A stretch of 64,000 bases of DNA. It comes from G965261475 sp965261475 [NCBI: bacterium]. GTDB lineage: Bacteria > SAR324 > XYD2-FULL-50-16. The stretch is from the NCBI GenBank assembly GCA_965261475.1, contig OZ253454.1:682001-746000 (forward strand). Reading direction: 5' to 3'. Numbering within the stretch: position 1 is the stretch's first letter; each line of letters opens with the position of its first letter. Positions 1-64,000 of the stretch are shown here, piece by piece. The translations under genes and the position numbers were made by a program. A model generated the notes under the pieces. It had not been told where the DNA came from. It did no database searches and worked only from the letters and a program-made list of their open reading frames with translations.

Positions 1-5
1 AAATT

Positions 6-1064
6 TTGCGTTGGGTAGGTAATAATTTATTTTTTTCTCCTTTCAACACTATTTTAACCATTGTTGTTATTTATTTAATCTATATCATTGTACCTACAGT
101 CATAAATTGGGTATTTATTGATGCAATTTGGAGAGGCTCTATAGAAGATTGTAGAGCAGAGATTGCGGGAGCTTGTTGGCTAATTATCCCTGCAAAATTA
201 AAGTTTTTTATCTATGGATTTTATCCCGATGAACACAAATGGAGAGTTAATATTATTTTTGCTATTTTAGCTTTTTGTATCTCTTGGCTAGTTATAGATT
301 CTACTCCTTGGAAAAAGAATGTTGTTATCTTTACTCTTACTATTTTTCCAGTTTTTGCCTATATTTTCTTAAAAGGTAGAATATTTGGGATCAATCTTCT
401 ACCTTATGTTCCTATTACTCAATACGGAGGATTGCTTTTAACTATTTTGATTGGCTCTGTAACAATTGTGTTTTCTTTACCTTGCGGCATAATGCTTGCC
501 CTTGGTAGGCGTTCACAATTACCAGTTATCAAATCTGTTTGCGTTGTTTTTATTGAATTTTGGCGAGGAGTACCTATAATAACTGTACTGTTTATGGCAT
601 CTGTCATGCTGCCTTTATTTTTAGGCGATGTGCAAATAGATGAATTAAATAGAGCCTTGATAGGATTTATATTATGTTCTAGTGCTTATCTGGCAGAGGA
701 TATTCGTGGAGGACTACAAGGTATATCTAAAGAACAGTATGAAAGCGCCGATTCTCTTGGCTTAAGTTATTTTAATAAAATGAGACTAATTATTTTGCCT
801 CAAGCTCTTACTATTGTAATTCCTGTAATTGTGAATAGTTTTATCGGAATTTTTAAGGAAACAACTTTGGTTTTGATTATTGCTTTAACTGATTTTTTAG
901 GATCAGTACAAACAGGATTACAAGATCCCAAGTGGTTTAGTTATTCTACAGCTTTTTCAGGTTATGCTTTTGCAGCAGCAGTGTATTTTATATTTTGTTA
1001 TAGCATGTCTTTATATGGCAAGAAAATGGAAAAAAAATTAGATAGATCAAATAAAAATTATTAA
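6..1064 (+). CDS. aapM: Polar amino-acid ABC transporter permease, AapM type (5' end probably cut by window edge)
   Basis: Inner-membrane permease subunit of a polar amino-acid importer. The protein is hydrophobic throughout, with a long N-terminal region and then the HisM/GlnP-type permease core. The EAA loop that docks on the ATPase is at about residues 243-268 ([11 protein letters not shown]...LPQAL). The aromatic N-terminal part (residues about 1-120, containing GACW and FIYGFYP) is the kind of extension known from Rhizobium AapM and separates it from short HisM proteins. The first codon in the window is TTG and the frame stays open to base 1. Family members usually have extra residues before this point, so the gene probably starts upstream of the window. 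The ATPase gene follows after 2 nt. Function is inferred from family resemblance; substrate range is unknown. Confidence 0.85.
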
Positions 1065-1066
1065 AT

Positions 1067-1807
1067 ATGGAAAATTATATAAAAATCACAAATCTTAATA
1101 AATGGTTTGGTGCAGATTTTCAGGTTTTAAAAAATATCAATTTAAATATTAATAAACAAGAAAAGGTAGTTATTTGTGGTCCCTCTGGCTCTGGTAAATC
1201 TACACTAATTCGTTGTATCAATGCTTTAGAACCATTTCAAACAGGAAAAATTATAATTAATAATGTGGAGCTAGATGATAATGTTAAAAAAATAGAGAAA
1301 ATTCGCGCAGATGTTGGTATGGTTTTTCAACAATTTAATCTTTTTCCACATTTATCTGTTTTAGAAAATTGTACTTTAGGTCCTATTTGGGTCAAAAATA
1401 TCCCTAAAAAAAAAGCAGAAGAGATAGCTTTAAGATTTTTAACAAAAGTTAAAATACCAGAGCAAGCTAATAAATATCCTAGGCAACTTTCTGGAGGTCA
1501 ACAACAAAGAGTTGCTATTGCAAGATCATTGTGTATGTCTCCTAAAATTATGCTTTTTGATGAACCGACTTCTGCCCTAGATCCAGAAATGGTATCGGAG
1601 GTTTTAGATATCATGGTATTATTAGCACAAGAAGGGATGACTATGATCTGTGTTACTCATGAAATGGGATTTGCTAAAAAAGTAGCAGATAGAATTATTT
1701 TTATGGATGAAGGAGAAATTGTAGAAGAAAACACCCCAAAATTATTTTTTACTAAGCCAAAATCTGAAAGAACAAAATTTTTCTTAAAGCAAATTTTAGA
1801 CCATTGA
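1067..1807 (+). CDS. aapP: Polar amino-acid ABC transporter ATP-binding protein (AapP/GlnQ type)
   Basis: ATPase that powers the adjacent permease. Walker [10 protein letters not shown] is at residues 38-46, the Q-loop follows as [10 protein letters not shown], the ABC signature LSGGQQQR is near 142-149, and Walker [13 protein letters not shown] is near 161-172. The 246-residue length is usual for GlnQ/HisP/AapP proteins. It starts 2 nt after the permease stop, so the two are surely co-transcribed. It is the only amino-acid-type ATPase in the window. The separate binding protein plus permease set at 23.3-26.1 kb has none of its own, so this subunit could serve both; that is inference. The gap to the next gene (1808-1883) holds a short tgctaa/ttagca hairpin at 1834-1848 without a T-run. 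Confidence 0.93.
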
Positions 1808-1883
1808 TTGCACTACGAACAATAACTGTTTGATGCTAATTTTTAGCAGTAAGATATCTCAAAACAGCTATGGTAAAATTTTA

Positions 1884-2963
1884 TCATTCATTTTTTATAT
1901 TTTTTTCTTCGTTTACGAATTGTACGAAAGTTAGGAACATAGTTATAATGATAGGTCCGTAAAAAATACCAGGAGCGCCAAAAAAGGACACACCACCTAT
2001 AATACCAAAAAGAAGTAATAAAGGATTAATTGCCAATCTATTTCCTATAAATTTTGGTTTAAAAATATTTTCTACGATCATTACAGTTACAAAACAGGAC
2101 CCCGCTACCATAGCAGCAGCAAACAGCTTACCAGAAGCTAACAAGAATATAGCAGTAGGTATGTAGATAATAGACATACCTATTAGCGGGATAAAAGCTA
2201 GCAACATCATCATAAAACTCCATAAAACAACTGTTTCTATTCCAGCTATCCAAAAAATTATTCCGCCAATACTACCCTGAATTACTCCACTTAACCCATT
2301 GCAAACTAAGGTTACAAAATTCATCTGGTTAAATTTATCTAAAGTCGTTTCAAAAATTTTGGTAGGTAGTGGAATAATACGATTTAAAAAAATTTTGATA
2401 GATTTTCCATTTTTTAACAAAGCAAAAATAAATACAATCATCACTATGTACTGTAGTAAAAAAAGTAACGTATTACCTAGCAAGTTCCCTACCCAACTAT
2501 TAAAGAAATTGAAAGCTACAATAGTAAAGCTCTTTAGGATATTAATTAGCACTATTTGTAATTCTGCAAAATCTTTGGCGATATGAAGATAGTTAAGAAG
2601 ATTTTTGAGATTACTAGCAACAATACCATTACTATTGTAGTATTGCTCCAACAGTTGTGTTGCTTGGGCTATTTGTTTGATTTTTAGAAACTGAGAAAAA
2701 ATAATTAACTCTTGACTAATTTGAAAAACAAAATAAATAAAAGGAATAAAAATACCCAAAGTAATACATATACAGATACTTACACTAGCTATTTGCTCGG
2801 ATATTTTGTATTTTTTACAAAATAAATCCATTAAAGGATAAAATATTCCTGCTAATATCAAGGCAAATATAATAGCGTGCCTATAAGCCCACCCTAGAGC
2901 TACAATTAAGGTAGTAAAGATAATAAAAATTATAAAAATTGATAAATTAGAAGTTTTGTACAT
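1884..2963 (-). CDS. AI-2E family transporter (PerM/YdiK-like permease)
   Basis: Polytopic inner-membrane protein of 359 residues, typical length for the AI-2E/PerM family. It shows paired N-terminal helices, a central less hydrophobic stretch of about residues 75-140, then a block of further helices. The segment PLIGMSIIYIPTAIFLLASG and the following glycine-rich LFGIIGGVSFFGAPGIFYGPI match the conserved C-terminal core of the family. Members export varied small molecules or ions; the substrate cannot be read from sequence. It is convergent with aapP and separated from the GST gene by about 40 nt, with no obvious operon partner. The family assignment is fairly secure, the role is not. Confidence 0.82.
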   Translation of the reverse strand: MYKTSNLSIFIIFIIFTTLIVALGWAYRHAIIFALILAGIFYPLMDLFCKKYKISEQIASVSICICITLGIFIPFIYFVFQISQELIIFSQFLKIKQIAQATQLLEQYYNSNGIVASNLKNLLNYLHIAKDFAELQIVLINILKSFTIVAFNFFNSWVGNLLGNTLLFLLQYIVMIVFIFALLKNGKSIKIFLNRIIPLPTKIFETTLDKFNQMNFVTLVCNGLSGVIQGSIGGIIFWIAGIETVVLWSFMMMLLAFIPLIGMSIIYIPTAIFLLASGKLFAAAMVAGSCFVTVMIVENIFKPKFIGNRLAINPLLLLFGIIGGVSFFGAPGIFYGPIIITMFLTFVQFVNEEKNIKNE

Positions 2964-3005
2964 TTTTCTGCGTTTGCGTAGTACTATATGAGAGTCATTT
3001 AGTTT

Positions 3006-3659
3006 TTAGCTAATTTTTGGTAAAAGATCTCTGTATAAATCAATTTTTTCTTTTTGTAAAACATATTTTACGGCATGCCTTTTTGCTATTCTATACATAA
3101 AATTAGCAAGATTAACATATTTTTTGGTAGGCTTTGCTGCAAGATTGCCCCATCTTCCGTAATTAAATAAGAATATATCACAAAGTTGAAATTCTGTACC
3201 ATTGAGATAATTATGGTTTTTAAGTAGCAAATCTATGTTTTGAAACGCGCTGTCAATATCTTGATTGGCAAGATTCTGAATTTTTTGATAGGCTTGCTTG
3301 TCTGTAGTAAAATGATTGGGTCGAAATAAACGTAAAAATGCTGTGTGCAAAGTGTTATTGTAGTAGCAGATCCATTCCATAATATCGGATTTTTTTTGTA
3401 AATTTTTTTTTGGAAAAATATTATCATTTGGGTATAAATCTGCAATGTAATTAACAATTGCTATTGTTTCTGTTATGATTTTACCATTATCTTGAATGAT
3501 AGGAATTTTACCTTTGGGGTTAATTTTTAAAAATTCTGGCTGTTTATGCATATTATCTTTAAGACTCACTAATTGAGTTTCATAATTCGCACCAAGCTCT
3601 TCGAGTAAAATATGAGGAATTAAAGAACAAGATTGTGGTGAGTAATAAAGTTTAATCAT
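3006..3659 (-). CDS. Glutathione S-transferase family protein (beta-class-like)
   Basis: Cytosolic GST of 217 residues. The N-terminal thioredoxin-like half begins MIKLYYSPQSCSL; Cys11 sits where beta-class bacterial GSTs carry their catalytic cysteine. The cis-proline segment GKIPII and the TETIAIVNYIADLYP glutathione-contact stretch follow. The helical C-terminal half contains the family-like NGTEFQLCDIFLF motif. Enzymes of this class conjugate or reduce electrophiles with glutathione, or act as disulfide reductases. It lies alone between the AI-2E transporter and map. Gene 3660-3769 gap holds nothing recognisable. The fold is confident; the substrate is unknown. Confidence 0.85.
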   Translation of the reverse strand: MIKLYYSPQSCSLIPHILLEELGANYETQLVSLKDNMHKQPEFLKINPKGKIPIIQDNGKIITETIAIVNYIADLYPNDNIFPKKNLQKKSDIMEWICYYNNTLHTAFLRLFRPNHFTTDKQAYQKIQNLANQDIDSAFQNIDLLLKNHNYLNGTEFQLCDIFLFNYGRWGNLAAKPTKKYVNLANFMYRIAKRHAVKYVLQKEKIDLYRDLLPKIS

Positions 3660-3769
3660 AATCTGCTTGAAGTTTAGAAAATTTTTAGTATCTGCAATAT
3701 TTTAAAAAATTAGTTGATTTATCTATCTTTAGTAAAAACACTCTAATGTATTTTTATAATATGCTCTGC

Positions 3770-4618
3770 TTAAGTTAAAACTTTTATTGTGCCGTCTTGC
3801 TCAATCATTATAGTATGTTCAAACTGAGCAGAGAGTTTTCCGTCTATAGTTACTGCAGTCCAGTCGTCTTTTAGTATTTTTAAATCCTTGCTAGCTTCAT
3901 TTATCATGGGTTCTATAGTAAAGCACATACCAGGTACAATCTCAACGCCAAAATCTTTTCTGTAGTAATGTAAAATTTGTGGTTCTTCGTGAAAATTTTC
4001 TCCAATTCCATGCCCTACAAATTTTTCTACAACAGCAAATCCATTAGCTGTAGCGTGTTTTTCTATTGCTAAACCAATGGTATTGGTAGAATGATAAATT
4101 CTGATAGCTTCGATGCCTAACATTAAACATTCTTTAGTTACTTGTATAAGTTTTTCTGCATTTTTAGCGCATTTGCCTACTGTAAATGTTTTGCAAGTAT
4201 CTCCAAAATAACCGTTCAAAATACAAGACACATCTATAGAAATAAGATCTCCTTCTTGTAATGTTTGTTTACTAGGAATTCCGTGACAAATTACAGAATT
4301 TACGGAAGTACAGATAGATTTTGGAAAGCCTTGATAGTATAAACTAGCAGGAATAGCTTTGTTATCTACAATATATTTATGCGCTATATCGTTCAATTTA
4401 TTTGTGCTGACTCCAGGTACAACAAATTTTTCTAATATTTGTAAGCAATTGCAAGCCACAATGCAGGATTTTTTCATACCTTCTATGAATTCCCTATTTC
4501 TATCAATAAATTTTCTAGTAATTTTTTTTTTCTCATCTAATTGTAAGTGGCAATTTTTATATTTTTGACCGCTACTACACCAACAAAAATCGTTTCTTTT
4601 GAGTTTAATTAGTTTCAT
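3770..4618 (-). CDS. map: Methionine aminopeptidase type I with N-terminal SEC-C zinc motif
   Basis: Removes the initiator methionine from nascent proteins. All five metal ligands of the pita-bread fold are visible: Asp129 and Asp140 (SIDVSCILNGYFGDT), His203 (GHGIGENFHEEP), Glu236 (FTIEPMI) and Glu267 (QFEHTI). The substrate-side His112 (ICHGIP) is also present. In front of the catalytic domain, residues 9-24 carry a SEC-C-type zinc knuckle, Cys12-X-Cys14...Cys23-His24. Similar tags occur at the SecA C-terminus and on some MetAPs, for example in Chlamydia and actinobacteria, where they may help ribosome or protein contact. At 282 residues it is longer than E. coli Map (about 264), explained by the tag. 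The start ATG keeps the knuckle intact. No SD is seen. Confidence 0.95.
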   Translation of the reverse strand: MKLIKLKRNDFCWCSSGQKYKNCHLQLDEKKKITRKFIDRNREFIEGMKKSCIVACNCLQILEKFVVPGVSTNKLNDIAHKYIVDNKAIPASLYYQGFPKSICTSVNSVICHGIPSKQTLQEGDLISIDVSCILNGYFGDTCKTFTVGKCAKNAEKLIQVTKECLMLGIEAIRIYHSTNTIGLAIEKHATANGFAVVEKFVGHGIGENFHEEPQILHYYRKDFGVEIVPGMCFTIEPMINEASKDLKILKDDWTAVTIDGKLSAQFEHTIMIEQDGTIKVLT

Positions 4619-4834
4619 TTTGAGAGTATGTTTTAGAAATTCTATCTGCTAAATCCCTATATCTCTAAAGAGATTTTTGCTTGCTTTAGTTGGTAGGGGG
4701 TTTGAGAGATAAAATTCCTCCAATAATCTAGAGTAAACATTCCTGAATTATTCCTTTTTTTACTAAAAGTCATAAACTATCTGTAAAAATATCTTCATAA
4801 TTTTTTAAATCAATAGCATTATTATAGATAGCAT

Positions 4835-6118
4835 TTAAAATAGATCGTTAAATATACGGATAAATTGTACTTTATTGATTACAAAATCTTCTTGTTTTAA
4901 CTTTTTGATAGCAGCTAACATTTGTTGTTCTTTTGCATGGTGAGTAACTAAGATAATTTTAACACAATTTTTATGCTGCATAGCATTATCTTCTTGTAAC
5001 ATAGATTTAATACTTATAGAATTTTCGTAAAAAATTTGACAAATAGATTTTAAAACACCTAATTTATCATTTACATCAAGTAAAATAAAATATTCAAAAT
5101 AAATTTCTGTAATTGGTAAAAATTCTCTAGGTGTCAAAGCTACTCTTTTTGTCTGATTATTGGTTGTAAGTATTTGTACCATATCCGAGACCATAGCAGA
5201 AGCAGTGGGTTGAGACCCAGCACCTGCCCCTGTAAACATTAAAGGACCACAAAAATCACCATTTACAAAAATTGCATTTTCTACTCCTGTTATTTTTGCT
5301 AGTGGGTGTGTCATTGGCACTAAAGTAGGATGTATATGAGCTTGAATGGATTGATTATTTTTTTTAGTTATAGCTAGCAATTTGATACTATAATCCATTT
5401 TCTTAGCAAAATAAAAACATTCTGCAGTTAAATGCTGAATACCTTCTATATATAGTTTAGCAAAGTCAAAGTAGTGATTGTGGATTAGATTCATCATTAT
5501 GATGAGTTTGTGGGCAGCATCAAAGCCACCAACATCTAAAGTTGGGTTAGGTTCTGCGTAACCTAAATCCATAGCTTCTTTGAGAGCAGTAGTAAAATCA
5601 ATATTTTTTTGCTCCATTTTGCTTAAAATATAATTACATGTACCATTGATAATTCCATAGATAGCGTTTATTTTATTAGCAGCTAATCCATTTTTTAATG
5701 TTCTTATAATAGGAATAGCGCCTCCAACTGCCGCATCAAAAGCAATAGCGTTAGAGTTGCGGAGTTGCTCCTTGAGCAAATGCCATTTTTCTGCTAGCAA
5801 GGCTTTATTAGCTGTAATAATTTTTTTATTTTTATTAACTACGGTTTGAATTGCTTGAATACCTAACGAATTATCACCTGTAGCTTCAAAAAATAAATCA
5901 ATGCTATCATCTGTTAGTACTTCTGTTAAATTAGAAGTGAGTTTAATTCCTGTTAAATCTAAGTTGCGTTGTTTTTTTGTATTTTTGACTACTACTGCTA
6001 CTACAGAAATAGCTCTACCTATTTTTTGCTCTAGAAAAGATTTATTTGTGCGCAGCAGTTGCATAGTGCCGCTACCTACTGTCCCTAATCCTAGTATTGC
6101 AATATTAACTGTTCGCAT
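4835..6118 (-). CDS. hom: Homoserine dehydrogenase
   Basis: Reduces aspartate semialdehyde to homoserine on the route to threonine and methionine. The NAD(P) loop GLGTVGSG is at residues 10-17. The catalytic lysines of the family are in ITANKALLA (Lys105) and DAAHKL (Lys204). The AVGGAIPIIRTL and GIINGTCNYIL blocks are diagnostic. The C-terminal 80 residues (YFEYFILLDVNDKLGVL...) form an ACT regulatory domain, as in threonine-inhibited enzymes. Length 427 is normal. It starts 4 nt after the end of the sodium-pump beta subunit gene, so both are probably on one transcript; the metabolic reason is unclear. The 216-nt gap downstream (4619-4834) holds only a weak atctc/gagat hairpin near 4661-4674. 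Confidence 0.96.
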   Translation of the reverse strand: MRTVNIAILGLGTVGSGTMQLLRTNKSFLEQKIGRAISVVAVVVKNTKKQRNLDLTGIKLTSNLTEVLTDDSIDLFFEATGDNSLGIQAIQTVVNKNKKIITANKALLAEKWHLLKEQLRNSNAIAFDAAVGGAIPIIRTLKNGLAANKINAIYGIINGTCNYILSKMEQKNIDFTTALKEAMDLGYAEPNPTLDVGGFDAAHKLIIMMNLIHNHYFDFAKLYIEGIQHLTAECFYFAKKMDYSIKLLAITKKNNQSIQAHIHPTLVPMTHPLAKITGVENAIFVNGDFCGPLMFTGAGAGSQPTASAMVSDMVQILTTNNQTKRVALTPREFLPITEIYFEYFILLDVNDKLGVLKSICQIFYENSISIKSMLQEDNAMQHKNCVKIILVTHHAKEQQMLAAIKKLKQEDFVINKVQFIRIFNDLF

Positions 6119-6122
6119 AAAA

Positions 6123-7628
6123 TTAATTCAAAGTAGCTAATAAAATACCTGCGGCAACAGCGGAGCCTATTACTCCAGAAACATTAGGTCCCATAGCATG
6201 CATAAGTAAGAAATTTTGAGAATTGTTTTTGAGACCTATTTTATTAGCTACTCTAGCAGCCATGGGTACAGCTGAAACTCCAGAGGCGCCTATCAATGGG
6301 TTAATTTGTTCTTTAGAAAAATAATTCATTAGTTTTGCCATCAATAATCCTGTAGCTGTTCCTATACAAAAAGCAATGAGACCTAATAATAAAATCCCTA
6401 ATGTTTGTAAGTTTATAAATTTTTCTGCTGAGAGTTTACTCCCTACGCCCAGCCCTAAAAAAATAGTTACTATGTTGATAAGCGAGTTTTGTATAGTTTG
6501 CGATAATCTATCTACTACTCCACATTCTTTGAGTAAATTACCAAACATTAGCATGCCAATCAAAGGAGCAGCTGAAGGAAGCAATAAAATACAAATAACT
6601 AATACAATTAAAGGAAAGAAAATTTTCTCTCTTTGAGAAACATATCTAAGTTGTTTCATCTGTATTTGTCTTTCTTTTTTACTTGTTAACAGATTCATAA
6701 TAGGAGGTTGAATAATAGGTACTAAAGCCATGTAAGAATAAGCAGCTACTGCAATAGATCCTAGTAAATGAGGAGATAATTGTCCGGCAAGAAAAATAGC
6801 CGTAGGTCCATCAGCACCACCGATAATTCCAATAGAAGCGGCATCTTTGAGAGTAAAATTAATACTAGGAATAAAATTTAAGAGCAGGGCACCTGCTAGT
6901 GTAAAAAAAATACCAAATTGAGCAGCAGCGCCTAACAAAGCTGTTTTTGGGTTTGCTATCATAGGACCAAAATCAGTCAAAGCCCCTACGCCCATAAAAA
7001 TAATTAAGGGGAATACTCCTGTATCAATACCCACATTAAAAATGTGATACAACAATCCTCCTTCTTCTGCAATACCAGCAAGCGGCACATTAGCTAAGAG
7101 GCAACCAAAACCTATAGGTAGTAAAAGTAAGGGTTCAAATTTTCTACTAATACCAAGGTATAAAATTAGCAAGCCTACGAGTATCATAAAAATTTTACCA
7201 AGACCATAGTTAAAAGAATATTTATTAAGAGTAATGAAGTTATAAATTCCTGTAGATTTTAGTAAATTAATCAGCATAGCTTTCAGAGAGGGCAAGAAAG
7301 TTGTTTTTGAAGATTCTGTTTTTGCAATCAGAATATTTTGAACAACTATCTTACCTAGTGGTTCTTTTGCTTTGATTTTTTGATAGAGTTTGAGCTCTAG
7401 AGATTCTATTTTTCCAGTAATTCCAGAATAAATAGTAATTATTTCACCCTTGGAATCTATGTTAAATATTTTATCACCGCTAAATATTGGTTGTCCTTTC
7501 TTTACAAAAATTTTATTTATAATTCCAGATTCTGTAGAATAGATAGTAACTAGATTGTTATTTTGTGCATAGGCTATTCCTAATAAAGAATAAAAAGTTA
7601 TACACAAAAAAAATAATTTTTTAGACAT
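6123..7628 (-). CDS. oadB: Sodium-ion-translocating decarboxylase beta subunit (OadB family) with exported barrel-sandwich domain at its N-terminus
   Basis: Membrane subunit that couples decarboxylation of a carboxybiotin to sodium export. Residues 1-21 look like a signal peptide ending in AYA. Residues about 25-95 form two halves of a biotinyl/lipoyl-like barrel-sandwich ([19 protein letters not shown]... and [13 protein letters not shown]), with a lone Lys60 (DSKGE) near the expected biotin site but no AMKM motif. From about residue 130 the OadB core follows, including [12 protein letters not shown] with Asp273 (the sodium-site aspartate) and [15 protein letters not shown] near the C-terminus. 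At 501 residues it is longer than usual OadB (about 375-435). No alpha or gamma subunit gene is in the window. The biotin-carrying ability is uncertain. Confidence 0.9.
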
Positions 7629-7696
7629 AGTAAATACAGCAATAATTGTTATAAAATTACCTTAAGTAGCTTAAACAAGTCAAGAATTGCGTAAAT

Positions 7697-7737
7697 AAAA
7701 ATTGATTTACTTGGGCATTGTATTAAAATCAATTTTT
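7697..7737. repeat. Inverted repeat with candidate promoter between oadB and purH
   Basis: A perfect 12-bp inverted repeat (arms 7697-7708 and 7726-7737, 17-nt spacer) lies in the 201-bp divergent gap. Inside it, TTGATT (7702-7707) and TAAAAT (7724-7729), 16 nt apart, could form a sigma-70 promoter reading toward purH. The arms are AT-only apart from one G/C pair, so chance is a real possibility. An operator or a weak structured leader are both open. Confidence 0.3.
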
Positions 7738-7829
7738 TGTCTTAGAAGTTTTAACTTTGCTAATAGGGATAGATACGACTTACAAACTACTAATAATTAC
7801 GAATTTAATAGCTCCAAAAATATAATTTT

Positions 7830-9458
7830 ATGAAACACAAAGCACTTATCAGTATATCTAATAAAATAGGAATAATAAATTTTTTACAACAAATCAAAGA
7901 AGATTTTAGTTTTTTGAGCACAGGTAGAACATTTTTGTATCTCAAAGATAATGGTATTGATTGCTCTAGTATTGCAGAATATACAGGATTTCAAGAGATC
8001 CTTGGTGGTAGGGTTAAAAGCTTGCACCCTAAAATTTATGCTGGAATTTTATCTTTAAGAAAAGACCAAGAAAAAAAAATTTTATTAGCTCAAGGAATAG
8101 AATACATAGATTTGGTAGTAGTGAATTTTTATCCTTTTATAGAAAAATTACAAGAAAAATTACCTTTTTGGGAAATGTTAGAGTTTATTGACATAGGAGG
8201 ACCTGCTATGTTAAGAGCTGCAGCAAAAAATTATCCTTTTGTAGTTCCAATTTGTGATCCCCAAGATTATTCTCAAATATCTAAAGCTTGGAATCAAGAA
8301 AAAAAAATTTCATTAGAATTTAGAAAAAAATTAGCAATCAAAGCTTTTTCACATTGCATAGAATTAGATAAACAAATTGTCAATTATTTAACAGGAAAAA
8401 ATAAAAAAATTGCACTTCGTTACGGAGAAAATCCCCATCAAAAAGCTTTTATTATCAAAGATGAAGCAAATCTAGGTTTAGCAGCCTTACAAAAAATACA
8501 AGGAAAAGAATTATCGTATAATAACTATCTAGATATACAATCTGCTCTAGATGTCATCTCTGATTTACCTGTATCTCAACCAGCTACAGTAATTATCAAA
8601 CACAACAATCCTTGTGGAGTAGCTAGTGGCGCAACAGCTAGTCAATCTTTAGAGATGGCTTGGGAATCTGATGTTATTTCTGCTTTTGGCGGTATTATAG
8701 CAACTAATTTTGTTGTTGATTTAAATTTTGCAAAATTTTTAGTAAGCTCAGATATAGAGCATTTTAGCTATCAATGGTCTCCAGGCTCTTACAAAAAAGT
8801 TAAAATTAGCAAAAAATTTTTTGAAATTTTAATTGCTCCAAATTTTGAGAAAAACGCCCTAAATTTATTACAACAAAACTCTAAAACTGCTATCTTACTC
8901 AAATATCCTGTAAGAGAAAATAATATTTTTTTGCACCAACAACAATCTTTAGATGGTGTGTTTTTAGAACAAGAAAAAAATATTCAAAAAAGTAATTTAC
9001 AGTCAGTTACTAAGAAAATTTTTTCTAAAGATATGGCAAAATTAGCAAATTTTGGAATTATTTGTTGCAAATATGTCAAGTCTAATGCCGTTGTTTTAGT
9101 ACGTGAGTATGCGCCTCGCTATTATCAACTTTTAGGTATGGGGTGCGGGCAACCAAACCGTATTGATGCATTGCTAAAATTGGCAATACCAAAAATGGAA
9201 GAAAATTTAAAAAGAGAGTATATAAAAAATAAAATTTACGAAGAATTCGATCTTTGGTCTCAAAAACAAAAACAAAAACTATTACTAGTTTCTGATGCTT
9301 TTTTTCCTTTTAATGATATTGTGCAAGCAGTGCACCATCACAATATTGATTATATATTGCATCCAGGAGGCTCAAAAAATGATAAAGCATCTATTGATTT
9401 TTGTAACCAACATGGAATGGCAATGGCATTTAGTGGTTTCAGGCATTTTCGACATTAA
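7830..9458 (+). CDS. purH: Bifunctional AICAR formyltransferase / IMP cyclohydrolase
   Basis: Catalyses the last two steps of IMP synthesis. The N-terminal MGS-like cyclohydrolase domain (residues 1-about 185) shows STGRTFLYLKDNGI and GGRVKSLHPKIYAGIL. The transformylase domain begins near RYGENPHQ (198-204) and carries the catalytic KHNNPCG motif (Lys257, His258) and AFGGIIATN. The C-terminus (GMGCGQPNRIDA, SDAFFPFNDIV, HPGGSKND) matches the formyl-transfer site. The 542-residue length is slightly above the usual 510-530. No SD is visible. A TATAAT at 7821-7826 ends 3 nt before the ATG. The gene is first of a plus-strand run with the permease gene 19 nt downstream, but that link has no clear metabolic logic. 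Confidence 0.97.
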   Translation: MKHKALISISNKIGIINFLQQIKEDFSFLSTGRTFLYLKDNGIDCSSIAEYTGFQEILGGRVKSLHPKIYAGILSLRKDQEKKILLAQGIEYIDLVVVNFYPFIEKLQEKLPFWEMLEFIDIGGPAMLRAAAKNYPFVVPICDPQDYSQISKAWNQEKKISLEFRKKLAIKAFSHCIELDKQIVNYLTGKNKKIALRYGENPHQKAFIIKDEANLGLAALQKIQGKELSYNNYLDIQSALDVISDLPVSQPATVIIKHNNPCGVASGATASQSLEMAWESDVISAFGGIIATNFVVDLNFAKFLVSSDIEHFSYQWSPGSYKKVKISKKFFEILIAPNFEKNALNLLQQNSKTAILLKYPVRENNIFLHQQQSLDGVFLEQEKNIQKSNLQSVTKKIFSKDMAKLANFGIICCKYVKSNAVVLVREYAPRYYQLLGMGCGQPNRIDALLKLAIPKMEENLKREYIKNKIYEEFDLWSQKQKQKLLLVSDAFFPFNDIVQAVHHHNIDYILHPGGSKNDKASIDFCNQHGMAMAFSGFRHFRH

Positions 9459-9477
9459 ATATATTGAGCTATAACAA

Positions 9478-10530
9478 ATGTTTATCCTAGGAGTAAAAAA
9501 AAAATTTAATAATTTTAAAAAAATAAAGAGAGGTTATTATTCTTTGTTGCTAGTTCTTGCTTTGCTGTGCTTTGCTCTAGTAGCAGAGTTATTTATTAAC
9601 AATAAAGCCTTAGCTGTAAAATATAAAGGAAATTATTATTTTCCTGTATTTGGTATTTTTTATGGAGGAGAGACTTTTGGATTGAATTATTCGTATGAAA
9701 CAAACTATCGAGAATTAAAAAAAATATTTCATTCCCAGAATTTATCTGATGCAAAGAAAAATTGGGTGCTTTTAGCTTTTATTCCTTACAATGCTTATGA
9801 AAATGATTTTTTTATAGTACCTCCTTCACCACCTAGCTGGAAAACAAAACACCTCTTAGGGACAGATTTACAAGGAAGAGATATTTTTGCTAGAGTTGTC
9901 TATGGTTTTAGAATTGCAATTTTTTTTTCTTTAGCACTCTATGTACTTTCTACTACTATTGGAGTTTTTTTTGGTTGTTTGATGGGTTATTTTGGAGGGG
10001 TTTTTGATCTTATTTTTCAGCGTATAGTAGAAGTTTGGAGCTCTCTACCTGTCCTTTATATCTTAATTATTATGGCGGCTTTAACTACTCCTTCTATTGA
10101 GTTATTGTTAATTATTTTTGTATTTTTTAATTGGACAGGTATGACTTGGTTGATGCGTGCAGAAATTTATCGTGAGAAAGGTAAACAATATTGCGAGGCT
10201 GCAAAATCAATGGGAGCAGGGCATTGTAGAATTATTTTTAAACACTTATTACCAAATTCTTTAGTTCCTATAGTTTCTGCTTTACCTTTTCAAATTATAG
10301 CTGGCATTAGTGTGTTGAGTAGTTTGGACTATTTGGGTTACGGTTTGCCTATTCCTACTCCTAGCTGGGGGGAGTTACTACAACAAGGACAAGCTAGTTT
10401 TACTTATGCTTGGTGGATACTTCTATCTCCAGCAATAGCAGCAGTTTTTGTATTATCTTTATTTACTTTTGTTGGAGAGTCTCTAAGAGAAAGTCTAAAT
10501 CCTAGAGAAGAGTATTTTATAGAAACTTGA
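9478..10530 (+). CDS. yejE: Peptide ABC transporter permease, YejE-like
   Basis: Inner-membrane permease of the dipeptide/oligopeptide group. The N-terminal helix is followed by a periplasmic segment of about residues 45-125 containing YYFPVFGIFYGGETFGL and the HLLGTDLQGRDIFARVVYG motif typical of DppC/OppC/YejE. The EAA loop is at about 240-260 (EAAKSMGAG...KHLLPN). The long periplasmic loop marks it as YejE (microcin C/oligopeptide type) rather than OppC. Binding protein, partner permease YejB and ATPase YejF are absent from the window, so this copy is orphaned here and its partners must be elsewhere. It starts 19 nt after purH. Confidence 0.85.
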   Translation: MFILGVKKKFNNFKKIKRGYYSLLLVLALLCFALVAELFINNKALAVKYKGNYYFPVFGIFYGGETFGLNYSYETNYRELKKIFHSQNLSDAKKNWVLLAFIPYNAYENDFFIVPPSPPSWKTKHLLGTDLQGRDIFARVVYGFRIAIFFSLALYVLSTTIGVFFGCLMGYFGGVFDLIFQRIVEVWSSLPVLYILIIMAALTTPSIELLLIIFVFFNWTGMTWLMRAEIYREKGKQYCEAAKSMGAGHCRIIFKHLLPNSLVPIVSALPFQIIAGISVLSSLDYLGYGLPIPTPSWGELLQQGQASFTYAWWILLSPAIAAVFVLSLFTFVGESLRESLNPREEYFIET

Positions 10531-10581
10531 AATTTTTGATCTTCTATGTTAATTCTTTTTATATGTATTTGATTAAAAACT

Positions 10582-11343
10582 ATGCAATTTAAAAAATTAA
10601 AATATTCATTATATATTTTAGTATTTTTTATTATTTTTTCAGGTTGCTCTGTTACCGTTACTGAAACAATTTTAGTACCAGAGGGGTTTTTTGTAATGGG
10701 CTCAGTTCGGGGTAATGACGATGAAAATCCAGAAAGAAATATCTTTTTATCTGCCTACGAGTTTGATATTTCTGAAGTAACAGTTGCGCAATATGCAGAT
10801 TGTGTTAATGATGGGGTTTGTAACTACCCTCTAGAAGGTACGGATTTTATGTGGAATAAAACAGGAAAAGAAGAATTTCCTGTCAATGGAGTAAGTTGGT
10901 TTGACGCTCGCAAATATTGTCAATTTGTTAAAAAGAGATTACCTACAGAGGCAGAATGGGAAAAAGTAGCAAGTTGGTTGCAAGATAAAAAATATAACTA
11001 TACTACTAAAAATGCTCAAATTAGCTGTTATAATGCTAATTTTTCTAGATGTAAAAACAAAATCACAAAAACCAAACAATATCCAAAAGAACTTAATGCA
11101 ACTTTTGATATGGCAGGGAATTTATGGGAATGGACTCAAGATTGGTATCATCCACAACAATACCAAGAAATGTTACCTAGGGATCCAAAAGGAGCTCGTA
11201 ATGGATTATTAAAAGTCAATAGAGGGGGAAGCTATTTGAGCAAAAAAAATTATTTAAACACTACTTTTAGAGGGGCTAATTCTCCAGTTTTAAGAGCTGT
11301 TGATATAGGGTTTCGTTGTGCAAAAAATCCTCATACAAAGTAA
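10582..11343 (+). CDS. FGE/SUMF1-fold lipoprotein without the catalytic cysteine pair
   Basis: The N-terminus is a lipoprotein signal with lipobox FSGC (Cys22). The rest is a formylglycine-generating-enzyme (SUMF1) fold: VPEGFFVMGS, DISEVTVAQYADC, FPVNGVSWFDARKYC, LPTEAEWEKVA, DMAGNLWEW and RGGSYL...GFRC. True sulfatase-activating FGEs have two active-site cysteines just after the RGGS motif; here those positions read SYLSKKNYL, with serine and leucine. It is therefore probably not a formylglycine generator. Related non-catalytic domains occur in surface ligand-binding and nitrite/multihaem accessory proteins. It is 51 nt downstream of the YejE-like gene. Its last 13 bases overlap the 3' end of the convergent alr. 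Its role is unknown. Confidence 0.82.
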   Translation: MQFKKLKYSLYILVFFIIFSGCSVTVTETILVPEGFFVMGSVRGNDDENPERNIFLSAYEFDISEVTVAQYADCVNDGVCNYPLEGTDFMWNKTGKEEFPVNGVSWFDARKYCQFVKKRLPTEAEWEKVASWLQDKKYNYTTKNAQISCYNANFSRCKNKITKTKQYPKELNATFDMAGNLWEWTQDWYHPQQYQEMLPRDPKGARNGLLKVNRGGSYLSKKNYLNTTFRGANSPVLRAVDIGFRCAKNPHTK

Positions 11344-12407
11344 TAGTTTTTAATTTGTGCTAGAGATGATAAAAATTCGTGGCTAATGCTATCTCCCTGA
11401 TAAGCTAAATCTTCTATACTAATTTGCTCGCCTACTAGCATAACCTCTTGCCCTATATTGTAACAATCTTGTCCTAAAAAAACTGCTGTTGTGCCCATAC
11501 AAATGTTACCTACGGTGGGATATTTTTTACCTGCAATTGATATTTCTGCTTTATTGGTTAGACTTCTTTTAAAACCATCTCCGTATCCTACAGCTATAAA
11601 AGCAAGGTTACCTGTTTTTTGAGCTCTCCAACTATGACTATAACTTACACCACTGCCTTTTAAAATTTTTTTAACCGAAAAAATATTACTTACTACTTCC
11701 ATAGCTGGTTTTAAATCTAATAAATGCGAATAACCTGCGTGGTACACGCCGTATAATAATAGCCCCGTTCTAACCATGCTGTGATGTGCTGTATAAAAAT
11801 TGATAATTCCTGCTGAATTAGCAAGATGAAAAAGCACTCCGTGCAGGTTATATTCTTGAGTTTTCTGTATTATGAATTGAAAACTTTTTATTTGTTCTTG
11901 ATTGTGGATATGTTGCTTGTTCTCTGCCACAGCAAAATGACTACAAACTCCCTTGATTGTTACATGTTTTAGAGCGAGTATTCTTTGTAAAACATTATTG
12001 TATTCTTTGCATGAAAAACCCAATCTACCCATACCACTATCAATTTTAATGTGTATTTTTGTTTTTGTAATTTGGTTTTGTTCTAAAAATTCTAAACTTG
12101 TAAAATCACACAAAACAAATTCTATGTTATGTTTAACGCAAAGAGGAATATCTTTAAAAAACAAACTAGATAAAAAAATAGGACTAGTAATTTTTTGTTT
12201 ACGCAAGTAAATAGCGTCTTGCACTCTATCTACTAAAAAATAATCTGTCCGATTTTCTAGCAATTGTGCTACTTTAAGCATATTGTGCCCGTAAGCATCG
12301 GATTTAATCACCGCCATTACTTTTGCAGGAGCGATAGTTTTTTGTATAGTTTTAAAGTTGTGTAGAATATTTTTTAAAAATATCCTTCTGTAAGGATAAG
12401 AGGTCAT
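11331..12407 (-). CDS. alr: Alanine racemase
   Basis: PLP enzyme that makes D-alanine for peptidoglycan. The PLP lysine is Lys35 in VMAVIKSDAYGHN, and the second catalytic base is Tyr256 in GSGVSYSHSW. GMGRLGF and GYGDGF are also recognisable family segments. With the ATG start at 12407 the protein has 358 residues, normal for Alr. A TTG one codon upstream is possible but unnecessary. The ATG shares one base with the stop of the upstream epimerase gene (TGATG), so translation is likely coupled. The 3' end overlaps the convergent lipoprotein gene by 13 nt. Confidence 0.96.
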   Translation of the reverse strand: MTSYPYRRIFLKNILHNFKTIQKTIAPAKVMAVIKSDAYGHNMLKVAQLLENRTDYFLVDRVQDAIYLRKQKITSPIFLSSLFFKDIPLCVKHNIEFVLCDFTSLEFLEQNQITKTKIHIKIDSGMGRLGFSCKEYNNVLQRILALKHVTIKGVCSHFAVAENKQHIHNQEQIKSFQFIIQKTQEYNLHGVLFHLANSAGIINFYTAHHSMVRTGLLLYGVYHAGYSHLLDLKPAMEVVSNIFSVKKILKGSGVSYSHSWRAQKTGNLAFIAVGYGDGFKRSLTNKAEISIAGKKYPTVGNICMGTTAVFLGQDCYNIGQEVMLVGEQISIEDLAYQGDSISHEFLSSLAQIKNYYFV

Positions 12408-13246
12408 CAAACTTGAACTAAATCTTGCAAAGTGTATCTTTTTTCCATGTATTTTGAAACAAATGGTACAGCACTAATTTCTACATCACCTTGTCTTTTT
12501 GGCCCTATTTTAACTTGAAAATTAGCACAGTTAATTTTTTTATAAGCAGCAACAAATTCTTGCACTGTAGTTAATTCTCCGTAGCCTAAACACTCAAAAG
12601 GTGTATTAGCGGGCACGCTCTTAATGCAATTTACAATGGCATTAGCAATGTCTTCTACGTGGATATAATCCCTGACACAAGTACCATCTTTAGTGTGAGG
12701 GTAATCATTGCCAAAAATAGTAAAAACACCTGTTTTTTGCGCTTCTTTTAATCTCATCAATAAGCCATCTGGGTTAGTCATAGTAAATTCTCCTGTGCCA
12801 ACTACATTATAAAATCTTAAAATAGTATAATTTTTTGCAAGTTCTACTACCGAATTTTCTGCGGCTTTTTTAGATATGCCATAGGGAGAAGTAGCTTCAC
12901 TAGCTGCGCCAGTAGATGCTAAAATAAAATGTTTGTATTGTAAATTTTGTAATAAATTTACTGTACCTCGCCAATTTGTTTCATAATATTCTGTTGGAAT
13001 TTTTACCGATTCTGCAACGCTAATTAAAGCAGCTAAATGACAAACAACATCCCATTTTTTCTGTAAAAGCTCTGTATTCCATTGTTGAGGAAAACAAATA
13101 TCAAAATCCCATACTTGTTTTGTATAAGCACTTATTTTATGTCCTTGCTTAAAGTCTAGTCCATAAACATTATGTTTTTGACTAAATAATTGTTTAACTA
13201 AATGGGCTCCAATATAACCATTGCAACCGGTAACTAAAATATCCAT
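12407..13246 (-). CDS. NAD-dependent sugar epimerase/dehydratase (GalE-like, short)
   Basis: Short-chain dehydrogenase/reductase of the extended type acting on a nucleotide sugar, probably UDP-glucose/UDP-galactose. The Rossmann motif TGCNGYIG is at residues 6-13, the catalytic YGISK is at 122-126, and the substrate segment RDYIHVEDIANAI follows, as in GalE. At 279 residues it is shorter than GalE (about 335), with the C-terminal substrate lobe reduced, so the exact substrate is open. It has one of the few clear Shine-Dalgarno sites in the window (AGGAG, 5 nt before ATG). It is coupled to alr, suggesting a small envelope operon. The 294-bp divergent gap to gatA (13247-13540) contains a few 6-bp dyads but no recognisable gatC. 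Confidence 0.8.
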   Translation of the reverse strand: MDILVTGCNGYIGAHLVKQLFSQKHNVYGLDFKQGHKISAYTKQVWDFDICFPQQWNTELLQKKWDVVCHLAALISVAESVKIPTEYYETNWRGTVNLLQNLQYKHFILASTGAASEATSPYGISKKAAENSVVELAKNYTILRFYNVVGTGEFTMTNPDGLLMRLKEAQKTGVFTIFGNDYPHTKDGTCVRDYIHVEDIANAIVNCIKSVPANTPFECLGYGELTTVQEFVAAYKKINCANFQVKIGPKRQGDVEISAVPFVSKYMEKRYTLQDLVQV

Positions 13247-13540
13247 TTTTCTCCTAGAGTAAAACTAATATTATACTAATTTATAATGAAGTTAAGTAGC
13301 AATATTATTTTTATCTTAATTGATTTAAAATAAAAATATCAGTTGGTACTTGCTATTTTTAGAATAAATAGTAACTATATCTTATAGATAGCTGTGATTA
13401 GCTATTCAATTTATTAGATTATGTCAAACTTCTATCGTATTTTTGCTAGCTCGCAGGTCTTTTAGAGTACAAAATAAAATTTATTAGCAAATATAGTAAT
13501 TAAGTCTAACTATATTAAATATAGTGTTTGTTTTCAATAT

Positions 13541-14995
13541 ATGAACAGCTTTTTACCTATCCATCAACTACACAAAAGACGATTAAACAGTGAAATCACT
13601 ACAAAACAGATTGTAGAGAATATTTTAGCGAATATCACAAAATATCAACCTCAAATCAATGCTTATATTTTAATTTGTCAATATCAAGAAATTTTAGCTC
13701 AAGCCGAACGGATTGATGCAAAAATTAAACAAGGACAAAAAATATCTCCTTTAGCAGGTATGCCGATTGCTCTCAAAGATATTTTCTTAACTAAAGACCT
13801 TGAAACAACATGCGCTTCTAATATTTTAAAAGGTTTTATCCCTCCTTACGAATCTACTGCTAGTCAAAAACTTTGCGATTTAGATTATAATTTACTAGGT
13901 AAATTAAATATGGATGAATTTGCTATGGGAGTGGGTAATAGAAACTCTGCTTTTGGCGTAGTACATAACCCTTGGAATTTAGCAAAGGTTCCAGGAGGCT
14001 CTTCTGGAGCAGCAGCAGCAGCAGTATCTGCAAAAATGTGTTTGGCTTCCCTAGGAACAGATACAGGCGGTTCTATACGTCAGCCAGCCGCTTATAATTC
14101 TGCAGTAGGAATCAAACCTACTTACGGTAGAATTAGTAGATACGGCATGATTGCTTTTGCAAGCTCTTTAGACCAAGCAGGTCCTATCACTCAAGATGTC
14201 AGAGATAGTGCCCTTATTCTACAAGCAATTTCTGGTTTTGATGCCAAAGATAGCACTTCTTTAAAACTTCCTACTCCTACTTTTTATGACAATCTACAGC
14301 CAATAGCTCCCAAAAAAATAGGTGTAATCAAAAATATTAATACCAAATTATTAGACGAAGAGATTAGCGAGAATTTTGAAAAGAATCTAGATTTTTTTCG
14401 TCAATCTAATATAGAGATAGTGCCGTTAAATATTCCTCTCATAGATTATACAGTAGAAATATATTATATTTTAGCCTGCTCTGAGGCAAGTTCTAATTTG
14501 GGAAGATTTGATGGTATTCGTTACGGAAAGAGAGTAGAAAAAGACAATCTAATAGATACTTATCGAGAAACTAGAAAGCAGGGATTTGGAGAGGAAGTAA
14601 AATTGAGAATTTTAACTGGTACTTTTGCTCTTTCTGCAGGATATTATGATGCTTATTATAACAAGGCAAGACAAGCTAGAAGAGCTATTACACAAGAGTT
14701 TCAAGAAGCTTTCAAAAAGGTGGATTTTATTTTAGCTCCTGTTACTCCTTCACTACCTTTTGATATTGTAGATTATGATCAAGATCCAGTTAAAATGTAT
14801 TTATTAGATAAATTAACTATTCCAGCTAACCTAGGAGGGTTTCCTGCTATAAGTCTTCCGTCTGGATTTTCAAAAGACAAACTACCTATTGGTATTCAAT
14901 TTTTTATTGAAAGATTACAAGAACAAAAACTCTTAAACCACGCCCTATGGTACGAAAATAATTTTTCTTTTGATAAACCTGAGCTTCCTATTTGA
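13541..14995 (+). CDS. gatA: Aspartyl/glutamyl-tRNA amidotransferase subunit A
   Basis: Amidase subunit that releases ammonia from glutamine for conversion of Glu-tRNA(Gln) or Asp-tRNA(Asn). The Ser-cisSer-Lys triad is complete: Lys79 (MPIALKD), Ser154 (PGGSSGAAAA) and Ser178 (GTDTGGSIRQP). The 484-residue length matches GatA. GatC and GatB, its usual neighbours, are not adjacent or anywhere in the window. Instead pheS starts 1 nt after its stop, so gatA heads a translation-related operon gatA-pheS-pheT-cinA-argC. No SD is seen. A stand-alone amidase cannot be fully excluded, but the NMDEFAMG segment favours GatA. Confidence 0.93.
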   Translation: MNSFLPIHQLHKRRLNSEITTKQIVENILANITKYQPQINAYILICQYQEILAQAERIDAKIKQGQKISPLAGMPIALKDIFLTKDLETTCASNILKGFIPPYESTASQKLCDLDYNLLGKLNMDEFAMGVGNRNSAFGVVHNPWNLAKVPGGSSGAAAAAVSAKMCLASLGTDTGGSIRQPAAYNSAVGIKPTYGRISRYGMIAFASSLDQAGPITQDVRDSALILQAISGFDAKDSTSLKLPTPTFYDNLQPIAPKKIGVIKNINTKLLDEEISENFEKNLDFFRQSNIEIVPLNIPLIDYTVEIYYILACSEASSNLGRFDGIRYGKRVEKDNLIDTYRETRKQGFGEEVKLRILTGTFALSAGYYDAYYNKARQARRAITQEFQEAFKKVDFILAPVTPSLPFDIVDYDQDPVKMYLLDKLTIPANLGGFPAISLPSGFSKDKLPIGIQFFIERLQEQKLLNHALWYENNFSFDKPELPI

Positions 14996-14996
14996 G

Positions 14997-16016
14997 ATGA
15001 ATAAAAAAATAGATAAAATTCTTGCTGATTTTACTAAACAATTAACTCAGGTACAAAACACGCAAGAACTCATAAACATTAAGAGTCAGTACTTAGGTAA
15101 AAAAGGCGCTGTTGCTTTGCTGTTTCAAGAATTAAAGTCTGCATCTAACAAAGAAAAAGTGGGATTTGGAGAGCAAATTAACCAGCTGAGAGAAACTCTA
15201 GTAAAAAAACTTACAAGCAAAGTAGCAGCAATAGAAAAGATAAAACTCAACCAGCAAATAGATAAAGAGTGGATAGATATTAGTTTAGATCTTAAGCAAG
15301 ATACAGGAGCTTTGCACCCATTGAGTAGTTTGCAATATGATTTAGAAGATATTTTTACTAGTATGGGATTTGTAGTTTTAGATGGTAATCATATTGAAAC
15401 AGAATTTTATAATTTTGAAGCTTTAAATATTCCACACAATCACCCTGCTCGCGATTTACAAGATACCTATTATTTTGATACAAATTATTTATTACGAACT
15501 CAAACCTCTCCTTTGCAAATTCGCGGCATGGAAAAACAAACACCTCCAATTAGAATGATTGCTCCGGGTAAAGTTTTTCGTGCAGAAACACGAGATTCTT
15601 CTCATGAGAATTGCTTTCATCAATTAGAAGGCATGGTAATAGATAAAGGTATTTCTGTAGCACATATGGTGTATTTTATGGAAATCATATTAGAAGAAAT
15701 TTTTGAAAAATCTGTTCAAGTGCGTTTACGCCCGGGATATTTTCCTTTTGTAGAACCCGGCTTTGAGCTAGATATGTCTTGTCAGATTTGTGATGGTAAA
15801 GGTTGTAAAATGTGTAAAAAAACAGGATGGGTGGAGATGGTTGGCTGTGGAATGATACATCCTAAAGTGTTGCAAGTAGGCGGAATAGATAAAAATATTT
15901 ACTCTGGCTTTGCTTTTGGACTAGGATTGGATAGGCTTTGCATTATGAAACATAAGATTAGCGATATTCGTTATTTTCATAGTGGGAACATTAAATTTAT
16001 CAAAAAGTTTGTGTAA
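14997..16016 (+). CDS. pheS: Phenylalanyl-tRNA synthetase alpha subunit
   Basis: Catalytic subunit of the (alpha-beta)2 PheRS. The N-terminal coiled coil (residues 1-about 90) is followed by the class II core. Motif 2 is visible as FRAETRDSSHENCFHQLEG and motif 3 as GFAFGLGLDRLCIMKHKI. Between them CQICDGKGCKMCKKTGW is a small cysteine cluster found in many bacterial PheS proteins. I chose the ATG at 14997 (339 residues), 1 nt after the gatA stop. An in-frame TTG at 14970 would overlap gatA and add nine residues without homology to PheS. Followed by pheT after 5 nt. Confidence 0.97.
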   Translation: MNKKIDKILADFTKQLTQVQNTQELINIKSQYLGKKGAVALLFQELKSASNKEKVGFGEQINQLRETLVKKLTSKVAAIEKIKLNQQIDKEWIDISLDLKQDTGALHPLSSLQYDLEDIFTSMGFVVLDGNHIETEFYNFEALNIPHNHPARDLQDTYYFDTNYLLRTQTSPLQIRGMEKQTPPIRMIAPGKVFRAETRDSSHENCFHQLEGMVIDKGISVAHMVYFMEIILEEIFEKSVQVRLRPGYFPFVEPGFELDMSCQICDGKGCKMCKKTGWVEMVGCGMIHPKVLQVGGIDKNIYSGFAFGLGLDRLCIMKHKISDIRYFHSGNIKFIKKFV

Positions 16017-16021
16017 CAAAA

Positions 16022-18463
16022 ATGAAACTATCTTGGAATTGGCTTAAAGATTATGCCAAACTACCTAGCTTGAGTACCGAAGAAATTTTAAAGAAAATTT
16101 CTTTGAGTATTTGTGAAGTAGAGCAATATCAAGAAATCGCATATGATCTAGACAAAATTTTAGTAGCAGAGGTTTTAGCAATTCGTCAACACCCCAATGC
16201 AGATAGACTTTCTTTAGTAAAAATTACCACAGGAAGTAAAGAATATGAAATAGTTTGCGGTGCTAAAAATTTTGCTGTAGGCGACAAAGTGCCTTATGCG
16301 CCCCTGGGTACAAAACTCGAAGAGTTTATAGTAAAAAAAGCTAAAATTAGAGGAGTAGATAGCCACGGAGTGCTGTGCTCGCAAGAAGAAATTGGTTTTA
16401 GTGAAGAGTGCTCAGGACTAATGCTATTGGATAAAAAAAATAAAGTGGGATGCTCTTTGTTAGATATTTATCCTGAGCAAAAGGATTTAATTTTGCATAT
16501 TGATAATAAATCTATCAATCATAGACCAGATTTATGGGGGCATTATGGTTTTGCTAGGGAGCTTTCTGTCTTGTTTGATACTACTTTTTATGAATTACCT
16601 CTGGTAGATAAGATAAAATTCCAAACTATTAGTGAGTTAAATCTAGATTTTAATGAATTGCTAAACAATATACCTGTCGATAGCTATCAAAGTGATCTTA
16701 GGATTTCTATAGATTGTCCTAATTTAGTGCCAAGATTTACTTCGCTTAGTATAGACAATGTAGAAAATACAACTAGTCCAGATTGGATAAAATTTCGTCT
16801 TTATAAAGTAGGCTTAAGAGCTATTAACAATTTAGTAGATGTTACCAACTATGTAATGTTAGATTTAGGGCAGCCTATGCATATTTTTGATAAAGATAAG
16901 TTACAAGGAAAAAAATTAATAATACGAAAAGCAAGTCAAAATGAACAATTACAGATTTTATCTGATAAAAAGGTTACTCTAGATTCGCAAGATATTGTAA
17001 TCTCAGATGCTAAAAACATTGTATCTGTAGCCGGTATCACCGGAGGTAAAGATAGCGGTGTACAAGAGCAAACAAAAAATGTATTGTTGGAGGCTGCCTG
17101 TTGGCACGCAAGTAGCGTTCGTAAGACGGCAACTAAAATTAAAAATCGTACAGACGCTAGTCAGAGATTTGAAAAATCTTTAGACGCTCATCTAACAAAT
17201 TTTGCTATTGCTAAGGCTGCTATTCTTCTCAAAGCAACATGTCCAAATTTAAAGAGGCAAGGCGGTTTTGTAGATCTTAGAAACGATAATCAAAATAATA
17301 TTTTTATAGATTTTGATTACAAAAAGTGCACGCATATTTTAGGCGTTAGCATTCCTGAAGTAACAATAGCAAAAATACTTATCAAACTCGGGTTTGCTAT
17401 AACAAAAAAAGAGCAATTTTGGAAAATTCAAGTTCCTAGTTGGCGTGCTACTAGGGATATTGCTTTAGAAGTTGATTTAATCGAAGAGGTAGGTAGGTTT
17501 TTTGGCTACGATAAAATTATTGCCAAATCTCCTTTATTTTCCATTATTAAACCAAAATTTAATACACAAAGAAAACTAGAAAGAAAAGCAAAACAAATTT
17601 TAGTAGATAGAGGATATTTTGAAATTTTTACCTACCCATTGACCAATGAAGACAAAGAAAAAAATTGGGAAGTAGCCAATGCACAGATTTCCAAACCTTT
17701 ACTCAACCCTTCCTCCGATGAAGAAACAAAAATGAGATTAAGTTTACTGCCCTCTATAGCAGAAGCAGTATCTTTGAATGTCAAAAATTATATATCTTTT
17801 CAACTCTTTGAAATAGGGAAAATTTATCTTTGGTTAGACAAGGTGCCACAAGAAAAAAATATAGTGATGCTAGCTAGTTATAGCGAAGAAAAATCATTAA
17901 AATATTTGTTTCAAGAAACTAAAACTACAGCTAGTATCTGGTTTCAAAAATTATTACAAAAACCACTAGATATTGCTTTGTCTCAAAATGTCCCAAGTTA
18001 TCAGCACCCCTTTGTCAGTGGCGACCTCATAGCTTTTGGTCAAAAATTAGGTAAAATTTTTTCATTAACACCTCAAAAACGAAAACAACTTGCGTGGAAA
18101 GGGAATATAGTTTTTGTAGAATTTTTTTTTGATGATATTTTTTCTTTATATCAAAAGAAGAAAAAAACCATTATTTTTAAAGAATTAGCAAAGTTTCCAG
18201 CAGCAAAATTTGAAATATCGCTTGTTGTTTCAAAAAATACTTATTTTTCAGAATTAAAAGCAGTAGTTATAAAAGAAAAAATTTTAGAAGATATTCGCTT
18301 TCAATATGATTATGCTCTACCAGAGCAAGCAGGAAAAAAATCTGTTACTTTATCTATGTCTTTTCGTCTGGCTGATCAAACTATTAGTGCTGAGAATTTA
18401 ATAAAAATTCAAGATAAAATAGTACAAATGTTTGAGAATAAAGGCTATATGCTGCGTCGCTGA
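16022..18463 (+). CDS. pheT: Phenylalanyl-tRNA synthetase beta subunit
   Basis: Non-catalytic subunit that binds tRNA and edits mischarged tyrosine. Domains in order are the N-terminal MKLSWNWLKDY segment, the EMAP/OB tRNA-binding domain (about residues 40-150, HPNADRLSLVKI and GVLCSQEEIG), B3/B4 editing (RPDLWGHYGFARELS, GLRAINNLVDVTNYVML, MHIFDKDKL), B5 (about 415-490), the catalytic-like core (EVDLIEEVGRFFGYDKI) and the C-terminal ferredoxin-like anticodon-binding domain (KFPAAKFEISLVV). At 813 residues it is close to the usual 790-810. It overlaps nothing; cinA begins 6 nt after its stop. Confidence 0.97.
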   Translation: MKLSWNWLKDYAKLPSLSTEEILKKISLSICEVEQYQEIAYDLDKILVAEVLAIRQHPNADRLSLVKITTGSKEYEIVCGAKNFAVGDKVPYAPLGTKLEEFIVKKAKIRGVDSHGVLCSQEEIGFSEECSGLMLLDKKNKVGCSLLDIYPEQKDLILHIDNKSINHRPDLWGHYGFARELSVLFDTTFYELPLVDKIKFQTISELNLDFNELLNNIPVDSYQSDLRISIDCPNLVPRFTSLSIDNVENTTSPDWIKFRLYKVGLRAINNLVDVTNYVMLDLGQPMHIFDKDKLQGKKLIIRKASQNEQLQILSDKKVTLDSQDIVISDAKNIVSVAGITGGKDSGVQEQTKNVLLEAACWHASSVRKTATKIKNRTDASQRFEKSLDAHLTNFAIAKAAILLKATCPNLKRQGGFVDLRNDNQNNIFIDFDYKKCTHILGVSIPEVTIAKILIKLGFAITKKEQFWKIQVPSWRATRDIALEVDLIEEVGRFFGYDKIIAKSPLFSIIKPKFNTQRKLERKAKQILVDRGYFEIFTYPLTNEDKEKNWEVANAQISKPLLNPSSDEETKMRLSLLPSIAEAVSLNVKNYISFQLFEIGKIYLWLDKVPQEKNIVMLASYSEEKSLKYLFQETKTTASIWFQKLLQKPLDIALSQNVPSYQHPFVSGDLIAFGQKLGKIFSLTPQKRKQLAWKGNIVFVEFFFDDIFSLYQKKKKTIIFKELAKFPAAKFEISLVVSKNTYFSELKAVVIKEKILEDIRFQYDYALPEQAGKKSVTLSMSFRLADQTISAENLIKIQDKIVQMFENKGYMLRR

Positions 18464-18469
18464 TTTTGC

Positions 18470-19723
18470 ATGAAGATTGCTTTACTTATTACAGGTGACG
18501 AAATTCTTAAGGGAGATTTAAGAGATTCTAACGGTTATTACTTGATACAACAATTTGATCAGCTTGGACTAAGAGTAGATAAAATGCTTGTAGTAGGTGA
18601 TGATTTAGCAAATTTAATCACAGAAATTAGAGATTTAGCAAAAAATTTTGAGCTGCTAATTATCAATGGAGGGCTTGGTCCTACTTTGGACGATTATACC
18701 GCACAAGCCCTTAGTCAAGCCTTAAATTCTGCGCTTGTAGAAAATCAAGTAGCAAAAGCACAAGTAATCGCAGCTCTCAAAAAAAGAGGCAGAAAGTTAA
18801 CAAATACAGAAAATAAACAAACGCTCTTACCAAAAATAGCCAAGCCTATCTTTAATAGAGTAGGCATTGCACCAGGTATCTTTGTAAAGAAGCAAAATTG
18901 TAAAATTTTTTGTACTCCCGGTGTTCCAAATGAGCTATATGCTATGTTTAGTGATGAAATTTTACCTCAAATAAATAAAAATACAAGCAATGTTACTACG
19001 CTTTTGATTAGGTGTTTTGGAGCAGGAGAAGCGCAAATACAACAGATGATCACTCAAAGCTTAATAAAATTTAAAGAACAAGGAATTAAATTAGGGTTTA
19101 GAGCTTGTTTTCCATATGTAGATGTGAAACTCACTCAATCAAATCAAGATGGATTGCTAGAAGCAAAACATCGTGAATTACAGATTCTTTTAAAAAATTA
19201 CTCTATCGCAGTAAAAAATACTACTTTAGCAGAAGAAGTTGTACGATTATTACAGCAAAAAAAGCAAAAATTAGTTTTTGCAGAATCTTGTACGGGAGGT
19301 TTATTGACAGCTAAAATAGCTGCGGTGTCAGGAGCGTCTATGGTATTGCAGGCTGGTTTTGTATTGTATCAAAACGAACAAAAAATAGCCCATGGAGTTT
19401 CTAGGCAAGCGCTTTTAAATGGCGCGGTATCTCAAGTGGTTGTAACACAGATGTTATTGGCTAGTTTGACAAAAACTAATGCAGATTTTGGTGCCAGCGT
19501 TTCTGGTATAGCTGGACCTCTAGGTGGTAGCGATGAGAAACCAGTTGGCACGGTGTGGGTTGCTTGGGGGACAAAAAGAAAAATAAATACCAAGTGTTTT
19601 TATATTCCAAGAGATAGAACTACTATACAAAATTTGACTGCCTATGGTGTTTTGGATTTATTACGAAGAGAATTATTAGGCATACCCCAATTAAAATTTT
19701 ATTCCTTTGAACAACAACTATGA
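18470..19723 (+). CDS. cinA: CinA family protein: MoaB-like domain plus NMN amidohydrolase
   Basis: Two-domain protein of 417 residues. The N-terminal MoaB/MogA-like part (ITGDEILKGDLRDSN, GGLGPTLDD, TPGVPNEL) resembles the ADP-ribose pyrophosphatase half of CinA. The C-terminal half (FAESCTGGLLTAKIAAVSGAS, ASVSGIAGPLGGSDEKPVGTVWVAW) is the PncC-type nicotinamide-mononucleotide deamidase. Together they recycle pyridine nucleotides. The 4-nt overlap with argC (ATGA) points to one operon. PncB, also in pyridine salvage, is encoded elsewhere in the window. Confidence 0.93.
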   Translation: MKIALLITGDEILKGDLRDSNGYYLIQQFDQLGLRVDKMLVVGDDLANLITEIRDLAKNFELLIINGGLGPTLDDYTAQALSQALNSALVENQVAKAQVIAALKKRGRKLTNTENKQTLLPKIAKPIFNRVGIAPGIFVKKQNCKIFCTPGVPNELYAMFSDEILPQINKNTSNVTTLLIRCFGAGEAQIQQMITQSLIKFKEQGIKLGFRACFPYVDVKLTQSNQDGLLEAKHRELQILLKNYSIAVKNTTLAEEVVRLLQQKKQKLVFAESCTGGLLTAKIAAVSGASMVLQAGFVLYQNEQKIAHGVSRQALLNGAVSQVVVTQMLLASLTKTNADFGASVSGIAGPLGGSDEKPVGTVWVAWGTKRKINTKCFYIPRDRTTIQNLTAYGVLDLLRRELLGIPQLKFYSFEQQL

Positions 19724-20652
19724 AACCAAAAATTTTTATTGATGGTCAATGGGGAACTACAGGATTGCTAATAGAAGAGAAATTAAGCCAAAGAAACGAT
19801 TTAGAATTAAAGTCTATTGCTAAAAAAGATAAAAAAAAAATAACAAAAAAATTATCTATCATACAAGAGTGCGATCTAGTGATACTCTGCTTGCCAAATG
19901 ATGCTGCTAAAAAAATGGCTAGTTTGATAACTAACAAAAAAACAAAAATTATTGATGCTAGTACAGCGCATAGGATAGATCCTAGCTGGAGTTATGGTTT
20001 CCCAGAAATGACGAAAAATCAAAGAGAAATTATTAAAAACAGCCGTAAAGTAGCAAATGTAGGTTGTTACGCTAGTGCTATCATAGCTCTACTTTATCCA
20101 ATTTTGGCTAAATCTATAATTAACATAGAACATTATTTTACTCTACACGCTATTTGTGGTTATTCTGGAGGAGGCAGGCAACTAATTGAAACATATACCA
20201 AGCAAGATAACCCGAGCAGGATCTACGCTTTAGAACAAAATCATAAACATATACCAGAAATTATGAAATTTACCACCCTGAAGAATATACCTTATTTTTC
20301 ACCAAGTGTAGGTAATTTTTTACGCGGAATGATAGTACAGATTCCTTTATTTGATAAAGATTTACAAGCAAATTTTTCTATAGAAGATATTTATGATTGT
20401 TATCAAAAACATTACGAAAAAGAAAAATTTATCCAAGTTTCTACAATTAACGATAATTCTATACTACGAGATGGTTGTCTTGATCCTACTATTTGTAATT
20501 ATACGAATCAGATAAAAATAGGAATTTATGGCAACAAAAAAATCTTTTCTCTAGTTGCTATTTTAGATAATCTAGGAAAAGGGGCGAGTGGGTCAGCTAT
20601 ACAGAATTTGAATTTAATGTTGAATTTTGAAGAGCACAAAGGACTAGTTTAA
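19720..20652 (+). CDS. argC: N-acetyl-gamma-glutamyl-phosphate reductase (type 2, short form)
   Basis: Third step of arginine synthesis: NADPH reduction of N-acetylglutamyl phosphate. The Rossmann start is DGQWGTTGLLIEEKL, and the catalytic cysteine is Cys116 in VANVGCYASA. IIDASTAHRID and GYSGGGRQLIE are further family blocks. At 310 residues it belongs to the shorter ArgC class rather than the about 345-residue class. It overlaps cinA by 4 nt and is followed by the MOSC gene after 2 nt. No other arg gene is in the window. Confidence 0.95.
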   Translation: MKPKIFIDGQWGTTGLLIEEKLSQRNDLELKSIAKKDKKKITKKLSIIQECDLVILCLPNDAAKKMASLITNKKTKIIDASTAHRIDPSWSYGFPEMTKNQREIIKNSRKVANVGCYASAIIALLYPILAKSIINIEHYFTLHAICGYSGGGRQLIETYTKQDNPSRIYALEQNHKHIPEIMKFTTLKNIPYFSPSVGNFLRGMIVQIPLFDKDLQANFSIEDIYDCYQKHYEKEKFIQVSTINDNSILRDGCLDPTICNYTNQIKIGIYGNKKIFSLVAILDNLGKGASGSAIQNLNLMLNFEEHKGLV

Positions 20653-20654
20653 AT

Positions 20655-21092
20655 ATGGGAGAATTAAAAAAAATATTCTTAAAAAGAGGTAGGTTAGCTC
20701 CTATGGATGAAGTAGAGCAAGTAAAACTCAAAACCGCTAAAGGCATTGTAGGTAATTTAGAGCAAAATATAGCTCGTCAAATTACTATTATAGAAGAAGA
20801 AGTATGGGAAGAGCTCATCAAAAAATATCATAGAGATTTACCTCCTGAGGTTAGAAGGGCTAACTTGCTAGTTAGTGGTCTGGAATTAAAAAATAGCAGA
20901 AAAAAAATATTGGTTGTTGGAGATTGTCAAATAAAGATCTTTGGAGAAACTAAACCTTGTGAAAGAATGGATCAAGTAGCAATGGGTTTGCAAGAGGATA
21001 TGTCTCAAAATTGGAGAGGAGGTGTTTTTGGCAAAGCTTTAAATGATGGAATTATTAAAAAAGGAGATAGAGTGCATTGGAATGATATTTAA
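20655..21092 (+). CDS. Small stand-alone MOSC-domain protein
   Basis: A 145-residue protein consisting almost only of a MOSC domain (C-terminal domain of molybdenum cofactor sulfurases). The domain reads ARQITIIEEEVWEEL, then RRANLLVSGLEL, then the conserved cysteine in ETKPCERMDQVA (Cys102), and ends with GDRVHW. MOSC proteins carry sulfur or detoxify substrates through this cysteine, often with molybdenum cofactor. No molybdenum genes are near. Its position 2 nt after argC suggests only co-transcription. The domain call is good; the function is open. Confidence 0.82.
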   Translation: MGELKKIFLKRGRLAPMDEVEQVKLKTAKGIVGNLEQNIARQITIIEEEVWEELIKKYHRDLPPEVRRANLLVSGLELKNSRKKILVVGDCQIKIFGETKPCERMDQVAMGLQEDMSQNWRGGVFGKALNDGIIKKGDRVHWNDI

Positions 21093-21265
21093 TTTTTATT
21101 TGCATAATTTTATTAAATTTTTAAATTATATCAAAATTTTTTGACGCAAAAAACACTATTATTTTTTGTTTTTCTGGTAGCACTAATATTATTAGTTGTA
21201 TTTAGCATAAAATCTTGCTAGAGGCGTTATCTGCCTATTTTTGAGCTTTTATTTTTTTTTATGTT

Positions 21266-21301
21266 TTTTAGTTACGATAATGGCTCTTATCGTAACTAAA
21301 A
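21266..21301. repeat. Perfect 15-bp hairpin with 6-nt loop
   Basis: Arms 21266-21280 and 21287-21301 are exact reverse complements (core TTTAGTTACGATAA), with loop tggctc. T-runs lie before the left arm and A-residues after the right arm, the opposite of an intrinsic terminator on either strand. It is therefore more likely an operator, a mobile-repeat relic or an RNA element than a terminator. Confidence 0.7.
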
Positions 21302-21405
21302 CCTATATTAAAAATCAGAGCTCAATTTTTACTAGCTTCTTGATGATATTTTTTTTTCTATTGCTGACACATATAGATAAAAATTTGTTTTTTATAAATT
21401 TTTAA

Positions 21406-21434
21406 TTTACACTTAAAAAAACCTTTATTAGTAT
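21406..21434 (+). promoter_or_regulatory. Candidate sigma-70 promoter for the GmrSD-like gene
   Basis: TTTACA (21406-21411) and TAGTAT (21429-21434) are separated by 17 nt, each matching five of six consensus bases. The predicted start would be near 21441, giving a leader of about 44 nt. The -10 box lies inside the left arm of the 21425-21455 dyad, so a repressor bound there would block transcription. This is pattern matching only, in AT-rich DNA. Confidence 0.35.
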
Positions 21435-21455
21435 AAGCAATCATTATACTAATAA
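21425..21455. promoter_or_regulatory. Operator-like 12-bp inverted repeat upstream of the GmrSD-like gene
   Basis: Perfect arms ttattagtataa (21425-21436) and ttatactaataa (21444-21455) flank a 7-nt spacer. The half-site ACTAATA/TATTAGT also forms the small dyad at 21182-21196. The repeat ends 29 nt before the ATG and overlaps the candidate -10 box. A regulator-binding site is a reasonable inference; no regulator gene is adjacent. Confidence 0.45.
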
Positions 21456-21484
21456 TTGACATTAATCTTTATAAAAAAACTAAT

Positions 21485-23245
21485 ATGGGAAAATTTGTAG
21501 ACATATCAATAAAAGATATAATGGAAAAGCTAAATCATAGTTATTTTTTACCTGATATTCAAAGGGAATATGTTTGGTTGGAAAATAAAAAAGATAAAAA
21601 AATCGAACAGCTTTTTCATTCGATTTTAGAAGGTTATCCTATTGGTTCATTTTTATTTTGGAAACTAAAAAAAGACGATATTGAAACAGATGAAGATACA
21701 AAAGAAGATTCTGAAAAGTTAAATTTTAAATTGTATAAGTTTATAGAAAATTATGATGAAAGAGAACATCATAATGTTAAAATAAATATCGAGCAAATAA
21801 ACTCTGACAATTTATCAATAGTGCTTGATGGTCAACAAAGATTAACTTCGCTTTACATAGGGCTGAAAGGAACCAGAAAATTTAAAAAAAAACATTACCC
21901 TTTTGAGCAGTCTAGTTCATATGAAGAAAAACAGCTTTTCTTAAATTTAAGATACCAACCTAAAGAAGAAGATACAGATCTTAAGTTTGGTTTCGATTTT
22001 TTTACAAAAGGAGTAATCCTTAAAATTGACAACGAAAATTATTGGTTCAGAGTTAGTAAAATTTTAGACTTAGAAAATATTACAAGTTATGCAAAAGAAA
22101 ATAATCTTTCTGAAAGTGAAACAAACATTTTAGAAAAACTGAAGAATGCTATTTGTAAAGAAAAATTGATTTCATATTTTGAAGAAAACAAAAAAAGCCT
22201 TGAAAGAGTATTGAGTATTTTCATTAGAGCTAATAGTAGTGGTATTAAACTATCCTATCCTGATTTATTAATGTCGATTTTAATTGCTAACTTCTCGAGT
22301 GACATTCGCTCTTTAATGAACGAGTTTGTTGATTCATTAAGAGATGCAGGGTTTGGAATAATGGGTCGTGATCAAGTACTAAAAACCTGTTTAGTTTTAA
22401 CCGAAAGCAATCCTAGATTTCAGCTTAAAAATTTTAAAAAAAATAACATTACTAAAATTGAGGAAAATTGGGGCACAATAGACGACGCAATATTTAAGGC
22501 TTGTGAACTATTAAAAGAGTTTGGTTACTCAGATAATAAATTGTCTTCTCCTTATATTTTATCGATTGTAGCTTACTATATTTTCAAAAAGAAACCTCTT
22601 CATCAAGAAGATAAAAATGAATTACTCAAATTTGTACGCAACGCACAAATCAAAAGTTATTTTACAGGGTCAACAGATAGAAAATTAGAAGTTGTAGCTA
22701 ACTTTATTAGAAATGAGGATCATTTTAAATCTGTAAACAATCAACTTGCTGTTAGCGAAGTTTACCCTCTCAAAATCTCAAGTTATGACATTGACGGAAT
22801 GCCGGATTGGGAATATGGTAACCCTGCTATACTGCCAATTTTACAAATTTTATATCCAAATCTAGATTATAAAAATTCAGATTTTCATATAGATCATATA
22901 TATCCAAAATCTAAATTCAACAAAAAAAATAAAGAATTAGCGGAAGAGTATTTATGGAAAGCTCCAAGGAAAGCTGGTTATTTATATAATCTTCAACTAC
23001 TGGAAGGAAAAGACAATAACGAAAAAAGAGCAAAAGACCCAGAAAAATGGTTAGAGCAATATTTTTTAAAGGACAAAGAAAAAATTAAAGCTTATAAAGA
23101 GAGAAATTACATCAAAGGGGATTTTGACTTGGAGTGGAGCAAAATTAAAGAATTTGACGAATATCGAGTAAAAAAAATAAAATCTAAGCTAAAAGAAATA
23201 TTGCTCACTGAAAAAGAAATATCAGAGGCTATAGATAACCAGTGA
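21485..23245 (+). CDS. DUF262/DUF1524 protein, GmrSD-like predicted type IV restriction or defence nuclease
   Basis: Single 586-residue protein with the two modules of GmrSD/SspE-type defence enzymes. The N-terminal DUF262 shows DIQREYVW (24-31), SILEGYPIGSFLFWKL (46-61), the nucleotide-handling VLDGQQRLTS (113-122) and FIRANSSGIKLSYPDLLMS (247-264). A helical linker follows. The C-terminal DUF1524 carries the HNH-like HIDHIYPKS (His468, Asp470, His471) and YNLQLLEGKDNNEK near 500-515. Known relatives cut phage DNA with modified or phosphorothioated bases, using NTP hydrolysis. No methylase, Dnd/Ssp genes or partner nuclease is next to it. It stands alone between core genes, behind a dyad-rich gap and before a terminator, suggesting acquisition as a single cargo gene. 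The target modification is unknown. Confidence 0.88.
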   Translation: MGKFVDISIKDIMEKLNHSYFLPDIQREYVWLENKKDKKIEQLFHSILEGYPIGSFLFWKLKKDDIETDEDTKEDSEKLNFKLYKFIENYDEREHHNVKINIEQINSDNLSIVLDGQQRLTSLYIGLKGTRKFKKKHYPFEQSSSYEEKQLFLNLRYQPKEEDTDLKFGFDFFTKGVILKIDNENYWFRVSKILDLENITSYAKENNLSESETNILEKLKNAICKEKLISYFEENKKSLERVLSIFIRANSSGIKLSYPDLLMSILIANFSSDIRSLMNEFVDSLRDAGFGIMGRDQVLKTCLVLTESNPRFQLKNFKKNNITKIEENWGTIDDAIFKACELLKEFGYSDNKLSSPYILSIVAYYIFKKKPLHQEDKNELLKFVRNAQIKSYFTGSTDRKLEVVANFIRNEDHFKSVNNQLAVSEVYPLKISSYDIDGMPDWEYGNPAILPILQILYPNLDYKNSDFHIDHIYPKSKFNKKNKELAEEYLWKAPRKAGYLYNLQLLEGKDNNEKRAKDPEKWLEQYFLKDKEKIKAYKERNYIKGDFDLEWSKIKEFDEYRVKKIKSKLKEILLTEKEISEAIDNQ

Positions 23246-23289
23246 GCAATACCACTGATACACCCCCTGATACGCCCAGTATACGCTCT

Positions 23290-23321
23290 AAAGAGAATAA
23301 ATTTATATTTATTCTCTTTTT
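23290..23321 (+). terminator. Rho-independent terminator after the GmrSD-like gene
   Basis: Arms aagagaataaa (23291-23301) and tttattctctt (23308-23318) pair perfectly around a 6-nt loop, with one further A-T pair outside. A five-T run (23317-23321) completes the signal. It lies 45 nt after the stop codon and before the 3' end of the convergent permease gene. Confidence 0.75.
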
Positions 23322-23340
23322 ACAGCATTGATAATGCTAG

Positions 23341-24216
23341 TTAAAAATTTAGTTTTACTTTTTTTTCTAGTATCTTAGAAAATCTAGATAGACTAGCGCA
23401 GAGTATAAAATAAATAATAGCTACAACAATCCAGGTTTCAAATCTTAAATTAGAAACAGCTATAATGTTATTAGCAGCAAAGCTAAGCTCCTGTATAGAG
23501 ATAATGGATAAAATAGTAGAATCTTTGATGAGATTGATGCATTGACCAGTAAGAGCAGGTGTAACTTTATAAATTGCTTGGGGTAAAATAATCATTCTCA
23601 AGTTTTTAAACTTGCTCATTCCCAAACTATACCCGCCCTCCCACTGAGTTTTATCTATTGCAGAGATTCCAGCCCAAATAATCTCTCCAATATAGGCAGA
23701 TTCTAAAAGCGCCAAACTAATAAACCCAGAAATAAAATTTTCTAAAAGACTAGGCTTAATCAAAAAAAAAGATAGAATCATTTTTCCGTTATCTGTTAAG
23801 TGAGACGCAAAATAACTAATACCTAAATAAGGAAAAATTTGAGAACTAAAAAAAAAATAAAATAAAAATAAAAATACCAAAGCAGGTATATTCCTTACGA
23901 ATTCAATATAAGTTATAGCTAACCAGCTAATAGATTTATTAGAGCTATTTTTCATAATAGCTAATACAAACCCTATAACTAGCGATAAAACAAACGACCA
24001 AATAATAATTTTTATAGTATTTAACACTCCAATTCCTAGAGTATTTAAAAACCATAATTCTTTTTTTTGGTCCCATCCAATAAAATATACCCAAAGATCT
24101 TGCCATCTCCATTTATAAATCAAAGTATTTTGAATTTGATAATAAAGATAAAAACAAAATACTATCAAAGAAAGCAAAATAACTAAGTCTATTAAGTATG
24201 TATTTTTTTTTGTCAC
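23341..24216 (-). CDS. Polar amino-acid ABC transporter permease
   Basis: Inner-membrane permease of the His/Glu/Gln/Arg family, 291 residues. The hydrophobic N-terminus is followed by the typical GVLNTIKIIIWSFVLSLVIG entry, the EFVRNIPALVFLFLFYF segment and the EAA loop YSLGMSKFKNLRMIILPQAI. The start codon is GTG at 24216; no closer ATG preserves the first helix. It is the last gene of a minus-strand set permease - binding protein - permease, with 55 nt between it and the binding-protein gene. No ATPase gene accompanies the set. Confidence 0.9.
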   Translation of the reverse strand: MTKKNTYLIDLVILLSLIVFCFYLYYQIQNTLIYKWRWQDLWVYFIGWDQKKELWFLNTLGIGVLNTIKIIIWSFVLSLVIGFVLAIMKNSSNKSISWLAITYIEFVRNIPALVFLFLFYFFFSSQIFPYLGISYFASHLTDNGKMILSFFLIKPSLLENFISGFISLALLESAYIGEIIWAGISAIDKTQWEGGYSLGMSKFKNLRMIILPQAIYKVTPALTGQCINLIKDSTILSIISIQELSFAANNIIAVSNLRFETWIVVAIIYFILCASLSRFSKILEKKVKLNF

Positions 24217-24271
24217 TTCTCTTAAAAATATGCTCTTTTTACAAATAAGCCTACTAGAGCTACGCTGTAGA

Positions 24272-25123
24272 TTATTTAAATCCTACAGAATCAGCCCAAT
24301 CTAGTGTTTTAAACCAGTAATTGTGTCTTTTTTGTAGCCATTGATTGGTATTATTGATACTAATCCAATTATTCACAAAATTTAAAAAATCTAGGTCTCC
24401 TTTGCGGATAGCCATGCCTTCCGACCATTTATTCAAAGGCTTTTTTACAGGACTAAAAAGAATCTCAGGGTATTTGCTAATTATATGCGAAGGCTGAGGC
24501 TCTGATGCAATAGAAGCATGTGCATTGCCATTTAATACTTCTTGATTAACTTGCGACTCTTCATCAAAAAGCAAAATATTTGCTCTAGGGAAAAGTTCTT
24601 TTGCTAAAGTAGCAGTCGTAGCCCCTCTTCTTACTGCAATTGTGACCTCTGGGTTATTAAAATCTTCTAGAGTAAAATTTATTGCCTTTTTTTTATTAGC
24701 AAAAATTGCTAATCCAGAATGGGCGTAAGCATCAGAAAAATTTACAATTAAATTTCTTTTTGGGGTAATACTCATTCCACTGATAACAATATCAAACTTT
24801 TTTGCCACCAAAGCTGGAATAATACCGTCCCAAGCAGTAGGAATAAATTCTATTTTTACACCTATATCGTCTGCTAATTTTCTAGCTACATCTACTTCAA
24901 AACCAACAAGTTTACCTTGTTTATCCTTCATAACCCAAGGGACAAAAATACCTAATCCTACTTTTATTATTCCTCTACTTTGAATTTCCTCTAAAGTGCT
25001 TTTAGGAATATTTGTAGTGTTATTCTTGGTTTTTGTAGTTTGACAAGCTACTAAAACTAAACAAAAAGAGAAAATAATCACTTTATAAAGTGTTTTTCTC
25101 AAATTTATTTGATATTTTTTCAT
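24272..25123 (-). CDS. Amino-acid ABC transporter substrate-binding lipoprotein
   Basis: Family 3 solute-binding protein, 283 residues, captures an amino acid outside the inner membrane. The lipobox VLVAC places the lipidated cysteine at Cys27. The mature part shows SRGIIKVGL, FEVDVARKLADDIGVKIEFIPTAWDGIIPAL and the DIVISGMSITPKRNLIVNFSDAY block typical of the family. AVRRGATTATLA probably contacts the ligand carboxylate; the ligand itself cannot be told. A TATAAT (25129-25134 on the minus strand) ends 5 nt before the ATG, so a leaderless transcript is possible. The gene sits between two permease genes. Confidence 0.93.
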   Translation of the reverse strand: MKKYQINLRKTLYKVIIFSFCLVLVACQTTKTKNNTTNIPKSTLEEIQSRGIIKVGLGIFVPWVMKDKQGKLVGFEVDVARKLADDIGVKIEFIPTAWDGIIPALVAKKFDIVISGMSITPKRNLIVNFSDAYAHSGLAIFANKKKAINFTLEDFNNPEVTIAVRRGATTATLAKELFPRANILLFDEESQVNQEVLNGNAHASIASEPQPSHIISKYPEILFSPVKKPLNKWSEGMAIRKGDLDFLNFVNNWISINNTNQWLQKRHNYWFKTLDWADSVGFK

Positions 25124-25207
25124 AGTATATTATATTTATGGTTAAAATTAAAAAACGACAAGTTATGTCATACATAACTAATTTTTATTAACAAACTACC
25201 GTCGTTT

Positions 25208-26065
25208 TTATGAAAAATTCCAAAAAGTTTTTTTTAAATATTGAATAAAAAAAGATAGAGAGATATTGATTATAAAATAAATGAAGGCTATGGTAAACCA
25301 TACTTCAAAACTCAAAAAAGTATCTGCAATTAAATTTCTTCCTTCGGCAACTAAATCTAAGATAGCAATCACACTGACAATAGCAGAATTTTTAATCAAA
25401 TTAATAAGTTGGTTAGTCAAAGGTGGTAAAATAATTTTGACAGTTTGGGGTAGTATAATTTTTCGTAGCACAGATAATTTTTTTAACCCTATGCTGTAGC
25501 CGGATTCCCATTGGTTTTTGGGTATAGATTGTATACCTCCACGAATAATTTCTGCAGTATAGGCTCCTTCAAAAAAAGATAAACATAGGATGCCACTCCA
25601 CAATCTATCTAAGTAGAAGATGGGAGATAGAATATAATAAAAAATAAATAATTGAATCAGAAGAGGGGTATTTCTGATAAGCCCCACATAAAATTTAGCT
25701 AATATTTTACCGCTAAAAGATTGGCTCAAAGATAGTATAGCGAAAACGCTACCAATCACAATAGATAAACATAAAGCAATAATAGATATCAAAAGAGTTA
25801 ATTTTAATCCTTTGCTCAAAACTCCTAGTTGCCAGCCATTTTCTGTTTTAAAAGCAAAAAATTTTGGTATTTGCTGTAATTGCCAGTTATATCCTAGGTT
25901 TTTATTGCCTAGATAAAATAAAAATCCTATCAAAAAAAGAATAGTAAAATAAACAATTAGATTTTTATTCTTTGCGCAAATAATATAAATTTTTCTTAAA
26001 AAAAATACTTTTCTTGTGCTATCTATAAATTCTACAATTTTTTGATTATTATATTTTCCAAACAT
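25208..26065 (-). CDS. Polar amino-acid ABC transporter permease
   Basis: Second permease of the set, 285 residues, with the N-terminal extension including GYNWQLQQIPKFFAF, LKLTLLISIIALCLSIVIG and the EAA loop YSIGLKKLSVLRKIILPQTV. It probably pairs with the permease at 23341-24216 as a heterodimer, as AapQ/AapM or BztB/BztC do. Its start overlaps the 3' end of the upstream glycosyltransferase gene by 17 nt. The 84-bp gap before the binding-protein gene has a candidate -10 box for the latter. Confidence 0.9.
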   Translation of the reverse strand: MFGKYNNQKIVEFIDSTRKVFFLRKIYIICAKNKNLIVYFTILFLIGFLFYLGNKNLGYNWQLQQIPKFFAFKTENGWQLGVLSKGLKLTLLISIIALCLSIVIGSVFAILSLSQSFSGKILAKFYVGLIRNTPLLIQLFIFYYILSPIFYLDRLWSGILCLSFFEGAYTAEIIRGGIQSIPKNQWESGYSIGLKKLSVLRKIILPQTVKIILPPLTNQLINLIKNSAIVSVIAILDLVAEGRNLIADTFLSFEVWFTIAFIYFIINISLSFFIQYLKKTFWNFS

Positions 26066-26750
26066 TTTTTATTGCTTCAAAAACTATTTTTTTGCACATT
26101 TTAGAGTTGCCGGATATTCTATTTGTAAAAATAATAGGTAGTTCATAAAATTTACAATTTAATAAAACAGCTCTAATTTTCATCTCGATTTGAAAGACAT
26201 AACCTTCGCTAAACCTATCATCTAAATTAATTGTTTCTAGTGTTTTTCTGCTCCATATATTAAAACCACCTGTTAAATCATTGATTTTTGAACCTAGCAC
26301 AATCCTAGCGTATAAATTACCACCGTAGCTAATAAATTTTCTAGCCCACGTCCAACCTTTTATTTCTCCTCCTTTCACATAACGACTACCAATTACAAAA
26401 TCAAAATCTTGTATTTTTGCTAAAAATTGAGGAATATATTTTGGATCATGAGACAGGTCAGCATCCATTTGTAAAAAAAAATCATAGTTTCCCTTTAATC
26501 CAAATTTGATACCGCTGATATAAGCACTTCCTAACCCCATTTTTTTTGCTCTTTGAATAATTTTAATCTTAAAATTTTTGCTATGTTCTCTGATTTTCTC
26601 TATAGTACCGTCATCACTATTATCGTCTACAAAAAGCAGGTTAGCATTTTGACAAAATTGATGTAATTTATCAAATAAAATTGGAATATTTACTGCTTCG
26701 TTGTACGTGGGGATAATAATTAGTAATTTTTGATTAACTATAGCAGTCAT
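26049..26750 (-). CDS. Family 2 glycosyltransferase, polyprenol-phosphate mannose/glucose synthase-like
   Basis: Transfers a sugar from a nucleotide donor to a lipid phosphate at the cytosolic face. From Met71 of the longer open frame the sequence is a textbook DPM1-like GT2: LLIIIPTYNEAVNIPIL, FVDDNSDDGT, MGLGSAYISGIKFGL, the DxD-type MDADLSHDP, GSRYVKGGEIKGW and LTGGFNIWSRKTL. I therefore place the start at 26750 (233 residues). The open frame runs up to 26960, but those 70 residues are unlike the family. There are no C-terminal membrane helices, as in stand-alone Dpm1 proteins. The stop overlaps the permease gene start by 17 nt. Likely role is glycan or lipoprotein maturation; the donor is unknown. 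Confidence 0.88.
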   Translation of the reverse strand: MTAIVNQKLLIIIPTYNEAVNIPILFDKLHQFCQNANLLFVDDNSDDGTIEKIREHSKNFKIKIIQRAKKMGLGSAYISGIKFGLKGNYDFFLQMDADLSHDPKYIPQFLAKIQDFDFVIGSRYVKGGEIKGWTWARKFISYGGNLYARIVLGSKINDLTGGFNIWSRKTLETINLDDRFSEGYVFQIEMKIRAVLLNCKFYELPIIFTNRISGNSKMCKKIVFEAIKNVWKI

Positions 26751-26990
26751 CTTTTGACACTGATTTTGGGTTAGTAAAAAGTTAGCAAATATTTTAGCTC
26801 GGTAATAAAATGATTTATTCTTAAAATACAAGCAGTTTGATTTTTGTGATAAAAAAGTGTTACTCTTAACCAAAATTGCGGCAAAACATAGGTTTTGATA
26901 TTTTAAGTAGATTAAAAACGCACTTTCCATCAGTCTATGGCATAATTTATATAAATTCAAGAAGTAATTTTGTTTTAAAAAAACTAAAAT

Positions 26991-27239
26991 ATGAAAAAAA
27001 TCAATTTAGCTGCCTCGATTAAGGGAGGACAACGCTCAATAGACGAGAGACAATACGAAGTTTTAAAAAGAAAAAAGAATCCTACTTGGACAGATTGTCA
27101 TAGCGAAGAAGAATGGTTGGTAAAACTACATTGCCTACGAACTTTATTTAAAGAAAATAAAATTGATAAAACAAGTTTTGTAGGCAAAGAGCAAAGATTA
27201 ATTTTAAAATGGTGGACAAAATTTTGTACTCAAAGGTGA
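26991..27239 (+). CDS. Small protein of unknown function upstream of tsaB
   Basis: An 82-residue basic protein that I do not recognise. It has SIKGGQRSIDERQYEVLKRKK near the N-terminus, one Cys-His (TDCHSEEEW) in the middle and a Trp-rich C-terminus (LKWWTKFCTQR). It is predicted soluble and mostly helical, without a signal peptide. It lies 4 nt before tsaB on the same strand, and its last codons contain the AGGTGA that acts as tsaB's ribosome site, so the two are likely co-transcribed. The position supports a real gene; the function is unknown. Confidence 0.6.
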   Translation: MKKINLAASIKGGQRSIDERQYEVLKRKKNPTWTDCHSEEEWLVKLHCLRTLFKENKIDKTSFVGKEQRLILKWWTKFCTQR

Positions 27240-27243
27240 TTAA

Positions 27244-27918
27244 ATGAAACAAAAAGAGATTGTTTTATCTATAGAAGGTAGTGGATCAGATAGTTTTTCT
27301 ATTTCTATTTTTGAAGACACAAAACTTTTAGCAGAAGATTTTTACACTCAAACACAATTTTCGGATTTACTTATACCAGCAATAGAAAAAATTCTTCTCA
27401 AAACTTCTGTATCCAAACAAAGTATTGGAGCTATTTTTACAACTACAGGACCTGGTTCTTTTACTTCTATTAGAGTGATTTTATCTAGCGTGATAGCTTT
27501 ATCCTTAGGCTTAAAAGTTCCAATTTACACTTTAGATAGCCTCAAAGCTAGTGCACTTGGTATTACGCAACAAAAAATAGCTGTAGCTCTTACGGCTTAT
27601 AAAAAAGAGCTCTATACCGCTTTTTTTGACCAAGAAGCTATAAGCAAGGAGTTACCTACAGATGCTAAACTTTTAAAACCAGCAGAATTTTTGACAAAAA
27701 TTAAAAACTACAACTATTGTCTAGTGGGCAATGGTATAGCTTGGTTGCAAAAAAATTATGATTTTATTCCCACTAGTGGACAAGAGATAATTACTAGGAA
27801 TTACTTAAAATCTAGCCAAATAGCAAAATATTTATTTTGTGTTAGAGATAAAGAAAAATATAGAAAAAGCGAACCTCTCTACCTCAAACAACCAGATTTC
27901 AATTTACCAAGCGGTTGA
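27244..27918 (+). CDS. tsaB: tRNA threonylcarbamoyladenosine biosynthesis protein TsaB
   Basis: Inactive ASKHA-fold partner that scaffolds TsaD and TsaE in forming t6A37 of ANN-reading tRNAs. Residues 1-224 begin LSIEGSGSDSFSISIF. The family signature TTGPGSFTSIR is at about 68-78, followed by GLKVPIYTLDSLKA. The length is usual for TsaB. The AAGGTGA 4-5 nt before the ATG is a clear SD for this window. tsaD and tsaE are not nearby; the rimI-like gene often linked to tsaB is 6 kb away at 33.9 kb. The gap to the convergent ATPase gene (27919-28026) holds only a weak AT hairpin. Confidence 0.92.
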   Translation: MKQKEIVLSIEGSGSDSFSISIFEDTKLLAEDFYTQTQFSDLLIPAIEKILLKTSVSKQSIGAIFTTTGPGSFTSIRVILSSVIALSLGLKVPIYTLDSLKASALGITQQKIAVALTAYKKELYTAFFDQEAISKELPTDAKLLKPAEFLTKIKNYNYCLVGNGIAWLQKNYDFIPTSGQEIITRNYLKSSQIAKYLFCVRDKEKYRKSEPLYLKQPDFNLPSG

Positions 27919-28026
27919 CTAAAACAACATAAAACTTTAAAAGTACCAATTTAAAGGCTGTATTTTATAATAGTTAGTTTGAGCTACAGACTATAGTGTT
28001 ATTTACAAAATATTCTTTTATAATAA

Positions 28027-29097
28027 TTACAAATAAATTCTTTGCTCTTGTGAGTTAAAAAAGAAAATTTTATTTTTTTTTAAAGCAAGATTGTAGAAGT
28101 TGTTTTTTTTTAACAATAAATCTTTATCGCATGCTAGAAGTAGTTCTTGATTGCTTATTTGGAATTTATAATAGCTTTCAGAGCCTAAGTATTCAGAATA
28201 TAAAAATTTTGCTTTTAAAAATCCAGTATCACTAACAAATAGATGGTGCGGACGAATAGCAAAAATAAATTTTTTAGGTGGTAATTTTTTTTTTATTCCT
28301 AGTTCACTAAACTCTATATTCCCATAATCTCCATTAACTATCTTGTTTTCAATTTGACCTCTAAAAATATTTATAGGAGGATTGCCTACAAATTTTGCTA
28401 CAAAAAGATTTTGGGGATTTTGATAAATTACTTGCGGAGTTCCAGATTGCATCATTTTCCCTTTAGAAAAAACAAAGATTCTATCAGCCAAAGTCATAGC
28501 TTCTTGCTGGTCGTGAGTCACATAAATAGTAGTTTTTTTAACAAAATTGTGTAGTTCGCGAATATAGCCTCTCATGTTTTCTCTAAGACGAGCATCTAAA
28601 TTACTCAAGGGCTCATCCAATAAAAAAATTTCTGGTTTTCGAACTAGCGCCCTGCCTATTGCCACTCTTTGTTTTTGACCACCTGATAATTGGCTAGGTA
28701 ACCTTTGTAATAAATCTATAATTTCTAATTTTCTTGCTGTTTTCTCAATAATGTTTTTTTTATCTTGTTTAGATATTTTAAGAATATCTAGAGGATATTT
28801 TAAATTTTCATAAACCGTAAGGTGTGGATACAAAGAATAAGTTTGAAAAACCATTGCAGTTTTCCTATTTTTAGGAATTTCCCAAGTAATATTCTTACCA
28901 TTAGCAAAAATACTTCCTCCACTTACATCATCTAATCCAGCAATTAGTCGCAAAGTTGTAGTTTTTCCACACCCGCTAGGACCCACAAAAACTATAAATT
29001 CTCCTTTTTGGATTTGGAAAGAAGTCTCAGATAAAGCAGTAGTTTGACCAAAATTTTTTTTAACATTTTGAAATTCTATAGAAGGTATTTTTTTCAC
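28027..29097 (-). CDS. UgpC/MalK-type sugar or polyol ABC ATPase (orphan)
   Basis: ATPase of 356 residues with a C-terminal TOBE regulatory region, as in MalK/UgpC. Walker A GPSGCGKTT is at 39-47, the Q-loop follows as VFQTYSLYP, signature LSGGQKQR is at 138-145, and Walker B IFLLDEPLSNLDA is at 158-170. It has no cognate permeases or binding protein in the window. It starts with GTG inside the stop of the giant gdh gene (GTGA, 4-nt overlap), so it is translated in the same operon as glutamate dehydrogenase. MalK-type ATPases can serve several importers, which would explain an orphan; that is inference. Confidence 0.9.
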   Translation of the reverse strand: MKKIPSIEFQNVKKNFGQTTALSETSFQIQKGEFIVFVGPSGCGKTTTLRLIAGLDDVSGGSIFANGKNITWEIPKNRKTAMVFQTYSLYPHLTVYENLKYPLDILKISKQDKKNIIEKTARKLEIIDLLQRLPSQLSGGQKQRVAIGRALVRKPEIFLLDEPLSNLDARLRENMRGYIRELHNFVKKTTIYVTHDQQEAMTLADRIFVFSKGKMMQSGTPQVIYQNPQNLFVAKFVGNPPINIFRGQIENKIVNGDYGNIEFSELGIKKKLPPKKFIFAIRPHHLFVSDTGFLKAKFLYSEYLGSESYYKFQISNQELLLACDKDLLLKKNNFYNLALKKNKIFFFNSQEQRIYL

Positions 29098-32000
29098 TTT
29101 TTCTGTAAAAAATTGTTTATTTCTTCAATAAGCACAGCAGCGACATGTAGAGTTTCTCGAGCATTCTTTGTAAAAAAATCTTCTTGCAGCTGAATTTTTT
29201 GTAAAAGAGAGTTAGCAGGAAAATCAAAAAATTCTTGCGGAGATGCTAAAAACTTTTGATATTTTTTTAAAATTTGTTTATAAATTTTCCATTTTAAGCT
29301 ATTGATATTTTGTAAAAGTAATCCTACATGTTGCTTGCCGTAACTAGATACTACTTTCATTTTTATGAGCCTATCACCTATAGATAATCCAAAAATACGA
29401 TAGGTTTTTTGAAAAATTTCTTCTACTAGTTGTTTTGTTAATTTTTGCTCGTCTACCAGGTAAATCTTTTCTAAAGGGTTGATGCTTGTTTGTTGTGTTT
29501 TTAATAATTGTAATAATTCTGCTTGAGACACAATATTACTAATGGATAATTTAGGGTAGTGCGTAATTACTAAATTTTGATATTTGCTAATTAAATCAAA
29601 AGAAATTGCTTGTTCTTTGAGGTTTAATAACAACCATAAAGTAATTTTTCTTAAAAATACCTCTAACTGACGAAGGTGAGTATAAGCAGTTAAAATATTT
29701 TTTCCTTGGTAGTAGGTAAAAATTGCTTTTCTAATTTTTTTGCCGTAAAAAATATTATCTGCAATAATATAGGTTTTTAAAATTAAATCGTATGGTCTAT
29801 CACTCCATTGTTGTAATAGAGTTAAGAAAGGAATACCAAATTGGTTAATTTGCTGATTGATAATACGACTAGTGATAATCTCCCTATAAAGTTGGTGTTT
29901 ATGTTTTAAAAGAGAGAATTTTTTTGACAGACTGGAAGGAAAATAATCTAAAAAATATTGCTCGCAAAATTTATTATCTGGAAGATTAGAATTTAAAATT
30001 TTACGAAAAAAAAACATTTTAGTGTAGCTTAGTAAGCTACAAAGATAAGGTCTAGGAATACCATCTCCATATTCTAGCAATGCAGATTTGCTCAATAATT
30101 TTTCTTTGTTTGGGTTAATAATTTTTTCTTCAACCAAAAAATCTATAGTATCTAAATATTCGGATAAATTTTCTTTAGAATCTTGCATAGACATGCTTAA
30201 AATATAGCTTTGGTCTTGATTATTTTTTAAACAAGCAGCGGTTACTTCGTCTATCAAAGTAGCAAGCAATTTAACTCTTTCTTTCCCCGCTTTAATTTTT
30301 TTCTTTTCTATCAGCCTCTCCATCATAATTTTAATATTTACCTCATGGTCAGACATATCGACTCCCGCAGAATTATCTATAGAATCAGCGTTTATTTTGC
30401 CCCCTTGTAGTGCAAATTCTAACCTAGCTGATTGAGTAAATCCTAAATTGCCACCTTCTCCTACAATTTTGGTTTTTAAATCAGCAGCATTCACCCTCAC
30501 AGAATTATTATTCGGGTCTCCAACATCTAGTTGAGTTTGATTCTTAGATTTAACATAAGTTCCAATGCCGCCATTCCAAAGTAGATCTACTTTTGCACTT
30601 AGCAACATACGAATGAGTTTTTCTCCACTCACACTATTTTCTTTTGTTTGTAAAAATTCTTTCATACTACTAGTTAGAGTAATAGATTTTGAGTTTCTCT
30701 TAAAAACACCTCCTCCTTTGCTAATTAATTTTGTTTTGTAATCCACCCAGCTACTGCCAGCAGTTTGAAACAATCTTTTTCTCTCCTGCCAAGCAGAATC
30801 ATCTGTTGGCGGATAAGGGTCAATAAAAATATGTAGATGGTTAAAAGCTCCTTTTAATCTAATTTGATGGCTTAAAAGCATAGCATTACCAAAGACATCT
30901 CCTCCCATGTCTCCTATCCCTACTACAGAAAAATCTTCGTTTTGTATGTCAATTCCTAATTCTAAAAAATGAATTTTTATACATTCCCAAGCCCCTTTAG
31001 CCGTAATTCCTATTTCTTTATGGTTATAACCTATAGAGCCACCAGAAGCAAAAGCATCTCCTAGCCAAAAATTTTGTGCAAGGCTAATTTCATTTGCTAC
31101 ATCGGAAAGATGGGCGGTACCTTTATCTGCTGCTACTACAAGGTAAGGATCATTGTCATCGTAACGCACAACCTGTTTCGGAGGAATAACCTCTCCTTGT
31201 ATAAAATTCCCTGTGATAGATAGTAAAGATTGTACAAAACGACGGTAGTGTTTTTCTACTACTTGAAACATCTCTTTTCTAGTTGTAAAAGATTCGTCAA
31301 TAATAAATCCTCCCTTGGAGCCTTCTGGGACAATCACAGTATTTTTAAGCATTTGTGCTGACATTAAACCTAGTATTTCTGTACGAAAATCGTCTTTTCT
31401 ATCAGAAAACCTTAAGCCACCTCTAGCAATTTTGCCGCCTCTTAAATGTACGCCAGTCATGTCAACGCCATAAACAAAAATCTCATACATAGGTTTAGGA
31501 TTTTGCATCATATCTACTTCACTACAATTTATTTTAAAAGCAAGAGCTTCACGAGCATTGATATTATAATAATTAGTTCGTAGCATAGCTTGGACAAAAT
31601 TATAAAGATTGCGAAATATACCATCTTCAGTAAGTGTTTTCAGTTTAGCTATTTGTACTAATATTGCTTGCTCAGCTTGTATTATTTGAGTTTTTCTATT
31701 TTTTTTTTCAAAAGTAAATTTTGCGGTAAAATAATCTAATATACTATAACTAATTTTGGGGTTAACAAGAATAATACAATCAAAAATATTGCTATCTATA
31801 CTACAACCTAATTGATACATATATTTTTTGAGAGCTGTAAATAAATTGACTTGTTTGTAATTAAATCCAGCACAAGTTACTAATCCGTTCAATTTTTCAT
31901 TTGCTAACTCCTTACTAAATAGAGCTAATATAGATTCTTGAATATGTTTTTTAAAATATTTATGCGATTCAATAGTAATTTGTTGATGTTTGACAATATA

Positions 32001-33827
32001 TGTATATTTATGGTAGATTTTGCCCTCTAGAGGTACTTTATAAGCAATTTCTTGCAACACATCTAAAGATAGGTTCTGTAAATTCGGTAAAATTTGGCTT
32101 AGATGATAAATTTTATAGGTATATAGAACAACTATTGATTTTTCTTCGTTTAGAGCAATCACATCTACATATTCCACAGATTTATCTACTACTAAATTAA
32201 AGTTCTCAATATCATAAATAGCTTGCGTGGTGTCGTTAGCAGCTTGATAAAATTTATTGAAAGCAGAAGAATAACGCTGCTTCATTTTATTAGCTACGAC
32301 ATGAGAAAAATGTTTCTCAAGTTTGTAAATTAGAATTTGTTGCCATTCTTCTATCAATTGTTTGACTTCTAATTCTATATTAGAGAGCATGGTGCTAGAG
32401 ATTTTATTTGTATCAAATTTAAAATAAATAAAATGGCATTGCACCGAGTTTCCATAGTAAAACCAATAAGATTTTTCAGCTTCTTGTTTTGTAGTTTTTG
32501 TCATTAATTGACTAACTCGTTTAAATTCTCTATCATCAAAATTTTCTACTGGAATATAGACAACCAATCTAGCATAGTTGACTTCAGCTATAGAATATAA
32601 ACTTGTTTCTACTTGACATAATTCCCAAATAAAAGGGCTTTTATACGCAAAAATTCTTAGCTCTTCTTTTTCCATACGAAAACATTCGTATTTAGGAAAA
32701 CGATTAAATAAATCTTTTAAGTGTTTAAAGTCGTGGCTATTCTCAACTAATCCTATATCTTTGACAATAGCGTTGAGCTTATAGCGTACCAAAGGAATAT
32801 CCATGATATCGGATAATTCAGATGCTCTAGTAAAGACTCCTGCTAAACAAAAAAAAGTTATTTTATCTGTATTTTTGTATACTTTTTTACCAAAAATATA
32901 AATCAATTTATCTGTAACATGAATTTTAGAACTATAACGAGATTCTGCAAAACTTACAGATAAGCTATTATTCTTAAAAATTGGTAGGTATTGCTCAATT
33001 TCTTCAACAAAATCTAGGTTTTGAATTTTTGCTAAATACGAAAATACTCCTAAATTATTATCAAAATCATTCCAAGTTAACTTTTTTTTACAAATTTTTT
33101 GACTAGAGATGCTATTTATCCCTAAAAGAATCATATTATCACTAGCAATCCATTCATAAAGTTGGCGTCGCTCGTTATCTCGTTGTTGATCTTGCGTAAA
33201 AAAAGTATCAGAATCTTTTAGGCTCCTTAGAGTATTCTGCATTGCATGAAAATCGTTAGTAGCTGCAATCAATCTGCTTAAAACATCGTAGATCTCTTCT
33301 TGTAATATTTTTGTATCTAATTCTGTAACATGAGAGCTGCTAACTAAGACGATAACGTAATTGTATTTTTGACAACCATGTTTCTTATTTAGTAAAATCT
33401 TAATATTTTTTTCTTGTTTTTCTACAAATAAAACAGGATGTGTTAGCTGTATAATATTTAAATTTTGTTTGCTATGGAAATAATTACGTAAACTATCTAC
33501 CACAAAGGGTCTATCTTCTAGTAAAACTTTTATAACAAAACGGTTTTGTTTCTCTTTTGTATGAGTGCTAATATCGCAACTGACATTGACAAAAAGTTCT
33601 TTATTTAAATTTTGAATAAATTGCTTATACAGTAAATAGACATGTTCATACAAGGTCTTGGTTTCATTATCTTGTAAAAATTTTATAGAATATTTTGAAA
33701 CTAATTTTTCTGCAAAACTTAAAAAGTTATCATTTTTTTTTTTGCATAATTTTTTAAATTTTTGCAAATTGCTTAGTATACACTTATCCCTTTCTTCTCT
33801 TTGGCGGGTAATAGTAGTAAATTTCAT
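29094..33827 (-). CDS. gdhB: Large NAD-dependent glutamate dehydrogenase (GDH-180 class)
   Basis: Oxidative deamination of glutamate to 2-oxoglutarate with NAD, a large cytosolic oligomer. The 1577-residue size and layout fit the proteobacterial GDH-180 class. The long N-terminal half contains ACT-like regulatory repeats (for example RFVIKVLLEDRPFVVDSLRNYF at about 75-97). The catalytic core is near 790-836 (GGKIARGGLRFSDRKDDFRTEI and KNTVIVPEGSKGGF). The dinucleotide-binding fold is near 965-985 (GIGDMGGDVFGNAMLLS). NGGIGTY and GEGGNLGFTQSARLEFAL follow. It would feed imported amino acids, such as those carried by the Aap-type systems here, into the TCA cycle. No SD is visible. The UgpC-like ATPase gene overlaps its stop by 4 nt. 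Confidence 0.96.
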   Translation of the reverse strand: MKFTTITRQREERDKCILSNLQKFKKLCKKKNDNFLSFAEKLVSKYSIKFLQDNETKTLYEHVYLLYKQFIQNLNKELFVNVSCDISTHTKEKQNRFVIKVLLEDRPFVVDSLRNYFHSKQNLNIIQLTHPVLFVEKQEKNIKILLNKKHGCQKYNYVIVLVSSSHVTELDTKILQEEIYDVLSRLIAATNDFHAMQNTLRSLKDSDTFFTQDQQRDNERRQLYEWIASDNMILLGINSISSQKICKKKLTWNDFDNNLGVFSYLAKIQNLDFVEEIEQYLPIFKNNSLSVSFAESRYSSKIHVTDKLIYIFGKKVYKNTDKITFFCLAGVFTRASELSDIMDIPLVRYKLNAIVKDIGLVENSHDFKHLKDLFNRFPKYECFRMEKEELRIFAYKSPFIWELCQVETSLYSIAEVNYARLVVYIPVENFDDREFKRVSQLMTKTTKQEAEKSYWFYYGNSVQCHFIYFKFDTNKISSTMLSNIELEVKQLIEEWQQILIYKLEKHFSHVVANKMKQRYSSAFNKFYQAANDTTQAIYDIENFNLVVDKSVEYVDVIALNEEKSIVVLYTYKIYHLSQILPNLQNLSLDVLQEIAYKVPLEGKIYHKYTYIVKHQQITIESHKYFKKHIQESILALFSKELANEKLNGLVTCAGFNYKQVNLFTALKKYMYQLGCSIDSNIFDCIILVNPKISYSILDYFTAKFTFEKKNRKTQIIQAEQAILVQIAKLKTLTEDGIFRNLYNFVQAMLRTNYYNINAREALAFKINCSEVDMMQNPKPMYEIFVYGVDMTGVHLRGGKIARGGLRFSDRKDDFRTEILGLMSAQMLKNTVIVPEGSKGGFIIDESFTTRKEMFQVVEKHYRRFVQSLLSITGNFIQGEVIPPKQVVRYDDNDPYLVVAADKGTAHLSDVANEISLAQNFWLGDAFASGGSIGYNHKEIGITAKGAWECIKIHFLELGIDIQNEDFSVVGIGDMGGDVFGNAMLLSHQIRLKGAFNHLHIFIDPYPPTDDSAWQERKRLFQTAGSSWVDYKTKLISKGGGVFKRNSKSITLTSSMKEFLQTKENSVSGEKLIRMLLSAKVDLLWNGGIGTYVKSKNQTQLDVGDPNNNSVRVNAADLKTKIVGEGGNLGFTQSARLEFALQGGKINADSIDNSAGVDMSDHEVNIKIMMERLIEKKKIKAGKERVKLLATLIDEVTAACLKNNQDQSYILSMSMQDSKENLSEYLDTIDFLVEEKIINPNKEKLLSKSALLEYGDGIPRPYLCSLLSYTKMFFFRKILNSNLPDNKFCEQYFLDYFPSSLSKKFSLLKHKHQLYREIITSRIINQQINQFGIPFLTLLQQWSDRPYDLILKTYIIADNIFYGKKIRKAIFTYYQGKNILTAYTHLRQLEVFLRKITLWLLLNLKEQAISFDLISKYQNLVITHYPKLSISNIVSQAELLQLLKTQQTSINPLEKIYLVDEQKLTKQLVEEIFQKTYRIFGLSIGDRLIKMKVVSSYGKQHVGLLLQNINSLKWKIYKQILKKYQKFLASPQEFFDFPANSLLQKIQLQEDFFTKNARETLHVAAVLIEEINNFLQKK

Positions 33828-33893
33828 AATTTTGACAAAAATAGCAGCATAAATTGACTTTTAACATTCTTTTATTTTAAAGTAAAAAGAAGT

Positions 33894-34361
33894 TTGATAT
33901 CTTTTTATACTTTGAAACTTCATTTATCACCTTTTCGTCCTGACGATTTAGCAGATATTTGCCTGCTAGAGAAAATAAGTTTTAGAAAAGGAGGTATTCC
34001 TAAAGAACAACTTTGTAGAATGATTATTCATTCTGATGTGGTTTGTTATTGTCTAAAAGATGAACAGAAAAAATTAATTGCTTTTATTTTATTGAAGATC
34101 AATAAAATCATACACAGCATGACTATACTCTCTTTAGCAGTTCAAAAGGAATATCAAGGAAAAGGATGGGGTCAAAAATTAGTACTTTTTGCTAAAGCAA
34201 TAGGTAAAAATCTGCGTTTAGATTATTTAGATATACAAATAGAAGATCAAAACAAACCAGTAAAAAAATTTTTAAAAAATTCTGGTTTTCAAATAACAAA
34301 AACATTCTCTGACTACTTAGAAAAAAAACAAGTAGGAATAGAAATGAGATTACAAATCTAG
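33894..34361 (+). CDS. GNAT-family N-acetyltransferase (RimI-like)
   Basis: A 155-residue Gcn5-type acetyltransferase with LSPFRPDDLADICLLEK at the N-terminus, the central strand MTILSLAVQKEYQGKGWGQKLV (acetyl-CoA loop Q-G-K-G-W-G), and LDIQIEDQNKPVKKFLKNSGF. RimI acetylates ribosomal protein S18 and is often linked to tsaB/tsaD, but side-chain targets vary widely. The only early start is TTG at 33894, preceded by an aagaag stretch. No ATG occurs before residue about 43, which would cut the domain. It is divergent from gdhB by 66 bp. Confidence 0.8.
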   Translation: MISFYTLKLHLSPFRPDDLADICLLEKISFRKGGIPKEQLCRMIIHSDVVCYCLKDEQKKLIAFILLKINKIIHSMTILSLAVQKEYQGKGWGQKLVLFAKAIGKNLRLDYLDIQIEDQNKPVKKFLKNSGFQITKTFSDYLEKKQVGIEMRLQI

Positions 34362-34427
34362 TTTTATTCTCCCACCAAATTTTTAAAAACTTGATTATAT
34401 TCTTTAGCGTTAATTAGTGTTGAGGTA

Positions 34428-34539
34428 ACTAGTATTTTGTTGGTGTAGTTGCTATAAAATATTCTATAAATTTAGTTAATAATACTTTTATGATACCCGC
34501 TTTTACTAGACTATTTTTAGTAAATCTACTAGTATTTTG
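34428..34539. repeat. Two 12-bp direct repeats 100 bp apart
   Basis: The sequence actagtattttg occurs at 34428-34439 and again at 34528-34539, flanking a 7-bp hairpin (34502-34508 / 34518-34524). They lie in the 230-bp gap before the spondin-like lipoprotein gene. The spacing of exactly 100 bp may be chance or a pair of regulator sites. Confidence 0.4.
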
Positions 34540-34556
34540 ATATAGGGTTTAAATTT

Positions 34557-34585
34557 TTTAGACTCTTTGTAAATGAAACTATAAT
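34557..34585 (+). promoter_or_regulatory. Candidate promoter of the spondin-like lipoprotein gene
   Basis: TTTAGA (34557-34562) and a perfect TATAAT (34580-34585) are 17 nt apart. The ATG follows at 34592, about where transcription would start, so the message may be leaderless. There is no SD-like sequence between the box and the ATG. Confidence 0.4.
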
Positions 34586-34591
34586 AATATA

Positions 34592-35140
34592 ATGAAAAAC
34601 AAAGTAAATACCTACGGCAAAGGATTGGCATTTTTAGTAATTGCCAGTTTGTTTATTAGCGGATGCGGATATTTTGGTAAAAAAATCAATTATGGTCAAA
34701 AGGAAGGACCTATTTATACAATAACAATCAAGAATACTTTAGCAGGAGAAAGACTTGCTCCTCTTCTTGTTGTAGGAGATGCAGACGATGCAAAAATTTG
34801 GGTCGGAGAATATGTTTCTCAAGAAGCACGTACTCAATTCACTACTGGCAATCCTAAATCTCTAGCATCTGTTTTTACAGGAGATATAAGTAGCCCCGGT
34901 AAAGTTGGTGTTGATGGAGAGCTTAAGTTTGAATTTAGAACAACAGCTTCCTCTATTCGCATTACAGCTATGGTGCATCCTGATAAAACTCCTGATAATT
35001 ATGTAACCGCTCTTGTAAATCTTGACGAATTACCAAGTGAAACTACATTAAAAAGATACGATATAGGAGATGATGAAGATAGAAAAACAGTGGTTTTTGT
35101 CGAAGATGCTGGCGTAGTTTCAGTAACTCAAAACAATTGA
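34592..35140 (+). CDS. Spondin-domain-like lipoprotein
   Basis: Lipoprotein of 182 residues with lipobox FISGC (Cys25). The mature part reads IYTITIKNTLAGERLAPLLVVGDADDAKIW, then a beta-rich region ending VTALVNLDELPSE. This resembles bacterial Spondin_N proteins, which begin with the same 'tikNlt...q.laP.lv' pattern and are often secreted or surface-attached. It has no enzyme motif. It is flanked by a promoter candidate upstream and convergent fpg 22 nt downstream, so it is monocistronic. The family call is a recognition from sequence pattern and moderately sure; function is unknown. Confidence 0.72.
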   Translation: MKNKVNTYGKGLAFLVIASLFISGCGYFGKKINYGQKEGPIYTITIKNTLAGERLAPLLVVGDADDAKIWVGEYVSQEARTQFTTGNPKSLASVFTGDISSPGKVGVDGELKFEFRTTASSIRITAMVHPDKTPDNYVTALVNLDELPSETTLKRYDIGDDEDRKTVVFVEDAGVVSVTQNN

Positions 35141-35162
35141 TCTTGAGTTTCTTAATTGAGAT

Positions 35163-35969
35163 TTAATTTTGGCAAGTGGGACAATAATAAGTGCTTTGTT
35201 GTCCCTTTTCTTTTTGTATAGGCTCTTTGCAAAGGGTGCATTTTTGACCATTTTTACCATAGACAAGTAAAAAATTTTGAAACTCTCCTGTTTTGCCATC
35301 TACTCTACGGTAATCAGAAATGCTAGTTCCATTATAACTGATAGCTAATGTCAGAATCTTTCTAATATTAATTAGTAACTTATCTACTTCTTGTAAATTC
35401 AAAGAATTTGTTAAGCGGAAAGGAGAAATGCTACTTTTGTAGAGTATCTCACACGCATAAATATTACCAATTCCAGCTATTTGACTTTGATCCATTAAAT
35501 ATTTTTTTATGGATTTTTTTTTACTCCGTAATTTATTGTAGAACACTGCCGCGCTCAGTTTTTGAGCTAAAGCGTCTATACCAAGTTTTTTTTTACAGAT
35601 AAAAGAATTTTTTTTAAGGAATTTTTCTATAGTACCGAAACAACGAACATCGTTAAAAGCAAGTTTTTGTTTGTCTTCAAAAACAAAAACAACTCTATCG
35701 TGGATAGATTGTTTTTTTGAGGGATAAATAAATTTTCCAGTCATTCTAAGGTGTGTGACCAAAAAATAATCTCCTTCAAAATCAAACAAAATATACTTAC
35801 CGTGACGAAAAATTTGCAGTATTTGTTTTTTTAAAAAAATTTTTTGCAATTCTTCTACAGAATCTTGTAAAATTCCTTTTCTTATTTCGTAGATAGTAGT
35901 AATTTTCTTACCAACTAGCACAGCTTGTAGACTACGAACTATAGTTTCTACTTCAGGAAGTTCTGGCAT
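35163..35969 (-). CDS. mutM: Formamidopyrimidine-DNA glycosylase
   Basis: Base-excision repair of 8-oxoguanine and Fapy lesions. The N-terminus MPELPEVETIVRSL supplies the catalytic Pro2 and Glu3. Lys58 (FRHGKYILF) contacts the DNA phosphate. DQSQIAGIGNIYACEIL is the helix-two-turn-helix, and a C-terminal four-cysteine zinc finger (CTLCK...CPTC) closes the 268-residue protein. All catalytic residues are intact. It is divergent from frr across 125 bp. Confidence 0.97.
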   Translation of the reverse strand: MPELPEVETIVRSLQAVLVGKKITTIYEIRKGILQDSVEELQKIFLKKQILQIFRHGKYILFDFEGDYFLVTHLRMTGKFIYPSKKQSIHDRVVFVFEDKQKLAFNDVRCFGTIEKFLKKNSFICKKKLGIDALAQKLSAAVFYNKLRSKKKSIKKYLMDQSQIAGIGNIYACEILYKSSISPFRLTNSLNLQEVDKLLINIRKILTLAISYNGTSISDYRRVDGKTGEFQNFLLVYGKNGQKCTLCKEPIQKEKGQQSTYYCPTCQN

Positions 35970-36052
35970 AACTTTTGATTACGGATTTGAGTATATCTTT
36001 TTGTTATAGAACAATAGCATATAAATAAACTTTATTTTTTATTTTAATCCTA

Positions 36053-36064
36053 TATGTTAACATA
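36053..36064. repeat. 12-bp palindrome upstream of frr
   Basis: tatgttaacata is a perfect palindrome 31 bp before the frr start, in the divergent gap with mutM. It could be a regulator site, but its AT-richness makes chance likely. Confidence 0.25.
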
Positions 36065-36094
36065 GTAGTAGTGTAATTTTAGTTTTAAATAAAA

Positions 36095-36643
36095 ATGATA
36101 ATAGAAAACTTAAAGATTAAAATGGTAAAAACTGTAGAAGCTTTACAAAAAAAGTTGGTAGCAGTTAAAATTGGAAAGGCAGATCCATCTATTTTAGATA
36201 ATATTTTGGTAGAATACTATGGATCTAGTGTACCTATCAATCAATTAGCAAACATTAATGTCTTAAATCCTCAACAACTAGTAATTATTCCCTGGGAAAA
36301 AAATGCAATAGCTAGTATTGAGAAAAGTATTATCAAAGCAAATATAGGAATTACACCTCAAAAAGATGGAACTTTAATTCGTTTACCTATTCCTCCACTA
36401 ACTCAAGAAAGAAGAAAAGATTTAGTAAGGCAGGTCAAACAAATTATAGAAGATGCTAAAAATTCTATTCGTAGGACAAGAAGAGATAGTAATCAACTTA
36501 TCAAAGAACAAGAAAAAAACAAAGATATTTCTGAAGATGCACTAAAAAATCTAGAAAAAAAATCCCAGAAAATAACCGACGAGTATATCAAAAAAATTGA
36601 TAGTTTACTAGAAAAAAAAAATAAAGATCTCACTGAGTTTTAA
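36095..36643 (+). CDS. frr: Ribosome recycling factor
   Basis: Splits post-termination ribosomes with EF-G. Length 182 is typical (about 185). The conserved pattern is complete: GKADPSILDNILVEYYGSSVPINQLA, TLIRLPIPPLTQERRKDLVRQVKQ and RRTRRDSNQLIKEQEK. The start ATG lacks an SD. The usual neighbours (rpsB, tsf, pyrH) are not here. The following ctaA starts 5 nt after its stop, so the two are probably co-transcribed. Confidence 0.97.
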   Translation: MIIENLKIKMVKTVEALQKKLVAVKIGKADPSILDNILVEYYGSSVPINQLANINVLNPQQLVIIPWEKNAIASIEKSIIKANIGITPQKDGTLIRLPIPPLTQERRKDLVRQVKQIIEDAKNSIRRTRRDSNQLIKEQEKNKDISEDALKNLEKKSQKITDEYIKKIDSLLEKKNKDLTEF

Positions 36644-36648
36644 CTTTG

Positions 36649-37590
36649 ATGTCTCGTTATATTTTATTATTCCTACTAGCGGTTAGTTTCTTGATTACTT
36701 GGATATTAATCTCTTTTGGAGCTACTGTGCGCTTATACGGAGCGGGTTTAGCTTGCCCTGATTGGCCTCTTTGCTATGGGAGTTTGATACCGCCAATAAA
36801 CTTACAAATTGCGTTGGAAGTAGGGCACCGTTACCTCGCTAGTTTTTTGGGCTTGTTAATACTAATTGCTTATTTTCTTTGTTGGAGACCAGAGTTAACT
36901 AATTATCGTAGGACTGCTGGTCTGTTATTTTTTTTAGTACTGTTACAAGGAATTATAGGCGGGTTAACCGTGTTACTGAAGCTTAATTTTGCTACAGTTG
37001 TATTGCATTTATTATTAGGCAATTTACTTTTTTTGTGTTTAGTGTATTTGTTGTACGAAGTAATTTTTTTATCTACAACACGTATCAAATACATTCTAGC
37101 TGAGCCTACAAAATTTTATTTTCAAACTAAATTTATAGTAGCCATATATTTTTTGATGTTACTTTCTGGTGGATTGAATAGTAGTAATTATGCAGGTTAT
37201 GCGTGTAGTGCTTTTCCATTATGTACTTCTAATTCTTCTTTCTCTTTTTTTTGGGATAGTAGCAGTGTGAGTTTGCTATGGAATAATTGGCAAGGGTTTG
37301 CTTTTTCGGTAAATATTCTAGAAGCTATCCACTTAATACACAGAATTGTTGTAGTGTGCGGTAGTATTTTATTGATTTATTTTAGTATTAAGTGCTTATT
37401 GCCTAAAAAAGCAAGTTGGGCATTTTGGGGTTATATCTTGATTCTACTTATTTTATTAGAAGTTCTTGTAGGTATCATCAATGCTTTATTTTTTGTTCCG
37501 ATTCCTGTTTCTATTTTACACACTACCATTGCATCTAGTATTACAGGAGTTCTAGCTTTGATCTTAGTAAAGGCAAGGCATACAAATTAA
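36649..37590 (+). CDS. ctaA: Haem A synthase (CtaA/COX15)
   Basis: Inner-membrane oxygenase converting haem O to haem A for an aa3-type oxidase, so the organism respires oxygen. About eight membrane helices are visible. The first periplasmic loop has the cysteine pair Cys36/Cys42 (GAGLACPDWPLC), echoed in the second half by YACSAFPLC. Haem-ligand histidines lie in EVGHRYLAS (His60), VLHLLLGN, IHLIHRIV and ILHTTIAS. I prefer the ATG at 36649 (313 residues) over the TTG just before it. It is convergent with the exporter gene, 30 nt away. Confidence 0.93.
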   Translation: MSRYILLFLLAVSFLITWILISFGATVRLYGAGLACPDWPLCYGSLIPPINLQIALEVGHRYLASFLGLLILIAYFLCWRPELTNYRRTAGLLFFLVLLQGIIGGLTVLLKLNFATVVLHLLLGNLLFLCLVYLLYEVIFLSTTRIKYILAEPTKFYFQTKFIVAIYFLMLLSGGLNSSNYAGYACSAFPLCTSNSSFSFFWDSSSVSLLWNNWQGFAFSVNILEAIHLIHRIVVVCGSILLIYFSIKCLLPKKASWAFWGYILILLILLEVLVGIINALFFVPIPVSILHTTIASSITGVLALILVKARHTN

Positions 37591-37620
37591 ATTTACACCA
37601 TTTGATAAATATAGATTGAG

Positions 37621-39387
37621 TTAAGATTCTTGTAGTTTGTAAAGATTGTAATACCTCTTTTTTTTAGCAAGTAATGCTTTATGAGTACCTTGCTCTATTA
37701 TTGTACCATTGTGTAAAACATAAATAATATCTGCATTTTTGATAGTAGATAAACGGTGTGCAATTATAATAGCGGTACTTTTTTTAATCAGTGGTTTGAT
37801 AAAGGAAAATATTTTTGCTTCAGATTCGCTATCCAAAGCGCTAGTAGGCTCATCAAAAATTAAAATTGGAGCTTGTTTCATAAAAGCTCTTGCTAGGTTA
37901 ATTCGTTGTTTTTGACCACCAGAAAGCTTGACACCTCTTTCTCCTACAAGAGTATTGTATTTTTTTGAGGAGTTATCAACAAACTCATCTACATGCGATT
38001 GTTTAGCTATTGTTTGTAATTCTTTTTTTGTATAATTTTGCTTACCATAGGTAATATTATTTTCAATGCTATCATCAAAGAGTATAGAATCTTGACTGAC
38101 AATAGCAATTTGTTTTCGTAGACTAGCTATTTGAAGGTCGCGAATGTCTTTGCCGTCTATTTTAATAGATCCTTTATCTTTTTCTATGTCGTAGAATCTA
38201 GGTAAAAGATTGGCGATAGTAGATTTACCGCTTCCTGTTTTGCCTACAAAGGCAATAGATTGACCTTTTGGAATAGTTAGACGAATATTTCTTAAAATTT
38301 TTTGTTTTTTGTTGTAAGAAAAACTTTTGATATGTATTTCTATCTTATCGTGAAATTCCTTTAGAGGTATTTTTTTATTATCATGTTCTATTATAGGGTT
38401 AGCAATGTCTAAAATTTCAAATATCCTGCGAGCGGAAATCAAGCTGGTTTGAATTACTACAGTAATTCCACTTAGGGTTTTAATTGGTATATAAGCCAAA
38501 GAGGCAGCTACTAAAAAAGAAGCAATATCACCCGTAGATATAATAGATTGATTGATCAAAAACCCGCCTGTAATAAAAACAAATGCTAAAAATATAGAAT
38601 TTAGTAGTTCTACTGAAGGTACAATAGAAGCAGAAATTTTAATTGTTTTTTTTGCTGTTACAAGCAGTGATTGATTAGTTTTATTAAATTTTTTTAATTC
38701 TAATTTTTCTGTTGAAAAAGATTTGACTATTTTAATTGCTCTTAAAACTTCCAAAATAATACTACTTAAACTATCGTTTTGTATTTTTTCTTTTTCTATA
38801 ACTCGTTTTAATTTTGTATTAAAAAATTTAACAATAAATCCTATAAAAGGAAAAATAATAAAAATAAGTAGGCTAAGTATCCAGCTACGGTAGAACATTA
38901 TTCCTATTAATACAATAATTTGAGGAATTTGTAGTAGATAAGAACGCAGCACTGTCAAAACAAAATTTTGAATTTGATTTAAATCTCCAGCAATTCTGTT
39001 GTAGATATGAGCAGTTTTTGTCTCGTCAAAAAAGGACAGAGGTAAATAAATAATTTTTTTATAGACTATATACCTCATGTCTGCAGTAATTTTAACACCG
39101 ATATTTCCGAGCAATCTTTGTTGCCAAAAACCTATGATAGCTTTGATAGTATAAATCATTATAATAGCTAAACTAATAAACACAAACCTAGAGATTTGAT
39201 ATTGCTTACCAGATTCTAAAGCATCAATAATATTTTTAATGTATAGTGCTGGCACTGCATTTACTACAGCAAAAATAATCATCAAAATCACTGCTAAAAT
39301 AATCAATTTATAATAGGGTATAGCTAGAATAAACAAACGCCTTAGTATTTGCTTATTATTCATTATTTTACGTTGATCTGTAATCAT
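37621..39387 (-). CDS. msbA: ABC exporter, lipid A flippase-like (MsbA family)
   Basis: Half-size exporter of 588 residues: six membrane helices (about residues 10-320) followed by an ATPase domain. Walker A GKTGSGKST is near 380, the signature LSGGQKQRINLARA near 490, and Walker [14 protein letters not shown] follows. MsbA moves lipid A-core across the inner membrane; other exporters of this class move peptides or lipids, so the substrate is inferred. The gene lies downstream of ugd, which would fit envelope polysaccharide or lipopolysaccharide work. An internal ATG eight codons in (MNNKQ) is an alternative start. Confidence 0.83.
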   Translation of the reverse strand: MITDQRKIMNNKQILRRLFILAIPYYKLIILAVILMIIFAVVNAVPALYIKNIIDALESGKQYQISRFVFISLAIIMIYTIKAIIGFWQQRLLGNIGVKITADMRYIVYKKIIYLPLSFFDETKTAHIYNRIAGDLNQIQNFVLTVLRSYLLQIPQIIVLIGIMFYRSWILSLLIFIIFPFIGFIVKFFNTKLKRVIEKEKIQNDSLSSIILEVLRAIKIVKSFSTEKLELKKFNKTNQSLLVTAKKTIKISASIVPSVELLNSIFLAFVFITGGFLINQSIISTGDIASFLVAASLAYIPIKTLSGITVVIQTSLISARRIFEILDIANPIIEHDNKKIPLKEFHDKIEIHIKSFSYNKKQKILRNIRLTIPKGQSIAFVGKTGSGKSTIANLLPRFYDIEKDKGSIKIDGKDIRDLQIASLRKQIAIVSQDSILFDDSIENNITYGKQNYTKKELQTIAKQSHVDEFVDNSSKKYNTLVGERGVKLSGGQKQRINLARAFMKQAPILIFDEPTSALDSESEAKIFSFIKPLIKKSTAIIIAHRLSTIKNADIIYVLHNGTIIEQGTHKALLAKKKRYYNLYKLQES

Positions 39388-39447
39388 GAAAATTTAATTA
39401 TTTAGCAAGAATGCATATTTGGTAATCTCACAAATAGTAGCAATCAA

Positions 39448-40800
39448 TTATATATTTACAATTGGTTTTATCAATTCTTTTTTATTAGAAGCGCTTCCTA
39501 TACCCACAGCAATATAATCTATGTTAAGAGCTTCAATCTTTTTTTTGTGTAGAATATTTCTGCCATCAAAAATAACTTGGCAAGAATTATTTTTGAGTAA
39601 AGCAAAATCAAAATTTTTAAATTCATCCCATCTTGTGCAAACTACCAAAGCATTGATATCGCATAAACTATCATGTGCTTTGTTAAAATAAAAAACCTGT
39701 TTGCTAGCAGGAATTTTTTTTTGCATGTTTTTTTGTGCTTCTGGGTCGTAGAGATGTAGAATTGCTCCATATTTTTTAAGTTGAGTTATAATCTTTATGC
39801 TAGGAGCTCCTCTAATATCGTCTGTATTTTTTTTGAACGCTAATCCCCATATTGCAATTTTTTTTCCACTTAATTCTCCTTTGAAATAATCAAAAATTTT
39901 TTTTAAAAATAATTCTTTTTGCTTTTGATTGATATCTTCTACAGATTTTAAAAAACATGCATTAATATCATTTGCCTCAGCAATAGATATCAAAGATTGA
40001 AGATCTTTATGAAAGCAAGAGCCTCCATAGCCTAGCCCTGCATTTAAAAATCTCCCATTGATTCTCTCATCTAAAGACATACCAATTTTTACCTTCTCAA
40101 TATCTGCCTTGAGTTTTTCAGCAAACTGAGACATTTGATTGATAAAACTAATTTTTGTAGCAAGAAAAGCATTGCATGCATATTTTGTCAATTCCGAAGA
40201 ATGAATATCCATAATAATAATTTTATTTTCATCTACAAAATCTACATAAATTTTTTTCATTGTTTGTGCTGTAATTTTGCATTCTACTCCTATAACTATT
40301 CTATCTGGATACATGCAACATTGAACTGCCTCACCTTGTCTAAGAAATTCTGGATTATTGCAAAAAGTAACAGTAATATTTTTACGCAAAATTGTTTTAA
40401 AATGTTTTTGAATTTTTAAATTAGCTCCCATGGGGACAGTTGATTTGATAACTACTATTTTATCTTGAGTAGCAAACTGAGCTATTTTTTCTAAAACTTC
40501 ATAAATAAATTGTAAATTACTAGAGTTATCTTTTTTGAGAGGAGTCCCTACAGCAATAAAAATAATATTATTGTCTCTAATTGCTTTTTTAGCATCTAGT
40601 GTAAAAAATATATTTTGTTTTTGAAGGTGTTTTTTGAGTAATGGCTCTAAACCTTTCTCAAAAATAGGACTAATACCTTTTTGTAATTTTATTATTTTTT
40701 GTCTATTTATATCTACGCAGGTTACTATATTTCCTTTTTCTGCAAAGCAAACTCCACTTACCAAGCCTACATATCCAGCTCCAAATATTGCTATTTTCAT
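39448..40800 (-). CDS. ugd: UDP-glucose 6-dehydrogenase
   Basis: Oxidises UDP-glucose to UDP-glucuronate for polysaccharide or lipid A decoration. The Rossmann motif FGAGYVGL is at 6-13, VGTPL near 84-88, and the catalytic cysteine is Cys262 in GLGYGGSCFHKD. The 450-residue length is usual. Its ATG shares one base with the stop of the upstream response-regulator gene (TAATG), so they are translationally coupled. With the epimerase at 12.4 kb it provides UDP-sugars. Confidence 0.94.
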   Translation of the reverse strand: MKIAIFGAGYVGLVSGVCFAEKGNIVTCVDINRQKIIKLQKGISPIFEKGLEPLLKKHLQKQNIFFTLDAKKAIRDNNIIFIAVGTPLKKDNSSNLQFIYEVLEKIAQFATQDKIVVIKSTVPMGANLKIQKHFKTILRKNITVTFCNNPEFLRQGEAVQCCMYPDRIVIGVECKITAQTMKKIYVDFVDENKIIIMDIHSSELTKYACNAFLATKISFINQMSQFAEKLKADIEKVKIGMSLDERINGRFLNAGLGYGGSCFHKDLQSLISIAEANDINACFLKSVEDINQKQKELFLKKIFDYFKGELSGKKIAIWGLAFKKNTDDIRGAPSIKIITQLKKYGAILHLYDPEAQKNMQKKIPASKQVFYFNKAHDSLCDINALVVCTRWDEFKNFDFALLKNNSCQVIFDGRNILHKKKIEALNIDYIAVGIGSASNKKELIKPIVNI

Positions 40801-41978
40801 TAATCAATATGTTTTAGTAATAAATTTTCAGGAATAATTTCTTTATTATCACTCAAAACCACAGCTCTTTCTATTATATTTTCTAATTCCCGTACATTGC
40901 CCTGCCAGTGGTAATGATTAAGAATTTCTCTTGTTTTAGAGGTTAATTTTAAATTTTCTTTACCGTTTTCTTTAGAATATTTTTCTATAAAATACTCCGT
41001 TAACAAATCAATATCATCTTTACGGGCTCTTAGAGGAGGAATGCTCAAAGGAATAACATTAAGACGAAAATAAAGATCTGCTCTAAACTGATTTTTTTCT
41101 ACTAGTTCTAACATACTTCTATTGGTAGTTGCAATAATACGTATATCTAAGTTGATTTCTTTGTTATCTCCAATACGAGTTATAGTTTTTTCTTGAATTA
41201 CTCTTAGTAATTTTGCTTGCAAAGAAGCCTGCATCTCACTAATCTCATCTAAGAGTATAGTGCCAAAATTTGCTTGTTCAAATTTCCCTGCATAATCTGA
41301 GATTGCCCCTGTAAAAGAGCCTTTTTTGTGTCCAAATAATTCACTTTCTAATAAAGTTTCTGGTAACGCAGCACAATTAACTGCTATAAAAGCCCTATTA
41401 TCCCGTTCAGAATGATAGTGTAGATAGCGTGCTAAAAGCTCTTTTCCAGTACCGCTTTCTGCTTCAATTAAAACAGTAGAATTTGTATTCGCAACAGTTT
41501 TTGCTATTTGTAGTGTTTTTTGAAATTCTTTGTCGTTTGTAATAATTTTGCGTTCTACTTTTGTAAAATTTTTGGCAATAGTAGTAGGTTTGAGTTTTTG
41601 CATTATAGTTTTAGAGTTTAAAGCTCTTTCTACTAAAAATATCAAAGCGTCCAAATTAAAAGGTTTTTCTATAAAATCAAAGGCACCTTTTTTAATAGCA
41701 TCTACTGCAGTAGAAATTGTACCGTAAGCGGTAATAATAATTACTGGAATAGCTAATTTATTTGCTTGAATATAGTTTAATATTTCTATGCCACTTTGTT
41801 TTGGCATAGTCATATCTGTAATAATTAAATTATAATTATTATTTGTTATTTTCTTTAGAGCATCTTTGACATTGTGGGCAGCATCTACAAAAAACTGACA
41901 TTTTTCCAAAGATTTTTTTAAAGCAATTCTCATTTCTATCTCATCATCTACCACCAAAATATGCTGTTGATTGTTCAT
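40800..41978 (-). CDS. Sigma-54-dependent response regulator without DNA-binding domain
   Basis: NtrC-type activator of 392 residues. The receiver domain has the phosphorylation site Asp55 (LIITDMTMP). The AAA+ domain has AESGTGKE (173-180), the sigma-54 contact loop GSFTGA (220-225) and LLDEISEM. The chain ends with IIPENLLLKHID directly after the AAA+ sensor region, so the usual Fis-type helix-turn-helix (about 50-60 residues) is absent. The stop overlaps the ugd start by one base, which argues against a recent frameshift or assembly error. Chlamydia CtcC and some epsilonproteobacterial FlgR proteins are known examples without a functional DNA-binding domain. No histidine kinase is in the window. 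Target genes are unknown. Confidence 0.9.
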   Translation of the reverse strand: MNNQQHILVVDDEIEMRIALKKSLEKCQFFVDAAHNVKDALKKITNNNYNLIITDMTMPKQSGIEILNYIQANKLAIPVIIITAYGTISTAVDAIKKGAFDFIEKPFNLDALIFLVERALNSKTIMQKLKPTTIAKNFTKVERKIITNDKEFQKTLQIAKTVANTNSTVLIEAESGTGKELLARYLHYHSERDNRAFIAVNCAALPETLLESELFGHKKGSFTGAISDYAGKFEQANFGTILLDEISEMQASLQAKLLRVIQEKTITRIGDNKEINLDIRIIATTNRSMLELVEKNQFRADLYFRLNVIPLSIPPLRARKDDIDLLTEYFIEKYSKENGKENLKLTSKTREILNHYHWQGNVRELENIIERAVVLSDNKEIIPENLLLKHID

Positions 41979-41990
41979 AAAATTTAAAAT

Positions 41991-43220
41991 TTATACTAAT
42001 TGATTTAATTGAAACATAGGAAGTAAGACTGATAATATAATAAAACCCACAAATACTGCCATTACTAAAATAATTGTTGGCTCTAGTAAAGAAATATATT
42101 TATTTAAGGCTGTTTCTAGTTCTACTTCTAAATTTTCTGCAGATTGCTTTAGAGTTATAGGCAAACTTCCACTTTCCTCTCCAACTTGAATAGTTTGTAT
42201 TAAAGTTTCGTTTAATAACCCTATGCGTTGAATAGCTTGTGACAAAGTAAATCCTTTTTTTGTAACTTCGTTACCTAAAGAGCGAATAGATTGCTCATAA
42301 AAACTATTGCCAGTAATTTTTTCGCAAATTTGCAGAGCACTCCTTAAATCTACGCCACTAGATAGCAAAGTTGCTAAAACTTGGATAAAACGATAATTGA
42401 GTATTTTCTTCAAAAAAGCATTATACCCAGGTATTTTTAATGTCAAACTATCAAATTGTAGTTTACCACTTTTTGTTTGTAGCCAAAAACGTATCAAAAA
42501 TAAAGAAGTTAATAAACCGCCAAACACAAACCAGCCGTAGTTTGAGAACAAATCACTTAAAAAAATAACTATTCTAGTTGGTAAAGGTAAAATCGCATCA
42601 AAATGCTCAAAAATGGGGAGAATTTTGGGCAGAATAAATTTGATCATAAAAATAATAATACCCAAAGCAACACAACACATAATCAAAGGATAAAGCATGG
42701 CATTTTTAATACGATTTTCGATTTTTAATTGGTTGTAATCAAACTCAGCTTGTTTTTGCATTAATTCTCCTAAATTCCCTCCTAACTCTCCAGCTTCTAC
42801 CAAAGAAACATACATTGGTGTAAAAACATTAGGAAATCCTTTTAGAGAATCTGCTAATGATTTACCTTCTAAAATTTCACTATGTATCTTAGTAAGAATT
42901 CCACGAAAAAATTTATGTTTCTCGCTATTTAAAATTACTTGTAAAGAACGGTGGTAAGGAACTCCTGTTTTTAAGAGACTAGCAAATTGCCTAGTAAAGT
43001 TAATTGATTGTTTGATGCTAATTTTTGATTGAAAAAGATTTATTTTTTGTAAAAACTTAGTCAAAAAAAATTCTTTTGTTTTATCTGTAACTTGAATATC
43101 TAAAATAAAGTAATCTTTTTCTTGTAGCTTCTGAACAACTTCATGTTTATTGATTCCTTCCAGGTTTCCTTTTTGATTGTTACCGAAAGCATCAATAACT
43201 TTGTATTTAAATAAAGGCAT
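41991..43220 (-). CDS. gspF: Type II secretion inner-membrane protein GspF
   Basis: Polytopic platform protein of the type II secretion system. It is 409 residues with two T2SF domains (FTRQFASLLKTGVPYHRSL... and FIQVLATLLSSGVDLRSAL...), the conserved SLVEAGELGGNLGEL and IQVGEESGSLP repeats and about three membrane segments. The N-terminus MPLFKYKVIDAFGNNQKG resembles GspF more than PilC. The remaining platform genes gspL-M-N are 13 kb away, and the ATPase, secretin and pseudopilins are not in the window. The gene lies 12 nt before the sigma-54 activator gene and 16 nt after the coiled-coil gene. Confidence 0.92.
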   Translation of the reverse strand: MPLFKYKVIDAFGNNQKGNLEGINKHEVVQKLQEKDYFILDIQVTDKTKEFFLTKFLQKINLFQSKISIKQSINFTRQFASLLKTGVPYHRSLQVILNSEKHKFFRGILTKIHSEILEGKSLADSLKGFPNVFTPMYVSLVEAGELGGNLGELMQKQAEFDYNQLKIENRIKNAMLYPLIMCCVALGIIIFMIKFILPKILPIFEHFDAILPLPTRIVIFLSDLFSNYGWFVFGGLLTSLFLIRFWLQTKSGKLQFDSLTLKIPGYNAFLKKILNYRFIQVLATLLSSGVDLRSALQICEKITGNSFYEQSIRSLGNEVTKKGFTLSQAIQRIGLLNETLIQTIQVGEESGSLPITLKQSAENLEVELETALNKYISLLEPTIILVMAVFVGFIILSVLLPMFQLNQLV

Positions 43221-43236
43221 ATATTATTTTATTCGC

Positions 43237-43986
43237 TTACCAATCCCTATTTACTGGAACTCTCCTTTTTTGATTTCTTCTTTTTCCGTATATTTTTTGT
43301 CTATCTTGTTTTGTTTTTTTTTGCTCTCGTTTGATTTGAGATAATTTAGCAGCTGCCTCTTGTGATTGAATTAAATTTTGCTTTGCTTGATCTGCATTAT
43401 TTTGACCTTGTTGACCTTGGTCTTGAGCATTTTGTTTTTCTAACTCTTTGATTGCTTTTTGTAGAGCATTAATATTTCTATTTTCTAAATCTTGCGATTT
43501 TTCCCAATTTTGCTCTGCTAAGGATTTATTCTTCATCTCTTGTAATTTCTTTGCTTGTTCTATATAATTTGTAACCTTTTCATTCTTTTGCCCTTCCTGT
43601 TTTGATTCTTGCAAAGCTTTTTTTGTATTTTGTAAGATATCTTCAGTTTGCTGTGGGTGTTGTTGTCGTGAAATATCTTGTAGACTATCTTGTGAGTCTT
43701 TTTTTAACTGTTTTAATCTTTCTAATAATGGTTGGAATAATTTTGATAACAAAGTTAAATCTTCTATGGCGGATTCTGTTTTATTTTTTCCTTGCGAATA
43801 ATTATCTTTAATTACATTAAGATTTGCTAAAAATAAATTTTGGTGTAGGTTTGCTAAAGTGTCTACTGCGAGTCTAGCGTCTTGAGCAAAAACAGCATGC
43901 TGAAAAAACAATAAAAATAAAAAAATTATTTTTTTAGAACACAAAAACCGTAAATAAATTAGTTGGCTATATTCTATTTTTTGCAT
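43237..43986 (-). CDS. Secreted Gln/Lys-rich coiled-coil protein of unknown function
   Basis: A 249-residue protein with a signal peptide ending near HAVFAQ (residue about 35), followed by an uninterrupted helical, low-complexity region rich in Gln, Lys, Glu and Asn (for example ELEKQNAQDQGQQGQNNADQ) that should form a long coiled coil. The C-terminus is strongly basic and ends VPVNRDW. I do not recognise a family. It is first in a minus-strand run with gspF 16 nt downstream, so an envelope role linked to secretion is conceivable but unproven. Confidence 0.7.
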   Translation of the reverse strand: MQKIEYSQLIYLRFLCSKKIIFLFLLFFQHAVFAQDARLAVDTLANLHQNLFLANLNVIKDNYSQGKNKTESAIEDLTLLSKLFQPLLERLKQLKKDSQDSLQDISRQQHPQQTEDILQNTKKALQESKQEGQKNEKVTNYIEQAKKLQEMKNKSLAEQNWEKSQDLENRNINALQKAIKELEKQNAQDQGQQGQNNADQAKQNLIQSQEAAAKLSQIKREQKKTKQDRQKIYGKRRNQKRRVPVNRDW

Positions 43987-44066
43987 AGTAAAATTGTGAA
44001 ACTAACCTAGTTTTAATGCTACTCTAAGAGGTAAAAGAAAGCAATGACAAGATAAATACAAAATAA

Positions 44067-44939
44067 ATGAGTAAAGAAGGAATTGTTTTGAAAGGAATTA
44101 GAGGGCATTATGTAGTTTGTGATAAAATAGGTAAAATTTATCAATGCAAAGCAAAATCTAGTTTGTTTCGTCAAAAAACAGTTGTAGTAGGTGATATAAT
44201 AATTTTTGAAGAACAAGAAAATAATGGCTGGATCATAGAAGTTAAACAGAGAAAAAATAAAATCATTCGTTATAAAAAAAACAAACCTCAAATTCTCTTT
44301 GCCAATTTAGATCAAGTTTTTCTTTTAGATGCTTTAAATAATCCACAAACAAATTTTTTATTAAATAGTGCTTATGCTTTTACTAAAGAAAATATTTTAC
44401 CTATCGTAATCTTAACAAAAATGGATAGAGTAACAACAAAAACAAAACAAGAGTTATGCAATTTTTATCAATCCGCAAAAATAGAAGTTCTTGCCCATAG
44501 CATCTTTGATAGAAGAGATAAAAAAAATATTTTTTTAAAAAAATTAGCAAATAAAACTTCATTATTTTTTGGACAATCAGGAGTAGGTAAATCTAGTCTT
44601 TTAAATTATTTATTCCCAGAAATGAATCTAAAAACTCGCCCTACTCAAAAAAATATGTTAGGTAAACACACTACTTCTAAAACAGAGATTTACAAAAAAC
44701 AAAATAATATCTTTATTGCAGATTCTCCTGGTATTAGGGAATTCCGCCTTTATCAACAAGATCCTCATCAATTTGCCAAAAATTTTTTTCTCTTAGCTCC
44801 CTTAGAAAAACAATGTTTTTATAAAGATTGCTTGCATAAAACAGAGCCTAGATGTGCTGTAATTCAAGCAGTAACAAACAAAAATTATCCACTAGCACTT
44901 TATCAACATTATTTAGAGTTACTGCAAAAATTTACTTAA
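44067..44939 (+). CDS. rsgA: Small-subunit ribosome biogenesis GTPase RsgA
   Basis: Circularly permuted GTPase that checks 30S maturation. An OB-fold precedes the G domain (residues about 1-65), the G4 element comes early (ILTKMD, 115-120), then the P-loop GQSGVGKSS (169-177) and G3 DSPG. The C-terminal zinc site CFYKDCLHKTEPRC (C-x5-H-type cluster) follows. Length 290 is normal. It stands alone, divergent from the coiled-coil gene and convergent with cobB. Confidence 0.96.
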   Translation: MSKEGIVLKGIRGHYVVCDKIGKIYQCKAKSSLFRQKTVVVGDIIIFEEQENNGWIIEVKQRKNKIIRYKKNKPQILFANLDQVFLLDALNNPQTNFLLNSAYAFTKENILPIVILTKMDRVTTKTKQELCNFYQSAKIEVLAHSIFDRRDKKNIFLKKLANKTSLFFGQSGVGKSSLLNYLFPEMNLKTRPTQKNMLGKHTTSKTEIYKKQNNIFIADSPGIREFRLYQQDPHQFAKNFFLLAPLEKQCFYKDCLHKTEPRCAVIQAVTNKNYPLALYQHYLELLQKFT

Positions 44940-44962
44940 TATTTTTAAAAGTAATTATTGTA

Positions 44963-45646
44963 TTATGTCTTAAGCAAGTTATCTACTAGCTCTTTTACCC
45001 CTGCGATAGCTTTTTTGCGTATAATATTAGCAGTTGGTAATTTATTGTCTGCATTAGGGTCAATCAGATACAATGGTGTTTTTAAAGGAATTTCTTTTAA
45101 TAAACTAGCAGCAGGATACACAGACAGCGATGTGCCAATAACAATAAATAAATCTGCTGTTTGGGCGATGTTAGCAGCTTCTATAATCAAGGGAACATTT
45201 TCACCAAACCATACGATAAAGGGTCTCAGTTGGCTACCTTTGTCACACTTATCACCAATTTTAGTATCTCCAGTAGCATCATAAATCAAGTTTGCATCCA
45301 AACTACTTCTTACTTTTATAATTTCTCCATGCAAATGCAATACTAAGCTAGAGCCCGCTCTTTCGTGTAAGTCATCAATATTTTGTGTGATTATAGAAAC
45401 TTTAAATTTTGTTTCTAATCGTACTAAATCTTTGTGGGCAAAATTAGGTTTTGCCTGAGTAACTTGCCTTCTTCTTTCGTTATAAAATCTCAAAACTAAC
45501 TCTGGATTCTTCTGCCAAGCATCAGGAGTAGCAACCTCTTCTATCTTATAATTTTCCCACAACCCATCTTCTGCACGAAAAGTTTGAAGTCCACTCTCAG
45601 CACTAATGCCTGCTCCAGTTAGAATAACACAATGTTTAATTTTCAT
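44963..45646 (-). CDS. cobB: NAD-dependent protein deacylase, class III sirtuin
   Basis: Sirtuin of 227 residues. The NAD site reads GAGISAESGLQTFR (11-24), then QNIDDLHERAG (88-98) with the catalytic His106 in HLHGE. Tyr55 and Arg58 (FYNERR) form the Y-x-x-R signature that in class III sirtuins favours succinyl and malonyl lysine. The zinc ribbon is degenerate: instead of four cysteines only one (DKCDKG) is seen, as in some gammaproteobacterial CobB proteins. It probably removes acyl groups from metabolic enzymes. Confidence 0.93.
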   Translation of the reverse strand: MKIKHCVILTGAGISAESGLQTFRAEDGLWENYKIEEVATPDAWQKNPELVLRFYNERRRQVTQAKPNFAHKDLVRLETKFKVSIITQNIDDLHERAGSSLVLHLHGEIIKVRSSLDANLIYDATGDTKIGDKCDKGSQLRPFIVWFGENVPLIIEAANIAQTADLFIVIGTSLSVYPAASLLKEIPLKTPLYLIDPNADNKLPTANIIRKKAIAGVKELVDNLLKT

Positions 45647-45734
45647 AATTTTATTGTAAACGAATTAAAGAGATAAAAATAAAGAAGATTGTGAGTGTTT
45701 TTTTAATGCTAATTATTAAAAATAATTTACAATT

Positions 45735-46352
45735 TTATTTGGTTTGTAAGAGTGGCTTTAAATAGCGATAAACAGTTGTTGCTATCACTTTTTGCCCTTT
45801 TTTATTAGGATGTATGCCGTCTGAAAGATTAAGTTCTGGTTTTGTAGCAACCTTGTCTAATAAAAAAGGAATCAGAGTAATAGCGTATTTTTTTGCTAGT
45901 TTAGGAAAAATTTCTTGGAATTCTTGTGTATAAACTTTACCATAATCAGAAGGAATCATCATTCCCGCAAGAATGACTTGTATACCCTTGCTTAAAGCTA
46001 ATTCTATAGTTAAAGAAAGGTTTTTTTCCATTTCTAAAACAGACAATCCTCTTAGTCCATCGTTTGCGCCTAGTGCTAGCACCATAATATCAATATCGCT
46101 TTGAAGATAATATTTGAGACGCTCAGGTGCACTAGCAGTTATAGAGCCGTTAATACCAGCGTTAATTACTTGTGCTTGAGAGTAATTATCTATTTTGAGT
46201 TTATTAGCAATAATACTAGGATAGCTATCTGCCTGATCTAACTCATAACCTTCTGTAATAGAGTCTCCTAAAAAAAGAATTTTGGTTGCAGCTTGCAATA
46301 AATTTATACTAAATATAGCCGTTAGCAATACTGCAATGTTTTTGTGTTTCAT
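45735..46352 (-). CDS. tesA: Exported SGNH lipase/arylesterase (TesA-like)
   Basis: Secreted hydrolase of 205 residues. The signal peptide ends near LLQAATK. The SGNH blocks are ILFLGDSITEG (Ser31 nucleophile), NAGINGS, VLALGANDGLRG and SDGIHPNKKG (Asp178, His181). The arrangement matches E. coli TesA (thioesterase I, lysophospholipase L1). It stands alone in the minus direction. The 252-bp gap upstream, shared with trpD, carries a 7-bp hairpin at 46566-46586 but no Trp-codon leader peptide. Confidence 0.92.
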   Translation of the reverse strand: MKHKNIAVLLTAIFSINLLQAATKILFLGDSITEGYELDQADSYPSIIANKLKIDNYSQAQVINAGINGSITASAPERLKYYLQSDIDIMVLALGANDGLRGLSVLEMEKNLSLTIELALSKGIQVILAGMMIPSDYGKVYTQEFQEIFPKLAKKYAITLIPFLLDKVATKPELNLSDGIHPNKKGQKVIATTVYRYLKPLLQTK

Positions 46353-46613
46353 ATTTTATTTATTTTTATTGTTTTGCTAATTTACCACAATCTCATCGCT
46401 AAAATTTGTTTCTAAGATATTTTTTTACAAAGCTCCTTAATTTTTTGTCTTGTATTCTTTATTAAATTCATCACAAATATTGTAAAAACTATTTGCTATT
46501 CTATTAGCCAGCACACATTGTTAAAGATTTGTACTTGATGAAGATTAAGTGTTTTTGATTGATTTTTTAGCAACAAAGATGCTAAATATTATTCTAGTGC
46601 ATTTTTGTATTTT

Positions 46614-47600
46614 ATGAAAGATATTCTAAATAGCTTACTAGCTCATAAGTATTTAACTAAACAACAAGCAAAATCTACTTTGTTAGAGATAGGGTGTGGA
46701 AAATACAATTCCTATCAAATAGTAGCTTTTTTGACAATTTTTGGTGTGAGAGGCATACAACCCCAAGAACTCAAAGGTTTTAAAGAGGCTATGTTGGAGT
46801 TATGTTTGCGGGTAGATTTATCACAATATGATGGAGTAGACATAGTAGGGACAGGAGGCGACGAAAAAAATTCTTTCAATATTTCTACAGCAAGTAGTTT
46901 TGTGGTAGCAGCAAGTGGTGTCAATGTTACCAAACATGGTAATTATGGAGTATCATCTGTTTGTGGTTCTTCTAGCTTGCTAGAGTATTTGGGGGTTAAA
47001 TTTTCTAACCAAAGAGATGATTTAAAAAGAATGCTAGATAGATGTGGTTTTTGTATGCTGCATGCACCTCTTTTTCATCCTGCTATGAAATTTGTAGCTC
47101 CTCTTAGAAAAGCATTACAAATTAAAACTTTTTTTAATATGCTAGGACCTATGATTAACCCTAGTTTTCCTAAAAAACAATTTTTAGGAGTCTATAGTTT
47201 AGCAGTTGCAAGACTTTATCATTATGTTTATCAAGACTCAGATATAGATTATACGATTGTGCATTCTTTAGATGGCTACGATGAAGTCGCTCTTACCTCC
47301 GACGTTAAGGTTTATTCTCAAAAAGGAGAAACTACTTTGAGCCCTCGTCATTTTGGTTTTTCTAGGCTAACTAATGAAAGTCTGAGAGGCGGCGTTAGTA
47401 TTAAAGAAAACGCAAAAATTTTCCAAGCAATTCTTAAAAATGAAGCAAGTTGCCAACAAAAAAACGTAGTATTAGCAAACGCTGGTATGGTTTTAAGTAT
47501 GGTTAAAAATATTAGTATATTAGAAGGCGTAGCCTTAGCAAAAGAAACATTAGTTTCTGGTAAGGCGCTACAAGCACTCAAAAACTTACTAGAGCAATAA
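46614..47600 (+). CDS. trpD: Anthranilate phosphoribosyltransferase
   Basis: Second step of tryptophan synthesis. The PRPP-binding motif DIVGTGGDEKNSFNIST is clear. KHGNYGVSSVCGSSSLLEYLG is the anthranilate-side segment, and LGPMINPSFPKKQFLGVY follows. The ATG at 46614 (328 residues) fits family starts better than the TTG three codons earlier. It is first gene of trpDCFBA; trpE and trpG are not in the window. 54 nt separate it from trpC, the only sizeable spacer of the operon. Confidence 0.96.
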   Translation: MKDILNSLLAHKYLTKQQAKSTLLEIGCGKYNSYQIVAFLTIFGVRGIQPQELKGFKEAMLELCLRVDLSQYDGVDIVGTGGDEKNSFNISTASSFVVAASGVNVTKHGNYGVSSVCGSSSLLEYLGVKFSNQRDDLKRMLDRCGFCMLHAPLFHPAMKFVAPLRKALQIKTFFNMLGPMINPSFPKKQFLGVYSLAVARLYHYVYQDSDIDYTIVHSLDGYDEVALTSDVKVYSQKGETTLSPRHFGFSRLTNESLRGGVSIKENAKIFQAILKNEASCQQKNVVLANAGMVLSMVKNISILEGVALAKETLVSGKALQALKNLLEQ

Positions 47601-47654
47601 TAATTGCTATACTATAGATTTGCTTTGCTAGTTTTATTAAACTGTTATTTATAA

Positions 47655-48434
47655 ATGGATATTTTAGAAGAGATTGTTGCTCTGAGTAAAAAAAAATTAT
47701 CTCGTAGAAAATCAAAAGTTTCTGTTTCGCAATTAGAGCAATCTACAGCCTATAATAAAAATAGAAGATCACTGAAAGAAGCTATTTTACGCAATAGCCC
47801 AAAGAGTATTATCGCAGAGATAAAATTTTGTTCACCATCTAAAGGCATCATACGTTCTATTTTTGATGTAGAAAATATCGCTCAAGGCTATCAAAAATTT
47901 GGTGCCACTGGCATCTCTGTGCTAACTGAAGAAGATTATTTTTGTGGTAAAAAACAATACCTAACTAGTGTTAAAAACACGACTGCTTTGCCTGTTTTAT
48001 GCAAAGATTTTATTATAAATGAGTATCAAATTGTAGAGGCACGCTCTATTGGAGCTGACGCTATTTTATTGATAGCTGCTATTTTATCTTTCAGGCAAAT
48101 AGTTCAATTTACAAAACTAGCTCACGATTTAGAATTAGAAGTGTTACTAGAAGTGCACTGCGCACAGGAATTAGATAATTTATTTTACGAAGAAGTAGAT
48201 ATTATCGGTGTAAATAATCGCAATCTCAAAACCCTACAGGTTTCTATAAATAATTCTCTAGAGCTTGTAGCAAAAATACCAAAAGAAACTACCAAAATAT
48301 CAGAAAGCGGTCTCACAGCAAATAACATACATAAATTAATAAATGTTGGTTTTAATGGGTTTTTAGTAGGAGAAACTTTTATGAAAGAATCTATTCCAGC
48401 AGTAGCGTTAAAAATACTTATAGAATCTTTATGA
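47655..48434 (+). CDS. trpC: Indole-3-glycerol-phosphate synthase
   Basis: Ring closure step of tryptophan synthesis. It is a TIM barrel of 259 residues with IIAEIKFCSPSKG (substrate lysine), PVLCKDFIINEYQI, GADAILLIAA and GVNNRNLKTL. The FLVGETFM terminus forms the phosphate site. It is a single-function enzyme, not fused to TrpF. It overlaps trpF by 4 nt (ATGA). Confidence 0.97.
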   Translation: MDILEEIVALSKKKLSRRKSKVSVSQLEQSTAYNKNRRSLKEAILRNSPKSIIAEIKFCSPSKGIIRSIFDVENIAQGYQKFGATGISVLTEEDYFCGKKQYLTSVKNTTALPVLCKDFIINEYQIVEARSIGADAILLIAAILSFRQIVQFTKLAHDLELEVLLEVHCAQELDNLFYEEVDIIGVNNRNLKTLQVSINNSLELVAKIPKETTKISESGLTANNIHKLINVGFNGFLVGETFMKESIPAVALKILIESL

Positions 48435-49051
48435 AAATTAAAGTTTGCGGTATGCGTGATGCAGATAATATTTTAAATGTAGCAAAACTTGCTCCTCATT
48501 ATATGGGGTTTATTTTTTATAAAAAATCTATTAGGTTTGTGAAAGAAGAGCGAGCTATAGATCTATTACAAAATTTTCCAGCTATTAAAAAAGTAGGGGT
48601 TTTTGTAGATGCCAAACTTGATTATATTTTACAAAAAGTACACAGACATGGTTTATCTCATGTGCAACTACACGGAAAAGAACAAGTTAATTTTTGTCAA
48701 AAAATCAAGAAAGCAGCTAAAATAAGTATCATTAAAGCGGTTAGCGTTACAGAGGATTTTAATTTTTCTATTTTGCAACCTTACCAAGAAGTAGTGGATT
48801 ATCTTCTTTTTGATACTAAGTGTTCAGGTTATGGTGGCAGTGGTATAACTTTTAATTGGAATATATTGAAGAATTATAACAATCAGTTGCCTATATTTTT
48901 AAGCGGCGGTTTAAGTTTAGATAATATTCAAAGTACAAAAAAACTTTCTTTTCTTAAAATTCACGCTTTGGATTTAAATAGCTGCTTTGAAAAAAAACCA
49001 GCACTCAAAGATATCAAACTTTTACAAAAATTGGATTTTTTAAAAATATGA
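48431..49051 (+). CDS. trpF: Phosphoribosylanthranilate isomerase
   Basis: Amadori rearrangement step. It is a 206-residue TIM barrel with KVCGMRDADN (catalytic cysteine), YMGFIFYKKSIRFV, VGVFVDA, HVQLHGKE, LLFDTK with the catalytic aspartate, and FLSGGLSLDN. It overlaps trpC and trpB by 4 nt each, so the three are translationally coupled. Confidence 0.96.
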   Translation: MKIKVCGMRDADNILNVAKLAPHYMGFIFYKKSIRFVKEERAIDLLQNFPAIKKVGVFVDAKLDYILQKVHRHGLSHVQLHGKEQVNFCQKIKKAAKISIIKAVSVTEDFNFSILQPYQEVVDYLLFDTKCSGYGGSGITFNWNILKNYNNQLPIFLSGGLSLDNIQSTKKLSFLKIHALDLNSCFEKKPALKDIKLLQKLDFLKI

Positions 49052-50238
49052 TTGATTACAGAGTAAGTAAAACAGGCTTTTTTGGAGAGTTTGGCGGAGC
49101 CTACATTCCAGAAATTCTACAAAAAAATATACAACAACTACAAGAAAATTATTTACAAATTACAAAGAGTGCGGATTTTCAAAAAAAATTACAATATTTG
49201 CTAGAGAATTACGCTGGTAGAGCTACTCCTTTGTTTTATGCCTCTCAATTATCAGAGCACTACCAAACAAAAATTTATTTAAAAAGGGAAGATTTACTCC
49301 ATACAGGCTCGCATAAAATAAATAATTGTTTGGGACAAATTTTACTAGCTAAAGAATTAGGTAAAACGCGTATTATTGCAGAAACAGGTGCAGGTCAGCA
49401 CGGAGTAGCAACCGCTACAGTGTGTGCTCTAAACAATATGGATTGTATTGTTTATATGGGGGAAATAGATATCAAAAGACAAAAAACTAATGTAGAAAAA
49501 ATGAAAATTTTAGGCGCTGAAGTTCGCCCTGTATACAGCGGAAGTCGAACCTTAAAAGACGCAACCAATGAAGCAATTAGAGATTGGATCAATAACCCAA
49601 CAAACACTCATTATATTATAGGCTCAATAGTTGGACCTCATCCTTACCCTGATCTGGTAGCTAGATTTCAAGCTATAATTAGCTCAGAAATAAAGGAACA
49701 ATTACAAGAAAAAGAAACACAGCCATACCCGCACAGTGTGATTGCCTGTGTAGGCGGAGGTAGCAACGCCATAGGAGGATTTTATCACTACCTCGCAAAC
49801 GAAAAAGTTAGACTAATTGCGGTAGAAGCTGCTGGTTTAGGTATTAGTAGTGGAAAATCTGCGGCTACTACTGTTTTAGGAAAAGTAGGTATTTTGCATG
49901 GCAGCAAAACTCTATTTATGCAAACAAACGATGGACAGGTCCTAGAGCCCTACAGTATTTCTGCAGGACTAGATTACCCTGGTATTAGCCCCATTCACGC
50001 TCATTTATATTATGCTAAAAGAGTAGAATTTTATAGTTGTGAAGACCAAGAAGCTCTAAATGCTGCAAAACTTTTAAGCAAATTAGAGGGCATTATTCCT
50101 GCTTTAGAATCAGCCCATGCCTTAGCTATATTAGAAAAAATAAAATTTTTACCAGAAACAATCAATGTGCTTATTTTATCTGGTAGAGGAGATAAAGATT
50201 TAGATACTTATATCAAATATTTTATTGATGAAAAATAG
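49048..50238 (+). CDS. trpB: Tryptophan synthase beta chain
   Basis: Condenses indole with serine. The PLP lysine is Lys90 in HTGSHKINN. GRATPLFYA, the indole-site Glu region ETGAGQHGVATA and the phosphate loop GGGSNAIG are present. It is 396 residues, usual for TrpB1. The last 11 nt overlap trpA, matching the need for equal amounts of the two chains. Confidence 0.98.
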   Translation: MIDYRVSKTGFFGEFGGAYIPEILQKNIQQLQENYLQITKSADFQKKLQYLLENYAGRATPLFYASQLSEHYQTKIYLKREDLLHTGSHKINNCLGQILLAKELGKTRIIAETGAGQHGVATATVCALNNMDCIVYMGEIDIKRQKTNVEKMKILGAEVRPVYSGSRTLKDATNEAIRDWINNPTNTHYIIGSIVGPHPYPDLVARFQAIISSEIKEQLQEKETQPYPHSVIACVGGGSNAIGGFYHYLANEKVRLIAVEAAGLGISSGKSAATTVLGKVGILHGSKTLFMQTNDGQVLEPYSISAGLDYPGISPIHAHLYYAKRVEFYSCEDQEALNAAKLLSKLEGIIPALESAHALAILEKIKFLPETINVLILSGRGDKDLDTYIKYFIDEK

Positions 50239-51007
50239 AATTACTACATTGTTTAAAAAAAAACAAAAAAATATTCTCAGCATTTACTACACAGCAGGAT
50301 TTCCTCAACTTGAAAATACATTAGAAATAGCAGAAGCTTTGCAGAGCGCAGGAGTTGATATGCTAGAAATAGGCATGCCTTTTTCAGATCCTCTAGCAGA
50401 TGGACCTATCATTCAAAAAAGTTCTCAGCGAGCTTTGAAAAACGGAATGACTTTAGCCTTGTTGTTTAGGCAACTCGAAAGTTTGAGAGAAAAAATTACT
50501 ATACCTGTGTTATTGATGGGATATTTAAACCCTGTGTTACAAATGGGAATGGAGACTTTTTTATCTAATTGTCGCACAGTAGAAATAGATGGTATAATTT
50601 TACCAGATTTACCAGTAGTAGAATATAACAAAGAATATAAAAAATTATTTAAAAGTTATGCATTACACCACATTTTTCTTATTACTCCAGAAACTAGCGA
50701 CAAAAGATTAAAATTTATTGACCAAAGTAGTTCTGGTTTTTTATATGTAGTTTCTACTGCTAGCACTACAGGAGCGAAAAATAAACAGTGGCAAGAACAA
50801 AAAAGTTATTTTCAAAAAATTAAAAATACTACGCTCAAAAATCCTACCCTTCTTGGTTTTAATATCAAAGATAAAAAAAGTTTTGCTATAGCCAATCAGT
50901 ATACTTGCGGTGGAATTATTGGTAGTGCATTTATTGAAGAACTCAATGTAAAGCAAAAACAAAATTTTACTCAAGTAATATCCAATTTTTTACATAAAAT
51001 CAGATAG
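50228..51007 (+). CDS. trpA: Tryptophan synthase alpha chain
   Basis: Splits indole-glycerol phosphate to indole. The catalytic Glu47 (LEIGMPFSDP) and Asp58 (LADGP) are present. GIILPDLPVVE and the phosphate-binding GFNIKDKKS, GGIIGSAF follow. The ATG at 50228 gives 259 residues; the TTG one codon earlier is unlikely. It overlaps trpB by 11 nt, and the flavin oxidase gene follows after 6 nt. Confidence 0.97.
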   Translation: MKNRITTLFKKKQKNILSIYYTAGFPQLENTLEIAEALQSAGVDMLEIGMPFSDPLADGPIIQKSSQRALKNGMTLALLFRQLESLREKITIPVLLMGYLNPVLQMGMETFLSNCRTVEIDGIILPDLPVVEYNKEYKKLFKSYALHHIFLITPETSDKRLKFIDQSSSGFLYVVSTASTTGAKNKQWQEQKSYFQKIKNTTLKNPTLLGFNIKDKKSFAIANQYTCGGIIGSAFIEELNVKQKQNFTQVISNFLHKIR

Positions 51008-51013
51008 TAAACA

Positions 51014-52267
51014 ATGATAACCCAAAATTCTGATTTTATCATTATTGGTGGAGGTACAATAGGATTGGCTAGCAGTTTCAGTGCTGCAACAAGGGGTTTT
51101 AAAACCACCCTAGTTGAGCAGCACAAGGTTTACAATAAACAAAATAGCTCAAGAGGAGTAGATAGATTGTTTCACATTTCCTATGCAGAGCCTAGAAAAG
51201 TATATTTAGCACAACAAGCATTGATTAAATGGCGAGAATTAGAAAAACTAGCTAACAAAAAAATACTCCATCATAATAAGCTACTCTATCTAGGCTATGC
51301 TAAAGGAACAAATATTTTAGCAAATAGTTTACAAAGTATTAAACAGTGTTTAGAAAATTTACAAATTCCACACAATTATTTTAATTCTCCTCAAGAGATA
51401 GCATCTGCTTTTCCTATTTTTGATGCAAAAAAACTACCATCTAATTTTATTGCTCTTTCTCAAAATACATCTGCTACTATTGATGTATCAAATTCCTTTG
51501 CTAGTTTGAAACAAGAAGGATTAAAAACTCAAAACTTACAAATTCTAGAGCAAACTAAAGTTTTAGCAGTAGAAAGAATTGGAGAAAAATGGTCAATCTA
51601 CACGCAAAAACAAGGTCAAGTAGCAGAAAAAATTTATAGTAAATATCTTGTGATTTGTGCTGGGATGTGGCAAGACGAGCTACTTAAATTTTTTGGATTA
51701 AAGAGTAAACAGTGGGAAATTTGGAATATGACTTATAGCTACCACAAAATTTTAGATAAAAATATTGAAGTACCTACTTGGTATGAGTTCGGCAATACTC
51801 AAAAAATAGATAAAAAGATTTTTTATACTATTTCTAATTTAGCATTTAATAAAAATCTTGAAGGAACGGTAAAAATAGCTTCAGATTGCTCTTATGATAA
51901 ACTACAAAGCCCAAACCAAGCAAAAATGGATATATTTAATAAAACAATTGTCAAAAATGTAAAAAATTATCTAGCTAATAGATTGCAAGACGGTATTTTA
52001 GATTTTTCTGCTACTAGTTCTTATTCTTGCCCTTATACTATTAGTCCCGACCTAGATATGATAATAGGGGGTATACCAGAAAAACCAGAATCTTCAAAAT
52101 ACATCGCCAATGTATCATTCTTTTGTGATTCTTTTGGCAGAAGTTTTAAATTTACCCCTTTATTTGGAAGTATTTTAGTAGATCTAGCTCTTAACGGGAC
52201 AACAATATACAATGAACAAATAAAAGACAGCTGTGGCTCAAGAGCAGGAATTCTAGCACAAATTTAA
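51014..52267 (+). CDS. FAD-dependent amine oxidase, MSOX/SolA-like, last gene of the trp operon
   Basis: Flavoprotein of 417 residues related to monomeric sarcosine oxidase and N-methyltryptophan oxidase. The N-terminal FAD fold is IIGGGTIGLASSFSAA. Next comes SSRGVDRLFHISYAE, equivalent to the MSOX flavin-contact region. Cys339 in YSCPYTISPD matches the cysteine that covalently binds FAD in MSOX/MTOX. FKFTPLFGSILVDLAL ends the fold. Such enzymes oxidise N-methyl amino acids to free amino acid, formaldehyde and peroxide. It begins 6 nt after trpA and shares the operon's terminator, so a substrate connected to tryptophan, such as N-methyltryptophan, is a reasonable guess. The substrate is not shown by sequence. 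Confidence 0.88.
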   Translation: MITQNSDFIIIGGGTIGLASSFSAATRGFKTTLVEQHKVYNKQNSSRGVDRLFHISYAEPRKVYLAQQALIKWRELEKLANKKILHHNKLLYLGYAKGTNILANSLQSIKQCLENLQIPHNYFNSPQEIASAFPIFDAKKLPSNFIALSQNTSATIDVSNSFASLKQEGLKTQNLQILEQTKVLAVERIGEKWSIYTQKQGQVAEKIYSKYLVICAGMWQDELLKFFGLKSKQWEIWNMTYSYHKILDKNIEVPTWYEFGNTQKIDKKIFYTISNLAFNKNLEGTVKIASDCSYDKLQSPNQAKMDIFNKTIVKNVKNYLANRLQDGILDFSATSSYSCPYTISPDLDMIIGGIPEKPESSKYIANVSFFCDSFGRSFKFTPLFGSILVDLALNGTTIYNEQIKDSCGSRAGILAQI

Positions 52268-52342
52268 AATTTGAGTAATTTTTAAGAAGCTCATATAACA
52301 GCTTCCTCTGAATACACGTTTTTTATATTCTCTACAATAGTT

Positions 52343-52386
52343 AATTTTACTGCTAAACTTCAGTTGTTTAGCGTAAAATTCTTTTT
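52343..52386 (+). terminator. Rho-independent terminator of the trp operon, overlapping the 3' end of the convergent aminotransferase gene
   Basis: Arms aattttac-t-gctaaac (52343-52358) and gtttagc-gtaaaatt (52366-52380) pair over 15 bp with one bulged T, around a 7-nt loop. Then cTTTTT follows (52381-52386). The right arm and T-run lie inside the last codons of the minus-strand aminotransferase gene. Confidence 0.75.
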
Positions 52387-53513
52387 AAAGCATTCAAACA
52401 AAATCCAATATTACCATCATTAGCAGAGTAACCCATTAAACCAATCCTCCAGATTTTGCCTGCTAGAGCTCCTATACCGGCACCAATTTCTATCTGATAT
52501 TCGTCCAATAGTATTTTTCTTGCTTTAGCATCATCTATCTTACTAGGGATTTTGACTGAGTTTAACTGTGGTAATCGATATTTTTTATCTACAAACATTT
52601 CTAATCCTAAATTCTCTAGACCTACGACTAATTTTTGATGCATTGCCCTGTGTCTAAGATATGATTTTTGTAGTCCCTCTTCGTGCAATATCACTAAGCC
52701 CTCATGCAAAGCATAAATGTTGCTAACTGGAGCTGTATGATGATAAGAACGAGTACTTTGAGTTTTTTTGTTTTTTTGGTTTTTGTTTTCTAACCAATAA
52801 CTCGCTAGCAATCTTAAATCTAAAAACCAACTTTGTGTTTTACTTTTTCTATTTAAGATTTTTTTTAAAGCTCTTCTTCCAATGGTTATAGGAGATAATC
52901 CCGGTGGCACAGAAAGACATTTTTGTGTTCCAGAATAAGCAGCATCAATACCCCATTCATCTATTTTTAATTCAATCCCAGCCAAACTAGTCACGCAATC
53001 TACTACGGAAATCACACCATGTTTTTGTGCTAGTGAAGCTATTGTTTTTGCATCAGAGCGAACTCCAGTAGAAGTTTCAGCATGTACAAAACAAATAATT
53101 GCAGCATCGCTATTTTTCTTTAGAGCATCTTCTACCATATTCAAATCTACTGGTTGTCCCCAATCATTATCTACAAAAATCGGCTCTGCTCCTGCTCTAA
53201 TAACATTCTCGCCTAAACGCATGCCAAATAACCCATTTTTACAAACAATAGCTTTATCTCCTTTTTCTAATAAATTAACCAAGCAAAACTCCATTCCCGC
53301 AGAGCCGGGAGCAGAAATCGGCAAGGTAAATTGATTTTTTGTGCAAAAAGCGTCTTGTAGCATTATTTTAACTTCATCCATCATATCAATAAATGAGGGA
53401 TCTAAATGTCCTATCATTGGAGCAGATAGTGCAGCTAAAACTCTAGGGTGTACATTTGACGGACCGGGACCCATTAGTTTTCTTTTTTGCGGTAAAAAGG
53501 ACTGTATATTCAT
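52368..53513 (-). CDS. Alanine/serine-glyoxylate aminotransferase family protein
   Basis: PLP-dependent class V aminotransferase, 381 residues. The N-terminus MGPGPSNVHPRVL, the SAPGSAGME cofactor segment, VDCVTSLAG and the PLP lysine Lys198 in YSGTQKCLSVPPG are characteristic of AGT/serine-pyruvate transaminases. It would convert glyoxylate to glycine with alanine or serine as donor. It has a modest SD (AAGGA, 8 nt before ATG). It is convergent with the trp operon. The 226-bp divergent gap to pncB contains no riboswitch I can recognise. Confidence 0.93.
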   Translation of the reverse strand: MNIQSFLPQKRKLMGPGPSNVHPRVLAALSAPMIGHLDPSFIDMMDEVKIMLQDAFCTKNQFTLPISAPGSAGMEFCLVNLLEKGDKAIVCKNGLFGMRLGENVIRAGAEPIFVDNDWGQPVDLNMVEDALKKNSDAAIICFVHAETSTGVRSDAKTIASLAQKHGVISVVDCVTSLAGIELKIDEWGIDAAYSGTQKCLSVPPGLSPITIGRRALKKILNRKSKTQSWFLDLRLLASYWLENKNQKNKKTQSTRSYHHTAPVSNIYALHEGLVILHEEGLQKSYLRHRAMHQKLVVGLENLGLEMFVDKKYRLPQLNSVKIPSKIDDAKARKILLDEYQIEIGAGIGALAGKIWRIGLMGYSANDGNIGFCLNALKRILR

Positions 53514-53739
53514 TTTTATTTCCTTGTAATAAAATTATCAATTGTTTTAACTTACAATCGTTGCTGTTGTAAAGTATAGCAAAAATGATTCCTAATTATG
53601 ATCATTAATATTAAATATGTAATCTGAGATACACTGATGAGTAACTTTTCGTAAAAGATAGTAATAAATAATTAAAATCTTATAGCTTTCAGTTATAAGT
53701 TACTTTAAATTATCAATAAATAAATATTTTTTCAAGAAT

Positions 53740-55215
53740 ATGCAAAATCATAGTTTAATTACAGATTTGTATCAACTAACTATGGCTCAATGCCATTGGA
53801 AGTTAGGGCGTCATAATAAACAGGCTGTGTTTCACTTAAATTTTAGAAGACACCCATTTAGCAACGGTTATATAATTTTTTGTGGTGTAAAAGAAATTAT
53901 AGAAATTATAGAAAATTATAAATTTGAACAAAATGATTTAAATTATCTAGCCAATGTAAAAACAAAAAATAAACAAAATATATTTGCTAAAGAATTTATA
54001 TCTTTCTTAAAAACATTTTCTTTTAAATGCAGTATTTATTCTTTTCTAGAAGGAAGCATTGCCTTTGCTAGTGAGCCTGTAATGCGAATAAAAGGTACTT
54101 TACTAGAGTGTCAATTATTAGAAAGTATTCTACTCAATACTATCAATTTTCAAAGTTTGATTGCTACTAAAGCTTCGAGAATATTTAATGCTGCCAAAGG
54201 TAAACCTATTTTAGAATTTGGATTACGGAGAGCGCAAGGCAAAGATGGTGCTCTTGCTGCTTCTAGAGCTGCCTACATAGGAGGATGCTCTGCTACTAGC
54301 AATGTGTTAGCTGGTAAAACTTACGCTATTCCTGTAGTTGGTACCCACTCACACAGCTGGGTGATGAGTTTTGACTCAGAAAAAGAAGCCTTTAAACAAT
54401 ATGTTTTAACCGCTCCGCAAAATTGTAGTTTACTAATAGATACCTACTCTGCTACACAAGGAATAACAAATGCTATTTGTGTAGTTAAAAAATATTTAAC
54501 AAACGCTAAAAACAATTTTTTTGCAGTTAGAATAGATTCTGGAGATATTACTTATTTTAGTAAAATAATTCGTCAAAAACTAGATAAAGCAGGTTTTATA
54601 AATACTAAAATTATTGCTAGTAATGCCTTAGATGAGCATATTATCACCTCACTAAATGAACAAGATGCAAAAATAGATATTTGGGCAGTTGGCACTAAAT
54701 TAGTTACAGCGAAAGATGATTCTGCTATGAATGGTGTCTATAAACTCTCTGCAATCAAAGAAAAAGATTGGAATTATTGTATCAAAATCTCCGAAGATAT
54801 AGAAAAAATTAACGATCCTGGAATATTGCAAGTAGCTAGGTTTTATAAAAAAAATAATTCACCTCCCAAACAAGATTTGTTTATAGGTGATATAATTTTT
54901 AACGAATTGACATTCAATCTTTCGCAAGGAGATACTGTAATGATTAACCCAGCTAATTCATTGCAACAAAAAACTTTTTCTCAAAAAACAATTTCTCAAT
55001 TATTACTCAAAGAAGTGATGAAAAATGGAAAAATTTGTGATAGTTTGCCGAGTATTCACGAAACTAGACAATATGTGCTTTCGCAATTAAATCAACTAGA
55101 TCACTCCATCAAAAGATTATTTAACCCGCACACCTACCACGTAGGACTAGAAAAAAGTTTATTTGACTTAAAAAAACAACTTATTTCTGCAAAGAAAAAT
55201 CAACATAATAGTTGA
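53740..55215 (+). CDS. pncB: Nicotinate phosphoribosyltransferase
   Basis: Makes nicotinate mononucleotide for NAD salvage. The start reads SLITDLYQLTMAQCHW, the family hallmark. FNLRRHPFSNGYIIF-type and EFGLRRAQGKDGALAASRAAYIGG segments follow. The phosphorylated histidine is in VGTHSHSWVMSF (about 200-211), and RIDSGDI near 265 contacts PRPP. At 491 residues it is the longer bacterial type. It stands alone. The gene converges on gspN with 30 nt between. Confidence 0.95.
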   Translation: MQNHSLITDLYQLTMAQCHWKLGRHNKQAVFHLNFRRHPFSNGYIIFCGVKEIIEIIENYKFEQNDLNYLANVKTKNKQNIFAKEFISFLKTFSFKCSIYSFLEGSIAFASEPVMRIKGTLLECQLLESILLNTINFQSLIATKASRIFNAAKGKPILEFGLRRAQGKDGALAASRAAYIGGCSATSNVLAGKTYAIPVVGTHSHSWVMSFDSEKEAFKQYVLTAPQNCSLLIDTYSATQGITNAICVVKKYLTNAKNNFFAVRIDSGDITYFSKIIRQKLDKAGFINTKIIASNALDEHIITSLNEQDAKIDIWAVGTKLVTAKDDSAMNGVYKLSAIKEKDWNYCIKISEDIEKINDPGILQVARFYKKNNSPPKQDLFIGDIIFNELTFNLSQGDTVMINPANSLQQKTFSQKTISQLLLKEVMKNGKICDSLPSIHETRQYVLSQLNQLDHSIKRLFNPHTYHVGLEKSLFDLKKQLISAKKNQHNS

Positions 55216-55245
55216 AGTTATTGGTTACGAAAACGGCTATAATGT

Positions 55246-56097
55246 TTATAATGATTCTAACCTAGGGTTAGCTAAAACTCCTACAATCTTCATTTGTATA
55301 GCGTTTCCTTTTAAATAGGGTTTAATATAATCTCTAATTATTGGATTTAATTGCTCTGTACTTTGAAGTATTCCAGAAACTTTAAAAGAAATTTTTGATT
55401 GAAAAAAATTTTTTTTCCTAGCGATAATTCCGGTTATATTGCCCTGAAAAATACCTTGAGATTTAACTTTAATATTCATATTATTAGCTGAGCTATTTAC
55501 TTGGATCTCTAAGTTATCAAAAACAATATTTTTTGGCAGGAAACTTTGTATCCATAGGGGTTTAATTTGTTTGTTATCGAGTATGAATTGCTTTGCTAGT
55601 AGTCTAGCAGATATTTGTAAATCTTGAGCTATAGTATATTGAGCTGTTAAAGTATAAAAAGGATTGCCGTCAACTCTAATATAATCGCTTACAATAGGAA
55701 GTTTATTCCAAGCAAAATCAGAGTTAATACTCATATTGCCTGCAGATGCTAAAATAGGGTAATTAAGCAATATATTACCTCCATCAAGTTGTAAGACAAG
55801 AGGAAGTCTTTGCAATAAAAGAACTTGAAGCGAACAAAAATTAATTTTAACTTTTTCTATAAAAATTTTTCCTTTCTTTAATTGAGATAACTCAATACTA
55901 CACCATTTTTTTTGGATCTCTCCTATAGCTACAAAATCTTGATCAATAATAAATTCTTTAATTGCTTTATCAGATAACGAAAACCAGAAAGAATAAAAAA
56001 AGATTAACAAAACTATTGAGCAAAGAAAAATATTTTTTCCTATTGCGCGAATCCATTTCATTTTTTTAAATATACGAAATAATCTTGTTGGTTTCAT
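55246..56097 (-). CDS. gspN: Type II secretion system protein N
   Basis: Bitopic inner-membrane protein, 283 residues, with one N-terminal helix (about 17-37) and a periplasmic beta-rich domain. It carries the layered pattern seen in GspN (LPLVLQLDGGNILLNYP, TLTAQYTIA, VLANPRLESL). Its last position after gspL and gspM is the usual place for gspN, 4 nt after gspM ends. GspN is dispensable in many systems; its exact role is unclear. Sequence similarity within the family is low, so the call rests partly on context. Confidence 0.75.
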   Translation of the reverse strand: MKPTRLFRIFKKMKWIRAIGKNIFLCSIVLLIFFYSFWFSLSDKAIKEFIIDQDFVAIGEIQKKWCSIELSQLKKGKIFIEKVKINFCSLQVLLLQRLPLVLQLDGGNILLNYPILASAGNMSINSDFAWNKLPIVSDYIRVDGNPFYTLTAQYTIAQDLQISARLLAKQFILDNKQIKPLWIQSFLPKNIVFDNLEIQVNSSANNMNIKVKSQGIFQGNITGIIARKKNFFQSKISFKVSGILQSTEQLNPIIRDYIKPYLKGNAIQMKIVGVLANPRLESL

Positions 56098-56101
56098 AAT
56101 C

Positions 56102-56647
56102 TTAATTAAGCCCTAAAATTTCTAAGGAAACTGTTAGTTTGTTTGCTACTTTAAAATCTACTTTGATTTTTTCTATAATCAAAGTTGGAAAAGCATTTTC
56201 TAATTCAAAAACTAGTTTTATAAATTGTTTGTTCGTAATATCTTTAACAGAAAGTAATATTTTACTCTCTGTTTGATTGATCAGAATTGTTTCAAAATTA
56301 CTATTTGTAATATTTGTTTTTTCTAAAACCCTTTGAATATTTGCTTCTATTTTAGGGTATGTGATATAAATTTCTTTTTGTAAATTTTGAACTTCATGCT
56401 TTCTGGATTCTAAGTATTCTATAGTTTCTTGAAGTTTAGCGGTTTGTTGTTGGGCTCGCCAATAAAGAGTGGCAAAATTAGCAACAACAAGGGTCATCAC
56501 AACCAATAATAATAAAATTAAACTAATTTTTTTGATATTTTTTTGTAAAAAATTTTTAAAATTAATTTGAGAATATATTTTTTTATTTGATTGCAGGTTT
56601 TTTTTAAAAAAAATTAAGTTTTTTATAGTTATAAACTTGAGTTTCAT
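56102..56647 (-). CDS. gspM: Type II secretion system protein M
   Basis: A 181-residue bitopic protein with a basic cytoplasmic N-terminus (about 40 residues), one membrane helix (LILLLLVVMTLVVANFATLYW), a short coiled coil and a ferredoxin-like periplasmic end (KLVFELENAFPTLIIEKIKVDF). This matches GspM/PilO architecture. The start overlaps the gspL stop by 4 nt (ATGA). It would pair with GspL in the secretion platform. Confidence 0.82.
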   Translation of the reverse strand: MKLKFITIKNLIFFKKNLQSNKKIYSQINFKNFLQKNIKKISLILLLLVVMTLVVANFATLYWRAQQQTAKLQETIEYLESRKHEVQNLQKEIYITYPKIEANIQRVLEKTNITNSNFETILINQTESKILLSVKDITNKQFIKLVFELENAFPTLIIEKIKVDFKVANKLTVSLEILGLN

Positions 56648-58080
56648 TTTTGTTGCATTTCTAATACAAAAGCGTTTTGTTTATTTTTTACATTTTTTAT
56701 AGATAAAAATAAAAATTTTTGAGCAAATAATTTTTGTATTTGTGAGCGAATTTTGTTATCGCCAACAGCTGTAAATTTTATTTTTTGTGATTGTAGCTCT
56801 AGCTGGGTAATTTGGAAGTTATTGATATTTCTTTTTACTCTAGCTATTTCTAATAGTAAATTAGAGATAGGATAATTTTTATTTAAGTAGCTTTTTTGCA
56901 CTTCTTTTAATTTTTTCCATTCCTTAATTTTTTCGGACAAACTTCTTTTTATTAAATTAGGTGTAATTGTTTCTTGTAGCAAATAGCTATTTAAATAACC
57001 ATGGTATTTTTTAGTTAAATTTTGATTTTTTTGATCAATTCTTTTGTATTCTAGAGTTAATAAAGCGCTACAAAAAAAGACAATTCCTATAGATAAAACA
57101 TAAAATCTAATCTTGAGTAGAGCAGAATTTTGAAATAAGAATTGCTGATAAGATAATTTTTGCTTTAGAAAGTTAATGCTTTGTTGCCAATTATTAAAGT
57201 TCCATTGAAATTGACTTGGATAAAGATTTAAATATCTGTTTTGTAATTTAAGAGTTTGATTTTGTTGTAATAATTCTTGATGTGTATGGCTGATATTTTT
57301 GATAGAAAGACTAGGTAAATCTTTACTTATATCTAGGGAGACATATTGTTTTTCTTTCTTCAAAAGAATTTTAAAATTTTTCTCTTTCAGCAAGAAAATT
57401 CTATTGACTAAAGACAAAAAAGAATTCCAAAATTTTTGATCTACTTTGTTGTTTTTGATAGGCAAGGTATAAATGTTACACAAACCTAAATTGTCATAAA
57501 CAAAAAGATTGGCGTAAGATGTGCTCAAAGCAATAGTTAAAACTGAATTTATTTTTTTTTTAGCTAGAATAAGCATTTGATGAGCTTCTTGCTCTAACCA
57601 ATGTGTATAAGGCTCAATGGATTGTAAATTTAGTTTTTTGCTAGCAAATAAAGCAGCAACTACCGTTAATATTTGCTTTTCCATACTATAAACTATAGCT
57701 CTATTTTTTTTAGTCTTTTTGTTCTTTAATAAATAAAAACTATGTTGTAGATGAATATTTTCTCTCCAATATTTTTTTTGTATTTCAAAAGGAATAATTT
57801 TAGTTAATTTTTTTTTACTTAACCAAGGTGTATTTAGCAAAGTTGTTTTAGTCCAAGGATGATCAAAGAGTAAAACAATCTTGTCTTTTTCTTTAAATTC
57901 TGCCTTTTTTATAAAATTTTGTATGATTTGCGTTAGATATTTTTGATAAATTGTAAACTGATCAAGAAGTTTATCGTCTTTTTTTAGAACTATAAGATCT
58001 GATAAAATAAATATTTTTGTTTCTTGCTTGGTAAAAATATAAATAAATTTTTTTTGGACTAGAATATATTTTGTGTGCAT
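56644..58080 (-). CDS. gspL: Type II secretion system protein L
   Basis: A 478-residue protein with an actin-like cytoplasmic domain (about 1-300), one membrane helix (about 328-350, VLSIGIVFFCSALLTLEY), a coiled linker and a periplasmic ferredoxin-like domain (NFQITQLELQSQKIKFTAVG). The cytoplasmic start with short strands and WTKTTLLNTPWLSKKKLTKIIPFEI is a weak match to GspL. The layout and order L-M-N make the call. It recruits the GspE ATPase, which is not in the window. No SD is seen. The gap to accA (58081-58152) holds nothing recognisable. Confidence 0.83.
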   Translation of the reverse strand: MHTKYILVQKKFIYIFTKQETKIFILSDLIVLKKDDKLLDQFTIYQKYLTQIIQNFIKKAEFKEKDKIVLLFDHPWTKTTLLNTPWLSKKKLTKIIPFEIQKKYWRENIHLQHSFYLLKNKKTKKNRAIVYSMEKQILTVVAALFASKKLNLQSIEPYTHWLEQEAHQMLILAKKKINSVLTIALSTSYANLFVYDNLGLCNIYTLPIKNNKVDQKFWNSFLSLVNRIFLLKEKNFKILLKKEKQYVSLDISKDLPSLSIKNISHTHQELLQQNQTLKLQNRYLNLYPSQFQWNFNNWQQSINFLKQKLSYQQFLFQNSALLKIRFYVLSIGIVFFCSALLTLEYKRIDQKNQNLTKKYHGYLNSYLLQETITPNLIKRSLSEKIKEWKKLKEVQKSYLNKNYPISNLLLEIARVKRNINNFQITQLELQSQKIKFTAVGDNKIRSQIQKLFAQKFLFLSIKNVKNKQNAFVLEMQQK

Positions 58081-58152
58081 TTTACAATAAGTGACTAACT
58101 TTTATAAACGAAGAGTTGGTAATTAAGCGGGCTACAACTAACAGATAAATAG

Positions 58153-59115
58153 TTAAAAATTTATAATATACTTAGTACCTATTTTTTGATAGGCATCGTA
58201 TCTTTCTTGTAATAAATTTTTTGTGCTCTTATTTTTGAGTTTATTATAGTTTTTTAAGATAGCATCTTTAATGTTTCTAGCGGATAAAGAATGATTTAAA
58301 TGTGTACCACCCAAAGGCTCAGGAATAATCTCACTAATAATACCAAACTCAAGTAGATCACTCGCTATATAGCGTAAATTTTTTGCAACTTCCTTGACTT
58401 TATCTGCGCTCTTCCAAAGAATTGAAGAACAACCTTCTGGAGAAATCACAGAGTAAATAGAATGTTCCATCATTAAAACTATATCTGTCGCCGCTAGCGC
58501 TAAAGCTCCACCACTACCTCCTTCTCCTAAAATAATAGAGATACTTGGTACTTCTATTTTACCTAATTCTAGTAGATTAGTTGCTATAGCTTCTGATTGA
58601 TTGCGTTCTTCTGCACCAATTCCAGGATAAGCTCCTGGGGTATCAATAAAATTGACAATAGGAAGTTGAAATTTTTCTGCTAACTTCATAATTCTTAAAG
58701 CTTTTCTGTATCCTTCAGGACGAGGCATGCCAAAATTACGGTAAACATTTTCTTTGGTATTTTTTCCTTTTTGATGCCCTATAAAAATAAAAGGTAGGCT
58801 TTCTAACTTGCCAACACCCCCTATAATAGCTGTATCATCTGCAAAGTGTCTATCTCCATGTAATTCTAAAAAATCAACCACGTTGTTTTTAATAAAATCT
58901 AGAGTGCTAAATCTATTTTGATGTCTTGCAATTTGAGTTTTTTGCCAAGCGCTCAAACTAGAGTAAGTTTTTTTCTTTAACCTGTCTAATTTAAGATATA
59001 AATTAGCAATATCTTTACTCATATCCATTGCTACTTGCTCTTTACCAAGCTCTTCTAATTCTTCTATTTTTTTTGCAAGTTCTATGATAGGTTTCTCAAA
59101 ATCTAAAATACTCAT
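58153..59115 (-). CDS. accA: Acetyl-CoA carboxylase carboxyltransferase subunit alpha
   Basis: First committed step of fatty-acid synthesis: transfers carboxyl from biotin to acetyl-CoA with AccD. The 320-residue length equals E. coli AccA (319). HQKGKNTKENVYRNFGMPRPEGYRKA, FIDTPGAYPGIGAEERNQSEAIA and the oxyanion glycines GEGGSGGALA are intact. It follows queH after 5 nt. accD, accB and accC are elsewhere. Confidence 0.97.
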   Translation of the reverse strand: MSILDFEKPIIELAKKIEELEELGKEQVAMDMSKDIANLYLKLDRLKKKTYSSLSAWQKTQIARHQNRFSTLDFIKNNVVDFLELHGDRHFADDTAIIGGVGKLESLPFIFIGHQKGKNTKENVYRNFGMPRPEGYRKALRIMKLAEKFQLPIVNFIDTPGAYPGIGAEERNQSEAIATNLLELGKIEVPSISIILGEGGSGGALALAATDIVLMMEHSIYSVISPEGCSSILWKSADKVKEVAKNLRYIASDLLEFGIISEIIPEPLGGTHLNHSLSARNIKDAILKNYNKLKNKSTKNLLQERYDAYQKIGTKYIINF

Positions 59116-59120
59116 TTCAT

Positions 59121-59762
59121 TTATTCTTGATAAAATTTAACTCCTCTTTGTATAGTATCTCTGCATTGTTTTTTTCTCCATTTATTTGTATCTCTTAGAG
59201 AATAAACGCAGCCACAATATTCTTGTTGATAAAATTTTTCTTTTTTAGAAATTTTTATCATTCTCTCAGAGCCTCCCTTTTTTCTCCAATTAAAAGTCCA
59301 ATAAAATAAGTTATCATAACGCAAGGCAGCTCTTAGACCGCAATCGTTAATTTGATTAAGATCTTTCCAACGAGAAATTCCTAAGGAGCTGCTAAACACA
59401 GTATAACCTTTTTCGTAGGCATACAGCGCAGTTCTTTCAAACCTCATATCAAAACATAAGGTGCATCTTAATCCTCTCTCTGGCTCATTTTCTAAACCTT
59501 TGATTCGAGCAAACCAATTATCTTTATCATAATCAGCATCAACAAAATTTATGCCAACTTTTTCACAAAATCTTTTATTTTCGTATTTTCGTATTTCGTA
59601 TTCTTTTCTTGGGTGTATATTAGGATTGTAAAAAAAAACTTCTAGCTTTAATTTAGAAGTTAAAATTGCCTCTATAACTTCACAAGAGCAAGGAGCACAG
59701 CAAGAATGTAGCAAAACTTCTTTGGATTTATTAGGAGTTATTAAAATCTTTCTGTCTGACAT
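59121..59762 (-). CDS. queH: Epoxyqueuosine reductase QueH
   Basis: Last step of queuosine synthesis in tRNA, the QueG-independent type (DUF208). The 213-residue protein has the paired cysteines in [15 protein letters not shown] near the N-terminus, [47 protein letters not shown] and a C-terminal YCGCVYS. These cysteines hold the iron-sulfur site in the family. It lies between a secreted unknown and accA in one minus-strand run. Confidence 0.94.
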
Positions 59763-59774
59763 TAAAAATCAAAT

Positions 59775-60410
59775 TTATTGAGGATAATTAAAATTTTCTA
59801 AAATTTCTGCTTGTACGCTTTCAACTCTGTAGTCCTTTTTAATTCTAGCTATAGTAGAGTTTATTGCCATTACATCTACTTTAACAATCACTAATTTATT
59901 AAGCCCACCAAATTGATGTGTTTTTAATAAATTATAATCTTGTACTAACTCATCTCTTTGAGAAAAATTTTTCATTTTTATTAAAAGCGAACCAGTTACA
60001 ATTGCTAATTTATTGGTTCTTTCGTTCCAAGCGACAAAGAATTCTTTGGTCTTTGATACAGAATAGTTTGGTGTGCTAGATTGGTTGGCGACTTGTGCTT
60101 TAAGTTTGTTTTGAGCTAACATTTTCGAGGAAACATTGTTTTTAGATGTTTGATAAAATTGAAAGTTTCCTTTATTTATCAATAATTTTTCATTACTACC
60201 TAGAGGTTGAAGTTGATTGTTGCTGCTAGATTGAGCAAGTACATTTAATAAAAGATAATAATTTTCGTTTTTATTTGCTATTTTTTCACCCATTACAAGG
60301 TGCTCTTTTATAAAATTTTTGTAATTAGATAATTTCTTTTCATTTTGTGCTAAGAGGGTAAAAACGCCAAAAAAATAAAGTAGTACCAACCAACATTTTT
60401 TATATTCCAC
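59775..60410 (-). CDS. Secreted protein of unknown function upstream of queH
   Basis: I do not recognise a family. From the GTG at 60410 (211 residues) the protein begins VEYKKCWLVLLYFFGVFTLLAQ, a good signal peptide. A GTG at 60443 would add 11 residues and displace the signal. The mature part is Asn/Gln/Lys-rich, with two conserved-looking strands at the end (NKLVIVKVDVMAINSTI, YRVESVQAEILENF). It lacks catalytic motifs and membrane segments. It stands 12 nt before queH and probably shares its transcript. The 198-bp gap on its upstream side (60444-60641), up to the end of pyrB, contains an 8-bp T/A hairpin near 60499-60528. Confidence 0.6.
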   Translation of the reverse strand: MEYKKCWLVLLYFFGVFTLLAQNEKKLSNYKNFIKEHLVMGEKIANKNENYYLLLNVLAQSSSNNQLQPLGSNEKLLINKGNFQFYQTSKNNVSSKMLAQNKLKAQVANQSSTPNYSVSKTKEFFVAWNERTNKLAIVTGSLLIKMKNFSQRDELVQDYNLLKTHQFGGLNKLVIVKVDVMAINSTIARIKKDYRVESVQAEILENFNYPQ

Positions 60411-60641
60411 AATTGTTATATTATATAAAATCAAGTTAAACACGCACTGTCAGCTATTGCTATATTAGTATATAACTTCTGTAAGACTTTGCTCTAATTT
60501 TTTTAGATAGCAACTAAAAGCTAAAAAATTCTAATCCATTTAGGCTTATCAAATTCTAATGTTTTTGTCTAGGATAATTGTGTTATGTGATAATTTTTAA
60601 TTAGTTTAAGAAAAAGAATATTTTTTAAAACAAATTTAGTC

Positions 60642-61568
60642 TCATTGCTTTTTTGATAGTAGGCAAAATAATGCCATTCTAATATAGAGTCCATTTTTTG
60701 CTTGTTCAAAATATTTTGCTCTAGGATCTTGATCTACTTCTTGGCTGATCTCATCTATCCTAGGAAGCGGATGTAAAATAAGCGCTTTATGATTTAAAAA
60801 CTTTAAATTATTTTTATCTAAAATCACCTTTCCTTTAGCTTCTAGATATTCTGTATCAAGGGCAAACCTCTCTTTTTGAATACGAGTCATATAACAAATA
60901 TCTATATTTGGCAAAACAGAATCTAGTTCTGCTACCTCACAAAAAGCAATTTTTCTTTTTTTTAAATCTTGTTTGAGATTTGGGTTAATTCTAGAGTTTG
61001 CAGGGCTCACAAAAAAGAAGTAATTATTTTGAAATTTACTCAACAAAGAAACTAAAGAATTACATGTTCTACCTCTCAATAAATCACCAACTACTGCTAT
61101 TTTTAAATTACTCAAAGTAGGAAAATAAGATTTGATGGTAAAAATGTCTAGTAGTGTTTGTGTAGGGTGATAGTTTTGACCTGAGCCTGCGTTAATTATA
61201 GGAATATCTGTAAGTTTAGTAATAGCAGAAAAGTCATCTTTGTAATGTCTCAGCACAATAAAATCTGCGTATTCGGCAACTATTCTAATGGTGTCTTCTA
61301 AAATTTCTCCCTTAGCAGCAGAAGAAAAATGGGTGGCATTTTCTGTAGTAATACAGTTTCCCCCTAAACGAAACATAGCACTTTCAAAAGACAGTCTTGT
61401 TCTTGTAGATGCTTCATAAAAAAGCATCGCACAGATTTTATCTTTACAAATTTTAGAAAATTTTTCTGGATTTAGTTTAATTTCTTTTGTCTTAGTAAAG
61501 AGTTCTTCTAAAAATATTAGATCAAACTGTTGTGAGCGAATAATATGCTGATAAGGATTAATTTCCAT
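60642..61568 (-). CDS. pyrB: Aspartate carbamoyltransferase catalytic subunit
   Basis: Condenses carbamoyl phosphate with aspartate. The carbamoyl-phosphate loop ASTRTRLSFESA is exact, HPTQTLLDIF and VVGDLLRGRTCNSL follow, and HPLPRIDEIS ends the active site. The 308-residue length is usual. There is no pyrI in the window, so a class without the zinc regulatory chain is likely. It overlaps pyrD by 11 nt at its start. Confidence 0.97.
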   Translation of the reverse strand: MEINPYQHIIRSQQFDLIFLEELFTKTKEIKLNPEKFSKICKDKICAMLFYEASTRTRLSFESAMFRLGGNCITTENATHFSSAAKGEILEDTIRIVAEYADFIVLRHYKDDFSAITKLTDIPIINAGSGQNYHPTQTLLDIFTIKSYFPTLSNLKIAVVGDLLRGRTCNSLVSLLSKFQNNYFFFVSPANSRINPNLKQDLKKRKIAFCEVAELDSVLPNIDICYMTRIQKERFALDTEYLEAKGKVILDKNNLKFLNHKALILHPLPRIDEISQEVDQDPRAKYFEQAKNGLYIRMALFCLLSKKQ

Positions 61569-62556
61569 TTTGTAAATTTCTAACCAATTTTGGTCCTTGA
61601 TAAATAAACGCTGTATAAACTTGAAACTCTAGAATTCCAAAAAGTTTTTTATATTTTGATAGTTGTTTATGCTGCGAAATTCCACCACAAGCAATAATTT
61701 GCCAATTTTGATTTTTATATTTTTTTTGAATTTCTTGCCACAGGTTTTTAACAAGTTGGTAAGATTGATTAAAAAGTAGCTCACCACTTAAACTTCCCTT
61801 CCAATGTGGGTGTGGTTGATAACCATGCTTAAGAGAGCCATTGCCTGCCACAAAGCCTGTAACTTCGTACTGAGAGCAGATTTGTAAAAACCTCTTTAAA
61901 TCTAGCGGTTGCCACTGAGGTGAAATTTTAAAAAATAACTCTTTAGCATATTTGTTTTGTGAAGTTTTCTCTACAATCTCTCTAATAATTCTCCAAGAAT
62001 TTTGTTCTTTGGTGTTGGGGCAAGAAATGTTGATTTCCCATCTATCACCAAAATCTTGCAATATTTTGATAGATTCTAGTATAGATAAACAAGGATTATT
62101 GCTGTGAGGTAAAGCAGCAATATTGATGGTTATGGGTAATTTTAACTTCCACTTAGCTAGTTTTTTAGCAAGTACTGCTGCTCCCACATTAGGTAAACCT
62201 AGCCAATTTAGCATAGACTTCTCAAAGAGCAATCTTTTTATGTTAATAGATGTTTGATTGCCTTCATAAGCTTTTGAGGTCACAGAGCCTAAAACTATAC
62301 GATTAAAACCTAAAAACTCAAAAAAATCGTTCCCTATTTTACCATCTTTATTCCATCCTGCCGCATTAGATAACAAAAAATTTTGCTCTATGCTGTTGTC
62401 TTGTAAGCAAAACTTGGTAATGCCAAAAAAACTCATTTTTTTTGCCCATAACGTTAGCAGTTTATGCGATAGTTTGCCCTTTTTATCTAGTAAAAAGAAT
62501 AAATTTATACTACAAGGGTAAACGAAGTTTTCTATCGTTTTTCTAATTATCTTCAC
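61558..62556 (-). CDS. pyrD: Dihydroorotate dehydrogenase (class 2-like)
   Basis: Oxidises dihydroorotate to orotate, probably passing electrons to quinone. NAAGWNKDGKIGNDFFEFLGFNRIVLGSVTSKAYEGN matches the FMN-binding start of class 2 enzymes, with NISCPNTKEQNSW as the substrate-site segment and IACGGISQHKQLSKYKKLFGILEFQVYTAF as the phosphate loop. The start is GTG sharing one base with the pyrC stop (TAGTG). The 332-residue length and the short N-terminal helix suit a membrane-associated class 2 enzyme. Confidence 0.87.
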   Translation of the reverse strand: MKIIRKTIENFVYPCSINLFFLLDKKGKLSHKLLTLWAKKMSFFGITKFCLQDNSIEQNFLLSNAAGWNKDGKIGNDFFEFLGFNRIVLGSVTSKAYEGNQTSINIKRLLFEKSMLNWLGLPNVGAAVLAKKLAKWKLKLPITINIAALPHSNNPCLSILESIKILQDFGDRWEINISCPNTKEQNSWRIIREIVEKTSQNKYAKELFFKISPQWQPLDLKRFLQICSQYEVTGFVAGNGSLKHGYQPHPHWKGSLSGELLFNQSYQLVKNLWQEIQKKYKNQNWQIIACGGISQHKQLSKYKKLFGILEFQVYTAFIYQGPKLVRNLQNGN

Positions 62557-63989
62557 TAGATTTTGATTTTAATAGGCGTTTTTCTTGTATCAAAACAAAC
62601 TCCATTGACAACTGTCATTAAATTTTGACCTCTTAAATCACCCCTAGCGCATAAACTAGAATGATACTCTGGATCTTTGAGCCAATTTGCCATTATTTTC
62701 TCTAAAACTTGCGATCTAGAGTTAGGTTCAAATATTCTTAAGTTTGCCATATTTCCCGTTTTTATAGAGCCTATTGGGTATAAAAAATTTTGATATTCTT
62801 TCATATACTTTAGTAAATGTTTCTGTGGGTTATAGCTTGCTAATCTATCAATTTCTAAAAACGAAAACCCCCATTTATCTACTAAGTTTTGCAAAATAAC
62901 TCCATAAAATTCTAAGCAACGAGTACCCGGTGATGATGGTAATTTGTTTTTCCAAGTTTTAGCTTCTTTAGTATGTGGTGCGTGGTCAGAGCCTATCCAA
63001 ATTCTATCATTTTGAGTATTTTTTTTTAACAAGTTTATTAAATATTTTTGCTCTTCAAAACTAGTATGTGCTGGTCTACGATAGTTCATCCATCTAGTAG
63101 GGTTATTAATTTTTTGTTCGCTGTTATTAACCAAATAGTCTAGTCCTATTTCTAATTCTACATTAAGATATCCTGCTAACTGAAACTCTAACATTTGCTT
63201 TAGAGCAGAGCCACTCGGTATATGTAATGCCACCAAAGTTGCTAATTCGTATTTTTTTGCCAATTTATATACTGTTGCTTGCTCTTTCAAAACTAAATCT
63301 GGAGTATAATACAAATCGTGTAACAGAGCCTCAGGTTTTGTTTTTTGTCTTATTAAAAATTCTGCTATGCTTTCTTTTCTTGCTCTGTCATTGTGAAATC
63401 TGATAGCAGAGCCTCTATGTTTTTGATAAAGTTGCTCTCTTTGCTCAGTAGAAAATCCGCTAGAACCAAAGGTACTGCCAAAATCTTTAGCACATTGTTT
63501 AGTTATTTTTTTGACTGATGGGTGTGCGTAATGCCATAAATGAAAATAAAGAGGGTGATTGCTGTGAGCTAGTTTATAGCTTTGATACTGTTTGATTGTT
63601 TTTTTCCAAATTTTTTTTGTAATTGCTGGAAAAGCAGTATTACTCATAGCTCCTACAAGCCAAACACCTCCTTTTAAAGCCGCTAAAATTCCTTTTTCTA
63701 CTGTGTAATTACCTCTTTCTTGTGTAATATGATGCAATGTATCTGGATAACTTGTGCTAATCAATCCTTGCTCCCAAAACTCAGCCCATTCTTGCTTGGT
63801 AGGTAAATAACTTTCTCTAAAATGCACATGCGGGTCTGCAATTGCTGGTGCAATATGAGCTTCTCCAAAATCAAAATCGCACTCTCCTTTAAAACCTAAT
63901 AACTCTAGAGGTAATTTTTCTCTAACTCTTATTCTTGCTGGCTTAATTTCAGTTAAAAAATGAACATGTTTGCTTTTGAGTATTGGCAT
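62556..63989 (-). CDS. pyrC: Dihydroorotase-like amidohydrolase (long, divergent)
   Basis: Amidohydrolase predicted to close the dihydroorotate ring. The metal-binding DPHVHFRES (His54, His56) and the later GSDHAPHTKEAK with the catalytic Asp are clear; an obvious carboxylated lysine is not. At 477 residues it is longer than class I dihydroorotases (about 430), and the middle region (about 115-250) matches poorly. The operon order pyrC-pyrD-pyrB supports the role. The start has the best SD of the window (AAGGAG, 63992-63997, only 2 nt from the ATG). Its upstream edge is 11 nt from the window end, so nothing can be said about the promoter. Confidence 0.85.
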   Translation of the reverse strand: MPILKSKHVHFLTEIKPARIRVREKLPLELLGFKGECDFDFGEAHIAPAIADPHVHFRESYLPTKQEWAEFWEQGLISTSYPDTLHHITQERGNYTVEKGILAALKGGVWLVGAMSNTAFPAITKKIWKKTIKQYQSYKLAHSNHPLYFHLWHYAHPSVKKITKQCAKDFGSTFGSSGFSTEQREQLYQKHRGSAIRFHNDRARKESIAEFLIRQKTKPEALLHDLYYTPDLVLKEQATVYKLAKKYELATLVALHIPSGSALKQMLEFQLAGYLNVELEIGLDYLVNNSEQKINNPTRWMNYRRPAHTSFEEQKYLINLLKKNTQNDRIWIGSDHAPHTKEAKTWKNKLPSSPGTRCLEFYGVILQNLVDKWGFSFLEIDRLASYNPQKHLLKYMKEYQNFLYPIGSIKTGNMANLRIFEPNSRSQVLEKIMANWLKDPEYHSSLCARGDLRGQNLMTVVNGVCFDTRKTPIKIKI

Positions 63990-64000
63990 AACTCCTTATA

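What the first reader, a model, noticed from the sequence alone, without database searches (positions are those of the whole stretch)
21093..23321. Solitary GmrSD-like defence gene with its own regulatory dyads and terminator
A single DUF262/DUF1524 protein (DGQQR motif, HNH-like HIDHIYPKS) lies between a core biosynthetic operon and a transport operon, with the longest gene-free gap before it and an intrinsic terminator after it. No modification or partner genes are present. Known relatives (GmrSD, SspE) restrict phage with modified DNA. A lone gene of this kind, perhaps under repression, may be a compact defence unit acquired by transfer.
Basis: partly seen in the sequence, partly recalled or inferred. 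Interest (0 to 1): 0.65.

Follow-up and report, generated by a model that had tools for sequence, protein, structure and literature searches.

The report
A lone BrxU-like phage-defence enzyme
This is a stand-alone bacterial gene for an enzyme that probably cuts up the chemically modified DNA of invading phages; it is a distant relative of an already studied enzyme called BrxU, so it is a sound find but an ordinary one.

Summary
One ORF, 21485-23245 (+, 586 aa), lies between a core gene run and an ABC-transporter run; the longest gap between listed genes (392 nt) precedes it and a hairpin follows. The protein is a full-length BrxU/HEC-05-type GmrSD enzyme: 699.8 bits to PADLOC HEC-05, 33% identity to BrxU over 546 aligned columns, BrxU the top structural match (Z 29.7). 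The residues whose loss abolished BrxU activity (S42, Q101, R102, D474, H475) are all present. BrxU works alone, so a solitary gene is expected. Best reading: a nucleotide-driven, modification-dependent (Type IV) restriction enzyme; the DNA mark it reads is unknown. It is divergent (38% identity to the nearest row of the tree). Acquisition by transfer is likely: codon use is an outlier and 0 of 52 genomes of the SAR324 phylum carry a full-length copy, but no empty site could be shown. Of four perfect inverted repeats with arms of 11 or more in the window, three flank this gene; operator, terminator or recombination footprint remains open. Known kind, new member.

The parts
21485..23245 (+). 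BrxU/HEC-05-type GmrSD gene, 586 aa: N-terminal DUF262 NTPase/sensor domain and C-terminal His-Me/HNH nuclease domain
   Evidence: ORF; PF03235 97.9 bits; PADLOC HEC-05 699.8 bits; PDB BrxU phmmer 6.2e-76; structure Z 29.7 to 7p9k
21620..21622 (+). Ser46 codon, equivalent of BrxU S42 (dimer switch)
   Evidence: Alignment A1; BrxU mutants in PMC8565348 section 20
21827..21841 (+). DGQQR motif, residues 115-119 (equivalent of BrxU 98-102)
   Evidence: Invariant in 17 of 17 rows of A1 and 30 of 30 of A2, but my scripts picked relatives by this motif, so its invariance there is by construction
22892..22906 (+). DHIYP nuclease motif, residues 470-474 (equivalent of BrxU 474-478)
   Evidence: D470, H471 and P474 invariant in 17 rows of A1 and 30 of A2; not used to pick relatives
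21093..21484 (.). Intergenic gap before the gene, 392 nt, 20% G+C
21266..21301 (.). Perfect inverted repeat 1, 15-nt arms, 6-nt spacer; no T run after it on either strand, so not a standard intrinsic terminator
21425..21455 (.). Perfect inverted repeat 2, 12-nt arms, 7-nt spacer, ends 29 nt before the start codon; overlaps a weak promoter-like match (21406-21434)
   Evidence: promoter-like matches in the region 19 found, shuffles 13.9 sd 4.1
23290..23319 (.). Perfect inverted repeat 3, 13-nt arms, 4-nt loop, T run: likely terminator between convergent genes
   Evidence: not listed by the consensus scan
23200..23250 (.). Fourth hairpin spanning the stop codon, 11-nt arms, 29-nt loop

Best explanation
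A single-gene, modification-dependent (Type IV) restriction enzyme of the BrxU/HEC-05 branch of the GmrSD family. The DUF262 domain binds and hydrolyses nucleotide (Ser46, DGQQR) and senses modified DNA, which licenses the C-terminal His-Me nuclease (DHIYP) to cut the incoming DNA. By analogy with BrxU the marks would be modified cytosines. Shown here: family, predicted fold, and presence of the residues essential in BrxU. Inferred from BrxU: the nucleotide cycle, dimer-monomer switch and cleavage. Guessed: which modification it reads, and that it came by horizontal transfer.
For: HEC-05 699.8 bits over residues 1-575; BrxU itself is HEC-05, 776 bits. BLASTP 33% identity over 546 aligned columns. 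Kept: the equivalents of S42, Q101, R102, D474 and H475, whose loss abolished BrxU activity, and of D98, Q100 and N519 (mutants in PMC8565348 section 20). The equivalents of Q35, R38 and N485, dispensable in BrxU, differ. AlphaFold2 model, mean pLDDT 85.1; BrxU first by Foldseek (6.4e-31) and by VIA-align (Z 29.7, 538 aligned). BrxU alone restricts phage from a plasmid. Transfer: codon-use z 5.1, rank 2 of 56; 0 of 52 SAR324-phylum genomes with a full-length copy.
Against: 33% identity and a long end branch (1.58) in an open fork, so specificity cannot be carried over. Superposition on BrxU has rmsd 18 A over the whole chain and TM 0.47: domains match but their relative placement does not, which I put down to a monomer model of an intertwined flexible dimer. 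Pfam's DUF1524 model gives no hit. BrxU D41 is H45 here, Q35 is K39 where the other 16 rows of A1 have Q, and E528, whose loss weakened defence in cells, is K521. For transfer: G+C (28.1%) and third-position G+C are ordinary, and of two cruder codon measures one does not single the gene out while in the other it ranks third lowest of 56.
Confidence: 0.85

Rival explanations
1. Same fold, different mark: the enzyme reads another modification (phosphorothioate as SspE, or a base other than cytosine) and nicks or cuts accordingly.
For: The branch is divergent: its best PADLOC model is PDLC04152, while BrxU and 16 other relatives scanned score best with PDLC04151. Related DUF262 enzymes differ in specificity (PMC10952713 passages).
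Against: SspE models score 21.1 bits or less and SspE structures Z 6.5 to 12 against 29.7 for BrxU. No Ssp or Dnd match among the 20 window genes scanned.
Confidence: 0.2
2. Half of a two-protein system like TgvAB, with the partner elsewhere in the genome.
For: TgvB is a DUF262-DUF1524 protein that needs TgvA (PMC11411939 passages). The rest of the genome is not held.
Against: Neither neighbouring gene is a DUF262 protein; HEC-05 (= BrxU) is stated to function independently.
Confidence: 0.07
3. A decaying or silent gene left from an old transfer.
For: Solitary; no strong promoter; no full-length copy in 52 of 52 SAR324-phylum genomes.
Against: 586 codons open and the BrxU-essential residues intact.
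Confidence: 0.08

Closest known systems
BrxU of Escherichia fergusonii pEFER (PDB 7P9K, 7P9M; PADLOC HEC-05)
   Same: Size (586 and 587 aa), DUF262 plus His-Me nuclease in one chain, the residues essential in BrxU, predicted fold
   Different: 33% identity; here among core and transport genes, whereas brxU lies between brxC and pglX of a BREX operon; a four-residue insertion before the helix that carries Ser46 and a longer loop after about residue 62
Eco94GmrSD / GmrS-GmrD
   Same: Family, motifs, fused single-chain form (from papers)
   Different: Not aligned here; PMC10952713 calls BrxU a GmrSD homologue of low sequence similarity (passage)
SspE
   Same: DUF262 and DUF1524-like domains (passages)
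   Different: Weak sequence match (21.1 bits); acts with SspABCD phosphorothioate marking, no such gene among the 20 scanned
TgvAB of Vibrio cholerae
   Same: GmrSD-like, acts on modified phage DNA
   Different: Two proteins, both needed (passages)

Membership tests
GmrSD family (Type IV) | N-terminal DUF262 domain with DGQQR | tested here: met
   PF03235 97.9 bits, cut-off 33.2; DGQQR at 115-119
GmrSD family (Type IV) | C-terminal DUF1524 / His-Me nuclease with DHIYP-type motif | tested here: met
   DHIYP and its D and H kept, full-chain structure match to BrxU; HNH domains of Cas9 match only weakly (Z about 4 to 6.3). Against: no Pfam GmrSD_C hit; BrxU itself is below that cut-off
BrxU / HEC-05 | Full-length match to a HEC-05 model | tested here: met
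   PDLC04152 699.8 bits, residues 1-575
BrxU / HEC-05 | Residues essential in BrxU kept (S42, Q101, R102, D474, H475) | tested here: met
BrxU / HEC-05 | Nucleotide-dependent cutting of modified-cytosine DNA; dimer to monomer switch | not testable with these tools
   Needs purified protein
BREX-associated brxU | Embedded in a BREX operon | tested here: not met
   Neighbours are argC, MOSC and ABC transporter genes; compare L132
SspE | Best match to SspE models | tested here: not met
   SspE 21.1 bits against 699.8 for HEC-05
SspE | sspABCD nearby | tested here: inconclusive
   None among 20 of the window's genes; the rest of the genome is not held
TgvAB | Adjacent second DUF262 protein | tested here: not met
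   Both neighbours are of other families
Mobile cargo | Absent from the same site in close relatives | tested here: inconclusive
   Synteny with the nearest genomes ends after pheT; no close relative found
Mobile cargo | Atypical codon use | tested here: met
   Chi-square z 5.1, rank 2 of 56 genes; G+C and one cruder measure do not show it
dif (XerCD) site | Inverted repeat 1 is a chromosomal dif or dif-like site | tested here: inconclusive
   Six-base spacer and inner ATAA/TTAT recall dif (from memory). Strand-corrected skew differs little across the site (0.033 and 0.065); neither this site nor the recalled dif consensus occurs within 3 mismatches in 52 SAR324-phylum genomes, so the lineage's true dif is unknown

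The most novel reading that the evidence does not exclude
The gene is a one-gene defence cassette bounded by long perfect palindromes: inverted repeat 1 (dif-like spacing) marks site-specific insertion, and the repeats on either side move or control the gene as a unit without an integrase or regulator of its own.
Probability: 0.06. Interest if true: 0.6.

Novelty: new member of a known kind. Interest (0 to 1): 0.22.

Why it matters
It carries the BrxU/HEC-05 Type IV enzymes into a divergent, A+T-rich lineage that seems close to SAR324, in a branch (PADLOC model PDLC04152) of which I know no tested member (paper searches limited). If active it would widen the known range of modified-DNA restriction and hint that phages of this lineage modify their DNA. 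The cluster of palindromes round it is a testable lead on regulation or mobility.

Tried and rejected
Host genome search: none is held. PheS scan of genome contigs for syntenic relatives: 133 relatives, 80 kept, best 55% identity (SAR324); gatA-pheS-pheT order shared by L001 and L002 but nothing beyond, so no empty-site test. Single-sequence scan of viral contigs: 13 stretches matched a pattern, none a relative; the alignment query gave 87 relatives, 80 kept, 79 loci, of which 29 went into the fold alignment. Matches in phages: 4 of 50,697 records; in plasmids: 391 of 72,556; all under 60% identity. Ten further genomes of mixed phyla: 0 of 10.

Dif-site reading of inverted repeat 1: considered for its spacer and core; not supported, not excluded. 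The cumulative GC skew peaks at 20-24 kb, but at four-fold sites the strand-corrected difference is small (0.033 and 0.065), intergenic skew is alike on both sides, and the change of gene strand has p 0.15, so gene orientation may explain the peak. Integron attC reading: dropped by eye, with no test. Target-site duplication: only A+T-rich, imperfect direct repeats between the two flanks. Rfam and tRNA: nothing in the window. The mads3 and other PADLOC hits of the gene at 28027-29097 look like generic ABC-ATPase matches. Paper searches 'HEC-05 + PADLOC' and 'SAR324 + restriction + phage defense' returned none; a search for either 'HEC-05' or 'Hma-embedded candidate' returned 7 papers, 2 of them on the subject. 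Tree: the window row has a long branch in an open fork, so no donor can be named.

Full report
What is there. The ORF at 21485-23245 (+) encodes 586 aa. Before it lies a + strand run ending in cinA, an argC of the TIGR01851 type and a MOSC protein; after it come - strand amino-acid ABC transporter genes (permease and binding protein tested). The gap before the gene (392 nt) is the longest between the 56 CDSs listed and holds no ORF longer than 54 aa.

What the protein is. Pfam gives GmrSD_N at 97.9 bits. PADLOC gives HEC-05 at 699.8 bits, with SspE far behind at 21.1 bits. The only PDB sequence match up to E 1 is 7p9k, 6.2e-76, which is BrxU (named). BrxU taken from plasmid pEFER (L132) is itself HEC-05 and shares 33% identity over 546 aligned columns. 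PMC11411939 (passages) states that HEC-05 equals BrxU and acts independently. The residues whose change abolished BrxU (S42, Q101, R102, D474, H475; PMC8565348, abstract and sections 19 and 20 read) map to S46, Q118, R119, D470 and H471 here. These are invariant in the 17 rows of A1; for DGQQR that is partly by construction, since relatives were picked by it. BrxU N519 maps to N512; E528 maps to K521, and BrxU E528A cut DNA in vitro but defended weakly. The AlphaFold2 model (30 sequences, mean pLDDT 85.1, pTM 0.77) has BrxU as first match (Foldseek 6.4e-31, TM 0.47; VIA-align Z 29.7, 538 aligned, rmsd 18.0). I take the large rmsd to reflect domain placement. DndI (Z 12.1) and SspE (Z 6.5 to 12.0) follow.

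How it most likely works. As for BrxU: nucleotide binding and hydrolysis in the DUF262 domain gate a His-Me nuclease that cuts DNA with modified cytosines (PMC8565348; PMC12409352, first of four parts read; PMC13390438, passages). BrxU needs no partner. The modification read by this protein is not known.

Where it sits in the family. It scores best with PDLC04152, while BrxU and 16 other relatives scanned score best with PDLC04151. The nearest of 45 other rows in the tree is 38% identical (L157), and the window row has a long end branch in an unresolved fork. So it is divergent, and no donor can be named.

Host and origin. No genome is held for the window. PheS is closest to a SAR324 genome (55%). 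The large dehydrogenase at 29094-33827 (NAD-glutamate dehydrogenase, name recalled) matches its best genome by E-value at 38% in the SAR324 phylum (40 of 49 genomes matched) and at 35% in the phylum of a Legionella genome, taken as Pseudomonadota (232 of 349 matched). ArgC matches 9 of 52 SAR324-phylum genomes at E 2e-72 or better, 41-47% identical (41 of 52 with any match), and gatA-pheS-pheT order is shared with two of those nine. I infer a divergent relative of a SAR324 subgroup. Copies of the gene: SAR324 phylum, 0 of 52 full length (2 with a short DUF262 match); Pseudomonadota, 6 of 398 at E below 1e-59, one of them split by stops (24 of 398 with any match); phylum of G456 (Bacillota by its record title), 12 of 398 at E below 1e-29 (36 of 398 with any match); phylum of G007 (Bacteriovorax by its record title), 1 of 144 at 1.3e-26 (2 with any match). 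Codon use: chi-square z 5.1, second of 56 genes after one 2.7 times as long; the next is 2.6. G+C is ordinary (28.1%). Together these favour acquisition, but no empty site was seen.

The dyads. Perfect inverted repeats with arms of 11 or more and spacers 0-20 number four in the window; three flank this gene. Shuffles seldom give one in so short a stretch (6 of 500 for the gap, 0 of 1000 for the stretch after the gene), though the cut-off was chosen after seeing the repeats. Repeat 3 looks like a terminator between convergent genes. Repeat 2, just before the gene, is placed like an operator, but the promoter match it overlaps is weak (9 of 12; such matches in the region are about 1.2 sd over shuffles). 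Repeat 1 lacks a T run on either side and is not a standard terminator. Its six-base spacer recalls dif; tests for that gave no support. No regulator gene is adjacent.

Verdict. A real, intact, probably acquired BrxU-type Type IV restriction gene: a new, divergent member of a known kind. The palindromes are the part that remains unexplained.

Noticed in passing
23241-23289: A short G+C-rich tract at the end of and just after the gene (52%; 0.8% of 40-mers in the window are as rich), holding the motif CTGATACNCCC twice (23255, 23267) and nowhere else in the window.
   Followed up: partly
21266-21301, 21425-21455, 23290-23319: Three of the four perfect inverted repeats with arms of 11 or more (spacer up to 20) in the window cluster round one gene; roles unproven.
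   Followed up: partly
window 1-64000: A 30% G+C host that seems related to a SAR324 subgroup (nine held genomes of 2.7 to 7.8 Mb; the host's own size is unknown). The window has tryptophan, pyrimidine and arginine biosynthesis genes (roles recalled except argC), so it is not an obvious dependent symbiont.
   Followed up: partly
L112 / L131 (G160): A relative of the gene in a genome of the Pseudomonadota sample is split by stop codons into two pieces.
   Followed up: no
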